From positions 1-34,779 of IMG/VR virus record IMGVR_UViG_3300042922_001477: a stretch of 34,779 bases of DNA; one strand, given 5' to 3'. The stretch's first letter is position 1. Each line of letters starts with the position of its first letter. This stretch comes from a virus. Under the pieces are notes generated by a model that did no database searches, had not been told where the DNA came from, and was given only the letters and a program-made list of their open reading frames with translations. A program made the translations under genes and the position numbers. Positions 1-34,779 of this stretch are shown piece after piece.

Positions 1-1254
1 ATGCCGAAAATCGCGATGACTGCCACCTGGGTCCACAAGATCAAGAGCGACAAGCTCCAAGAAGACTGGTACGACCTGGCTATGGACCGAGGGGTTAGCC
101 TGGTCCTTAGGGTATCACGATCGGGGTCGAAGATCTGGCAAGTGATCTATCGACCGAAGGGTGAGGCCGATCGCAAGCGATTCAAGATCGGCGAGTATCC
201 GGAAATGCCCCTGGCCGATGCCCGCGGGCGTGCTTACGCCATCCGTGATGACCTCAAGGCTGGCGGAGACCCCGCGGCGAAACGCGAAGCTGCCAAGGCT
301 GCGCCGACCTTCGGGGCCATCGCCAAGGAGTACATCGAGCGCTATGCCATGAAGCAAAAGCGATCGTGGGAACAAGACCAGCGGATGCTCGATAAGGACC
401 TGCTACCTGCCTGGGAGAACCGCAAAGCCCACGAGATTAAGCGGCGCGACGTGATTGCCCTTCTCGATGGGATTGCCGAGCGCGGTGCCCCTATCACGGC
501 TAACCGTACCTTGGCCCTCACCCGCAAGGTATTCAACTGGGCCATCAGTCGCGACCTACTCGAGAACAACCCATGCCTCCAGGTGAAGCCTGTGGCGTCC
601 GAGAACCAGCGGGATCGGGTGCTGACCGAGGATGAAATCCGGAAAGTCTGGGCGGCGTTCGGCGCAATTGCGTTCACCGAGGACGGGAAGGAATCGCCGC
701 TGGGGGCCATGATGGGGCAAATGTTCAAGCTTCGCCTCATCACCGCGCAACGCGGCGGCGAAGTTGAGTCGATGGCTTGGGCCGATGTCGACTTGGCCGG
801 CGGGTGGTGGACCATCCCTGCTGAGCGCGCGAAGAACGGCTTGAGCCACCGGGTGCCTCTGTCAGCCTCGGCGATCGCCATCCTCGAGCAGCTCAAGGCG
901 AAAGCCAAGAAGGGTAGCCCTTGGGTATTCACGAGCCCGAGGCTTGATCGTGACAATGAGGGGCACCAGGTCATCACGCACATATCGAACGTGAAGAAGG
1001 CCGTGGCCCGGGCCCACGAGGCCATTAAGAGGGCGAACGATGGCCAGGACGTGGATTTCGTGATGCACGACCTACGTCGGACGGCCGCGAGCTACATGGC
1101 CAGCATGGGGATTCAACGGCTTGTCATCTCGAAGATCCTGAACCACGTCGAGAGCGGGGTGACGGCCGTCTATGAGAGGCACTCATACGACACGGAGAAA
1201 CGGCAAGCGCTCGACGCCTGGGCGGCCCGTTTACGGACGATCGTTAAGGACTAG
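1..1254 (+). CDS. int: P4-type tyrosine recombinase (prophage integrase)
   Basis: Site-specific recombinase that would integrate and excise the prophage. The 417-aa length is normal for the P4 integrase group. Residues 1-95 look like the arm-binding DUF4102 domain, about 100-190 the SAM-like core-binding domain, and 200-405 the catalytic domain. The catalytic set is complete: R251 (in TAQRGGE), K278, H356 and R359 (in HDLRR), H382 (in NHVE) and nucleophile Y391 (in AVYERHSY). The gene starts at the first base of the window, so its ribosome binding site, promoter and the adjacent att site (often a tRNA gene for this family) cannot be seen. Its 3' end overlaps the convergent gene at 1244-1813 by 11 bp. 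Directory of function is by motif; the att target is unknown. Confidence 0.95.
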   Translation: MPKIAMTATWVHKIKSDKLQEDWYDLAMDRGVSLVLRVSRSGSKIWQVIYRPKGEADRKRFKIGEYPEMPLADARGRAYAIRDDLKAGGDPAAKREAAKAAPTFGAIAKEYIERYAMKQKRSWEQDQRMLDKDLLPAWENRKAHEIKRRDVIALLDGIAERGAPITANRTLALTRKVFNWAISRDLLENNPCLQVKPVASENQRDRVLTEDEIRKVWAAFGAIAFTEDGKESPLGAMMGQMFKLRLITAQRGGEVESMAWADVDLAGGWWTIPAERAKNGLSHRVPLSASAIAILEQLKAKAKKGSPWVFTSPRLDRDNEGHQVITHISNVKKAVARAHEAIKRANDGQDVDFVMHDLRRTAASYMASMGIQRLVISKILNHVESGVTAVYERHSYDTEKRQALDAWAARLRTIVKD

Positions 1255-1813
1255 GTTGTTCAGAATTATCCGTTTGCGTCTTTTTCTTCTCAAGGGCATC
1301 AATGGCTTTGTAATATCTTGCGCGTCGTTTGAGGAATCCAGTAATTGTCTTTGTAAGTTCTAGAGATGCAAATAGCGCAAAAAGAACTAAGAACATTGAT
1401 GGAAAATTAATTATGACTTTAGCCCAGATTGGCCAAGTCCAAATAAGTTTCGCCGAATAAATAACCACCAAAATCAAGGCTGTTACGACGGTCCAAATTG
1501 AAAGCTTGGCTGTGAATGAAAAGTTCCAAAGGTAGCCATCTAAGGCTTGTATCTCTTCAAGAAATATTAGAAATTTTGCTTCCATTAATGCGGTAAAGAT
1601 TGCGTATGATGCAATAATTACGCTAAATAGCCCGATTCCAATTGTGATGTAAATAGCAACCAAAATCCCGAGAACACTGACCTTTTGATCCGGGGGAATT
1701 GGCACAAATAGCAAGCAGGCGCTTAGTGCCAAAGCTAGCACCAGCGCCCACCAAAAATCAGCGCTTCCTAGTATTTCGTTTAGGTCGTCCTTCTTGAAGA
1801 AGACAATTTGCAT
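1244..1813 (-). CDS. Four-TM membrane protein, possibly RexB-like
   Basis: 189-aa protein with four hydrophobic segments at about residues 21-39, 47-77, 104-125 and 133-150 and a charged lysine-rich tail, so an inner-membrane protein with cytoplasmic ends is likely. I do not recognise the family. The gene is markedly AT-rich compared with its neighbours, a sign of recent transfer. It follows the 307-aa gene at 1867-2790 by 53 bp on the same strand, giving the order soluble protein then small multi-TM protein that lambda rexA-rexB also shows; the size and TM count resemble RexB, but no residue-level match can be claimed. The ATG start has no clear Shine-Dalgarno. It ends in TAA inside the last codons of the integrase gene. 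Confidence 0.72.
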   Translation of the reverse strand: MQIVFFKKDDLNEILGSADFWWALVLALALSACLLFVPIPPDQKVSVLGILVAIYITIGIGLFSVIIASYAIFTALMEAKFLIFLEEIQALDGYLWNFSFTAKLSIWTVVTALILVVIYSAKLIWTWPIWAKVIINFPSMFLVLFALFASLELTKTITGFLKRRARYYKAIDALEKKKTQTDNSEQPSP

Positions 1814-1866
1814 AGCACCAATATACCCAAGAATTGGCCGACCTACCGAACAATTGTTCGAATCAA

Positions 1867-2790
1867 CTAGGTTTCCTGTTGCCGGACTTCAGCGTCAGAC
1901 ACTACACCTTCTTCGTTAACGGCGTCCACCGCTTCCCGCAATTTTGCGTACACATCTTGAATGAAGGAAGGGGCGGACTCCAGCGCACGCTCGAAGTAGG
2001 TTTTCCGATAATTCTTTTTGGAGCTAAAGGTATCGGGTTTGCCATCTTTTTCGGCTGCAAGGTCAATATCCCCGTATCCCCCTGCAGCATGCGACAGTGC
2101 TTGGGTAAAGGGGTTGTCAACTTCGTTGGGGTCGATGTGAAGGCCGGCAGGACCCTTAATGTCGATATTTGCTGCTTCAGCTTCAAGCTGCTTTAGCGCA
2201 TTGTCGACCTTTTCATTTGCTCGTTTGGGATGAGGGTTAGAGGGAATGATCCGAAGCCGCATACTTGTGACGCGGTCTACCTTTTCAACGAAGGCGTATA
2301 CATCCTGCTCAGAAACGACCAAGTCAATTGCAATTGGGGCGTCCATGATGTCAGGAGACGGATTGTAGATCCCAGCAAGCGCTTTTCTGAAGTCTTCTTG
2401 GTATATCGGGCTGCGCTCTTCAAAGATGACAATATGAGATTCAAGATCTAGCGCGAAATTGACATACTTGTAAGTTACTGCTTCGGTCGTCTCGCCTAAA
2501 AGCAGTTTTCTTGACTTTCTGTCAATTTTTGCGCTACCGCTTTCCATTCTTTCTTTAACAAGTCTGCCAAAAATAAACTTCTTTTTAATATCGTGGTGGA
2601 AGTCTAAGACGAGCCAAGTGTACTTAATATCTCTTTGCGATTTATCTTTGAAAACAGGATACTCTTTACCTAGACGTAGAGCTTCGATCAAGAATGCGCT
2701 TTTACCTTCGTAGTCGTCTTCTCCTCCTTTCCAATCGATAAAATTAATACGACCGACAGCAAATTTAATAAGTCTACGTCTAACAGCCAA
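1867..2790 (-). CDS. 307-aa soluble protein of AT-rich lysogeny cassette (RexA-like position)
   Basis: Soluble mixed alpha/beta protein with no signal peptide or TM segment. The start is a TTG at 2790-2788 placed 9 nt after a good ribosome binding site (GGAG in TATAGGAGATT), so the unusual start codon is well supported. The N-terminal third is basic (RRRLIKFAVGR, KKKFIFGRLVK), suggesting nucleic-acid or phosphate binding. A later HIVIFEERSPIY segment and a GGYGDIDLAAEKDGK segment are loosely reminiscent of RexA or of DUF4747-type proteins, but I cannot assign a family by eye. It is the middle gene of an AT-rich minus-strand cassette, upstream of a 4-TM protein. Because it sits between integrase and repressor it is probably expressed in the lysogen, as superinfection-exclusion or abortive-infection cargo usually is. 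That role is inference. Confidence 0.72.
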   Translation of the reverse strand: MAVRRRLIKFAVGRINFIDWKGGEDDYEGKSAFLIEALRLGKEYPVFKDKSQRDIKYTWLVLDFHHDIKKKFIFGRLVKERMESGSAKIDRKSRKLLLGETTEAVTYKYVNFALDLESHIVIFEERSPIYQEDFRKALAGIYNPSPDIMDAPIAIDLVVSEQDVYAFVEKVDRVTSMRLRIIPSNPHPKRANEKVDNALKQLEAEAANIDIKGPAGLHIDPNEVDNPFTQALSHAAGGYGDIDLAAEKDGKPDTFSSKKNYRKTYFERALESAPSFIQDVYAKLREAVDAVNEEGVVSDAEVRQQET

Positions 2791-2829
2791 TTGAGTAATC
2801 TCCTATAGTTGGTGCCAATCTAACAAAAA

Positions 2830-3162
2830 TTAGGTTGATGCCTTCTGTCTGCTCTGGTCCTTTTGCTCGGCCAAAATTTGCTCAAGCAGGAACACAGTTC
2901 GCTGTTGCAGCTCGATTTGCTGCTGAGCCTGACGTATCGATTGCTCAATCAGAGCCCTGGAGGATGCTTGAGCCTGTGCCTGCTCTTCCCGAATGCCTTG
3001 AGCAAGCTTTGTGGCGTCCTTACGCTCACGCTCAGTTGGATTCCCGATGATGTGGGCTATTCCCTCGGCGATCTGCTTCTGTCCTTCATTCACTGAGACG
3101 AGAAACCAGGCGACCACGGCCAAGAGCCCGATGCTAATTGCAAAGAAAATTGGGTCGCTCAT
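2830..3162 (-). CDS. Membrane-anchored coiled-coil protein
   Basis: 110-aa protein with one N-terminal TM segment (about residues 5-24) followed by a long Q/E/A/R-rich coiled coil that ends in a hydrophilic tail, so it is probably anchored in the inner membrane with a cytoplasmic helix. The reading frame is open further upstream to a GTG at 3216, but the ATG at 3162 has AAGGA eight nt before it and starts exactly at the TM segment (MSDPIFFAIS), so I prefer it. It is the first gene of the minus-strand cassette that continues with the 307-aa and 4-TM proteins (39 bp to the next start). The family is not recognised; the shape resembles phage spanin-like or apolipoprotein-like membrane tethers, without evidence for either. 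Confidence 0.6.
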   Translation of the reverse strand: MSDPIFFAISIGLLAVVAWFLVSVNEGQKQIAEGIAHIIGNPTERERKDATKLAQGIREEQAQAQASSRALIEQSIRQAQQQIELQQRTVFLLEQILAEQKDQSRQKAST

Positions 3163-3387
3163 TTGGGCCATCCTTTCCTGCCTAGTATCAGACAGAAAAT
3201 CCGCCAGCCTGATCACGGGCTAGCGGACAAGAAGCAAGCAGGCGATCGGATTATAGCTCCGGGCCTCAAGAGATTGAAACCCTGGTGATTACTCGTTCTT
3301 GGTCCAGCTTTCGGTACTTTCGCAGGCTTGAAAAGTCGGTTATCTTGGACCAAAGAGCCCACGATCCTCTCAGGAAGCGGATAGCGG

Positions 3388-3755
3388 CTACAAGCCGAAA
3401 CGCGTATTCGGGCAACAGATTCCGCAAGCCTGGCCGCCAAGTTGGCGAGCTTTACGCAACGTTATCTGCGGCAGGCTGGGATCGTAGTGGTAGCAGGACG
3501 GTTGATGATACCGGCGATTGCTAGGGTGCAACACGACCACCAGGCGGGTGCCACGATAGACCTGGCCCAGCTCTGCGGAGAGGGCTCGGCCTTGCCGGGT
3601 GAAGTTCATGGGCAGGTATACCAGGGGCCGTCCACCGTCGCGCACCAGAACCCGGCCTCAACGAGCTCGACGAGGGGCTCGATCCAGCTGGCTTCTAGCA
3701 GGCCTGGGGAACCTTGGGGCAGGATCCGGAGGCGAGGATGATGGATGAAGCGCAT
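3388..3755 (-). pseudogene. Frameshifted small zinc-motif protein
   Basis: Two overlapping minus-strand frames together make a plausible protein. The first runs from an ATG at 3755 (MRFIHHPRLRILPQG...) to LVELVEAG; the second continues from VRDGGRPLVYLPMNF near 3650 to a C-terminal zinc-like signature, a YH....C segment followed by A...G..AC.IC.P, ending at 3388. That signature occurs in Ada-type metal-binding and related small phage proteins. The join needs a one-base insertion or a -1 slip near GCCGGGTTC (about 3652-3660). This could be a true pseudogene, a base-call error or a frameshift signal. There is no convincing Shine-Dalgarno upstream, which favours decay. The gene overlaps nothing coding except the unlikely upstream extension of the plus-strand gene at 3857. 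Confidence 0.45.
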
Positions 3756-3856
3756 GGGGTTACTTGGAGGTGCCTTGCCCGCCAGATCGCTGGCTGTTAC
3801 CATTGGCGCCAGGCGATGGTGGCTTGACGGGCGGCATTGGCGGACGGGAGGATGAA

Positions 3857-4330
3857 TTGGAACTCACGACGGAAAATTTCCTTTCTCTGGACTTGGTTTT
3901 GGACGACGTGCGGAACACGCTCAAGATGCAGATGGACGACGTCTCGACCGCGAACACCAAGGCGCAGTCGCTGATTGGCTTCACGGGCATCGCCGTGGCT
4001 GCGCTTGGTATTCGACCTGGCCCTCCTTGGCTTCCCGCGCTTTGGGCGGTGCCGGTGGTTCTGACGCTCTACTTCGCCTTCAGGGCATACCGCACCAGCG
4101 ACTTCCTGACCCATGCGAAGCCGAGGCACCTCTGGGACCACCAGGTCCCCGAGAAACCATCCGAAACCCGCCGGTTCCTCCTGGAGGCGCTGATAACCTA
4201 CACCGAGCACAACGAGCCGATCATCCGCAAGAAGAACCGGATGCTCGGCCGGGCCATGACATGGTTTCTGGTTACGGTTTGCATGCTGGTCCTGTCGGCC
4301 TTCGTGCCGCAACTCGTCGGAGTTCTGTAA
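3857..4330 (+). CDS. Three-TM protein with PycTM/DUF5706-like layout
   Basis: 157-aa membrane protein. An N-terminal amphipathic helix leads into KAQSLIGFTGIAVAAL (TM1, about 37-52), a short turn, TM2 (about 59-77), a basic cytoplasmic region of about 55 residues, and TM3 (133-155). A KA...IGF motif at the start of a TM hairpin with a third C-terminal TM is typical of the DUF5706/PycTM effectors of Pycsar and related membrane-attack defence, but it is also found in uncharacterised three-TM proteins. No nucleotide cyclase gene lies nearby. The frame is open from 3764, but the TTG at 3857 has GGGAGG five nt before it, so I start there. It is a lone plus-strand gene among minus-strand neighbours and converges on the lipoprotein gene (26 bp gap). 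Confidence 0.65.
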   Translation: MELTTENFLSLDLVLDDVRNTLKMQMDDVSTANTKAQSLIGFTGIAVAALGIRPGPPWLPALWAVPVVLTLYFAFRAYRTSDFLTHAKPRHLWDHQVPEKPSETRRFLLEALITYTEHNEPIIRKKNRMLGRAMTWFLVTVCMLVLSAFVPQLVGVL

Positions 4331-4356
4331 GAGGCTGGCGGGTGAAGTTCATGGGG

Positions 4357-4992
4357 TTAGAACTTGCGATCACCGGCCATCGTCTGAGTAACGAGCGTGT
4401 AAGTGATCTTGGTTGATTCGAGGTCTTTCACGAACAGCTTGGCGTAATAGGTGTTTGCGCCCGCATCAGCCTTGACCCGCAGAATGTAGAGATTGCCTGC
4501 CTTGAGCTCAACAAAGTTTCGAGTTCCCTCGGTACTCGCCGAGTAGCCGAATTCCGGAGCCTCGGTCACCGAAGCAAGCTCGACCGCGCCCTTGTCGATG
4601 GCGCCCAAGGATACCTGCATGTCTGCGTTCGAATACTGCCTCGGGACGACGAAGAAGCCATCTTTTAGAGAAGTTCCCGATCCAAGACGGGCATGCGCCT
4701 GAAACACGAGTTGACCAAAATCATTAGAGGATCCCTCTTCCCCAGTACGGATGTCCAAGTTCGCAGAACGCCAGACGTCGAAAAACGTGAACGAATTATC
4801 CCTGAGAAGTACGGCACTTTTCTCATAAGTTCTGACCGTCGTAACAACCGGAACCTCCGGATTGAGGGATCCAGAGGCTTGGGGTGAGCCAACAAGTGAG
4901 TTGGCCCCCGTAAGTTGACCCAACAGATTGCTTTCGCATCCAGTTATCGACAGCACGGCGACCGCAAGGGCGGCGATATGGCAACGTTTCAT
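4357..4992 (-). CDS. Prophage-encoded lipoprotein
   Basis: 211-aa exported lipoprotein. The start ATG at 4992 has GGAGGA nine nt upstream, and the protein begins MKRCHIAALAVAVLSITGC: a short positive n-region, a hydrophobic core and a lipobox ITGC with the acylated cysteine at residue 19. An upstream extension to 5097 would bury the signal peptide and is rejected. The mature part is soluble, rich in beta-type segments (LVFQAHARL, LYILRVKADAG, YYAKLFVKDLE), and not recognised. Lipoproteins expressed from the lysogeny region of prophages are often conversion factors, for example blocking receptors or DNA entry, but no such role is shown here. It lies downstream of the repressor/ImmA-like genes on the same strand, separated by a possible terminator. 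Confidence 0.8.
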   Translation of the reverse strand: MKRCHIAALAVAVLSITGCESNLLGQLTGANSLVGSPQASGSLNPEVPVVTTVRTYEKSAVLLRDNSFTFFDVWRSANLDIRTGEEGSSNDFGQLVFQAHARLGSGTSLKDGFFVVPRQYSNADMQVSLGAIDKGAVELASVTEAPEFGYSASTEGTRNFVELKAGNLYILRVKADAGANTYYAKLFVKDLESTKITYTLVTQTMAGDRKF

Positions 4993-5139
4993 TTGGTCGA
5001 TTCCTCCGTCTATAATTCTGGCCCAATCAATAGAAAAGCCTGGCATCATCTGAGTTTTTGGGCATATCCAGACCCTAGTTTCCAACCAGTTTTTCACCAG
5101 CTTTTACCAAGCTGCCCAAAATTCTGGACCTCTACGGGT

Positions 5140-5163
5140 AAAAAAATACGCCCCTGTTGGGCA
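5140..5163 (-). terminator. Possible weak terminator after the repressor operon
   Basis: Just after the stop codon of the ImmA-like gene, the minus strand reads GCCC-AACAG-GGGC, then GTA, then seven T residues (complement of the A run 5140-5146). The stem is only 4 bp, so strength is doubtful. A longer 10-bp inverted repeat, AGCTGCCCAA / TTGGGCAGCT (5110-5119 and 5157-5166), encloses the whole segment and may form an alternative structure. Confidence 0.4.
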
Positions 5164-5164
5164 G

Positions 5165-5644
5165 CTACCATCCCTCGCCCCCAGCCCAGGCGAACATGGC
5201 CTCATCCACCGAGCGACGAATCTCAAAGGACACCACGCGACCGGCCTGCTGGAACCACTCCTCGGCACGGACGAGCACCAGGCGCACCGTCACGTCGAGC
5301 TCGTCGGCCAGCTCCCAGGGGTCGTAGTGCCGGCGCTCGGCCCGGTCCATGTCCTCGTCCGAGATGTAGAGGCGCGCCGCGGTTCGCAGGGCCTGGCGCC
5401 ATTCCTTCCGGTCCTGGCGCTCATGGGTCCAAAGGAACCGGCGGCCAGAATGCCCGAGCATCAGGCGCGCGAGTTGGACGGCCACGGCTTCGACTCTCTC
5501 GCGGCCTTCAAGGCCCTCGCGGACCGAGAGGATGGGCATGCACCCTGGATGGACATACAGGCTGCTAACGCTCTTGATAGGGCGGTTGTAGCGGACGTCA
5601 ACGTTATAGCGTCTGATCAGGTACTCGATGGCTTCGGAACTCAT
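5165..5644 (-). CDS. ImmA/IrrE-like protein lacking the metalloprotease residues
   Basis: 159-aa protein next to the repressor, the usual place of ImmA-type anti-repressor proteases (known from ICEBs1 ImmR/ImmA) that cleave the repressor on induction. The fold pattern is recognisable: residues 51-65 (VEAVAVQLARLMLGH) match the helix that normally carries HEXXH, and residues 83-95 (RQALRTAARLYIS) match the following helix usually reading E.AN.FA..LL.P. A C-terminal ELADELDVTVRLVLVR segment matches the helical region that follows in the family. The active site is absent: HEXXH reads VQLAR (56-60) and the third ligand Glu reads Gln84. It would therefore be a pseudo-protease, perhaps acting by binding the repressor rather than cutting it. 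The gene follows the repressor by 42 bp on the same strand, so they are probably co-transcribed. Confidence 0.7.
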   Translation of the reverse strand: MSSEAIEYLIRRYNVDVRYNRPIKSVSSLYVHPGCMPILSVREGLEGRERVEAVAVQLARLMLGHSGRRFLWTHERQDRKEWRQALRTAARLYISDEDMDRAERRHYDPWELADELDVTVRLVLVRAEEWFQQAGRVVSFEIRRSVDEAMFAWAGGEGW

Positions 5645-5686
5645 GCGACACCGTACTTTGCTGCGTTCTGTTTTGGCTGGTCCGTG

Positions 5687-6166
5687 CTACTTGCTCTGTT
5701 CTCGTTTGCGGTGCTCTCTCATCAGCCCCTTGAGGTAGAAGAATTCTGACTCTCGCTCTTCAGGGGGAAGCTCCCAGAATCCCGGCTGGCTGAAGCCGCC
5801 ATACCAGCTACCAGTCCGGTCCAGCTCGTCGATGATCGCCCACTCTTCTTCCGTGGGTTCGTGCCGCTTCCGCAGCCCATCAATCACCTGGCGCATCTCT
5901 CCGGGTTCATGCGCGACAGAGGCCACCTGCTTAGGCTCCTCACCCCGGGCGATTCGAAGCAGGGTATCTACATCTACCTCTAGGCCCTTCGCAAGTTTTT
6001 CAAGCGTGTCGCCTCGAGGCGATTTTGTGACTTGGCCAACTTCAAGTGCTGCGATCGTCCCCCGAGGAACGCCAGAACGCTTGGCCAATTCCTCTTGGGT
6101 CAATCTCAGGTCATCGCGCCTCGCGATCAAATATTCGCGCAGCTTGTCGATTCCGGTCTTCTTCAT
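5687..6166 (-). CDS. CI-like XRE-family repressor
   Basis: 159-aa transcriptional repressor expected to hold the lysogenic state by binding the operators at 6167-6270. The N-terminal HTH_3/XRE domain is clear (residues 8-75; helix-turn-helix about 22-44, LTQEELAKRSG and VPRGTIAALEVG). The C-terminal half is acidic and hydrophilic and carries no S24 autoprotease motif, so RecA-stimulated self-cleavage is unlikely; control by the adjacent ImmA-like protein is the alternative. The stretch GVPRGTIAA.EVG is almost identical in the divergent Cro-like protein, which suggests both read the same operators. Start ATG at 6166 lies only about 17 nt from the most likely -10 element, so the mRNA may have a very short leader, as for lambda cI from PRM. 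Confidence 0.88.
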   Translation of the reverse strand: MKKTGIDKLREYLIARRDDLRLTQEELAKRSGVPRGTIAALEVGQVTKSPRGDTLEKLAKGLEVDVDTLLRIARGEEPKQVASVAHEPGEMRQVIDGLRKRHEPTEEEWAIIDELDRTGSWYGGFSQPGFWELPPEERESEFFYLKGLMREHRKREQSK

Positions 6167-6270
6167 GGTTGGAATCTTAACAATTTTGTTGGTTGATATG
6201 TCGACATAAGATGTTGACAGCTCAACAATTGAGCAGGTATTGTTGGTTTATCAACCGAAAGGGGCGCGTG
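6167..6270. promoter_or_regulatory. Divergent operator/promoter region between repressor and Cro
   Basis: A rightward promoter can be read: -35 TTGACA (6214-6219, perfect), 18-nt spacer, -10 TATTGT (6238-6243), then AAAGGGG and ATG at 6271. The spacer holds a palindrome, CTCAACAATTGAG (6221-6233). Two more symmetric elements lie to the left: TATGTCGACATA (6198-6209, perfect 12-bp palindrome) and AACAA-TT-TTGTT (6179-6190). The motif TTGTTGGTT occurs at 6186 and 6240. A 12-bp direct repeat TATCAACCGAAA lies at 6249-6260 and 6279-6290. For the repressor, a -10-like TAAGAT and a -35-like TCGACA inside the 12-bp palindrome can be read on the minus strand with a long 19-nt spacer. Binding assignments are inferred from symmetry only. 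Confidence 0.7.
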
Positions 6271-6516
6271 ATGAGCGTTATCAACCGAAAAATGATCCGC
6301 GAGTTACGCGTATCCTTGAGATATTCCCAACAAGAACTTGCAAATGCAACTGGAGTGCCGCGAGGAACGATCGCTGCAATTGAAGTTGGCACGTCGAAAC
6401 GCCCTAGTTTTCCTGTGGTAACTGCGATTGCAGGTGTGCTTCAGGTCCGCCCAGAATCCCTTTTTTTACCTGGTGATGTTGCAATTCCAACAAACAAGCC
6501 AACGTCAGCAAAGTAG
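6271..6516 (+). CDS. Cro-like XRE-family regulator
   Basis: 81-aa single-domain HTH_3/XRE protein, divergent from the repressor and first gene of the rightward early operon, hence a Cro analogue that would shut down repressor synthesis in lytic growth. The helix-turn-helix is YSQQELANATGVPRGTIAAIEVG (about residues 18-40 given here in part); its recognition segment GVPRGTIAAIEVG (28-40) differs from the CI-like protein by one conservative change. The frame is open further left to 6193, but ATG 6271 has AAAGGGG six nt upstream and starts the conserved domain, so I take it. The second copy of the 12-bp repeat TATCAACCGAAA lies inside the first codons. Seven bases separate its stop from the next start. 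Confidence 0.85.
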   Translation: MSVINRKMIRELRVSLRYSQQELANATGVPRGTIAAIEVGTSKRPSFPVVTAIAGVLQVRPESLFLPGDVAIPTNKPTSAK

Positions 6517-6523
6517 GTGCCCG

Positions 6524-6976
6524 ATGAACGCGACTAAAGAACGAATCCCCAGGTGCGCGATCTGCAATCGGTCGAACCTCGGGACGGTCAAGGTCTGCAC
6601 GACCTGCGCGCCTGTCCAGGCGGCATTCGATGCCCTTGTTACTCAAATCCGGCGTGCCGCGGATGAAGCGGAGCGCGCGATTCGGGAGGCGGCTGCCGAG
6701 AGGTTGGCCCGTCTGCAGCTCGAGCAACGGATTACCGAGTTGACCTCCCAGCCCGAGCCATCAGAGCGAATCCTGAGCCAGAAGGACGTGGAATCCCTCC
6801 TGGGGGTGACCCGCCAGACCATCCGCAACATGGAGCGCGCCGGCAGATTCCCGAAGCGGATCCGCCTGGGGGAAGGGCCTCAGAGCCGTATGGGGTGGAT
6901 CGAGTCCGAGGTGATGGACTGGCTCGAGGCGATCAAGCGTCAGAACCGCGGCTTTGTCGGCGGCGGCCAGGCCTAG
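6524..6976 (+). CDS. Zinc ribbon - coiled coil - AlpA-type DNA-binding protein
   Basis: 150-aa protein in three parts. Residues 11-28 form a zinc ribbon with two CXXC pairs (C11/C14 and C25/C28). Residues 33-80 are an Ala/Arg/Glu-rich coiled coil likely to dimerise. Residues 84-142 are an AlpA/MerR-like winged HTH: ILSQKDVESLLGVTRQTIRNMERAGRFPKRIRLG, then WIESEVMDWLEA, the standard AlpA ending (shown in pieces). AlpA proteins act as excisionases or activators of excision and early genes. Start ATG 6524 follows AGGTG; an upstream extension inside the Cro gene is rejected. The combination of an N-terminal ribbon with AlpA is uncommon in my knowledge of the family, which is normally about 65-80 aa. 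Confidence 0.78.
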   Translation: MNATKERIPRCAICNRSNLGTVKVCTTCAPVQAAFDALVTQIRRAADEAERAIREAAAERLARLQLEQRITELTSQPEPSERILSQKDVESLLGVTRQTIRNMERAGRFPKRIRLGEGPQSRMGWIESEVMDWLEAIKRQNRGFVGGGQA

Positions 6977-6990
6977 CAGAGGAGGAATCT

Positions 6991-7176
6991 ATGTCGGAGC
7001 TCACCCATTACCTAGCCAACGAGAACAACCAGCTGCACCGACGTGTTGAGCGTCTCGAGTTGGCGATCGCCATCGTGCTCGGGCGCCTGGGGGCGCGACC
7101 TTACGTCACTCTCGAATACTTGCCTGAGATGGTCGAGCGGGTCGAGCGTGAACTCCGCGAAGCTCTTGAGTCCTAG
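6991..7176 (+). CDS. Small coiled-coil protein
   Basis: 61-aa protein, start ATG 6991 with an excellent AGGAGG six nt upstream. It is nearly all helical, with a leucine-heptad pattern (HRRVERLELAIAIVLGRLG) followed by an acidic-basic helix (MVERVERELREALES). It probably oligomerises. No family is recognised. It is 14 bp from the AlpA-like gene and followed by about 400 bp without a gene that holds the structured RNA candidate. A HIP1 8-mer lies inside the gene at 7073. Confidence 0.65.
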   Translation: MSELTHYLANENNQLHRRVERLELAIAIVLGRLGARPYVTLEYLPEMVERVERELREALES

Positions 7177-7206
7177 CGAAAACGTCTAGCCCGGTAACCA
7201 GGCCGG

Positions 7207-7523
7207 CCTTGAAGCCTCGGGGCTTCTACTAGGCATGCCCGTAAGGGCACAAGAACACCCACGTGTGGGGAGCCGAAGGGCGGCTAATAGGGAAGGGGGC
7301 GTAGCTCCTGAAACCGAAGATCCTACGCGTCGAGCACTGAATGGGCCTCTCAGCTTGCTGTAGCTGGGACGTCCTGCCAGAGGTGGGACATACCGCAACT
7401 ACAGCAAACTGAGGGGGTTGAGCGCATCGCTGCCTCTGGTGACGGGCTCTTATCTTGCAGGACCAGGGCCCGTCCCCTCTTGGTTTTCCCCTTGCGGCTC
7501 CGTGGAGTCTCAAGCGGAGAACC
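7207..7523 (+). ncRNA. Candidate structured non-coding RNA, about 320 nt
   Basis: Non-coding stretch packed with consecutive helices, all read directly: GAAGCC-TCGG-GGCTTC (7211-7226); TGCCC-GTAA-GGGCA with a GNRA loop (7236-7249); CCCA-CGTG-TGGG (7258-7269); AGCCG-AAGGG-CGGCT (7271-7285); GCGTAG paired with CTACGC (7299-7304/7323-7328); a 15-bp helix with one mismatch, extendable to 18 bp (7346-7363/7399-7416), enclosing GTCCTGCC-AGA-GGTGGGAC (7371-7389); GACGGGC/GCCCGTC (7441-7447/7468-7474); and a 13-position helix with one mismatch (7482-7494/7511-7523). Strand is assumed from flanking genes. It matches no RNA class I recognise (not tmRNA, RNase P, SRP or 6S by signature motifs). It could be a long structured leader, a phage regulatory RNA or an orphan omega/HEARO-type RNA; no partner protein gene is adjacent. 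Confidence 0.5.
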
Positions 7524-7579
7524 AATGTAAACGTATTTATATCAACTTATGTAACAAATGTCAACCAATAGGAGGATCC

Positions 7580-7732
7580 ATGGCCAGACGAAAGGTAAAA
7601 CCCACGCGTGAGCCGTTCACCATTCTCGACGGCGCGCGCCGAGAAACATTTTTCGAGAGACACACGGCGGCCATCTTGGTCGCCTTTTTTATCGTCTGCT
7701 GCTTGCTCGCTACGTGGATTGAGGGCTTCTAG
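7580..7732 (+). CDS. Single-TM small membrane protein
   Basis: 50-aa protein: basic N-terminus (ARRKVKPTREP), then one TM segment at about residues 29-46 (AAILVAFFIVCCLLATW) near the C-terminus. Start ATG 7580 has AGGAGG four nt upstream. The topology is that of a tail-anchored or small inhibitor-type phage membrane protein; no family is recognised and a holin role would need more than one TM in most classes. An AT-rich segment just upstream (about 7524-7570, with TATTTATATCAAC) may hold the promoter for the following genes. It ends one base before the next start. Confidence 0.65.
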   Translation: MARRKVKPTREPFTILDGARRETFFERHTAAILVAFFIVCCLLATWIEGF

Positions 7733-7733
7733 C

Positions 7734-8765
7734 ATGGGCAACGAGATCAAGCCCATGAGTCCTCAGGAATTGGCCGAGGCGAGAGAGTTGGAGAGCAGGG
7801 CGACGGCGGGACCGTGGTTTAGGGGAGTTGACCTGAGCGCTGTATGTCTTGGCGGGGGGCGAAGCACGCGCAATGGGTGGGCGGTGAACGTCTGCAAGGC
7901 CGGAAGTGAGGGGATCTCAAAGTGGGGAGGCAGCATCGCGGATAACTTCGCCTTCATCGCCGCCGCCCGCACCCTCGTCCCCCGCCTCCTCGCCACCGTG
8001 GACGCCCTGACCCAGCGGGCCGAGCGGGCTGAGGCTGAGCGGGATAGCTGGCGCGAAGCCTGCAAGACGAACGGCGATGACCTTGACCGGCTCACCGAAG
8101 CGGCGGGATTTGAGTTGCCCTATGAAGGGTTTAACGAGGACGTATCGGCGGAAATTCGGCGGATGCGGAAAGCGACTGATGAGCGTGACGCCTTCAAGCA
8201 GGAACTCCAGGACGCTCGGGAGAGATGGAAAGCGGCTGAACATCGAGAGGATTTGGCGATCGCTGAGTGCGACGAAGCCCTCGCCCTCGCTGATACCAGG
8301 GGGCGGGCGCTGGAGACGTTGTTGCCCTATACTCAGCAGCTCAACAGCGGCAGCTTCAACGGGATGCCGATCGCTGCAACTTCCTGGCCCTATGACGTTT
8401 GCTGGAAAGCCCTGCAACTCACTGCCCCCGAGGCCCTTCGCCAGCAACAGGAGCGCGAGGCGGGGAAGGATGCGCTGATTGAGGAACTGGAGGGCGCATT
8501 GGCTGTGTCTGAGTATCACCGGGACAAGGCCGCTAAGCAAGCCGGAAAGCTATTACGCGCGAAGCCCGTTCATCGAATTACGCCCGCCGCGCTCGCCCGA
8601 CAGCGCGAGTATGTGGGGGCGCTGGAGAGGGTCGTGGAAGCAGCGCGTGCTTGGCATGAGTCCTGCATTGACGTGGCCCCGCACAACGATGCCGAGTGCG
8701 AGGCTTCGGAGCGATTCCAAGACGCCCTAGCAGCCCTCGACGCCGTGAAGGGAGGCCAGTCGTGA
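7734..8765 (+). CDS. Ead/Ea22-like phage protein with coiled coils
   Basis: 343-aa hydrophilic protein. The N-terminal 85 residues follow a pattern common in early-region phage proteins of unknown role: a short helix (ELAEARELESRATAGPW), a beta segment with GW and N residues, then DNFAFIAAARTLVPRLLATVDAL. The rest is long coiled coil rich in A/E/R (about 90-170, 250-290), ending in an A/D-rich helix. Such proteins resemble the lambda Ea22/ead group; their biochemical role is not established. Start ATG 7734 lies three bases after the preceding stop, and the stop overlaps the GTG of the next gene (GTGA), so translation is probably coupled. Confidence 0.65.
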   Translation: MGNEIKPMSPQELAEARELESRATAGPWFRGVDLSAVCLGGGRSTRNGWAVNVCKAGSEGISKWGGSIADNFAFIAAARTLVPRLLATVDALTQRAERAEAERDSWREACKTNGDDLDRLTEAAGFELPYEGFNEDVSAEIRRMRKATDERDAFKQELQDARERWKAAEHREDLAIAECDEALALADTRGRALETLLPYTQQLNSGSFNGMPIAATSWPYDVCWKALQLTAPEALRQQQEREAGKDALIEELEGALAVSEYHRDKAAKQAGKLLRAKPVHRITPAALARQREYVGALERVVEAARAWHESCIDVAPHNDAECEASERFQDALAALDAVKGGQS

Positions 8766-9496
8766 GTCAGTCGCGAGAGCTCCCGATAATCTTCAGCGGG
8801 TCGATGGTCCGGGCCGTTCTCGATGGCCGGAAGACCCAGACACGGCGGGTGATGAAGCCGCAGCCGATGCCATATGCCGGGGGCGTCCATCCCAATCACA
8901 TCGCCAAGCATCCGGCGCCGTACATCGACGCCTATTGCTCGGAGAGAAAGACCGATGCAAACCCGCGCGGTATGAGTGACCTGTGGTGCTGGTGGACTGA
9001 GGACGATCGGCAAGGTCCGGTGCTTGGTCGCTGCCCCTACGGCAAGCCCGGCGATCGCCTCTGGGTTCGGGAGACGTGGGCTAAGCCTCCCTGTGATTGC
9101 TCGACGTGCAGCGATCGCCACTGGGTCAATTACCGAGCAACGTGGAATGGAGAGCCTTACGTCGAGCGCTGGCGATCACCTATCCACATGCCCCGCTGGG
9201 CCTCGCGCATCCTCCTGGAGGTCGTGAGGGTCCGGGTGGAGCGACTGCAGGGCATTAGCGAGGAAGATGCGATCGCCGAGGGCCTAGCTCACGTGGGCTA
9301 CTCGAAATTGCTGGGATACCCGCTCTACTCGCCCGATCCCAATGCCGACCCGGAGCAGCACTACATCAAGGGATCCAATACCTGGGACGATGCAACGGCC
9401 TGCTATTCCGACCTCTGGGAGTCCATCAACGGCAAGGGGAGTTGGGACGCTAACCCCTGGGTCTGGGTGGTTGAGTTTCGCCGGGTTGAAACATAG
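8762..9496 (+). CDS. ASCH-domain phage protein (canonical copy)
   Basis: 244-aa protein with an ASCH-like PUA-type beta barrel. It starts with the family signature: PIIFSGSMVRAVLDGRKTQ followed by TRRVMKPQP, where G.KT.TRR is the predicted RNA- or nucleotide-contact motif, and continues with CPYGKPGDRLWVRETW, then LEVVRVRVERLQGISEEDAIAEG, and ends SDLWESINGKGSWDANPWVWVVEF (quoted in pieces), which is the standard ending of the phage members. Function in phages is not settled; ASCH proteins act on RNA or modified nucleosides. GTG start at 8762 with GGGAGG six nt upstream, overlapping the previous stop by four bases. A second, divergent copy sits at 11080-11619. Confidence 0.82.
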   Translation: MSQSRELPIIFSGSMVRAVLDGRKTQTRRVMKPQPMPYAGGVHPNHIAKHPAPYIDAYCSERKTDANPRGMSDLWCWWTEDDRQGPVLGRCPYGKPGDRLWVRETWAKPPCDCSTCSDRHWVNYRATWNGEPYVERWRSPIHMPRWASRILLEVVRVRVERLQGISEEDAIAEGLAHVGYSKLLGYPLYSPDPNADPEQHYIKGSNTWDDATACYSDLWESINGKGSWDANPWVWVVEFRRVET

Positions 9497-9503
9497 CAAG
9501 CTA

Positions 9504-9522
9504 GGGGCGCGGCGGGCGCCCC
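9504..9522 (+). other. Intercistronic hairpin
   Basis: GGGGCGC-GGCGG-GCGCCCC, a 7-bp perfect stem eight bases after the ASCH gene stop and about 30 bp before the replication gene. No T-run follows, so it is more likely an RNA-stability or pausing element than a terminator. Confidence 0.55.
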
Positions 9523-9554
9523 CGTATTCATAGTGCCCGAAAGGGGGTGAGACG

Positions 9555-10571
9555 ATGAAGAGAACATGGCACAAGGCCAGGAATCGGCAGCGAGACGCGG
9601 CCTACCAGTCGCTGACGGCATCCGCTCGAGGCGTCCTCCGGGACTTGGAGGAGATCCTAGACGAGGATCCCCAGCTGACTGGGAATGTGACGCATTTCGC
9701 CCGATGGACCGGCCTGGACCGCAAGACGGTACGGGAGGGGATCGAGGCGATCGCCCGTTTGGGGCTCCTACGGGTTGAAAAAGATGACCAGGGCAAGGCC
9801 GGGGTGTTTTACACCATCTCGGACCCTGATCGGGTGCCAGCCAAGCCCCAACCAACCCCTATGCATGGTCGAAGCATGACCCATCCAGGGTCGGAGGAAC
9901 CCTCAACCAACACCCAAGGATCACCTAAGCAGACCCCGACCATACCCCAAGCAACCCTCAACCATGTACCAACCATGTCCCAAGCAGATCCCAGCCACGG
10001 CCCACATAAATCCGGTGTTAATGCGGATTCCAGCGATTTCTCTCTTATAGAAATAGGAGAAAGAGAAGGAGAAAGAGAGGAGAACAGAGGAGAAGGAGAA
10101 GCGCGTGCGCGCGAGTTTGCTCCTGCTGCTGCGCATTTTCCGGACTTCCCCTCCGAGCTTGAGGAGTTCGAGGCGTGGTGGGCGGCGAAGAAGGGGCGCA
10201 ATCCCCCTCTGGGACCTGGCGAGATCGCCGATATGCGTGCGGCGATCGCCCTGCCCGGCATGTCGATCCCACGCATCAAGGCCTACGTCGACCGGATCCT
10301 GGCTGACAAGGCCTCCAAGGGGAAGCGGATCCCCGGCTCTTTCAGCTACTTCCTGCAGGGTCTGACGGATGAAGCCCAGCGCCAGGAGCTGCTAGCTGCG
10401 CCCGTCCAGATGATGCCAGGCACCTCCCCCGGCGGGGGTGTCACAGGTGTGCCTCGAAAGCCCAGGATTACCAGCCTGGGGCACTATCAGGCGATCGTGG
10501 AGGATGGCCTAGATCCCAACGACTTCGAGAATCCCGATGAATTCAAGCCCCGAGAGGAGGTGGCGGTTTGA
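9555..10571 (+). CDS. Lambda-O-like replication initiator
   Basis: 338-aa protein. Residues about 12-95 form a winged-helix domain (TASARGVLRDLEEIL, THFARWTGLDRKTVREGIEAI, LGLLRVEKD...GVFYTIS), the arrangement of phage replication initiators such as lambda O. Residues 95-155 are a Pro/Thr/Gln/Ser-rich linker whose DNA contains repeats, followed by an acidic-basic run (IGEREGEREENRGEGEARAR). Residues 200-290 are a helical domain (ELEEFEAWWAAKKGR, SIPRIKAYVDRILADKASKGKRIPGSFSYFLQ) of a type seen at the C-terminus of phage initiators and possibly recruiting a helicase or loader. Start ATG 9555 follows AAGGGGGTG. The gene probably contains the phage origin (separate entry). The downstream zinc protein overlaps by four bases and may be the helicase-loading partner. 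Confidence 0.72.
   Translation: MKRTWHKARNRQRDAAYQSLTASARGVLRDLEEILDEDPQLTGNVTHFARWTGLDRKTVREGIEAIARLGLLRVEKDDQGKAGVFYTISDPDRVPAKPQPTPMHGRSMTHPGSEEPSTNTQGSPKQTPTIPQATLNHVPTMSQADPSHGPHKSGVNADSSDFSLIEIGEREGEREENRGEGEARAREFAPAAAHFPDFPSELEEFEAWWAAKKGRNPPLGPGEIADMRAAIALPGMSIPRIKAYVDRILADKASKGKRIPGSFSYFLQGLTDEAQRQELLAAPVQMMPGTSPGGGVTGVPRKPRITSLGHYQAIVEDGLDPNDFENPDEFKPREEVAV
9841..10105 (+). other. Putative phage replication origin inside the initiator gene
   Basis: Three related units CCYAAGCA..CCC..CCA occur at 9924-9944 (CCTAAGCAGACCCCGACCATA shown as CCTAAGCAGA-CCCCGACCATA), 9946-9968 and 9979-10000, with weaker copies at 9841 and 9912; spacing is 22 and 33 bp, a multiple of about 11. They are followed by a strongly purine-asymmetric, A-rich stretch at about 10040-10100 (AAATAGGAGAAAGAGAAGG and similar). 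Iterons followed by an asymmetric A-rich unwinding element inside the initiator's linker is the design of lambda ori in gene O. The repeats also encode protein, so selection on peptide repeats is an alternative. Confidence 0.5.
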
Positions 10572-11080
10572 CCTTTGAGGAACGCGGAAAGTACCCGTCC
10601 TCGGTGCGGTCGTTGCTCAGCCAGTATGTGCGGCGTGGCGGCGGCGAGCTGGTCGAGGTGGAACTCCCGGACGTTGAGACCAAGACCATCCGGATCGTCC
10701 GGACGGAGGCGAGCACCAATGCCCCGGCGAGGCCCTTGGAGCGTGGTTTCCGCTGCTGGCGGTGCCAGGATTACGGGGTGATCGGCTACACGCTGAAAGC
10801 CCCGTTCCAGGACCGGGAGATCGATTACTCGTACGTCGCGCGGTGCCTGTGCACCGCGGCGTCCCGGGTGTCGCAGAGCATCCCTACGTTTGAGCAGATT
10901 TTCGGGGCGTGGCAACGCCGGCCGGGTGACCCGATGCCGACAACCGAGCCCCGAACCACCGAAACCGAATACTCCCCCAACCCCCCGACGGCCCAGGCCA
11001 AGGGGGTTCTTGCTTTCAATGCCCGGCCTGACCAATCACGGGCCTGGGACATGACCGATGACCTGATGAGGGACGATTGA
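10568..11080 (+). CDS. Zinc-binding protein, possible replication partner
   Basis: 170-aa hydrophilic protein. A central zinc site is likely: CWRCQDYGVIGY (C..C then D.G.I.Y) followed about 30 residues later by YVARCLC. This C..C...G...(30) C.C layout occurs in zinc fingers of phage helicase-loader and primase-associated proteins, so a role next to the initiator is reasonable but unproven. The C-terminal third is Pro/Thr-rich and disordered. Start is TTG at 10568, which overlaps the initiator's TGA as TTGA, six nt after GAGGAGGT; the ATG alternatives are internal and remove conserved-looking sequence. Its stop overlaps the next ATG. Confidence 0.62.
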   Translation: MTFEERGKYPSSVRSLLSQYVRRGGGELVEVELPDVETKTIRIVRTEASTNAPARPLERGFRCWRCQDYGVIGYTLKAPFQDREIDYSYVARCLCTAASRVSQSIPTFEQIFGAWQRRPGDPMPTTEPRTTETEYSPNPPTAQAKGVLAFNARPDQSRAWDMTDDLMRDD

Positions 11081-11619
11081 TGCCAAAGACGACGGAGCGC
11101 ACGGTACACCTGTCGAGCGCACAGGTGGAGGCCATCCAAAAGGGCCGGATGACCTTGATCGTGCAGCTGATGGCTCCACAACCTCCCGCAGACGCACTAG
11201 GCGTGGGAACCTCGATTTTCTCGGAGCCTGACTGGGAGTACCGGGTCCGCGATCCGCTCTTCGGAATCTCCGTGCATACCTTCGCCTGCCCCTACGGCAA
11301 CCCGGGCGATGTCCTCGTCGTCGACCCAGGCGATCGCCAAGTCCGTCTCGAGGTGCTCGAGGTTCGCCTCTGGCGCATCCAGCAGATCCGGCATGACGAG
11401 GCGATCGCCTGCGGGCTGTACGACCTGGGGATCGACGGGGCCCGCTACCACTGGGATCCCAATGCCCCGCGGGGCTACTACACCCCCCTGGAGGCAGTCC
11501 GGGCCTACTGGAATTCCACCTACACCCTTCCCGGCACCACCTGGGCGGATAACCCCTGGGCCTGGGCGGTCTCGGTCGCGGCACAGGACCCCCTATTCGG
11601 AACGGAGAGACGAGGATGA
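11080..11619 (+). CDS. Divergent ASCH-domain paralogue lacking the basic motif
   Basis: 179-aa protein related to the ASCH gene at 8762. Shared landmarks in the same order are KGRMTLIVQLMAPQP (versus DGRKTQTRRVMKPQP), CPYGNPGDVLVV, LEVLEVRLWRIQQIRHDEAIACGL, and WADNPWAWAVSV at the end. The basic residues of G.KT.TRR are replaced (GRMTLIVQ), so if that motif binds RNA or nucleotides this copy has probably lost or changed the activity. Start ATG 11080 shares its first base with the previous stop (TGATG) and has GAGGGA nearby; the stop overlaps the next gene's ATG (ATGA). It carries two HIP1 8-mers (11330, 11401). Confidence 0.72.
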   Translation: MPKTTERTVHLSSAQVEAIQKGRMTLIVQLMAPQPPADALGVGTSIFSEPDWEYRVRDPLFGISVHTFACPYGNPGDVLVVDPGDRQVRLEVLEVRLWRIQQIRHDEAIACGLYDLGIDGARYHWDPNAPRGYYTPLEAVRAYWNSTYTLPGTTWADNPWAWAVSVAAQDPLFGTERRG

Positions 11620-11978
11620 ATCACGACGAGATCCGAGAGGCCTGCGGGCCATACGGGGCCAAGCCTCCCCAGGCGAGCCGGCATGCCCGTCATCTGGTGA
11701 AGGCCGCCGAGCGGGTGCGCTGTGAGAAGTGCGGTCGCAAGGTCGGGAAAACGGGCCGATGGTCCGGGGTGTGCGTCGAGTGCAATCAGCTTCCCGATGC
11801 GCCTGCAACCGGGGCGATCGCCTCTAGCTTCCCCCCGGACCAGCAATGGCGGATGGACCGCTACCGCGCCCGGCAGCTGGGGATCATCGGTCCCAACATC
11901 GTGGCCAGTACCGATAGGGGCTGCATGTGCTACGCCTGCCTGACCGGACAGCGGAAACGCGATTGGAGGCCGTCATGA
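11616..11978 (+). CDS. Small zinc-finger protein
   Basis: 120-aa protein with a CEKCGRKVGKTGRWSGVCVEC zinc knuckle (C36..C39, C53..C56 by position) after a basic helical N-terminus, and a second cysteine group near the end (CMCYACL). Such small treble-clef-like proteins are frequent in early phage operons and may bind DNA or RNA; no specific family is recognised. ATG 11616 overlaps the previous stop by four bases, and its own end overlaps the next gene's start. Confidence 0.62.
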   Translation: MNHDEIREACGPYGAKPPQASRHARHLVKAAERVRCEKCGRKVGKTGRWSGVCVECNQLPDAPATGAIASSFPPDQQWRMDRYRARQLGIIGPNIVASTDRGCMCYACLTGQRKRDWRPS

Positions 11979-12277
11979 GCGACACGCCGATTCCGAATCA
12001 GGCGCCGCCGTCGGCGCCCAAGAAAAAGCGCGGTCCCAAGCCAGGCGATCCCAGGATGGTCGAATTCGGCCGGAAAGGCGGTCAAGCCCTCGCAGCGGAA
12101 CGCGGCCCGGAGTTCTACCGGGAGATTGGTCGTAAGGGCGGCAAAACCACCAAGGCCAAGCACGGGAAGGCCTACTTCACCGAGATTGGCAAGAAGGGCG
12201 GAGAGGCCGTCAGCCGCACCCGCGGCAAGGAGTACTACTCGTCGATCGGCAAGCTGCCGAAGAAAGGCACGCGCTGA
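11975..12277 (+). CDS. KGG-repeat (stress-protein-like) protein
   Basis: 100-aa, very basic and hydrophilic. After a Pro/Lys linker (APKKKRGPKPGDP) there are three tandem repeats of about 20-22 residues, each built as G[RK]KGG......G..[YF]..I: at GRKGGQALAAERGPEFYREI, GRKGGKTTKAKHGKAYFTEI and GKKGGEAVSRTRGKEYYSSI, then a partial GKLPKKG. This is the KGG motif of bacterial GsiB/YciG-type stress proteins and plant group-1 LEA proteins, known for intrinsic disorder; some are DNA- or RNA-associated. Start ATG 11975 has TTGGAGG four nt upstream. Its role in a phage is unknown. Confidence 0.75.
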   Translation: MSDTPIPNQAPPSAPKKKRGPKPGDPRMVEFGRKGGQALAAERGPEFYREIGRKGGKTTKAKHGKAYFTEIGKKGGEAVSRTRGKEYYSSIGKLPKKGTR

Positions 12278-12492
12278 TGCTGAGCACCATCGAATTGAGG
12301 CCCGGCGCGGTCTTCCAGCACCTCCTCCACGGGTGGCGCTTGGAAATCGGGGACGACTACACGGCCCATGCCTTCCGGGTGGGGCCCAACAAGAAAGAGC
12401 CGGTCAGCTTGGAGGAGATCATGAGCCCCAGAATGGCTTTTTTGGTGCTCGAGGTCCTCGCCCAGGGCAAGGCGGAAGCGGAGCGGAGGTGA
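12277..12492 (+). CDS. Hypothetical 71-aa early protein
   Basis: Compact protein beginning MLSTIELRPGAVFQHLLHGW, with beta-type segments (WRLEIGDDYTAHAFRVGP) followed by a helix (PRMAFLVLEVLAQGKAEAE). The layout, a small barrel then a helix, resembles KOW- or SH3-like phage early proteins, but I cannot name a family. ATG 12277 shares a base with the preceding stop (TGATG), so it is translationally coupled to the KGG protein; no independent strong Shine-Dalgarno is seen. Confidence 0.55.
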   Translation: MLSTIELRPGAVFQHLLHGWRLEIGDDYTAHAFRVGPNKKEPVSLEEIMSPRMAFLVLEVLAQGKAEAERR

Positions 12493-12495
12493 GCG

Positions 12496-12654
12496 GTGGT
12501 TGATGCGACGGCGATCGCCTGCCTGGCGGTAAACGATGGGGACCGTGAGGGGTTCCTGCTTCAGCTGCCTAGTCGCCCGGACTGGCAGAGGCTGCACGAC
12601 AGGATCGAGCAGTTGATAGGAGAGGAGGGCGAGGATTGCAGTACTTCTGGATGA
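12496..12654 (+). CDS. Hypothetical 52-aa early protein
   Basis: Short gene with a GTG start at 12496 and GGAGGT five nt upstream, three bases after the previous stop. The product (MVDATAIACLAVNDGD...) is small, acidic and soluble with one likely helix (DWQRLHDRIEQLIGEE). Tight packing and a good ribosome binding site support it, but it is too short for family assignment. Its 3' end overlaps the next small gene by 19 bp. Confidence 0.5.
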   Translation: MVDATAIACLAVNDGDREGFLLQLPSRPDWQRLHDRIEQLIGEEGEDCSTSG

Positions 12655-12779
12655 TGTTGGCCGCCTTCTGGGGGGTGCTATTCGTGCTGATGGCCATCCC
12701 GGTGGAAGACCCGGACAAACTGAAACACCGCAGGGCGCTCGAGGAATCCGGGCGCCCTGAGCATTTGGGGGAGGGTTAG
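12636..12779 (+). CDS. 47-aa single-TM protein
   Basis: TTG start at 12636 preceded by AGGAGG seven nt upstream; the product begins MQYFWMMLAAFWGVLFVLMA, a single hydrophobic helix at the N-terminus, followed by a charged cytoplasmic tail. An ATG at 12651 (ATGATG) is the alternative start but would cut the TM segment. It overlaps the end of the preceding small gene and ends three bases before the methyltransferase gene. A membrane peptide of unknown role. Confidence 0.5.
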   Translation: MQYFWMMLAAFWGVLFVLMAIPVEDPDKLKHRRALEESGRPEHLGEG

Positions 12780-12782
12780 ACG

Positions 12783-13262
12783 ATGGCCAGAGGATTTGCC
12801 TGCGTGGCGCTGGACCAGCCAAAGGACCCGGCGAACATCGGCGGGGTGATTCGGGCGGCGAAGGCCTACGGGGCCGCCCTGGTGGTGGTGAGCGGCAACC
12901 GCTTCGAAAAGCGAGCCAAGACCGACACGACCAAGGGGTTTCGCCACATCCCAATCATTCGGGGGGATGACGTCCTGGCCTCACTCCCGGTGGACTGCGT
13001 GCCGGTGGCGGTCGACCTGCTGCCAGGCGCGACCCCGCTGCCGGAATACGAGCATCCGGAGCGGGCCTTCTACATCTTCGGCGGTGAGGATCGGACCCTT
13101 GGCCCGGAGGTGGTCGACCGTTGCCGGGATCGGGTCTTCGTCCCCACCACCAACTGCATGAACCTCGCCGCGGCCGTCAATGTGGTCCTCTACGACCGGA
13201 TGGCTAAGGCCGGGGCACGGAAAGGAGCGAGGCATGAGCCGACGGAAGCCGACCAAGATTGA
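12783..13262 (+). CDS. SpoU/TrmH-family RNA 2'-O-methyltransferase
   Basis: 159-aa SPOUT-fold methyltransferase, about the size of TrmL and lacking any extra RNA-binding domain. Motif 1 is NIGGVIRAAKAYGAALVVV with the conserved N18 and catalytic-type R24; motif 2 is FYIFGGEDRTLGPEV (residues 96-110); motif 3 is VPTTNCMNLAAAVNVVLYD (120-138) with N127. These build the deep trefoil knot that binds S-adenosylmethionine. Motif 3 normally reads SLNVS..., here CMNLA, a modest departure. The likely substrate is the ribose of a tRNA or rRNA nucleotide. Start ATG 12783 follows GGAGGG seven nt upstream. An RNA methylase in an early phage operon suggests adjustment of host or phage RNA. Confidence 0.87.
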   Translation: MARGFACVALDQPKDPANIGGVIRAAKAYGAALVVVSGNRFEKRAKTDTTKGFRHIPIIRGDDVLASLPVDCVPVAVDLLPGATPLPEYEHPERAFYIFGGEDRTLGPEVVDRCRDRVFVPTTNCMNLAAAVNVVLYDRMAKAGARKGARHEPTEADQD

Positions 13263-14067
13263 CCTGCAGGCCTTCGCCGCCCCCAAGCGGAACTGGACCC
13301 CGCAGGAAGAGGACGTGATCGAGCAGCTCTATGGCCTCGAGAAGCCAGAGACGATTCAGAAACGGATCCTGAAGGAGACTGGTAGCCCACGGAGTATCGC
13401 CGCGATCATCGTCCGGGCTCAGCGCCTTGGCCTGGATCACCGTACGGCGCCGGGAGAGTTCACCGTCCGAGAGGCCGCCGAGGAGCTTGGCGTCACGATG
13501 GCGCTGCTATATCACCGGATCGGGCGTGGCCTGATCCGGTCGACGGGGCGCGGGAGGTGCCGGTTCATCCCGATCGAGGAGATGGAGCGCCTGCAGCAAG
13601 AGTTCCCGACCCCGCCGGCGCGAAGCATGACCAGGCCAGAGGCTATGCGCGCCCTGGGCTACGGTGAAGCGCACATGAGCCGCCTGCTGATTGCCGGAGC
13701 AATTCGCGCGGTGAAGCGCGGAGAGCGCTGGTACGTCGATGCCGATCATGTCGAGGAGCTGGTCGATGAGCTCAAGCGCACCGGGGCGACGCGCCTCACC
13801 TGGGGGCCGAACGATACGATCGAGGCAAACAGAGCCAGCTACCGGGACTATTACCACGCCGTGCGCAAGAAGCGCCGGCAAGAGGATCGAGAGCACCTCT
13901 ACTACACCAAGAACGACGCGCGACACGTCCTCGGCGTCGGCCGAGACGAAATGACCCGGCTCCTCGAGACAGGCATCGTCCGGGGGAAGCGGGAAAATGG
14001 CCTCTGGCTCGCCGAACGCGCTCACGTCGACGAGCTGGCTCAGCGCAGGCGGGAGGTGGGGGCATGA
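13234..14067 (+). CDS. Multi-HTH DNA-binding protein
   Basis: 277-aa protein made of successive DNA-binding modules. Residues 19-67 (RNWTPQEEDVIEQLYG ... RSIAAIIVRAQRLGL) look Myb/SANT-like. Three MerR/excisionase-type winged HTHs follow: 76-112 (FTVREAAEELGVTMALLYHRI), 131-170 (SMTRPEAMRALGYGEAHMSRLL, then GERWYVDADHV) and 223-268 (YYTKNDARHVLGVGRDEMTRLL, then GLWLAERAHVDEL); each quote is partial. A basic linker (KKRRQEDRE) lies between the last two. It starts at ATG 13234 after AAAGGAG and overlaps the methyltransferase gene by 29 bp. It may recognise a long composite DNA site or act as a regulator. No single known family covers the whole arrangement. Confidence 0.72.
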   Translation: MSRRKPTKIDLQAFAAPKRNWTPQEEDVIEQLYGLEKPETIQKRILKETGSPRSIAAIIVRAQRLGLDHRTAPGEFTVREAAEELGVTMALLYHRIGRGLIRSTGRGRCRFIPIEEMERLQQEFPTPPARSMTRPEAMRALGYGEAHMSRLLIAGAIRAVKRGERWYVDADHVEELVDELKRTGATRLTWGPNDTIEANRASYRDYYHAVRKKRRQEDREHLYYTKNDARHVLGVGRDEMTRLLETGIVRGKRENGLWLAERAHVDELAQRRREVGA

Positions 14068-14654
14068 GCGACGAGCGTATTTTCAAGACCGCCCTTGGCA
14101 TCCAAACCGGCGACCTGGTCAAGACGAGCTACGGCACCGGGCCCTTCGAGGTCTGGGATATCAGCGAGCCCTACAACCGGATCGACCGCTTGGACAACAC
14201 CCTCGCCGTGTTCGCCTATCCGATGGTCAGCCTAGTACTCGTCTACCCCGGCGACATCGGGCATGCCGGCTACATCAACAACGTGCGCCAGGTCGCCGAC
14301 GGCTGGGCGACTCCCGACGGCGATCGCATCTTCGTGGAACGGCCGGCGGCCGCTTCGGCTCTCCAGTTGGGGCTCTTTCAGAGTCACCTGCCTGTCCCGG
14401 CCCCTTATCAGACCCGGGTGGGCGTCGACTACGAGGCCGGACAGCGCAAGGTCTGGCACTGCAATTTCTGCGGTTTGGACTTCAATGCCGCTCCGACCGC
14501 CCGCCACTACCCTCCTGATTGCCCGTTCGGATGCTGGCAGGCTCCGCAGCCGATCGAACTTGTCGGTGAGGATGACTGGTGGTGTTGGGCGACCGGCAAG
14601 GAGAGCGTCGTCATCGATGGGAAGCGGTACGCAAAGATCGGCGGTGCGATATGA
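14064..14654 (+). CDS. Phage protein with zinc site and clamp-binding-like QLGLF
   Basis: 196-aa protein. The N-terminal half has beta-type segments (LGIQTGDLVKTSYGTGPFEVWDI) suggesting a small barrel. Residues 101-105 read QLGLF, close to the canonical beta-sliding-clamp binding pentapeptide. The C-terminal part has WHCNFCGLDF with C133/C136 and CPFGC with C153/C157, a plausible zinc site, then W-rich segments. The family is common in early operons of phages but unnamed to me. ATG overlaps the preceding stop (ATGA), with GGAGGTGGGGG upstream, so it is coupled to the multi-HTH gene. Confidence 0.65.
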   Translation: MSDERIFKTALGIQTGDLVKTSYGTGPFEVWDISEPYNRIDRLDNTLAVFAYPMVSLVLVYPGDIGHAGYINNVRQVADGWATPDGDRIFVERPAAASALQLGLFQSHLPVPAPYQTRVGVDYEAGQRKVWHCNFCGLDFNAAPTARHYPPDCPFGCWQAPQPIELVGEDDWWCWATGKESVVIDGKRYAKIGGAI

Positions 14655-15184
14655 GTCACGCCAACCGCGGCAAGGCCTTCGAGGCGGCGATCGAGGCTCA
14701 AATTGCCTTCTATCGCCTCGACGGGCTAGCCTCCATCGACAAGAACAACCCGGAATGGGTGCTGATCGGCTACGACCCCGCGACTAACACCTGCGACAAG
14801 TGCTTTCCGAAGCGCAGAGGCGGCGTCGATTACGACGGGGCGATCGCCTACCTAGGGCGCGCATGGCCGCTTTACTTCGATGCCAAGGAAACCCACCTCA
14901 AGACCCGCTTTCCCCTAGACAACATTGACCCGGAGCAACTGGAGTTCCTGCGCGAGAAGTCGCGTTACGGGGCGATCGCCTTCCTGTTGGTTCACCTGGC
15001 CCCCCTCGAGCGCGTGTTTCTGGTCGACGTGGAGCAAGTTGACCGGGCCCGCGCCGCCGGCCGGTCATCGCTCAGCCTGGCTGACCTGGAGGCCGGGATT
15101 GAGGTCCGAATGCGGGCCTGGCGCCCTGATTTCCTGCCGCCCATTCTATCCCTACTGGAGAAACACCATGGCCAAAATGCTTAA
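14651..15184 (+). CDS. recU: RecU-like Holliday junction resolvase
   Basis: 177-aa endonuclease of the RecU type, which resolves recombination junctions during phage replication. Matching features are the N-terminal RGKAFEAAIE (E11), GGVDYDGA with D60 (the S/T..DY.G motif), YFDAKET with D77 and K79 (the D/E.AK nuclease motif), then RFPLDNIDPEQLEFLRE and AIAFLLV, all in the order of Bacillus RecU. An insertion with C48/C51 (CDKC) before the DY motif is unusual and might bind zinc. Start ATG 14651 overlaps the preceding stop by four bases. The gene overlaps the methylase gene by 17 bp. It is normally a Firmicutes and phage enzyme, so here it marks phage origin. Confidence 0.85.
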   Translation: MSHANRGKAFEAAIEAQIAFYRLDGLASIDKNNPEWVLIGYDPATNTCDKCFPKRRGGVDYDGAIAYLGRAWPLYFDAKETHLKTRFPLDNIDPEQLEFLREKSRYGAIAFLLVHLAPLERVFLVDVEQVDRARAAGRSSLSLADLEAGIEVRMRAWRPDFLPPILSLLEKHHGQNA

Positions 15185-16019
15185 CCCGCCCATCAAGTGG
15201 ATGGGGGGGAAGTCGAAGCTGCGAGAGCAGATCATCGCCAAGTTTCCCCCTCATAGCACCTACGTGGAGGTCTGTGGGGGCGCTGGGTGGGTGCTATTCG
15301 GCAAGACCCCCAGCCCCGCCGAGGTGTACAACGACATCAACGGTGAGTTGGTCAACTTCTACCGGGTGTGTAGGTCCCGCCCCGATGAGCTGATCCATGC
15401 CTTGGACCTGCTGCCGTCGTCCCGCGAAATCTTCCAGGAGTGGAAGGATGCCGACCGCCTGGCGCTCGATGAAGTCACCCGGGCCGCCCGGATGTACTAC
15501 CTGATCTGGCTGTGCTTCGCGGGCAAGTTCAGCGGTACGCGGCCCGCCAGCAACTTCGCATACACGATGGGGAAGCCGCCCCGCTTCGACCCGGATAAGG
15601 TGCCCGAAGCCATCCGGCGCACTCATGAGCGGTTCAAGCATGTCTACGTGGAGAACCTCGATTGCGTCGACCTCATCAAGCAGTACGACTCCCCGGAGTC
15701 CCTGTTTTTCGTGGACCCGCCCTATGCGGGGCTGACGGGCTACGGCGGCGACGGGTTCAACGATGCCGACCAGCGCCGCCTTGCGGAGGCCTTGCGGGGC
15801 ATCAAGGGCCGCTTCCTGCTGACCAATTCGGATCACCCGCTGATCAGGGAACTGTACGACGGCTGCAACATCGAAGAGGTGGAGGTGCTGTACACCATCG
15901 GCGCCAACCTGGATGAAAACGGGGTTGCCGAGCGCAACAACAAGCGTGTCACGGAGCTGATCGTGACCAACTACCAGGCCCAGCCAACCCTTTTCGATGG
16001 CCTCGGGGGGTGGTTATGA
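15168..16019 (+). CDS. dam: Dam-type DNA adenine-N6 methyltransferase
   Basis: 283-aa D12-class methyltransferase, close to the size of Dam/DpnM. Residues 7-15 (PPIKWMGGK) are the AdoMet-binding start motif, 32-42 (YVEVCGGAGWV) the G-rich motif, 183-186 DPPY the catalytic motif, and TNSDHPLIRELY the following segment. The likely target is the adenine of GATC, as in most of the family. The C-terminus carries QPTLF (272-276), which fits a beta-clamp-binding peptide. Start ATG 15168 has TGGAG seven nt upstream; the reading frame is open further left but without a good start. Methylation would protect phage DNA or mark its origin; no cognate nuclease gene is adjacent, so it is an orphan methylase. 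Confidence 0.9.
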   Translation: MAKMLNPPIKWMGGKSKLREQIIAKFPPHSTYVEVCGGAGWVLFGKTPSPAEVYNDINGELVNFYRVCRSRPDELIHALDLLPSSREIFQEWKDADRLALDEVTRAARMYYLIWLCFAGKFSGTRPASNFAYTMGKPPRFDPDKVPEAIRRTHERFKHVYVENLDCVDLIKQYDSPESLFFVDPPYAGLTGYGGDGFNDADQRRLAEALRGIKGRFLLTNSDHPLIRELYDGCNIEEVEVLYTIGANLDENGVAERNNKRVTELIVTNYQAQPTLFDGLGGWL

Positions 16020-16300
16020 ACCCGATTCAGATGGCCTTGCTCGAGGAGTTCCCTTCGGTTCCCCTCGAGCCCGCCCCGGTACCCCAGCCAATCCTGCTGC
16101 AGGCGCTGCCAGCTGGCGCGCCTCAGCCCCTCCTGGAAGACACCCCGGAAAATCGCGAGTTCTACCGCTACCTCCTGCGCGTGCATCGCCAGTACTTCGG
16201 CGTGCCGAGCGTCGGCAGGGAGATGACGGCATGGGTGGAGGAGCAGTGGGATCGCGTCAGAGAGAAGAAACCGCCCAGCAAGCGAAGGAGGGCCCGATGA
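16016..16300 (+). CDS. Hypothetical 94-aa early protein
   Basis: Starts MNPIQMALLEEFPS, then a Pro/Leu/Ala-rich disordered stretch, and ends in an aromatic basic helix (REFYRYLLRVHRQYFG) and a strongly basic tail (REKKPPSKRRRAR). The Q..LL..F element near the start weakly resembles a sliding-clamp binding peptide, and the basic tail suggests nucleic acid binding. ATG 16016 overlaps the methylase stop (ATGA). No family recognised. Confidence 0.6.
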   Translation: MNPIQMALLEEFPSVPLEPAPVPQPILLQALPAGAPQPLLEDTPENREFYRYLLRVHRQYFGVPSVGREMTAWVEEQWDRVREKKPPSKRRRAR

Positions 16301-16506
16301 CCGAGCCGATCAGCGAGGAAGACGTACAAACCGCCCGGCGGGCCCTGAACCAGTGCCGAGCCGAGTGTCTGAACGCCGCCTATGTGGTGCTGACCAAGGA
16401 GTACGGGTTTTCATCCAAGCGAGTGGCGCGGGCATTCGAGGACGTCCTTAAACAGCTCGACCAGTGGGACGCCGAGACGATCCCGCTGGTATTCGAAGAT
16501 GCATAG
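16297..16506 (+). CDS. Hypothetical 69-aa early protein
   Basis: Small, soluble, mostly helical protein (EEDVQTARRALNQCRAECLNAAYVVLTKEYGFSS read in pieces). The segment YVVLTKEYGFSSKRVARAFEDVLKQL has the look of a three-helix phage protein of unknown role that is often found beside metabolism genes. ATG 16297 with GGAGG six nt upstream, overlapping the previous stop by four bases. Confidence 0.58.
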   Translation: MTEPISEEDVQTARRALNQCRAECLNAAYVVLTKEYGFSSKRVARAFEDVLKQLDQWDAETIPLVFEDA

Positions 16507-16522
16507 AAGCGAGGAGCACCCC

Positions 16523-17260
16523 ATGAATTTCAACGACTACCAGGCGTTCTGTGTCAGCCTGGCCAATCAGAACGGCCTGGACATGAAGACGGCGATCGCG
16601 GTGCGCACCGCCAAGCTGTTCGGCGAGGCCTGTGAGCTCACTCGGATGATCTGGGACTTCTACCAGGCCAAGGCCTACGACCGGGCCAAGTTCATCGAGG
16701 AAATGGGCGACGTGGCCTGGTACCTGGGCGTCCTGGCGCATCACTTCGGGCTCACGCTCGAGGCGGTTGCCGGGGTGATGGGTCCGGTGGTGACCCCGAA
16801 CGCCTACCAGCGCCAGGTATATATGGCCGTGGTTCCGAGCCCCTACCCCGTGGAAGAGGTCCGCAAGGCGACCACCGCCCGCCTGCTCTTTGAGATCGGC
16901 GAGGTGGCCGAGTTCATCGGCAAGCACATCGAACAGGGGCACCCGCTGGACCTGGATGCGGTTCGCATCGCGCTGGGCAAGGCGCTGGCTACCCTGTCTG
17001 CCCTTGGCTTCCTGATGAATGTGCTCCTCGAGGAGGCGATCGGGGCCAACGTGGACAAGCTGCGGACGCGATACCCCGGGGGCAGGTTCACCACGGAGGC
17101 GAGTGTGGCCCGCGTGGATACTCACGCGCCGGCGCAATCGAGCGGTGGCGTCGATGGCAATTATTACCGCTGCGACTTCTGCGGGTGGGAGGGCTATCAC
17201 TCCGCCGAAATTGAGGGACACATCGAAAATGCACCGGAATGTCAGGAGGTGAAGGCTTGA
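16523..17260 (+). CDS. Tandem MazG-like nucleotide pyrophosphohydrolase with zinc finger
   Basis: 245-aa protein. The first half carries the complete MazG metal motif E35..E38 ... E60..D63 (GEACEL ... EEMGDVAWYLGVLA). The second half repeats the pattern from residue 118: E124..E127 (FEIGEVAEFIG) is kept, but the second pair reads A150..K153 (ALGK), so only half of a metal site remains; it ends with NVDKLRTRYPGGRF, the usual MazG tail. Residues 216-240 add a finger C217..C220, H233, C240. MazG proteins hydrolyse NTPs or dNTPs to monophosphates, and phage versions tune host nucleotide or alarmone pools. ATG 16523 follows AGGAG by six nt; an upstream ATG is rejected. Confidence 0.75.
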   Translation: MNFNDYQAFCVSLANQNGLDMKTAIAVRTAKLFGEACELTRMIWDFYQAKAYDRAKFIEEMGDVAWYLGVLAHHFGLTLEAVAGVMGPVVTPNAYQRQVYMAVVPSPYPVEEVRKATTARLLFEIGEVAEFIGKHIEQGHPLDLDAVRIALGKALATLSALGFLMNVLLEEAIGANVDKLRTRYPGGRFTTEASVARVDTHAPAQSSGGVDGNYYRCDFCGWEGYHSAEIEGHIENAPECQEVKA

Positions 17261-17823
17261 GAATCGCATTCTTCGGCGCCCAGGGCGTCGGCAAGACGAC
17301 AGCAGCAGAGCGGTTGGCGGGGGAGCTTGGTCTCCCCCTTATTTCTGGAACGGTTCGGGCGACGGCCGCTCGGCTTGGCGTTGACCTCAGGAACGTTCAT
17401 CCCACCCAAGCCCTCGAGTTCCAATGGGCCGCCCTGCGGGCTCAAATTGCGGCCGAGGAGCGCAACCATGCGCACGGCTTCGTGAGCGATCGGGCCGTGG
17501 TCGACTTCCTGGCCTACTGGGAGGCGCACGCGCGCCGGTTCCCCGTGCCCTTCGAGGACACCCTCCGGTATCAGGCGGAGGCCCTGCGCCGGCTGCAGCA
17601 CTACGACCTCCTGATCCTGGTGCCCCCGATGTTCGACCTGATGCCGGATGGCACGCGGCCGGATGACCCCTCCTACCAGCGGGAGATTCACGAGATCTTG
17701 AGGCAGATTGCCGAGCGGTGGCGGATGTTCTGCCCCGACATCGCGGACAAGATTTACACGGTGGCCACCGAGGGCCAGGAGCGCGCTGCCGAGATTCGGC
17801 AGCTGCTCGAGGCGCGAAGCTAG
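17257..17823 (+). CDS. P-loop nucleotide kinase-like ATPase
   Basis: 188-aa single-domain P-loop protein. Walker A is FFGAQGVGKTT at residues 5-15; a VSDRAVVDFLAYWEAH segment provides the DR element typical of NadR-like and deoxynucleoside-kinase-like AAA_28 proteins, and YDLLILVPPMFDL the Walker B-like strand. Likely substrate is a nucleoside, nucleotide or NMN-like compound; position after a MazG gene favours nucleotide metabolism. Start TTG 17257 overlaps the previous stop as TTGA and has AGGAGGT six nt upstream; an ATG at 17239 lies in front of that ribosome binding site, so TTG is preferred. Confidence 0.78.
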   Translation: MRIAFFGAQGVGKTTAAERLAGELGLPLISGTVRATAARLGVDLRNVHPTQALEFQWAALRAQIAAEERNHAHGFVSDRAVVDFLAYWEAHARRFPVPFEDTLRYQAEALRRLQHYDLLILVPPMFDLMPDGTRPDDPSYQREIHEILRQIAERWRMFCPDIADKIYTVATEGQERAAEIRQLLEARS

Positions 17824-17835
17824 ACGGGAGTGACG

Positions 17836-18408
17836 ATGAACCACGAAGCAGCAAAGGCCGTAGACTTCAACTACCCGGACCTGTGGGAGTACTTCGGGCT
17901 CGGTAAAGGGGGAACGAGCTACTTCCTGCAGCACCGCGACCTGACCCCTGATACCCTCGCCAAGTCCCCCAACTGGAAACTACATGAGCAGCGCCTCCAC
18001 AAGGGTGGTCATTACGTTCACCTGGACAACGGCAAGCCGGCCCTCCGAAAGGAGGTGCTGGCCAAGCTAGACGGCCTCCCTCATCGGATGATGCAGGAGG
18101 CCTATCGCTACCTGCAATCGGTTGACCGTGAGGCCTGGAACACCATGGAGCTGATGCAGCGGCGCTTTCGGTTCGAGCGGGTTGATAGCTACGCCGAGCG
18201 TATGAACATTAGTCGTCAAACGATTTACAAGCGCCTGTATCGTGCACTTGAAGTCATCGCCAGCTACGTCGACCGTGAGCTGGAGAAGCTGGTCGCATCG
18301 CCTGAAACCCAATCAGCAAGCGGACCTGAGGCACGCGACAAAACAGGCGACAAAAGAGGGGACAAAAGAAGCGACAAAAACGGCGACAAACCCGTGATAA
18401 TCTTGTAA
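17836..18408 (+). CDS. Sigma region 4-like late regulator with DK-repeat tail
   Basis: 190-aa protein, last gene of the early operon. Residues 113-150 contain a helix-turn-helix (DSYAERMNISRQTIYKRLYRALEVI) like sigma-70 region 4 and the ArpU/RinA/phage-Q-type late activators, preceded by a helical domain. Its place just before the packaging and structural genes fits a late-gene activator. The C-terminus (167-186) is a repetitive DK.GDK tail encoded by five 12-bp tandem repeats, then PVIIL. Start ATG 17836 has GGGAGT four nt upstream. Function is inferred from position and HTH type; a role in packaging-site recognition is a less likely alternative. Confidence 0.7.
   Translation: MNHEAAKAVDFNYPDLWEYFGLGKGGTSYFLQHRDLTPDTLAKSPNWKLHEQRLHKGGHYVHLDNGKPALRKEVLAKLDGLPHRMMQEAYRYLQSVDREAWNTMELMQRRFRFERVDSYAERMNISRQTIYKRLYRALEVIASYVDRELEKLVASPETQSASGPEARDKTGDKRGDKRSDKNGDKPVIIL
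18335..18394 (+). repeat. Five 12-bp tandem repeats, consensus GCGACAAAARNG
   Basis: Units at 18335, 18347, 18359, 18371 and 18383: GCGACAAAACAG, GCGACAAAAGAG, GGGACAAAAGAA, GCGACAAAAACG, GCGACAAACCCG. They lie in frame at the 3' end of the regulator gene, 490 bp before terS, and encode DKTG/DKRG-type peptides. They may be a protein-binding array or simple repeat expansion. Confidence 0.85.
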
Positions 18409-18466
18409 TTGGCGAACGTGTGCCGCTGATGAAGCGGTGTTATTCATGGCCCCCCATCCGTTAGTA

Positions 18467-18513
18467 GGTCCCGCCTCTGTGGGATCGCTCGAACGCGGAG
18501 CGGGGGCCTTTTT
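18467..18513 (+). terminator. Rho-independent terminator ending the early operon
   Basis: GGTCCCGCCTC (18467-18477) pairs with GGAGCGGGGGCC (18497-18508) apart from single-base bulges, followed at once by TTTTT (18509-18513). It lies 58 bp after the regulator gene. An inner CGCTC/GAGCG stem is an alternative fold. Confidence 0.72.
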
Positions 18514-18590
18514 GCTCCAGGCGACTCCCAAGGTGGGAGCCCCGCGAAGACAGTAGCGGGTGGTGGAGGGTTCGATTCCCTTCCTGGAGC
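18514..18590 (+). other. tRNA-like element 1 (non-canonical)
   Basis: About 76 nt with a perfect acceptor stem CTCCAGG / CCTGGAG (18515-18521 and 18583-18589), extendable by G18514-C18590. There is a D-arm-like hairpin CTCCC-AAGGT-GGGAG, an anticodon-arm-like hairpin CCCGC/GCGGG with a 10-nt loop (18546-18555), and a good T-arm with loop TTCGATT closed by a 5-bp stem (one GT pair). The missing U at position 8, the short D loop and the 10-nt anticodon loop rule out a normal decoding tRNA. It starts directly after the terminator T-run. Confidence 0.5.
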
Positions 18591-18634
18591 CTCAAGTTGA
18601 AAGCGCTCCCGGCGAGCTACCGACGTGCGGGGCG

Positions 18635-18706
18635 TGGGGGGACCAAGGGCTCACAAGGCGAGCTGAGCGGGTGTAACCGCAAGGAGTTCGATCCTCTGCC
18701 CCCCAA
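18635..18706 (+). other. tRNA-like element 2 (non-canonical)
   Basis: About 72 nt with a perfect 7-bp acceptor stem TGGGGGG / CCCCCCA (18635-18641 and 18699-18705), a D-arm-like GCTC-ACAAGGC-GAGC hairpin that keeps the A14 and GG of real D loops, GCGG-GTGTAA-CCGC with a 6-nt loop, and a T-arm with loop TTCGATC (4 of 5 stem pairs). Seven rather than two bases separate acceptor and D stems and the variable loop is nearly absent, so it is a relic or a mimic, not a standard tRNA. Confidence 0.45.
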
Positions 18707-18884
18707 GATTTCAGGAGGCTGCCTGCTGGGTGCCCCCTACCCCTCCGCTCGATGGGTAGGCCCCCCATAGGTTCCCCTAATGAAGAATTCACGCGGGGAG
18801 GAAAAACCGCGGGCTTTGGCTAGTCACCGGGCCGCTGGGTTGGGTTGGTCTCTTGGGGGTGAATGAGCACCCTGGAGGTTTCCG

Positions 18885-19508
18885 ATGGCCAAGAGCCGTA
18901 AAACGGTCAGCATTCCTGAATATGCGGCCCGCCGAGGCGTGACAGATGAGGCTGTTCGGAAGGCAATCAAGGCCGGCCGTTTGTCAAAAAGTGCCAGCAA
19001 GGACGCAAAAGGGCACTGGAGAATCATTCCAGCCCTTGCCGATCAGGAGTGGCAGTCCAACACGGATCCGCTTAAGGTTCGGCCTGGAATCGGCGCCAAT
19101 ACGAGCGCGACCAAGAAACCCGCCCCCAACCCTGTACCTGTGGAGCCCCAACCCACGGCCTCCGGGTTGGACGGTGAGATAGAGATCCTTGAGTTTGACG
19201 AGGCGCGAAAGCGGGAGGCCACGTACAAGGCCGAGCTGCTCCGCCTGGAGCTGGAGCAGAAGCGGGGCAAGCTGGTCCCGATGGATGAAGTGATCCGGGA
19301 CGTGACCCAAACCGTGGCGGGCGAGTACACCGCCCTCCGGCAGCGGCTGCTGGCCATCCCGGCGAGGATCTGCTTACAGCTCGCCCGGTGTGAGTCGGCG
19401 GAGGAAATCCGCAGCGTGTTGGAGGAACACCTAACGGAGGCCCTATGCGAGCTGACCGCAGACGCCAAAACGTGGAACGTCAGCCAAGCCTCCCAGGAGG
19501 AAAGCTAG
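18885..19508 (+). CDS. Terminase small subunit (Nu1-like)
   Basis: 207-aa DNA-packaging protein. The N-terminal winged HTH (SIPEYAARRGVTDEAVRKAIKAGRLSKSA in pieces, then GHWRI) is like lambda Nu1, which binds cosB. A Pro/Thr linker is followed by helical segments (KREATYKAELLRLELEQKRGKLV, EVIRDVTQTVAGEYTALRQRLLAIPARI) typical of phage small terminases that assemble on the large subunit. Start ATG 18885 has TGGAGG six nt upstream. It overlaps the large subunit gene by 64 bp. The first gene of the late operon, following the probable packaging-site region. Confidence 0.88.
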   Translation: MAKSRKTVSIPEYAARRGVTDEAVRKAIKAGRLSKSASKDAKGHWRIIPALADQEWQSNTDPLKVRPGIGANTSATKKPAPNPVPVEPQPTASGLDGEIEILEFDEARKREATYKAELLRLELEQKRGKLVPMDEVIRDVTQTVAGEYTALRQRLLAIPARICLQLARCESAEEIRSVLEEHLTEALCELTADAKTWNVSQASQEES

Positions 19509-21430
19509 CCGGCGCACTATCGAACGCTCTGCCCCGGGTTCGACGTTCCCACCTCAAACCACCTCCGAAGCTCAACCTGGTGGAGTGGGCTGACGAGTAC
19601 CGCTACCTGAGCGCCGAGGCCTCGAGCTTGCCGGGTAAGTGGCAGACCGATCACGTGGAGGTTGCACGCGGCCCGATGCTGGCCGCGTCGGATCCGAAGG
19701 TCCACGAGATCACCGTCATGTGCTGTACGCAGCTGATGAAGACCGAGCTGCTCCTGAACCTGATCGGCTTCTTCGTCCACCAGGACCCGGCGCCGATCCT
19801 GCTGATGCAGCCCACGGTTCACATCGCCGAGGCCTTCAGTAAGGACCGCGTTGATCCGATGTTTCGGGACTCCCCGGCCCTTAAGGGGAAGCTCGGCTCC
19901 AAGAAAAGCCGGGATGGTTCGAACACCATTCTGCACAAGCAGTTTGCCGGTGGTCACCTCACCATGGTGGGGGCCAACGCCCCGGGCGAGCTGGCCATGC
20001 GTCCCGTGCGCGTGGTCCTGGCAGATGAGGTCGACAAGTACCCGGTTTCGGCTGGGTCCGAGGGTGACCCCATCAAGTTGGCGGCCGAGCGCTCGGCGAC
20101 GTTCTGGAACTACCTGATCGTGAAGGTTTGCAGCCCCACGATCGAAGGTAGAAGCCGGATCGCGATGGAGTACGAGTCGTCTGATAAGCGGGTCTACGAA
20201 GTGCCCTGCCCTCACTGCGGTGAGTTCAGGGAGATGCGATGGGAATGCGTCACGTGGCCAGAGGGGGAGCCCGACCTGGCCGCCTACGCGTGCCCGGAGT
20301 GCGGCAGCCACTGGAATGAGACCGAACGCCAGCGGGCGGTTGGCAAGGGGCGTTGGACGGCGACGGCCCCCTTTAAGGGACATGCCGGATTCAAGGTCTC
20401 AAAGCTGGCCTCCCCATGGGAGCCTCTGTCGAAGCTGGCGCACAAGTGGGAGCACTGTCTGAAGCATCCGGAGAACCCGGAGCTGATGAAGACCTTCTAC
20501 AACACGCAGCTGGCCGAGACGTTCAAGGAGGTTGGCGAGGTCCCGCCGTGGGAGCGCCTTGTCGAACGCCGGGAGAAGTACGCCCCATGCACCGTGCCTG
20601 GCGACGTGCTGTTTCTCACGATGGGAGTGGACGTTCAGCAGGATCGCCTCGAGTACGAGGTGGTTGGCTGGTACCAGGGCAAGCGGAGCTACTCGATTGA
20701 GTTCAACGTGATCCCTGGTAATACGCGCGACCTGGGGCCGGATGGTCCTTGGGAAAAACTCCGAGAGATGATCAACACGGGGCAGTGGGAGCACGAAAGT
20801 GGCATCCTGATGCCCCTGCGATACACGGCGATCGACTCCGGATACAACACGTCGGTGGTCTATGACTTCTGCCGACGGTTCAGCATCACTCGCGTGGCGC
20901 CCATCAAGGGCGTGGAGTCGCAGGTCATGCTGGTGAGCGCTCCCAAGACCTTGGAGCGGAAACGGAACGGCAAGGCCCCTGCTCGAGGGGTCAAGCTGAT
21001 CACGGTGGGAACCTCGGTTATCAAGTCCGAGTTCTACGGCTGGTTACGGTTGGACAAGCCTGCTGAGGGGCCTCCCCCTCCCGGATTCTGTCACTTTCCG
21101 GAGTACGAGCCGCAGCACTTCAAGGATCTGACCTCGGAAAAGGCGACCATCAAGCTGGTGCGGGGCTACGCCAAGGAGGTTTGGGTCAAGAGCCCAGGCG
21201 TCCGTAACGAAGCCCTGGACTGTCGGGTCTACGCACGTGCGGCAGCTGCCGTCATCGGCATCGACCGGTTCCGGGAGAAGGACTGGGACAAGTTGGCACG
21301 GCAGCTCGGCAAGGTGCCAACGAAGACCAAGACGACGGCACAGGAAGAACAACCAGCGCAGGCAGAAGCGCCTGCGGCCAAGAAACCCAGGCGGCCGGTG
21401 CGGAAGTCCCGGCCTTCGATTTGGGACTGA
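19445..21430 (+). CDS. Terminase large subunit (lambda gpA type)
   Basis: 661-aa packaging motor and nuclease. Lambda gpA-type ATPase features: YLSAEASSLPGKWQTDHVEVARG at the front, a degenerate Walker A region around TQLMKTELLLNLIG, Walker B VRVVLADEVDKYP, and coupling region after it. Two zinc pairs, CPHCG and CPECG, sit in the middle (nt about 20209-20315). The C-terminal RNase-H-like nuclease begins at LTMGVDVQQDRLEYEVVGW with the metal-binding Asp and continues with AIDSGYNTSVVYDF. The tail is Lys/Pro/Ala-rich. Start ATG 19445 lies inside the small subunit gene, four nt after GGAGG. Gp A-type terminases usually cut at cos. Confidence 0.95.
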   Translation: MRADRRRQNVERQPSLPGGKLAGALSNALPRVRRSHLKPPPKLNLVEWADEYRYLSAEASSLPGKWQTDHVEVARGPMLAASDPKVHEITVMCCTQLMKTELLLNLIGFFVHQDPAPILLMQPTVHIAEAFSKDRVDPMFRDSPALKGKLGSKKSRDGSNTILHKQFAGGHLTMVGANAPGELAMRPVRVVLADEVDKYPVSAGSEGDPIKLAAERSATFWNYLIVKVCSPTIEGRSRIAMEYESSDKRVYEVPCPHCGEFREMRWECVTWPEGEPDLAAYACPECGSHWNETERQRAVGKGRWTATAPFKGHAGFKVSKLASPWEPLSKLAHKWEHCLKHPENPELMKTFYNTQLAETFKEVGEVPPWERLVERREKYAPCTVPGDVLFLTMGVDVQQDRLEYEVVGWYQGKRSYSIEFNVIPGNTRDLGPDGPWEKLREMINTGQWEHESGILMPLRYTAIDSGYNTSVVYDFCRRFSITRVAPIKGVESQVMLVSAPKTLERKRNGKAPARGVKLITVGTSVIKSEFYGWLRLDKPAEGPPPPGFCHFPEYEPQHFKDLTSEKATIKLVRGYAKEVWVKSPGVRNEALDCRVYARAAAAVIGIDRFREKDWDKLARQLGKVPTKTKTTAQEEQPAQAEAPAAKKPRRPVRKSRPSIWD

Positions 21431-21441
21431 TAGGAGGCGCC

Positions 21442-21651
21442 ATGGCAACGACCTGGACGCTGGCCCAGCTCAGGGCGCTTGAAACGGCGATGGCCACCGG
21501 CACGCTGGAATACCAGGAGGCTGACGGGACGCGCAGGCGGTTTCGGAGCCTTGATGAGATGGAGCGGCTCCAAAGCAGCATGAAACGGGCGCTCGGCCTG
21601 ACCAAGCGCAACTCTGGGCGCCGCTATGCCACGTTTAGTAAGGGGTTCTAG
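21442..21651 (+). CDS. gpW-like head-tail joining protein
   Basis: 69-aa protein matching the lambda gpW pattern: an N-terminal helix (TLAQLRALETAMATGT), a beta hairpin (LEYQEADGTRRRFRSLDEM) and a second helix (RLQSSMKRALGL). gpW closes the connector below the portal and stabilises packaged DNA. Start ATG 21442 with TAGGAGG five nt upstream, eleven bases after terL; the portal gene begins two bases after its stop. The order terL-W-portal is the lambda order. Confidence 0.85.
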   Translation: MATTWTLAQLRALETAMATGTLEYQEADGTRRRFRSLDEMERLQSSMKRALGLTKRNSGRRYATFSKGF

Positions 21652-21653
21652 CG

Positions 21654-23189
21654 ATGAACGTACTGGAAAGATCCCTGGCAGTCGTCGCACCCCGGCTTGC
21701 GCTCAACCGCATGCAGTACCGCATGGCGATGCGGCATCTGGAGAGCCAAGAGCAGCGGCAGCGGCAAGGGCGTGAAAGGCGCTACGACGCTGCCAGCAAG
21801 GGGCGACGGGCATCTAAGTGGCGAAACGATTCCACGAGTGCCAACGCCGAGACGGCCGTATCGGATACCATCCGCAACCGCGCACGTGACCTCGAGCGCA
21901 ACAACGCCTATGCGTCCAAGGCCCTGACCTCCATCGTGTCCAACGTCGTCGGTACCGGCATTCAGGCGCAGGTGAAGGGTGGGAGGGGTACCAAGCGCAG
22001 AGCTGAGAAGGTGCAAGCGCAGTGGACGGCCTGGGCAGAAACCACCGCTTGCGACTGGGACGGAGCGCATGACCTCTACGGGCTGCAGGCCCTAGTGATG
22101 CGCTCCGTGGTGCGAGACGGGGAGGCCTTGGTCCGTTTTCGCTGGGAGAACGACGGGGATTTCCCGCTCAAGCTGCAGGTGCTTGAGGCTGACTTCCTCG
22201 ATACGACGAAGCTCTCCGGCGAAAACGGCAACGACGTTATCCAGGGCGTCGAGGTCGACTCCAACGGGCGGGTGGTCGCCTACTGGCTGCACACCCATCA
22301 TCCCGGCGATGGTCTGTTTGGCTGGTTCCGCAGGAAGCTGCAGGGAAGCCAGCGGGTGCCAGCCGATCAGGTTGCGCGCATCTTCCGGCGTGAGCGCGCC
22401 GGCCAGCTGCGCGGCGTGTCTTGGTTCGCACCCATCATGGCGCCGCTGCGTGACCTGGACGAGTACGAAGATGCGCAGCTCACCCGGCAGAAGATCGCAA
22501 GCTGCTTCACGGTGTTTGTGACCGACCCCAATGCCGATGAGGCGGAGGCTGGCGGTGACGAGGAAGAAAACGGGACGCCGCTTGAGAAGGTGGAGCCCGG
22601 GATCATCGAATACCTTGGACCGGGCAAGGACGTGCGTTTCCCGAATCCGCCCAGCGTGGAGGGGTTCGGGGATTTCGTGCGAGCGGTACTGCGCAAGGTG
22701 GCCTCCGGTATCGGCCTGACCTACGAGACCTTGACCGGAGACCTGTCGCAAACCAACTTCTCCGGTGGCCGGATGTCCTGGATCGAGCAGGGGCGGAACA
22801 TCGAGAGCTGGCAATGGCAGCTCATCATCCCGCAGTTCTGCGTGCCGGTCGCCCGGCAATTCAAGCGGGGGGCCGACATCGTTGGCATTGATATGGCGGG
22901 CTTGGAGGTGGGTTGGACCGCCCCCAGGCGCGAGCTCATCAACCCCAAGGAAGAGATCGCGGCGATGGTTGCCGAGGTTCGCGCCGGCTTCAAGTCGTGG
23001 TCGGAAGTGCTGCGAGAGCGGGGCTACGACCCCGCGACGGTGATGGCGCAGATCGCGGCAGACGCCGAGCTGTTCGACCAGTACGGCCTGATCTTCGACA
23101 GTGACCCGCGCCGTACCACGCAGCAAGGCCAGCCACGGGACAAGGCGGCTCCCAGCAAGGGCGCCGATGCGTCTGCATCGGCCGCATAG
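21654..23189 (+). CDS. Portal protein (lambda gpB type)
   Basis: 511-aa portal, the dodecameric ring through which DNA enters the capsid. It follows the lambda-family layout: R/Q-rich N-terminus, RRYDAASKGRRASKW, the conserved stretch ETAVSDTIRNRARDLERNNAYASKALTSIVSNVVGTGIQ (quoted across its length), the LQVLEADFLD segment, the RVPADQVARIFRRERAGQLRGVSWFAPIM segment, and YETLTGDLSQTNFSGGR near the end of the clip/stem part. The C-terminal A/D/Q-rich tail is disordered. Start ATG 21654 is two bases after the gpW stop. Confidence 0.95.
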   Translation: MNVLERSLAVVAPRLALNRMQYRMAMRHLESQEQRQRQGRERRYDAASKGRRASKWRNDSTSANAETAVSDTIRNRARDLERNNAYASKALTSIVSNVVGTGIQAQVKGGRGTKRRAEKVQAQWTAWAETTACDWDGAHDLYGLQALVMRSVVRDGEALVRFRWENDGDFPLKLQVLEADFLDTTKLSGENGNDVIQGVEVDSNGRVVAYWLHTHHPGDGLFGWFRRKLQGSQRVPADQVARIFRRERAGQLRGVSWFAPIMAPLRDLDEYEDAQLTRQKIASCFTVFVTDPNADEAEAGGDEEENGTPLEKVEPGIIEYLGPGKDVRFPNPPSVEGFGDFVRAVLRKVASGIGLTYETLTGDLSQTNFSGGRMSWIEQGRNIESWQWQLIIPQFCVPVARQFKRGADIVGIDMAGLEVGWTAPRRELINPKEEIAAMVAEVRAGFKSWSEVLRERGYDPATVMAQIAADAELFDQYGLIFDSDPRRTTQQGQPRDKAAPSKGADASASAA

Positions 23190-23201
23190 AGAGGTGACAA
23201 C

Positions 23202-25184
23202 ATGCCACAAGCAACTATGAGGGTCGAAAAGGCGCGCGCCCTCGCAACCTTCGTGCCCAGCACGTGGGACCCTGAGAAACGCACGATCGATGTCGTTGTC
23301 TCAACCGGAGCAGCGGTCAGGCGCTATGACTGGTGGCACGGCGAGTACTACGACGAAGAGCTGGTGATCGCTGACGACGCGATCCGGATGGAGCGCCTGA
23401 ACAACGGCGCGGCCGTCTTGAACGTCCACAGCCAGTGGGACCTGGGCGATCAGATCGGCGTTGTTGAGCGTGCCTGGGTCGAAGACGGCAAGCTGATGGC
23501 CACCCTGCGCTTGAGCGCGCGGGATGACATCGCAGGCATCGTCCAGGACATCGCGGACGGCATTATCCGCAACATCTCGGTCGGCTACATCGTTCACGTG
23601 TACGAGAAGCTCGAGAAGGCGGGCACTGTGCCCGTATGGCGAGCGATCGACTGGGAGCCCACGGAGGTCTCCTTCGTCACCGTGCCGGCAGACGCAGGCG
23701 CGCAGACGCGCAGCGCAAGCCCTCAGACCCGGCTCTATGACGTTCGGGTCATCGAGTCCACTGCAACCCCCCCCGCCACTGGCGGTAGTACCCAACAGGA
23801 GGAAAACCCCATGACGACTCCCGCTCTCCGTGGTGGCGCCCCGGCTTCCGACGCGCAGCCCCCTCAGAACGAGCCCCAGGCCGTCCAGCCTGACCAGACC
23901 CGCAATGCGCCTGCTGTCGATACGCGCGCTTCCGAGATCCTCAAGGCCGTTGGGGCCGCAGGTTTCGATCTCGCTTTCGCTCGGCAGCTGATCGACAGCA
24001 ACGCCACCCTGGACCAGGCGCGCGCCCAGATCATCGACAAGCTGGCCGCGAATGATGTGCAGGTCCGCACCAACGGCGCTCACTCCGGCGTGAGCGTGAC
24101 CCGCGATGAGGGTGACACCCGCATCCGTGGCATGGAGAATGCCCTGATCCTGCGGATCAACCCCCGCGCCACCCTGGATAAGGATGGCATCGAGATGGCC
24201 CGCGCCTACCGACACATGAGCATGCTCCGCATGGCGGAGGAGTCGCTCGTGAGTCGGGGCGTCAACGTCCGCGGCCTGTCGCCTCTGGAGATCTCCACCC
24301 GGGCGCTCCACAGCACCAGCGATTTCCCGCTGATTCTGTCGGCTCTCGCCAACAAGCGCCTGCGAGGCATCTACGAAGGCGTGCCGACCACCTACCAGCA
24401 CTGGGCGCGGCGCGGCCCGAACGCCCCCAACTTCAAGGACGTGAACATCGTCCAGATCAGCGCAGCCCCCGATCTTCAGAAAATCGCTGAGGCTGGGGAG
24501 CTGAAGTACGGCACCTTGAAGGAAGGTGGCGTCACCGCGCGGGTGTACTCGTACTACGGCGGCATCGGCTTCACGCGCCAGGCGCTGATCAATGACGACC
24601 TCCGCGCCTTCGACACCATCATGGTCGGCTTTGCGGCTTCGGCGAAGCGCCTGGAGAATCGTCTCGTTTACAACGAGCTGACCGCCAACCCCGCCATGGC
24701 GGACGGCGTGAGCCTGTTCCACGCGGATCACGGCAACCTTGCCGGAGCCGGAGCGATCGCTGTGGCCACGCTCGGTGCTGGTCGCGCCGCGATGCGCAAG
24801 CAGGTCGGGCTGCAGGGTGAGATCCTGAACATCACCCCCAGCTTCCTCATCGTGCCGAGCGACCTGGAGCAGCTGGCGTACCAGTACACCTCGTCGCAGT
24901 TCGTCCCGGCCAAGTCCACGGACGTGAACGAGTTCCGCTCGGGCGGCCGCACGGCCTTGGAGCCCATCGTGGAACCGGTGCTCGATCTCACCTCCTCCAC
25001 CCAGTGGTACCTGGCTGGTGATGGCGTGACCTGCGATACCGTCGAGTACTTCTACCTCGAGGGTTCGGAGGGCGTGAACCTGGAGTCGGAGATCGACTTC
25101 GACACGGACGGTCTGAAGCTCCGGGCACGCCTCGACTTCGGCACCAAGGTGGTCGACCATCGCGGGCTTTTCCGTAACGGTTAA
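23202..25184 (+). CDS. Prohead protease - scaffold - major capsid fusion protein
   Basis: 660-aa polyprotein. Residues 1-170 are a U35/HK97-type prohead protease with H76 (VLNVHSQW), S126 (RNISVGY) and the closing segment EPTEVSFVTVPADAGA. Residues 171-300 are a Pro/Gln/Ala-rich and helical scaffold-like region; residues 300-660 are an HK97-fold major capsid protein (for example QISAAPDLQKIAEAGELKYGT, SYYGGIGFTRQALINDDLRAFD, PSFLIVPSDLEQLAYQY). Such fusions exist in known phages. Two features suggest extra products: a C8 run at 23767-23774, where a -1 slip reaches TAG at 23786, and AGGAGG at 23797-23802 before an in-frame ATG at 23811. The ATG at 23202 follows GAGGTG eight nt upstream. Confidence 0.93.
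   Translation: MPQATMRVEKARALATFVPSTWDPEKRTIDVVVSTGAAVRRYDWWHGEYYDEELVIADDAIRMERLNNGAAVLNVHSQWDLGDQIGVVERAWVEDGKLMATLRLSARDDIAGIVQDIADGIIRNISVGYIVHVYEKLEKAGTVPVWRAIDWEPTEVSFVTVPADAGAQTRSASPQTRLYDVRVIESTATPPATGGSTQQEENPMTTPALRGGAPASDAQPPQNEPQAVQPDQTRNAPAVDTRASEILKAVGAAGFDLAFARQLIDSNATLDQARAQIIDKLAANDVQVRTNGAHSGVSVTRDEGDTRIRGMENALILRINPRATLDKDGIEMARAYRHMSMLRMAEESLVSRGVNVRGLSPLEISTRALHSTSDFPLILSALANKRLRGIYEGVPTTYQHWARRGPNAPNFKDVNIVQISAAPDLQKIAEAGELKYGTLKEGGVTARVYSYYGGIGFTRQALINDDLRAFDTIMVGFAASAKRLENRLVYNELTANPAMADGVSLFHADHGNLAGAGAIAVATLGAGRAAMRKQVGLQGEILNITPSFLIVPSDLEQLAYQYTSSQFVPAKSTDVNEFRSGGRTALEPIVEPVLDLTSSTQWYLAGDGVTCDTVEYFYLEGSEGVNLESEIDFDTDGLKLRARLDFGTKVVDHRGLFRNG
23811..25184 (+). CDS. 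Internal-start product: scaffold plus major capsid protein
   Basis: Same frame as the fusion, beginning at residue 204. AGGAGG eight nt before ATG 23811 is as good a ribosome binding site as any in the window, so a 457-aa scaffold-capsid product without the protease is likely. This parallels lambda C/Nu3, where scaffold is made from an internal start, and would supply the capsid protein in large excess over the protease. The initiation is inferred from the site alone. Confidence 0.6.
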   Translation: MTTPALRGGAPASDAQPPQNEPQAVQPDQTRNAPAVDTRASEILKAVGAAGFDLAFARQLIDSNATLDQARAQIIDKLAANDVQVRTNGAHSGVSVTRDEGDTRIRGMENALILRINPRATLDKDGIEMARAYRHMSMLRMAEESLVSRGVNVRGLSPLEISTRALHSTSDFPLILSALANKRLRGIYEGVPTTYQHWARRGPNAPNFKDVNIVQISAAPDLQKIAEAGELKYGTLKEGGVTARVYSYYGGIGFTRQALINDDLRAFDTIMVGFAASAKRLENRLVYNELTANPAMADGVSLFHADHGNLAGAGAIAVATLGAGRAAMRKQVGLQGEILNITPSFLIVPSDLEQLAYQYTSSQFVPAKSTDVNEFRSGGRTALEPIVEPVLDLTSSTQWYLAGDGVTCDTVEYFYLEGSEGVNLESEIDFDTDGLKLRARLDFGTKVVDHRGLFRNG

Positions 25185-25207
25185 GCCTAGCCTACAAACC
25201 ATCCCAC

Positions 25208-25228
25208 GGGGCGGCCTAGTGCCGCCCC
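25208..25228 (+). other. Intercistronic hairpin
   Basis: GGGGCGGC-CTAGT-GCCGCCCC, a perfect 8-bp stem after the capsid gene and about 20 bp before the next start. Only TACTTG follows, so readthrough is expected; it may protect the capsid mRNA 3' end. Confidence 0.7.
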
Positions 25229-25249
25229 TACTTGCGAGGAACGAGATCC

Positions 25250-25600
25250 ATGAAGAACTTCATTCAGCGGGGGGAAACCCTTACCCTCATCGCGCCAGCC
25301 GCCGTCGCCAGCGGCGACATGGTGAAGGTCGGCCAGATCCACGGCGTTGCGGTCGCATCTGCGGCCAACGGCGCCGAGGTCGAAGTGGTGACCATCGGCG
25401 TGTTCGAGCTTCCCAAAAAGCCGGCCGAAGCCATCAACCAGGGCGACCTGGTCTACTGGGACAACGCCAACACGTACCTGACCAAGACCAGCGCGGTGGG
25501 GCTCACCCTGGTGGGCGTCGCAACTGCATCCGCGCTCGCGGCTGCCACCACGGTGGAGGCTCGCTTGAACGGCATCGCCGTGGCCGCGGTTGCGGCCTAG
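25250..25600 (+). CDS. DUF2190-type capsid decoration/stabilising protein
   Basis: 116-aa beta-rich protein: MKNFIQRGETLTLIAPAAV, VASGDMVKVGQIHGVAVA, then VFELPKKPAEAINQGDLVYWD, the hallmark order of DUF2190 proteins, which bind the outside of HK97-fold capsids as trimeric cement. Start ATG 25250 with GAGGA nine nt upstream. It lies directly after the major capsid protein, as expected for a decoration protein. Confidence 0.87.
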   Translation: MKNFIQRGETLTLIAPAAVASGDMVKVGQIHGVAVASAANGAEVEVVTIGVFELPKKPAEAINQGDLVYWDNANTYLTKTSAVGLTLVGVATASALAAATTVEARLNGIAVAAVAA

Positions 25601-25610
25601 GCCTTCCCTT

Positions 25611-25640
25611 GATGGGCCCTGGGGTGACCTGGGGCTCATC
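25611..25640 (+). other. Intercistronic hairpin with GTGA loop
   Basis: GATGGGCCCTGGG (25611-25623) pairs with CCTGGGGCTCATC (25628-25640) over 13 positions including three GT pairs, closed by a GNRA loop GTGA. It sits between the decoration gene stop and the next ribosome binding site, with no T-run. Confidence 0.7.
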
Positions 25641-25663
25641 GGCGTGATTTGAAGGAGCACCCG

Positions 25664-26011
25664 ATGGCGGACTACACGACCTCGGAGCGCGTCCTGGACG
25701 AGTTGCCCAGGGCAAGCACCATCCCGGCCGATGTCACGGGGAAGATCCCCGGATGGATCACCGATGCCAGCCGGCTGGTCGATTCCTGGATCGTCAGTTA
25801 CCCCACGCCCTTTGCGGACATCGCCGCCAACCCCTCAACGCCTCCGGTAGTCGAGGAGGTTACCCGCTACCTGGTGGTTGACCGGGTGATGCGGAAGCTG
25901 GGCACCATTCGGCGCGACGACGACGGAAAGGCCGTTGACACGTACAAGCAGGAGGCCGAATGCACCCTCCGGAAGATTCAGACGGGGGAGCGCATCATCC
26001 CGGGCCTGTAG
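25664..26011 (+). CDS. Head-tail connector (DUF1320/gp36-like)
   Basis: 115-aa helical protein. The pattern TTSERVLDELPRAS ... GKIPGWITDASRLVDSWIVSYPTPFADI ... VVEEVTRYLVVDRVMRK matches DUF1320 head-completion proteins of Mu-like and related phages: a helix with ITDAS..VDSW, a P-rich turn, then EVTRYL. They seal the portal exit. Start ATG 25664 with AAGGAG seven nt upstream. Confidence 0.75.
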   Translation: MADYTTSERVLDELPRASTIPADVTGKIPGWITDASRLVDSWIVSYPTPFADIAANPSTPPVVEEVTRYLVVDRVMRKLGTIRRDDDGKAVDTYKQEAECTLRKIQTGERIIPGL

Positions 26012-26026
26012 GCCGAGGAGGCCACC

Positions 26027-26560
26027 GTGGAAACAAGGTTAGGGTATGACGACTCACGCGCCCAAGCGGTGCTTACTGGCCTCGCCAAGGACGTGGAAGA
26101 CTGGCGAAAACCTATCAACTCCTTCCGGGCCTACTTCTACCGGGAGATCAGCCAGCAGGTACGCCTAGCCGGCAACGGCGCAACGGGCGGCGTTGCACGC
26201 GGGGTCTACTGGGCTCCTTACGCGCCCCAGTATTTACGTAATGACGGAACGATCGTCCCAGCCTGGGGCGGGGTGTCGAAGGTACGCGGAAAAGGGACGG
26301 TAAAAGGGCGGAAGCGCCACGACGGCTCCCGCGTGGGCCCGGGTGATAACGTCCTCGACGTGAGGCCATCGGCGCTGCTGACCATGCGGCACCTGACCAA
26401 CACGGGCATGGAGCTGACGACCCGAAGCGAATGGGCCACCGCTCAGAACGCCATGCGGCAGTACCTCTTTTACCAGCGGCCCAAGGATGTGCAGAAGTTC
26501 GAGGAACTTTCCCAACGCTGGGCTAATGCCCGGGTCAGGGCGAGACAGAGGAGCGCGTGA
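26027..26560 (+). CDS. Virion morphogenesis / tail completion protein (gpG-like)
   Basis: 177-aa basic protein. Features are an N-terminal helix (RAQAVLTGLAKDVEDWRKPINSF), FYREISQQVRLAG, then WAPYAPQYL and a Lys/Arg/Gly-rich loop (KVRGKGTVKGRKRHDGS), LLTMRHLTNT, and a terminal helix. The W.P....Y pattern with a basic loop is like Mu gpG/virion-morphogenesis proteins, which act at the head-tail joint. Start GTG 26027 with GAGGAGG five nt upstream. The stop overlaps the start of the next gene. Confidence 0.62.
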   Translation: METRLGYDDSRAQAVLTGLAKDVEDWRKPINSFRAYFYREISQQVRLAGNGATGGVARGVYWAPYAPQYLRNDGTIVPAWGGVSKVRGKGTVKGRKRHDGSRVGPGDNVLDVRPSALLTMRHLTNTGMELTTRSEWATAQNAMRQYLFYQRPKDVQKFEELSQRWANARVRARQRSA

Positions 26561-27081
26561 TGGCCAGACCAACCGAAGATTTTTTGAACCAGGCCATTGA
26601 TGAATTGATGGCCGTTCTCAAGGCCTCCCCATACTTCCTCGCCCCCGACGCCGCAGATGCGCCTGCAGGTGCCCGCGGCGTGGTCATGGGCCTGGAAGAC
26701 GACCTCCCCGAAACCGATCAGATCGAGGAGTACCTCCTGCCTCATTGCAGCGTCGTCTACCTGGACGACGACCCGAATGAAGAGGACAGCACCAGCAGCC
26801 AAACTGATTTAGTGATCACGCTTGGCCTGCGCTTGTATCATCGCGGGCCGGACCGTCGAGAGGTCTGGCGCACCCTGAAAAAGGCCGCAGCCATCGTCAA
26901 CAAGATCGTGAGGCGGGAGATGGTCTCTTCCGGGGGGCAGTTTAACGACTTCGCTACCCTGGCCAACTATGCCGGCGGCACGGCGATTGACACCAAGGAA
27001 AAGAACCACCAGTACGGGGCGATGCAGCTGGTACGAGTCATGCTGCAGATCACCCGGCCGGATTACGAGGAGGACGCATGA
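26560..27081 (+). CDS. Tail terminator-like/minor tail protein
   Basis: 173-aa protein. Layout: N-terminal helix (EDFLNQAIDELMAVLKASPYFL), beta strand group (CSVVYLDDDPNEEDSTSSQTDLVITLGLRLYHRG), helix (REVWRTLKKAAAIVNKIVRREM) and a closing strand (QYGAMQLVRVMLQITR). This order matches the tail-terminator fold of lambda U-type proteins, and the position just before the tail tube gene agrees. A GTG at 26557 is immediately before ATG 26560; GAGGAG lies seven nt upstream of the ATG. Confidence 0.6.
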   Translation: MARPTEDFLNQAIDELMAVLKASPYFLAPDAADAPAGARGVVMGLEDDLPETDQIEEYLLPHCSVVYLDDDPNEEDSTSSQTDLVITLGLRLYHRGPDRREVWRTLKKAAAIVNKIVRREMVSSGGQFNDFATLANYAGGTAIDTKEKNHQYGAMQLVRVMLQITRPDYEEDA

Positions 27082-27359
27082 CGACTACCCTTCCCGAGAC
27101 CGCCCCGCAAGGGGTCAAGATGGATCCCCCTCGAGGGGAAGAGGCTTTCCTCGCAGGAGACCCCCGAGCCGGCGCATACCGGGCGGGGGTCATCTACTTG
27201 GTGGGGCATCACCTTACCGAGGAGCAAGCGGTTGCGCTCATCGACAGCCCCAGTGGCGGCTACGTCTGGGCCACTGATGAAGAGGCGCGGGCCGCATTGG
27301 CGGCACTCACGGAACCTGAGGCCGAGCCGGATGCGCCGGCGACTGACGAGGAGGTCTAA
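27078..27359 (+). CDS. Hypothetical 93-aa tail-module protein
   Basis: Small acidic protein: a disordered start (ETAPQGVKMDPPRGEEAFLAGD), a short hydrophobic strand (AGVIYLVGHHLTEEQAVALIDSPSGGYVW in part), a helix and a Pro/Glu/Ala-rich acidic tail. Members of unnamed families with a GVIYLVG..LT...A..L core often lie before tail tube genes. ATG 27078 overlaps the previous stop; it ends two bases before the tail tube GTG. Confidence 0.6.
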   Translation: MTTTLPETAPQGVKMDPPRGEEAFLAGDPRAGAYRAGVIYLVGHHLTEEQAVALIDSPSGGYVWATDEEARAALAALTEPEAEPDAPATDEEV

Positions 27360-27361
27360 CC

Positions 27362-28318
27362 GTGGCCAGTGGAACTAAGAATCGGGTCGCCTTTGCGACT
27401 GAGACCGTTTTCGGGACGCCACCCGCGGCGCCGGCTAAGTCCTGGGGATTCCGGGGTGACAAGCTGGTGCCCGGGATGGATAGCGTGAACGATGAGGAAA
27501 ACCAGCGCGGCGTTCAAGAGGAGGGCTCGGATTCCATCGTCACCAAGCGATGGGTCGAAGGCCCGCTTGAGTTCGATGCCAACATGGACATGCTCCCGTT
27601 CTGGCTCAAGCACGTCCTGGGCTCGCTGGTTACGGCTCCGGCCAACACCCATACCCTGACCAACAACCAGGCCGATAAGCCGTCGCTGGCGGTCTATTGG
27701 CAGGATCCCCTGACCACTGCCGCCAAGCTCGAGGCGGCCGGCGGTATCAAGGTGCGCAAGCTGGATCTGGCGGGATCGGTCGGCAACAAGGTCACTTGCA
27801 CGCCCGACCTGTATGGCAAGGGCGCCGAAAGCGACACCGGCTACTCCGAGGTCACAGCGACGATGCCCGCCCTCAATACCGATCCCACGCTGGCGAGTAC
27901 TCACCTTTCCAGTTTGACCATCGGTGGGGTGGAACTGAAGCAGGCGCTCAAGAGCTGGCGGCTGACCATCGAGCCGCGCATGACCCCCGATGAGGATTTC
28001 GGGCACGGCTCGGAATACCTCCAGACTCTGGAGTGCCATGGCCTCGGGATCTCCGGGGATCTGGAGCTCGATCTGGATGCCAACACCAAGGCCTTGGTCG
28101 TCAACGTGCTGAAGCAGACCTCCGCGGCGATCGTCTTGGTCCTTACCCGTGGCGCACACTCGGCAACGATCAACCTGTACAAGCCGTTCTACACCAACGC
28201 CGCAGCGGTCGGACGCAAGGGCAAGATGAAGAAGCCTCTGAGCTTCAAGGGCTACTACTCCAACTCCGATGCCAAGGCCATTCAGGCGGTCGTTGTGAAC
28301 GGCACGGCCACCTACTAA
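27362..28318 (+). CDS. Tail tube protein
   Basis: 318-aa protein of the phage tail-tube type. It begins GTKNRVAFATETVFGTPPAAPAK, the common start of these proteins (a strand with E...GT), then KRWVEGPLEFDANMDMLPFWLKHVLGS, the strand-helix unit that precedes the second barrel, LSSLTIGGVELKQALKSWRLTIE, and ends with a beta segment (LSFKGYYSNSDAKAIQAVVVN). Six copies per ring would form the tail tube. Start GTG 27362 with GAGGAGG seven nt upstream. Followed by an intercistronic hairpin. Confidence 0.8.
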   Translation: MASGTKNRVAFATETVFGTPPAAPAKSWGFRGDKLVPGMDSVNDEENQRGVQEEGSDSIVTKRWVEGPLEFDANMDMLPFWLKHVLGSLVTAPANTHTLTNNQADKPSLAVYWQDPLTTAAKLEAAGGIKVRKLDLAGSVGNKVTCTPDLYGKGAESDTGYSEVTATMPALNTDPTLASTHLSSLTIGGVELKQALKSWRLTIEPRMTPDEDFGHGSEYLQTLECHGLGISGDLELDLDANTKALVVNVLKQTSAAIVLVLTRGAHSATINLYKPFYTNAAAVGRKGKMKKPLSFKGYYSNSDAKAIQAVVVNGTATY

Positions 28319-28326
28319 CCCGCCAC

Positions 28327-28380
28327 GGGCCGGCTCACGTGACGACGGACAGGGGGGATTGCTCCGCCCCTTGCCGGCCC
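28327..28380 (+). other. Intercistronic hairpin
   Basis: GGGCCGGC (28327-28334) pairs with GCCGGCCC (28373-28380), with a further inner AGGGG/CCCCT stem in the 38-nt loop. It lies between the tail tube stop and the ribosome binding site of the tail chaperone gene, so it may set the ratio of these two very differently needed proteins. Confidence 0.6.
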
Positions 28381-28419
28381 TACCCCCGGAGCTAAGCGAT
28401 GCGAAAGGAGCAGCGCACC

Positions 28420-28857
28420 ATGTTGGTTCTTACCAATGAGCGAGTCATTCACCAGGTCACCCTTCGGAACGCCGAGGGGCCCGTCACGATCAAGTTTCGC
28501 TCCTTCGAAGGTGATGAGCGCGACAAGTACGACACGGCCTTGAGCCTGATCACGGGCACTCCGGATTACCCCCAGAAGTACCAGCAGCTGATGCGTGACA
28601 CCGCCATGCAGCTGCTGACCGGCTGGGAGGGCGTGGTCCGCCCCGTGGTCGAAGAGGTCAACGGGGAGAAGGTTACCAAAATGGAGCCGATCCCCTTCAC
28701 CCCCGAAAACCTGCGGGCCCTCGTCTACAATCCCGAGGCCGAGGTTTACTGGTACGCGGCGCTGCGCCGGTATATCAACCCGCTGGTGCTCGAAGGGGCG
28801 GATGCGTACATCCCCAAGGAGGTGACGCAGAACCCCGGTTTTTTGCCCAAGAACTAG
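28420..28857 (+). CDS. Tail assembly chaperone (gpG analogue)
   Basis: 145-aa protein upstream of the tape measure. It starts MLVLTNERVIHQVTLRNAEGPVTIKFRSFEGDERDKY, a pattern of small tail chaperones, and ends just past a slippery sequence T-TTT-TTG at 28839-28845 (codons GGT TTT TTG). A -1 slip there enters a 121-codon open frame that stops exactly at the tape measure start (separate entry). I prefer ATG 28420 (AGGAG nine nt upstream); ATG 28399, seven residues earlier and also with an acceptable CGGAG, cannot be excluded. Confidence 0.75.
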   Translation: MLVLTNERVIHQVTLRNAEGPVTIKFRSFEGDERDKYDTALSLITGTPDYPQKYQQLMRDTAMQLLTGWEGVVRPVVEEVNGEKVTKMEPIPFTPENLRALVYNPEAEVYWYAALRRYINPLVLEGADAYIPKEVTQNPGFLPKN

Positions 28858-29210
28858 ACCGCTATCGGCGTAGGGAGAAGGCCATCATCCAGGATGGCCT
28901 CTCCTGTCTCACGTGCTCCTATCGCCAGACCGCCGAGGCCGGCGGCCTGGTCTGGGATGCCGATCTGATTCGGGAGTACTGTCACGGGGGGAAAGACCCC
29001 GCGGATAAGGGCCCCTATGACGGTTGCGCAGTCGCCTGGAAGGTCTGGGGCGGGATCGGCTACTTCCTCGAGGAGCTTGCCTTCATGGAGGAGTTCAAGA
29101 CCCCTCCCCCGCCGTCGTGGACCCGCACTTACAAGCGGATCGCTTATCGAATCAAACAGGAACTGCGGGAGGCTGAGGCTGATAACGGGCCAGCCCACGA
29201 GGAGGACTGA
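28845..29210 (+). CDS. Frameshift extension of the tail chaperone (gpT analogue)
   Basis: Open frame of 121 codons with no good start codon of its own, entered by -1 frameshift at T-TTT-TTG (28839-28845). It begins AQELDRYRRREKAII..., has a C..C pair (CLTC), a CHGGKDPADKGPYDGC segment, WKVWGGIGYFLEELAF and an acidic end, and stops with TGA at 29208-29210 overlapping the tape measure ATG (TGATG). Lambda G/GT works the same way: a few percent of ribosomes make the longer chaperone that binds the tape measure. That this happens here is inferred from site, frame and gene order. Confidence 0.78.
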   Translation, partial: AQELDRYRRREKAIIQDGLSCLTCSYRQTAEAGGLVWDADLIREYCHGGKDPADKGPYDGCAVAWKVWGGIGYFLEELAFMEEFKTPPPPSWTRTYKRIAYRIKQELREAEADNGPAHEED

Positions 29211-31909
29211 TGGCAATCGTACTACCGGTTCAAGTCAAGGATTCGGCCCAGGCCCGCCGGGAGCTGGAAAGCGTCGGGCGGGCCTCCTCTCAGCTTGGAA
29301 CCCAAACGGCCAAGGCCAACCAAGAAATGGCCACCACCGCCAAGGAGGCGGCGCAGGAAACTGCTAACCTCAAGCGCCAGCAGACGGAGATGCACACCCA
29401 GCTGGTCAAGACGGCGGGCTCCGTGGCGATGGCGGCTGGGCAGATCTCCATGCTGGCTGTCGCCGTCATGGAGGCCAAGAACTACACTGGCGCGGCCACC
29501 ACCACCCTGGCGGCGCTCACGGGTCGCATTGTGCCCCTGGGGCTTGCCGTGACGGCCGCGGCCGTCGCCGTTACCACCTTGGCCAACTCCTGGGAGTACT
29601 TGAACGAAACGGCAGCTCCTGCGGCTGCTGCGGCCGAGGCGTCCATGGCCTCGCTCCGGATCGTCACGGAGAAGACGGGAAACTCCATCCACGAGGCTAC
29701 CCAGACCATCAACCGGTTTGATGACGCGCTGACCTCCCGCACTGCCATTGCTGGAACCGTCCGCATCTTCAACACCATGGGCCAGTCGATGGAGCAGCAG
29801 CAACTGCTGATCGAGCGGATGCGCGACGGCATCATTGCCATGGGAGGCGATGTCAACACGCAGCTCCCATTGATGGCCAAGGCGATCAAGCAGGGCAACA
29901 GCGAGCTGCTGGACAACATGGGCGTGGTCTCGACCATCGAGATGATGATGAAGCGTTATGCGGCATCCATCGGTACGACGGTCGACAAGCTGACCCAGGA
30001 GCAGCGCGAGGAGGCTATTCTCCAAGGCGTGCTGCAAGAAACCGCCAAGTATGTAGGGTCGGCCGCAGCCGCGATGGATACCGCGACGGGCAAAACCAAC
30101 GCACTTGCCACCGAGAATCGCAAGCTGGCCGAGGATATCGGCCGCACGTTCGAGCCCCTTACCAAGCTCAAGCTCGACCTGGAGACTATCTGGGTGCGGC
30201 TGCAGCGGTGGACCTGGAAGAACTTGGTAGAGATTCCGCCCATCGATCCCCATGGTGAGCTGGACAAGCTCTCCCAAAAATTGGGTCTCGGGCGCATGCC
30301 TGTGGTTGCGGAGCGCGAGCGCGCCCAGGCGCTCGAGGAGGCACAGCGCAAGCTTGGGATGGCTCACTCCAAGCGCGCGGAGAATCTGTGGAAGGTGAGG
30401 GAGGGCGGCTATGGGCCGCTCTTTCCCGACAAGACTGGCGACGATGAACGTAAGTTCTACGAGAACCAGGCCAAGGCTAGCGAGCAGGCAGACCGAGAAG
30501 CCAAGCGAAAGGCGGATGAGCGTGCGCGGACGGCCAAAGCGGAAGCCGATCGCGTAGCCAATGATCAGAAACGCTTGGCTGAGCAGTTGCAGAAAGATCT
30601 ATTGCTGATCGACGCTACTGGTGCCGATCAGCAGCGTATCCAGGCCAAGATTCATCTGGACGCGATGATTGAACAGGCGCATGACAGCGCTCAGCTGGAA
30701 GCCGATGCCCGTCGCCTCTACTGGAAGCGCGTGAACCAAATCGACCGCGATGAAGAGGCCAAGGTCAAGTCCGAGAACAACCGCACTCGCATGAAGTTCG
30801 GAGACGGAGGTCTGTGGTTCGACGATCGGGTCAGCCGCGTCAAAACGGACCAAGAGTCTATCAACAGACAGCAAGTAAGCGATGTTCACCAACTCTTCAA
30901 CGAGCACTTCGCTGAACGAGAACGCAAAGAGCAAGACCTCCTCGACAAACGCAAACGAGCCGAACAGGATATCGGTCAGATGCGAGTCAAGTTCGCCGAG
31001 GAGGCAGCCAATATGGTTGGCAGCTTGGCGGCAAACGCTATCCGTACTGGAGAAGGCCCATCGGGTGGCGATGTTACCCGAACCGGCGCCAATGTCATTG
31101 CTGGAGGCCTTAGCGCGGCCGCAGTTGGAGCAAGTGGAACGGTGGTCGGGCTGCCGGCTGGCGTTGCACTTGCAGCTGCAGCGGCGCTAACCAAGATCGG
31201 CGGTGAGATTGCGGCGGCTATTCTTGATCGAAATGACAATGCTCAGGCAGAGGCAGCACGAGCACAGCAACAGGCGGCCGAGGATCAGCGCCGCGCAGCC
31301 GAGGAGCAACTACGCGCGGCCAAGCAGAGGGCCGATGATGTCTATGGCGCCGGGAGTGCCGTTGCTGACCAAACCCGCTGGCTCGGCTGGGAGAAGATGC
31401 TCGCAGATGCCAAGGGTACGGATCGCTATGACGCGCTCAAGGCCGAGTACGACACGCAGCGAGGTATCGAAGGCCGGGTCTCCGACTTCAAGGATAGCCT
31501 CGCAGGCGTCTCAAAGGTGTCTGGCGGTCATGATGCTGTTACGCTCGCTGAATTCGCCAAAAGCGCGAAGCTCTATGCCTCCGATGGTGAAATCAGCGGT
31601 GACGACCTCGATAGCCTGGAGAAGGGGCGTTACGGTGAGGTCCTGCGAGACGCCAGGGGGAATGGGATGTGGGGCACGCTTGTGCAAGCCCTCCAGAACC
31701 TGGCCGAAGGCATCGAACTCGAAAACCGAGACCAAGATAGAGACAGGGTTGTCCCTGGCTCTAGCCCCCAGACCCCTAGCTACAACGTGATCGTCAACTT
31801 CAAGGATCTCTGGTCGTCTGCGCCGAGGGATGCCTACTTCCGCTCAGGTGGGCCTGGCACGCGGAGGGAAGGATCCTCTGACCGGGCGATCAAGGTAAGT
31901 AACCGATAA
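29210..31909 (+). CDS. Tape measure protein
   Basis: 899-aa protein, the longest in the window, fixing tail length (about 130 nm if the usual 0.15 nm per residue holds). The N-terminus is Ala/Gln/Lys coiled coil, then two hydrophobic segments (about 70-130: AGQISMLAVAVMEAK, PLGLAVTAAAVAVTTLA), a conserved-looking region about 150-320 with QLPLMAKAIKQGN and GNSELLDNMGV, long charged helices (400-610), another Ala/Gly hydrophobic segment (AGGLSAAAVGASGTVVGL) about 625-670, and a soluble C-terminal part. No lysozyme or peptidase motif was seen. ATG 29210 is coupled to the chaperone stop; no independent strong ribosome site is seen. Confidence 0.9.
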   Translation: MAIVLPVQVKDSAQARRELESVGRASSQLGTQTAKANQEMATTAKEAAQETANLKRQQTEMHTQLVKTAGSVAMAAGQISMLAVAVMEAKNYTGAATTTLAALTGRIVPLGLAVTAAAVAVTTLANSWEYLNETAAPAAAAAEASMASLRIVTEKTGNSIHEATQTINRFDDALTSRTAIAGTVRIFNTMGQSMEQQQLLIERMRDGIIAMGGDVNTQLPLMAKAIKQGNSELLDNMGVVSTIEMMMKRYAASIGTTVDKLTQEQREEAILQGVLQETAKYVGSAAAAMDTATGKTNALATENRKLAEDIGRTFEPLTKLKLDLETIWVRLQRWTWKNLVEIPPIDPHGELDKLSQKLGLGRMPVVAERERAQALEEAQRKLGMAHSKRAENLWKVREGGYGPLFPDKTGDDERKFYENQAKASEQADREAKRKADERARTAKAEADRVANDQKRLAEQLQKDLLLIDATGADQQRIQAKIHLDAMIEQAHDSAQLEADARRLYWKRVNQIDRDEEAKVKSENNRTRMKFGDGGLWFDDRVSRVKTDQESINRQQVSDVHQLFNEHFAERERKEQDLLDKRKRAEQDIGQMRVKFAEEAANMVGSLAANAIRTGEGPSGGDVTRTGANVIAGGLSAAAVGASGTVVGLPAGVALAAAAALTKIGGEIAAAILDRNDNAQAEAARAQQQAAEDQRRAAEEQLRAAKQRADDVYGAGSAVADQTRWLGWEKMLADAKGTDRYDALKAEYDTQRGIEGRVSDFKDSLAGVSKVSGGHDAVTLAEFAKSAKLYASDGEISGDDLDSLEKGRYGEVLRDARGNGMWGTLVQALQNLAEGIELENRDQDRDRVVPGSSPQTPSYNVIVNFKDLWSSAPRDAYFRSGGPGTRREGSSDRAIKVSNR

Positions 31910-31914
31910 CCACT

Positions 31915-31934
31915 CCCCCGGCTCCGGCCGGGGG
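31915..31934 (+). terminator. Strong hairpin after the tape measure gene, possible partial terminator
   Basis: CCCCCGGC-TCCG-GCCGGGGG: perfect 8-bp stem with a tetraloop, followed by TTCTCTATTTGG, a modest T-rich tract. It is six bases after the stop. A leaky terminator or mRNA-stabilising element is likely since the operon continues. Confidence 0.6.
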
Positions 31935-31953
31935 TTCTCTATTTGGAGGCCCC

Positions 31954-34374
31954 ATGCGCATCGTGGATTCAGCCTACATTCAGCAAATCGCCAGGCGGAC
32001 CCTCAAGCCTCGCTGGGTCTTCCACATCATCGACCAGGACGGCAATCGCCACGTCCTCCCCGGACGGGCCGTGCTGGACCGCCAACGGTCGGGAGCAGTG
32101 GACGGCGGCACGTGGAGCCTCTCGCTGACCGTGCTATTCGCGATGCTACCCGCGGGCATCCGGCCTCGGCAGTACCACCGGCTCGAGGTCTCCCGCATCA
32201 TCGCTGGTGTGGTCTACCCCTACTTCGTCGGCATCATCGACAAGGATGGGATCGATCGCCAGCTCGAGGCGGGCTCGGTCATCGAACGCATCACCCTCGA
32301 GGCCTTCGGCATGCTGCAGAAGGCCAAGGGCTTCCGGGTGGACAGCCTGCGGATCGACCCGGTGACGCAGGACGGCATCATCAAGCTCCGTGGGCTCGGG
32401 AAGTGGAAGGAATGGACTCCTGGGGTTCCCATCGCCGCGACCGACGAAGAGCAGATTCCGTTCGGCGGTGCTACGACGGGGGATGTTCTGGTTTTCACCG
32501 ACTCCACCTACTCGAGCTTTTACAACGAGGGGGTCGACTACTCTGTTGACCGGACCAAAACGCCCATCGTGATCACTTGGATCACCACGCCTGCCGACAC
32601 GCGGGTTATCTGGTACGACGCCCTGGAGCGCTTCGTGATCCCCTTCCTGGGTTCAGGCGGGGGCTTCATCACTCTCCCGATTGGGCGGGACTACGATGAT
32701 CTTTTTCACACATGGGTTCTCGACTTTGAGGCGGGCACGCCTAACCGGATCCAACTCGCTGACAGAACCGGCTATGGGCTGGATTACTATGTGGCCGAAG
32801 ATGACTACATCTCCGTCGTCACCTCCGATGGCGTGAGGCATCAAGTCGAGCGCTCGGGCGTTGCCGATGTGAATGGCTGGCAGGACATCGTCGGGGCGTT
32901 GCCGACCGGGATTGCCAAAGGTGATCCAGTATGGCTCCCGACCACCGAGGCGATCGCCGCGTGGGACGACGACAGGATCTACCAGTTCTGGACCGGCCTT
33001 GGCGGGTCCGACGGGACCGAATGGAACCGGACGCTGCTCAAAGCGTACCCTTCCCTTGGTATCGCGGTGCCGACTCCCCGAGTCTGGAGTTTTTCCGACG
33101 AGGTCTACATCGACTCGTTCCTTGGGGGCGTCGGCTACATCCGCGAGGACGTGGATGCCAATCGAATCGAGGAAGTGATTAAGAGCATCCTGACCACGGA
33201 GACGGGGCTATTCGACCCCTCAGAGGTCATCACCGAGCCCACTGGCGTCTACGTCAAAAACCGGACGTGGAGCGGCTACGACCTCTCGGACGTGCTTGCC
33301 GAGGGCAAGGACCAGGCCATGTCCCCTAACACGTTCATCCACGATACGCCAGAGGGCAAGATCTCCATCAAGCCCTACCGCCAGAAGGTCTCCGCCGACT
33401 GGACCTTGGCGGGCGTCCAGAGCGTCGAGGAGGTGGATGATCCGGAGCCCGTTACCGCCGTGACCGTGATCGCGGAGGCTGAGCGGCCGGTGAACCTGGC
33501 CGGCGAGTGGCTCTACCTCATCGACGATGCCGACAACCCCCACTACATCACGGACACGAACAGGGACGCAGGCCGATCCGCCACCCCGCATGCGTGGGCG
33601 GATGCCTTCACGGTGATTTTCAAGATCCCGGACCCGGTACCGTCGACCATTCACCCACTAATCGATAGCATCAAGATTACCGGCAACGGGCTGGTCATGG
33701 CGTTCTTCACCCCCAGCATGGACATTCAGGAGGGACCCTGGTACGTGCTGCCCGGCTGCAACATGACCCCGATCGAGTCGGGGACCATGGAGATCACGGC
33801 CGATCAGATTGCTAGAGTCGTTACGTCGTCGGCCGGCTACTTGGTCATCGGCATAACAGACGTCACTGACGGGATCTACGAGCCGGGGACACTCCTGACC
33901 CGGGCGAGTTGCTCGGAGATCGAGATCCTGACCAAGAAGTCCGGCTACTGGCGGGCGGCTCTCACGGACGACACCGACCTTGCGCCGGCCAATAACGGCC
34001 CTGACGAGTTCGGTTCAATCTGGCGCCAGCCTGATCCGGCTAAGCGCGAGTCCTACCGCTATGCCCCCACCGCCTACCTCAAGCGGGTCCAACCGCTCTA
34101 CCCGAGCAAGGCCCGTGAGAAGGTGCTCCCGATGACGGCGATCAGCCAGCAGGACACCCGCGACTACTCCGAGCGGCACCAGGACGAATACCTACGGGCC
34201 GGAAAAACCTACAGGGTGGTTGCTCCGTTCGACGATCGCGCCGAGCTGGGTGATACGGTATGCGTGCCGATGATGGACGGGACGAAGCGCAACCTCCTGC
34301 TGTGGGGGATGAGCGACGGCGGCGGGCCTGGCGATGTGACCTGTACTTATGACTTCATCGACTACGGACGATAG
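31954..34374 (+). CDS. Large tail / baseplate structural protein
   Basis: 806-aa protein after the tape measure gene, where siphophages encode distal tail and baseplate hub proteins. It is beta-rich throughout. N-terminal 110 residues (WVFHIIDQDGNRHVLPG, WSLSLTVLFAMLPAGI, HRLEVSRIIAGVVYPYFVGIIDKDG) resemble a distal-tail-like barrel with R..LEV, the middle holds several beta domains (VLVFTDSTYSSFYNEGVDYSVD, YFVAEDD-type strands), and the C-terminal 200 residues (RKVLPMTAIS, YSERHQDEYLRAGKTYRVVAPFDDRAELGDTVCVP) look like a hub or receptor-facing domain. No clear lysin motif. Start ATG 31954 with TTGGAGG five nt upstream. The family is not recognised with certainty. Confidence 0.72.
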   Translation: MRIVDSAYIQQIARRTLKPRWVFHIIDQDGNRHVLPGRAVLDRQRSGAVDGGTWSLSLTVLFAMLPAGIRPRQYHRLEVSRIIAGVVYPYFVGIIDKDGIDRQLEAGSVIERITLEAFGMLQKAKGFRVDSLRIDPVTQDGIIKLRGLGKWKEWTPGVPIAATDEEQIPFGGATTGDVLVFTDSTYSSFYNEGVDYSVDRTKTPIVITWITTPADTRVIWYDALERFVIPFLGSGGGFITLPIGRDYDDLFHTWVLDFEAGTPNRIQLADRTGYGLDYYVAEDDYISVVTSDGVRHQVERSGVADVNGWQDIVGALPTGIAKGDPVWLPTTEAIAAWDDDRIYQFWTGLGGSDGTEWNRTLLKAYPSLGIAVPTPRVWSFSDEVYIDSFLGGVGYIREDVDANRIEEVIKSILTTETGLFDPSEVITEPTGVYVKNRTWSGYDLSDVLAEGKDQAMSPNTFIHDTPEGKISIKPYRQKVSADWTLAGVQSVEEVDDPEPVTAVTVIAEAERPVNLAGEWLYLIDDADNPHYITDTNRDAGRSATPHAWADAFTVIFKIPDPVPSTIHPLIDSIKITGNGLVMAFFTPSMDIQEGPWYVLPGCNMTPIESGTMEITADQIARVVTSSAGYLVIGITDVTDGIYEPGTLLTRASCSEIEILTKKSGYWRAALTDDTDLAPANNGPDEFGSIWRQPDPAKRESYRYAPTAYLKRVQPLYPSKAREKVLPMTAISQQDTRDYSERHQDEYLRAGKTYRVVAPFDDRAELGDTVCVPMMDGTKRNLLLWGMSDGGGPGDVTCTYDFIDYGR

Positions 34375-34395
34375 CCCCTGGCCCTGCGCCAGGGG
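34375..34395 (+). other. Intercistronic hairpin
   Basis: CCCCTGGC-CCTGC-GCCAGGGG, a perfect 8-bp stem starting at the base after the preceding stop codon, followed by TTCAATCTT and then the ribosome binding site TTGGAGG. Same arrangement as the hairpin at 31915. Confidence 0.72.
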
Positions 34396-34413
34396 TTCAA
34401 TCTTGGAGGCCTC

Positions 34414-34779
34414 ATGGCAGACATCATCGTGGGGACCACGTCGCTCGACGAGGATTCCTACCGAATCAACTGGCGCCAAACGGACTGGGGCGTGGCGACC
34501 CCGTACCTCCCCAACGTCTTCGAGACCTACGAGGGCCCCGTGACGGTCGCTCCCCAGCGCATCGCCTATGAGGCCCGCCGGGGAAAGCTGGCAGGCCGCA
34601 TCCGGGGCATGCACAGCTACTGGGACAAGCAGCGCCAACTCACCGAGCTTGCTCAGACCCTCACGCGAGGCCCTGACGGGACGGTGAAGCTCTACCACGG
34701 CCCCAAGCACTTGCCGGAGGTCTGGTTCTCATCGCCCAAGGCGGTCGATGACGTGTTCAAGCGCCTGCACACGGTTCTG
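34414..34779 (+). CDS. Tail-module protein, 3' end outside the window
   Basis: Partial gene of at least 122 codons, open to the window edge. ATG 34414 has TTGGAGG five nt upstream. The product begins MADIIVGTTSLDEDSYRIN and continues with strands (WRQTDWGVATPYLPNVFETYEGPVTVAPQR in part) and a helix with SYWDKQRQLTELAQTL; this is an uncharacterised tail or minor tail protein by position. It belongs to the same late operon as the large tail gene. Confidence 0.7.
   Translation, partial: MADIIVGTTSLDEDSYRINWRQTDWGVATPYLPNVFETYEGPVTVAPQRIAYEARRGKLAGRIRGMHSYWDKQRQLTELAQTLTRGPDGTVKLYHGPKHLPEVWFSSPKAVDDVFKRLHTVL

Follow-up and report, generated by a model that had tools for sequence, protein, structure and literature searches.

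A cluster of strong hairpins in the early control region of a temperate phage, a candidate 5' part of a leftward regulatory RNA

Does the non-coding segment in a temperate phage's early control region encode a structured RNA, and if so, on which strand and to what end? The question is raised by virus record IMGVR_UViG_3300042922_001477, the whole of which (34,779 nucleotides; hereafter the window) reads as a temperate tailed phage. The best relatives of its large terminase are about 52% identical, and the relatives of the terminase and the integrase come mostly from Pseudomonadota. The phage itself yielded no close relative: searches anchored on the AlpA, integrase and CI proteins gave no relatives, and those anchored on a phrog_874-like gene and TerL led to distant phages only, whose early regions went unrecognised. 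The gene order of this region runs from a CI-like repressor on the minus strand, through a Cro-like repressor and an AlpA/excisionase-like regulator on the plus strand, to the segment and then to an O-like replication gene on the plus strand (Table 1). An earlier note, made from the letters of the sequence, had singled out the segment as a candidate new RNA and described it as non-coding. The latter view is borne out: the gap between the flanking genes (7177-7579) holds no convincing gene, and none of its ORFs matches Pfam or PHROG above the cut-off, the best match in or near the gap (Pfam GFA, 7418-7732, E 4e-4) falling below it. The surrounding operon, in contrast to the same description, is not otherwise gapless, as there are further gaps of 290 nucleotides (12493-12782) and 476 nucleotides (18409-18884), both of them free of excess structure.

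Folding of 7177-7550 yielded -164.5 kcal/mol on the plus strand (z -4.8) and -157.9 kcal/mol on the minus strand (z -5.3), with none of 100 shuffles as good in either case. The segment takes third rank for folding among 102 tiles of the window, several others of which also reach |z| >= 3.6; its structure is strong rather than unique. Elsewhere in the control region, a plus-strand tile with the cro promoter and gene (6171-6510) has z -4.9 against 16 shuffles, which is not seen on its minus strand. Within the segment, the domains 7331-7435 (z -4.2 on plus, -6.1 on minus) and 7436-7527 (z -5.3 on plus, -3.8 on minus) are significant on both strands; the left third, 7209-7335 (z -1.2 on plus, -0.4 on minus), is no stabler than shuffles. 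The excess structure consists of three strong hairpins within about 180 nucleotides: a long imperfect hairpin and a pair of adjacent ones to its right (7346-7416, 7438-7477 and 7480-7525). Thus, of the eight or more helices that had been proposed, the long helix with its nested hairpin and the terminal helix correspond to the first and last of these three, but a single architecture of at least eight helices is not supported, with 7209-7335 at shuffle level. Of the two tetraloops named alongside them, GTAA fits the GNRA pattern, whereas TCGG is not a UNCG tetraloop. The hairpin cluster is nonetheless a real feature of this temperate-phage control region.

Table 1. Coordinates of the hairpins, signals and flanking genes in the window
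Feature	Coordinates	Strand	Remarks
Integrase	1-1254		Start of the window
CI-like repressor	5687-6166	minus	A leftward transcript would run towards it
Cro-like repressor	6256-6516	plus	Downstream of promoter match 6214-6243
AlpA/excisionase-like regulator	6524-6976	plus	
61-aa ORF	6991-7176	plus	Ends just 5' of the segment; no family match
Small hairpins of the left third	7211-7226; 7236-7249		TCGG loop; GTAA loop; both within 7209-7335
Long imperfect hairpin	7346-7416		21-nt arms, 86% complementary; nested 8-bp hairpin
Hairpin	7438-7477		10-bp lower stem on plus (12 counting closing GG/CC)
Hairpin TTGGTT..AACCAA	7480-7525		2 nt from hairpin 7438-7477
Sigma-70 promoter match TTGACA-N17-TATAAA	7564-7536	minus	Best match of the window; points into the segment
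Half-site TCAACCAA	7561-7568	plus	Overlaps the -35 of the minus-strand promoter
50-aa ORF	7580-7732	plus	Ribosome site AGGAGG; probable membrane helix; no family match
Intrinsic-terminator match	7666-7684	plus	8 pairs and TTTTTT tail; 0.05 expected
Replication-initiation O-like gene	at 9555	plus	

The cues to the strand that lie within the structure point both ways. The long helix favours the minus strand, on which it is nearly continuous, with G-U pairs where the plus strand has A-C mismatches; by their z scores the two right-hand hairpins favour the plus strand, on which the bases that are unpaired on both strands are also A/G-rich. Beside the helices that are common to the predictions for both strands there are 8 G-U pairs on plus and 6 on minus, counts that do not discriminate between the two. 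The most telling cue comes from outside the structure, in the form of the minus-strand promoter match. This is the only 11-of-12 match in the window; of 400 shuffles of the whole window, 11 contained an equally good one, and when the local AT-rich stretch itself was shuffled, 0.4% of shuffles had one on that strand. The start expected from this match, at about 7528, falls about 3 nucleotides outside the outermost pair (7525) of the rightmost hairpin. The AT-rich promoter-like stretch reported earlier thus exists, but the promoter match in it is on minus and faces leftward, into the segment, and the window's strongest promoter match points the opposite way from the plus-strand RNA that had been assumed; both this promoter and the plus-strand terminator had been overlooked. 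The pattern of the half-site that overlaps its -35 (TCAACCRA) has three copies around the cI/cro control region and occurs 7 times in the window versus 1.9 expected; the overlap is no more than suggestive. No match to an intrinsic terminator was found on the minus strand between 6000 and 8000.

The most likely reading of the segment is a phage regulatory RNA of some kind. In the form that we favour, with a probability of roughly 0.4, the hairpins would be the 5' part of a leftward (minus-strand) RNA that is antisense to the xis/AlpA-cro operon and arises at the place of lambda OOP/pRE. We favour it because the rare promoter match directly adjoins the structure and is oriented towards it, because the z score of the long helix is the stronger on minus (-6.1 vs -4.2 on plus), and because a half-site of the cI/cro pattern overlaps the -35; the order of the flanking genes gives the correspondence to the OOP/pRE place, and the lack of a minus-strand terminator match is compatible with leftward read-on. 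The predicted transcript would start at about 7528 and fold at once, with the two right-hand hairpins followed by the long one; if it continues, it would pass in antisense through the 61-aa, xis/AlpA and cro genes and head towards the CI repressor gene. It might then act as the lambda OOP and pRE transcripts do, through antisense pairing against the early operon, delivery of repressor message, or both. The 5' hairpins may protect this RNA, the nearly continuous long helix could be an RNase III site, and CI or Cro might tune the promoter via the half-site over its -35.

On the lambda map, oop/pRE are positioned as the segment is here, OOP being an RNA of 77 nucleotides that has a terminator of its own, and pRE a promoter that needs CII. 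As in lambda, the window has a leftward promoter match between the early regulator and replication genes (right of the cro-side regulators and left of the replication gene), which is directed into the early operon in antisense and on towards cI. Unlike OOP/pRE, the segment has a consensus promoter, about 180 nucleotides of strong hairpins and no terminator match, and we claim no sequence kinship. Several observations tell against the leftward RNA: no terminator or other 3' end of a discrete minus-strand RNA is seen; the right-hand hairpins are better on plus (z -5.3 vs -3.8), where the unpaired bases are A/G-rich; a strong plus-strand terminator 140 nucleotides on points to control on that strand; no homologue was found; and the promoter is a consensus match, which does not show use, least of all outside a known host. 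It is quite unlikely that the segment represents an undescribed class of phage RNA, that is, a structured RNA of about 350 nucleotides without an Rfam member, which would have its own consensus promoter, run against the early operon and decide lysis or lysogeny by antisense or RNA polymerase action.

The main rival, a plus-strand explanation that is possible if on the unlikely side, is that the hairpins belong to a cis-acting leader of the early operon that works by antitermination or attenuation. RNA polymerase from the cro promoter would transcribe them, and either the adjacent pair (7438-7525) would modify the polymerase or the leader would refold, resulting in read-through or a stop at the terminator ahead of the replication genes, as with HK022 put or lambda nut/tR1. 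In its favour is the terminator, the only strong intrinsic one in the window, 140 nucleotides downstream on the same strand; with it, the riboswitch-like leader of the earlier note is strengthened and lives on as a rival. The preference of the right-hand hairpins for the plus strand, the GNRA loop and the A/G-rich unpaired bases likewise speak for it. However, the terminator sits inside the 50-aa ORF and its T run codes for Phe-Phe there, the minus-strand promoter is left unexplained, and homologues are wanting here too. In the put-type antitermination of HK022, an early promoter is followed by two adjacent stem-loops and a terminator, the put RNAs being about 70 nucleotides long, with two stems, and sited behind early promoters (PMC9378689). 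The segment has a similar layout, with two adjacent stem-loops in the early operon (88 nucleotides with a 2-nt linker on plus, within about 70-90 nucleotides) that lie behind the early promoter match 6214-6243 and ahead of the terminator match, both of these being consensus matches. It differs from HK022 put in its much stronger stems, the extra long hairpin upstream and the distance to the promoter (1.2 kb vs 0-270 nucleotides); moreover, alignment of the segment with candidate HK022 putL and putR, located by their mutual similarity, gave scores equal to those of shuffled sequence. The segment may work like put, without being established as put. It also resembles lambda nutR-tR1 as a structured RNA element between an early promoter and an early terminator, but no N-like protein was identified; a boxA-like GCTCTTA in hairpin 7438-7477 and the GNRA hairpin 7236-7249 are short enough to have arisen by chance and stand in the wrong order relative to lambda nutR.

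Strand symmetry of the kind seen in the segment is expected of inverted repeats that are not selected on one RNA strand. The hairpins might be a passive feature at the DNA level, such as what is left of a small mobile element, or a site for a protein or for recombination, with symmetric folding merely reflecting the palindromes. The similar excess stability of the two strands, wobble changes that go both ways (8 vs 6) and the lack of relatives are consistent with this; nevertheless, we consider it unlikely, as searches of phages, plasmids, viral records and sampled genomes turned up no further copy, neither repeat structure nor a transposase is present, and three distinct hairpins, accompanied by matches to a promoter and a terminator, exceed a simple palindrome. 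An orphan omega/HEARO-type guide RNA working with a nuclease from elsewhere, as the earlier note had also suggested, is unsupported and highly improbable. The segment is like the HEARO/IscB omega RNA (RF02033) in size (about 320 nucleotides) and in its many hairpins, but the Infernal scan of Rfam that had been proposed returned no family, HEARO included, even when filters were permissive and E values up to 10 were allowed, and Pfam and PHROG scans detected no IscB/IsrB or other RNA-guided nuclease among most early-region and several left-end proteins, a set that excludes the structural genes and several of the small ORFs in the early region.

With blastn the segment drew only short chance hits in phages, plasmids and 39 viral records, as well as in 385 + 317 alphaproteobacterial and 369 gammaproteobacterial genomes; a 24-mer from it found nothing in the genome collection. 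This absence of relatives is weak evidence, because the scans of viral contigs used exact words only, metagenome contigs fell outside the searches, the host is not identified, and the genome search was a loose first look that scored few candidates per genome across about 1,070 proteobacterial genomes of two classes. Other probes led to candidates that were rejected. The viral-contig pattern GCCCGTAAGGGCACAAGAA and a gapped loop pattern had only chance hits in unrelated phages, and the 64 stretches matching a pattern for the stem of the long hairpin were unrelated. Covariance models built on the segment's sequence alone, for its left (R1) and right (R2) domains, gave chance hits only, the best being a hairpin behind an ftsZ-like gene. 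A resemblance to 23S rRNA (GGGGAGCCGAAGGG, CCTGAAACCG) was no better than that of other tiles of the window. The segment is at present an orphan element without comparative support. Should the leftward RNA prove true, this phage, of a lineage without a studied relative, would have a control RNA of the early region that exceeds lambda OOP in size; should the plus-strand leader be correct instead, put-like antiterminators would have one more example outside the lambdoids.

The window has further features of note. Behind the integrase, three minus-strand ORFs (1244-3216), two of them membrane-like, have no PADLOC match and, for the one ORF tested, no Pfam match; they are possibly a lysogenic-conversion or exclusion module. 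The early region encodes a SpoU-type RNA 2'-O-methyltransferase on the plus strand (12783-13262; Pfam PF00588, E 9e-20), an unusual phage cargo, and 14651-15184, also on plus, encodes a RecU-type Holliday-junction resolvase (PF03838, E 6e-23). Ahead of the terminase genes, a single gap contains two plus-strand tRNA-like sequences. The first (18514-18590) has an acceptor stem of 8-9 bp, a 6-bp D stem, a perfect T arm (GGTTCGATTCC) and a 10-nt anticodon loop; it was missed by ARAGORN and scores 29.9 bits with the Rfam tRNA-Sec model, below the cut-off of 47 (E 6e-4). The second, weaker one (18635-18705) combines a GGGGGG..CCCCCC acceptor with a AGTTCGATCCT T-loop, and its stability against shuffles is not significant. 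The two are possibly tRNAs of the phage that are degenerate or non-standard.
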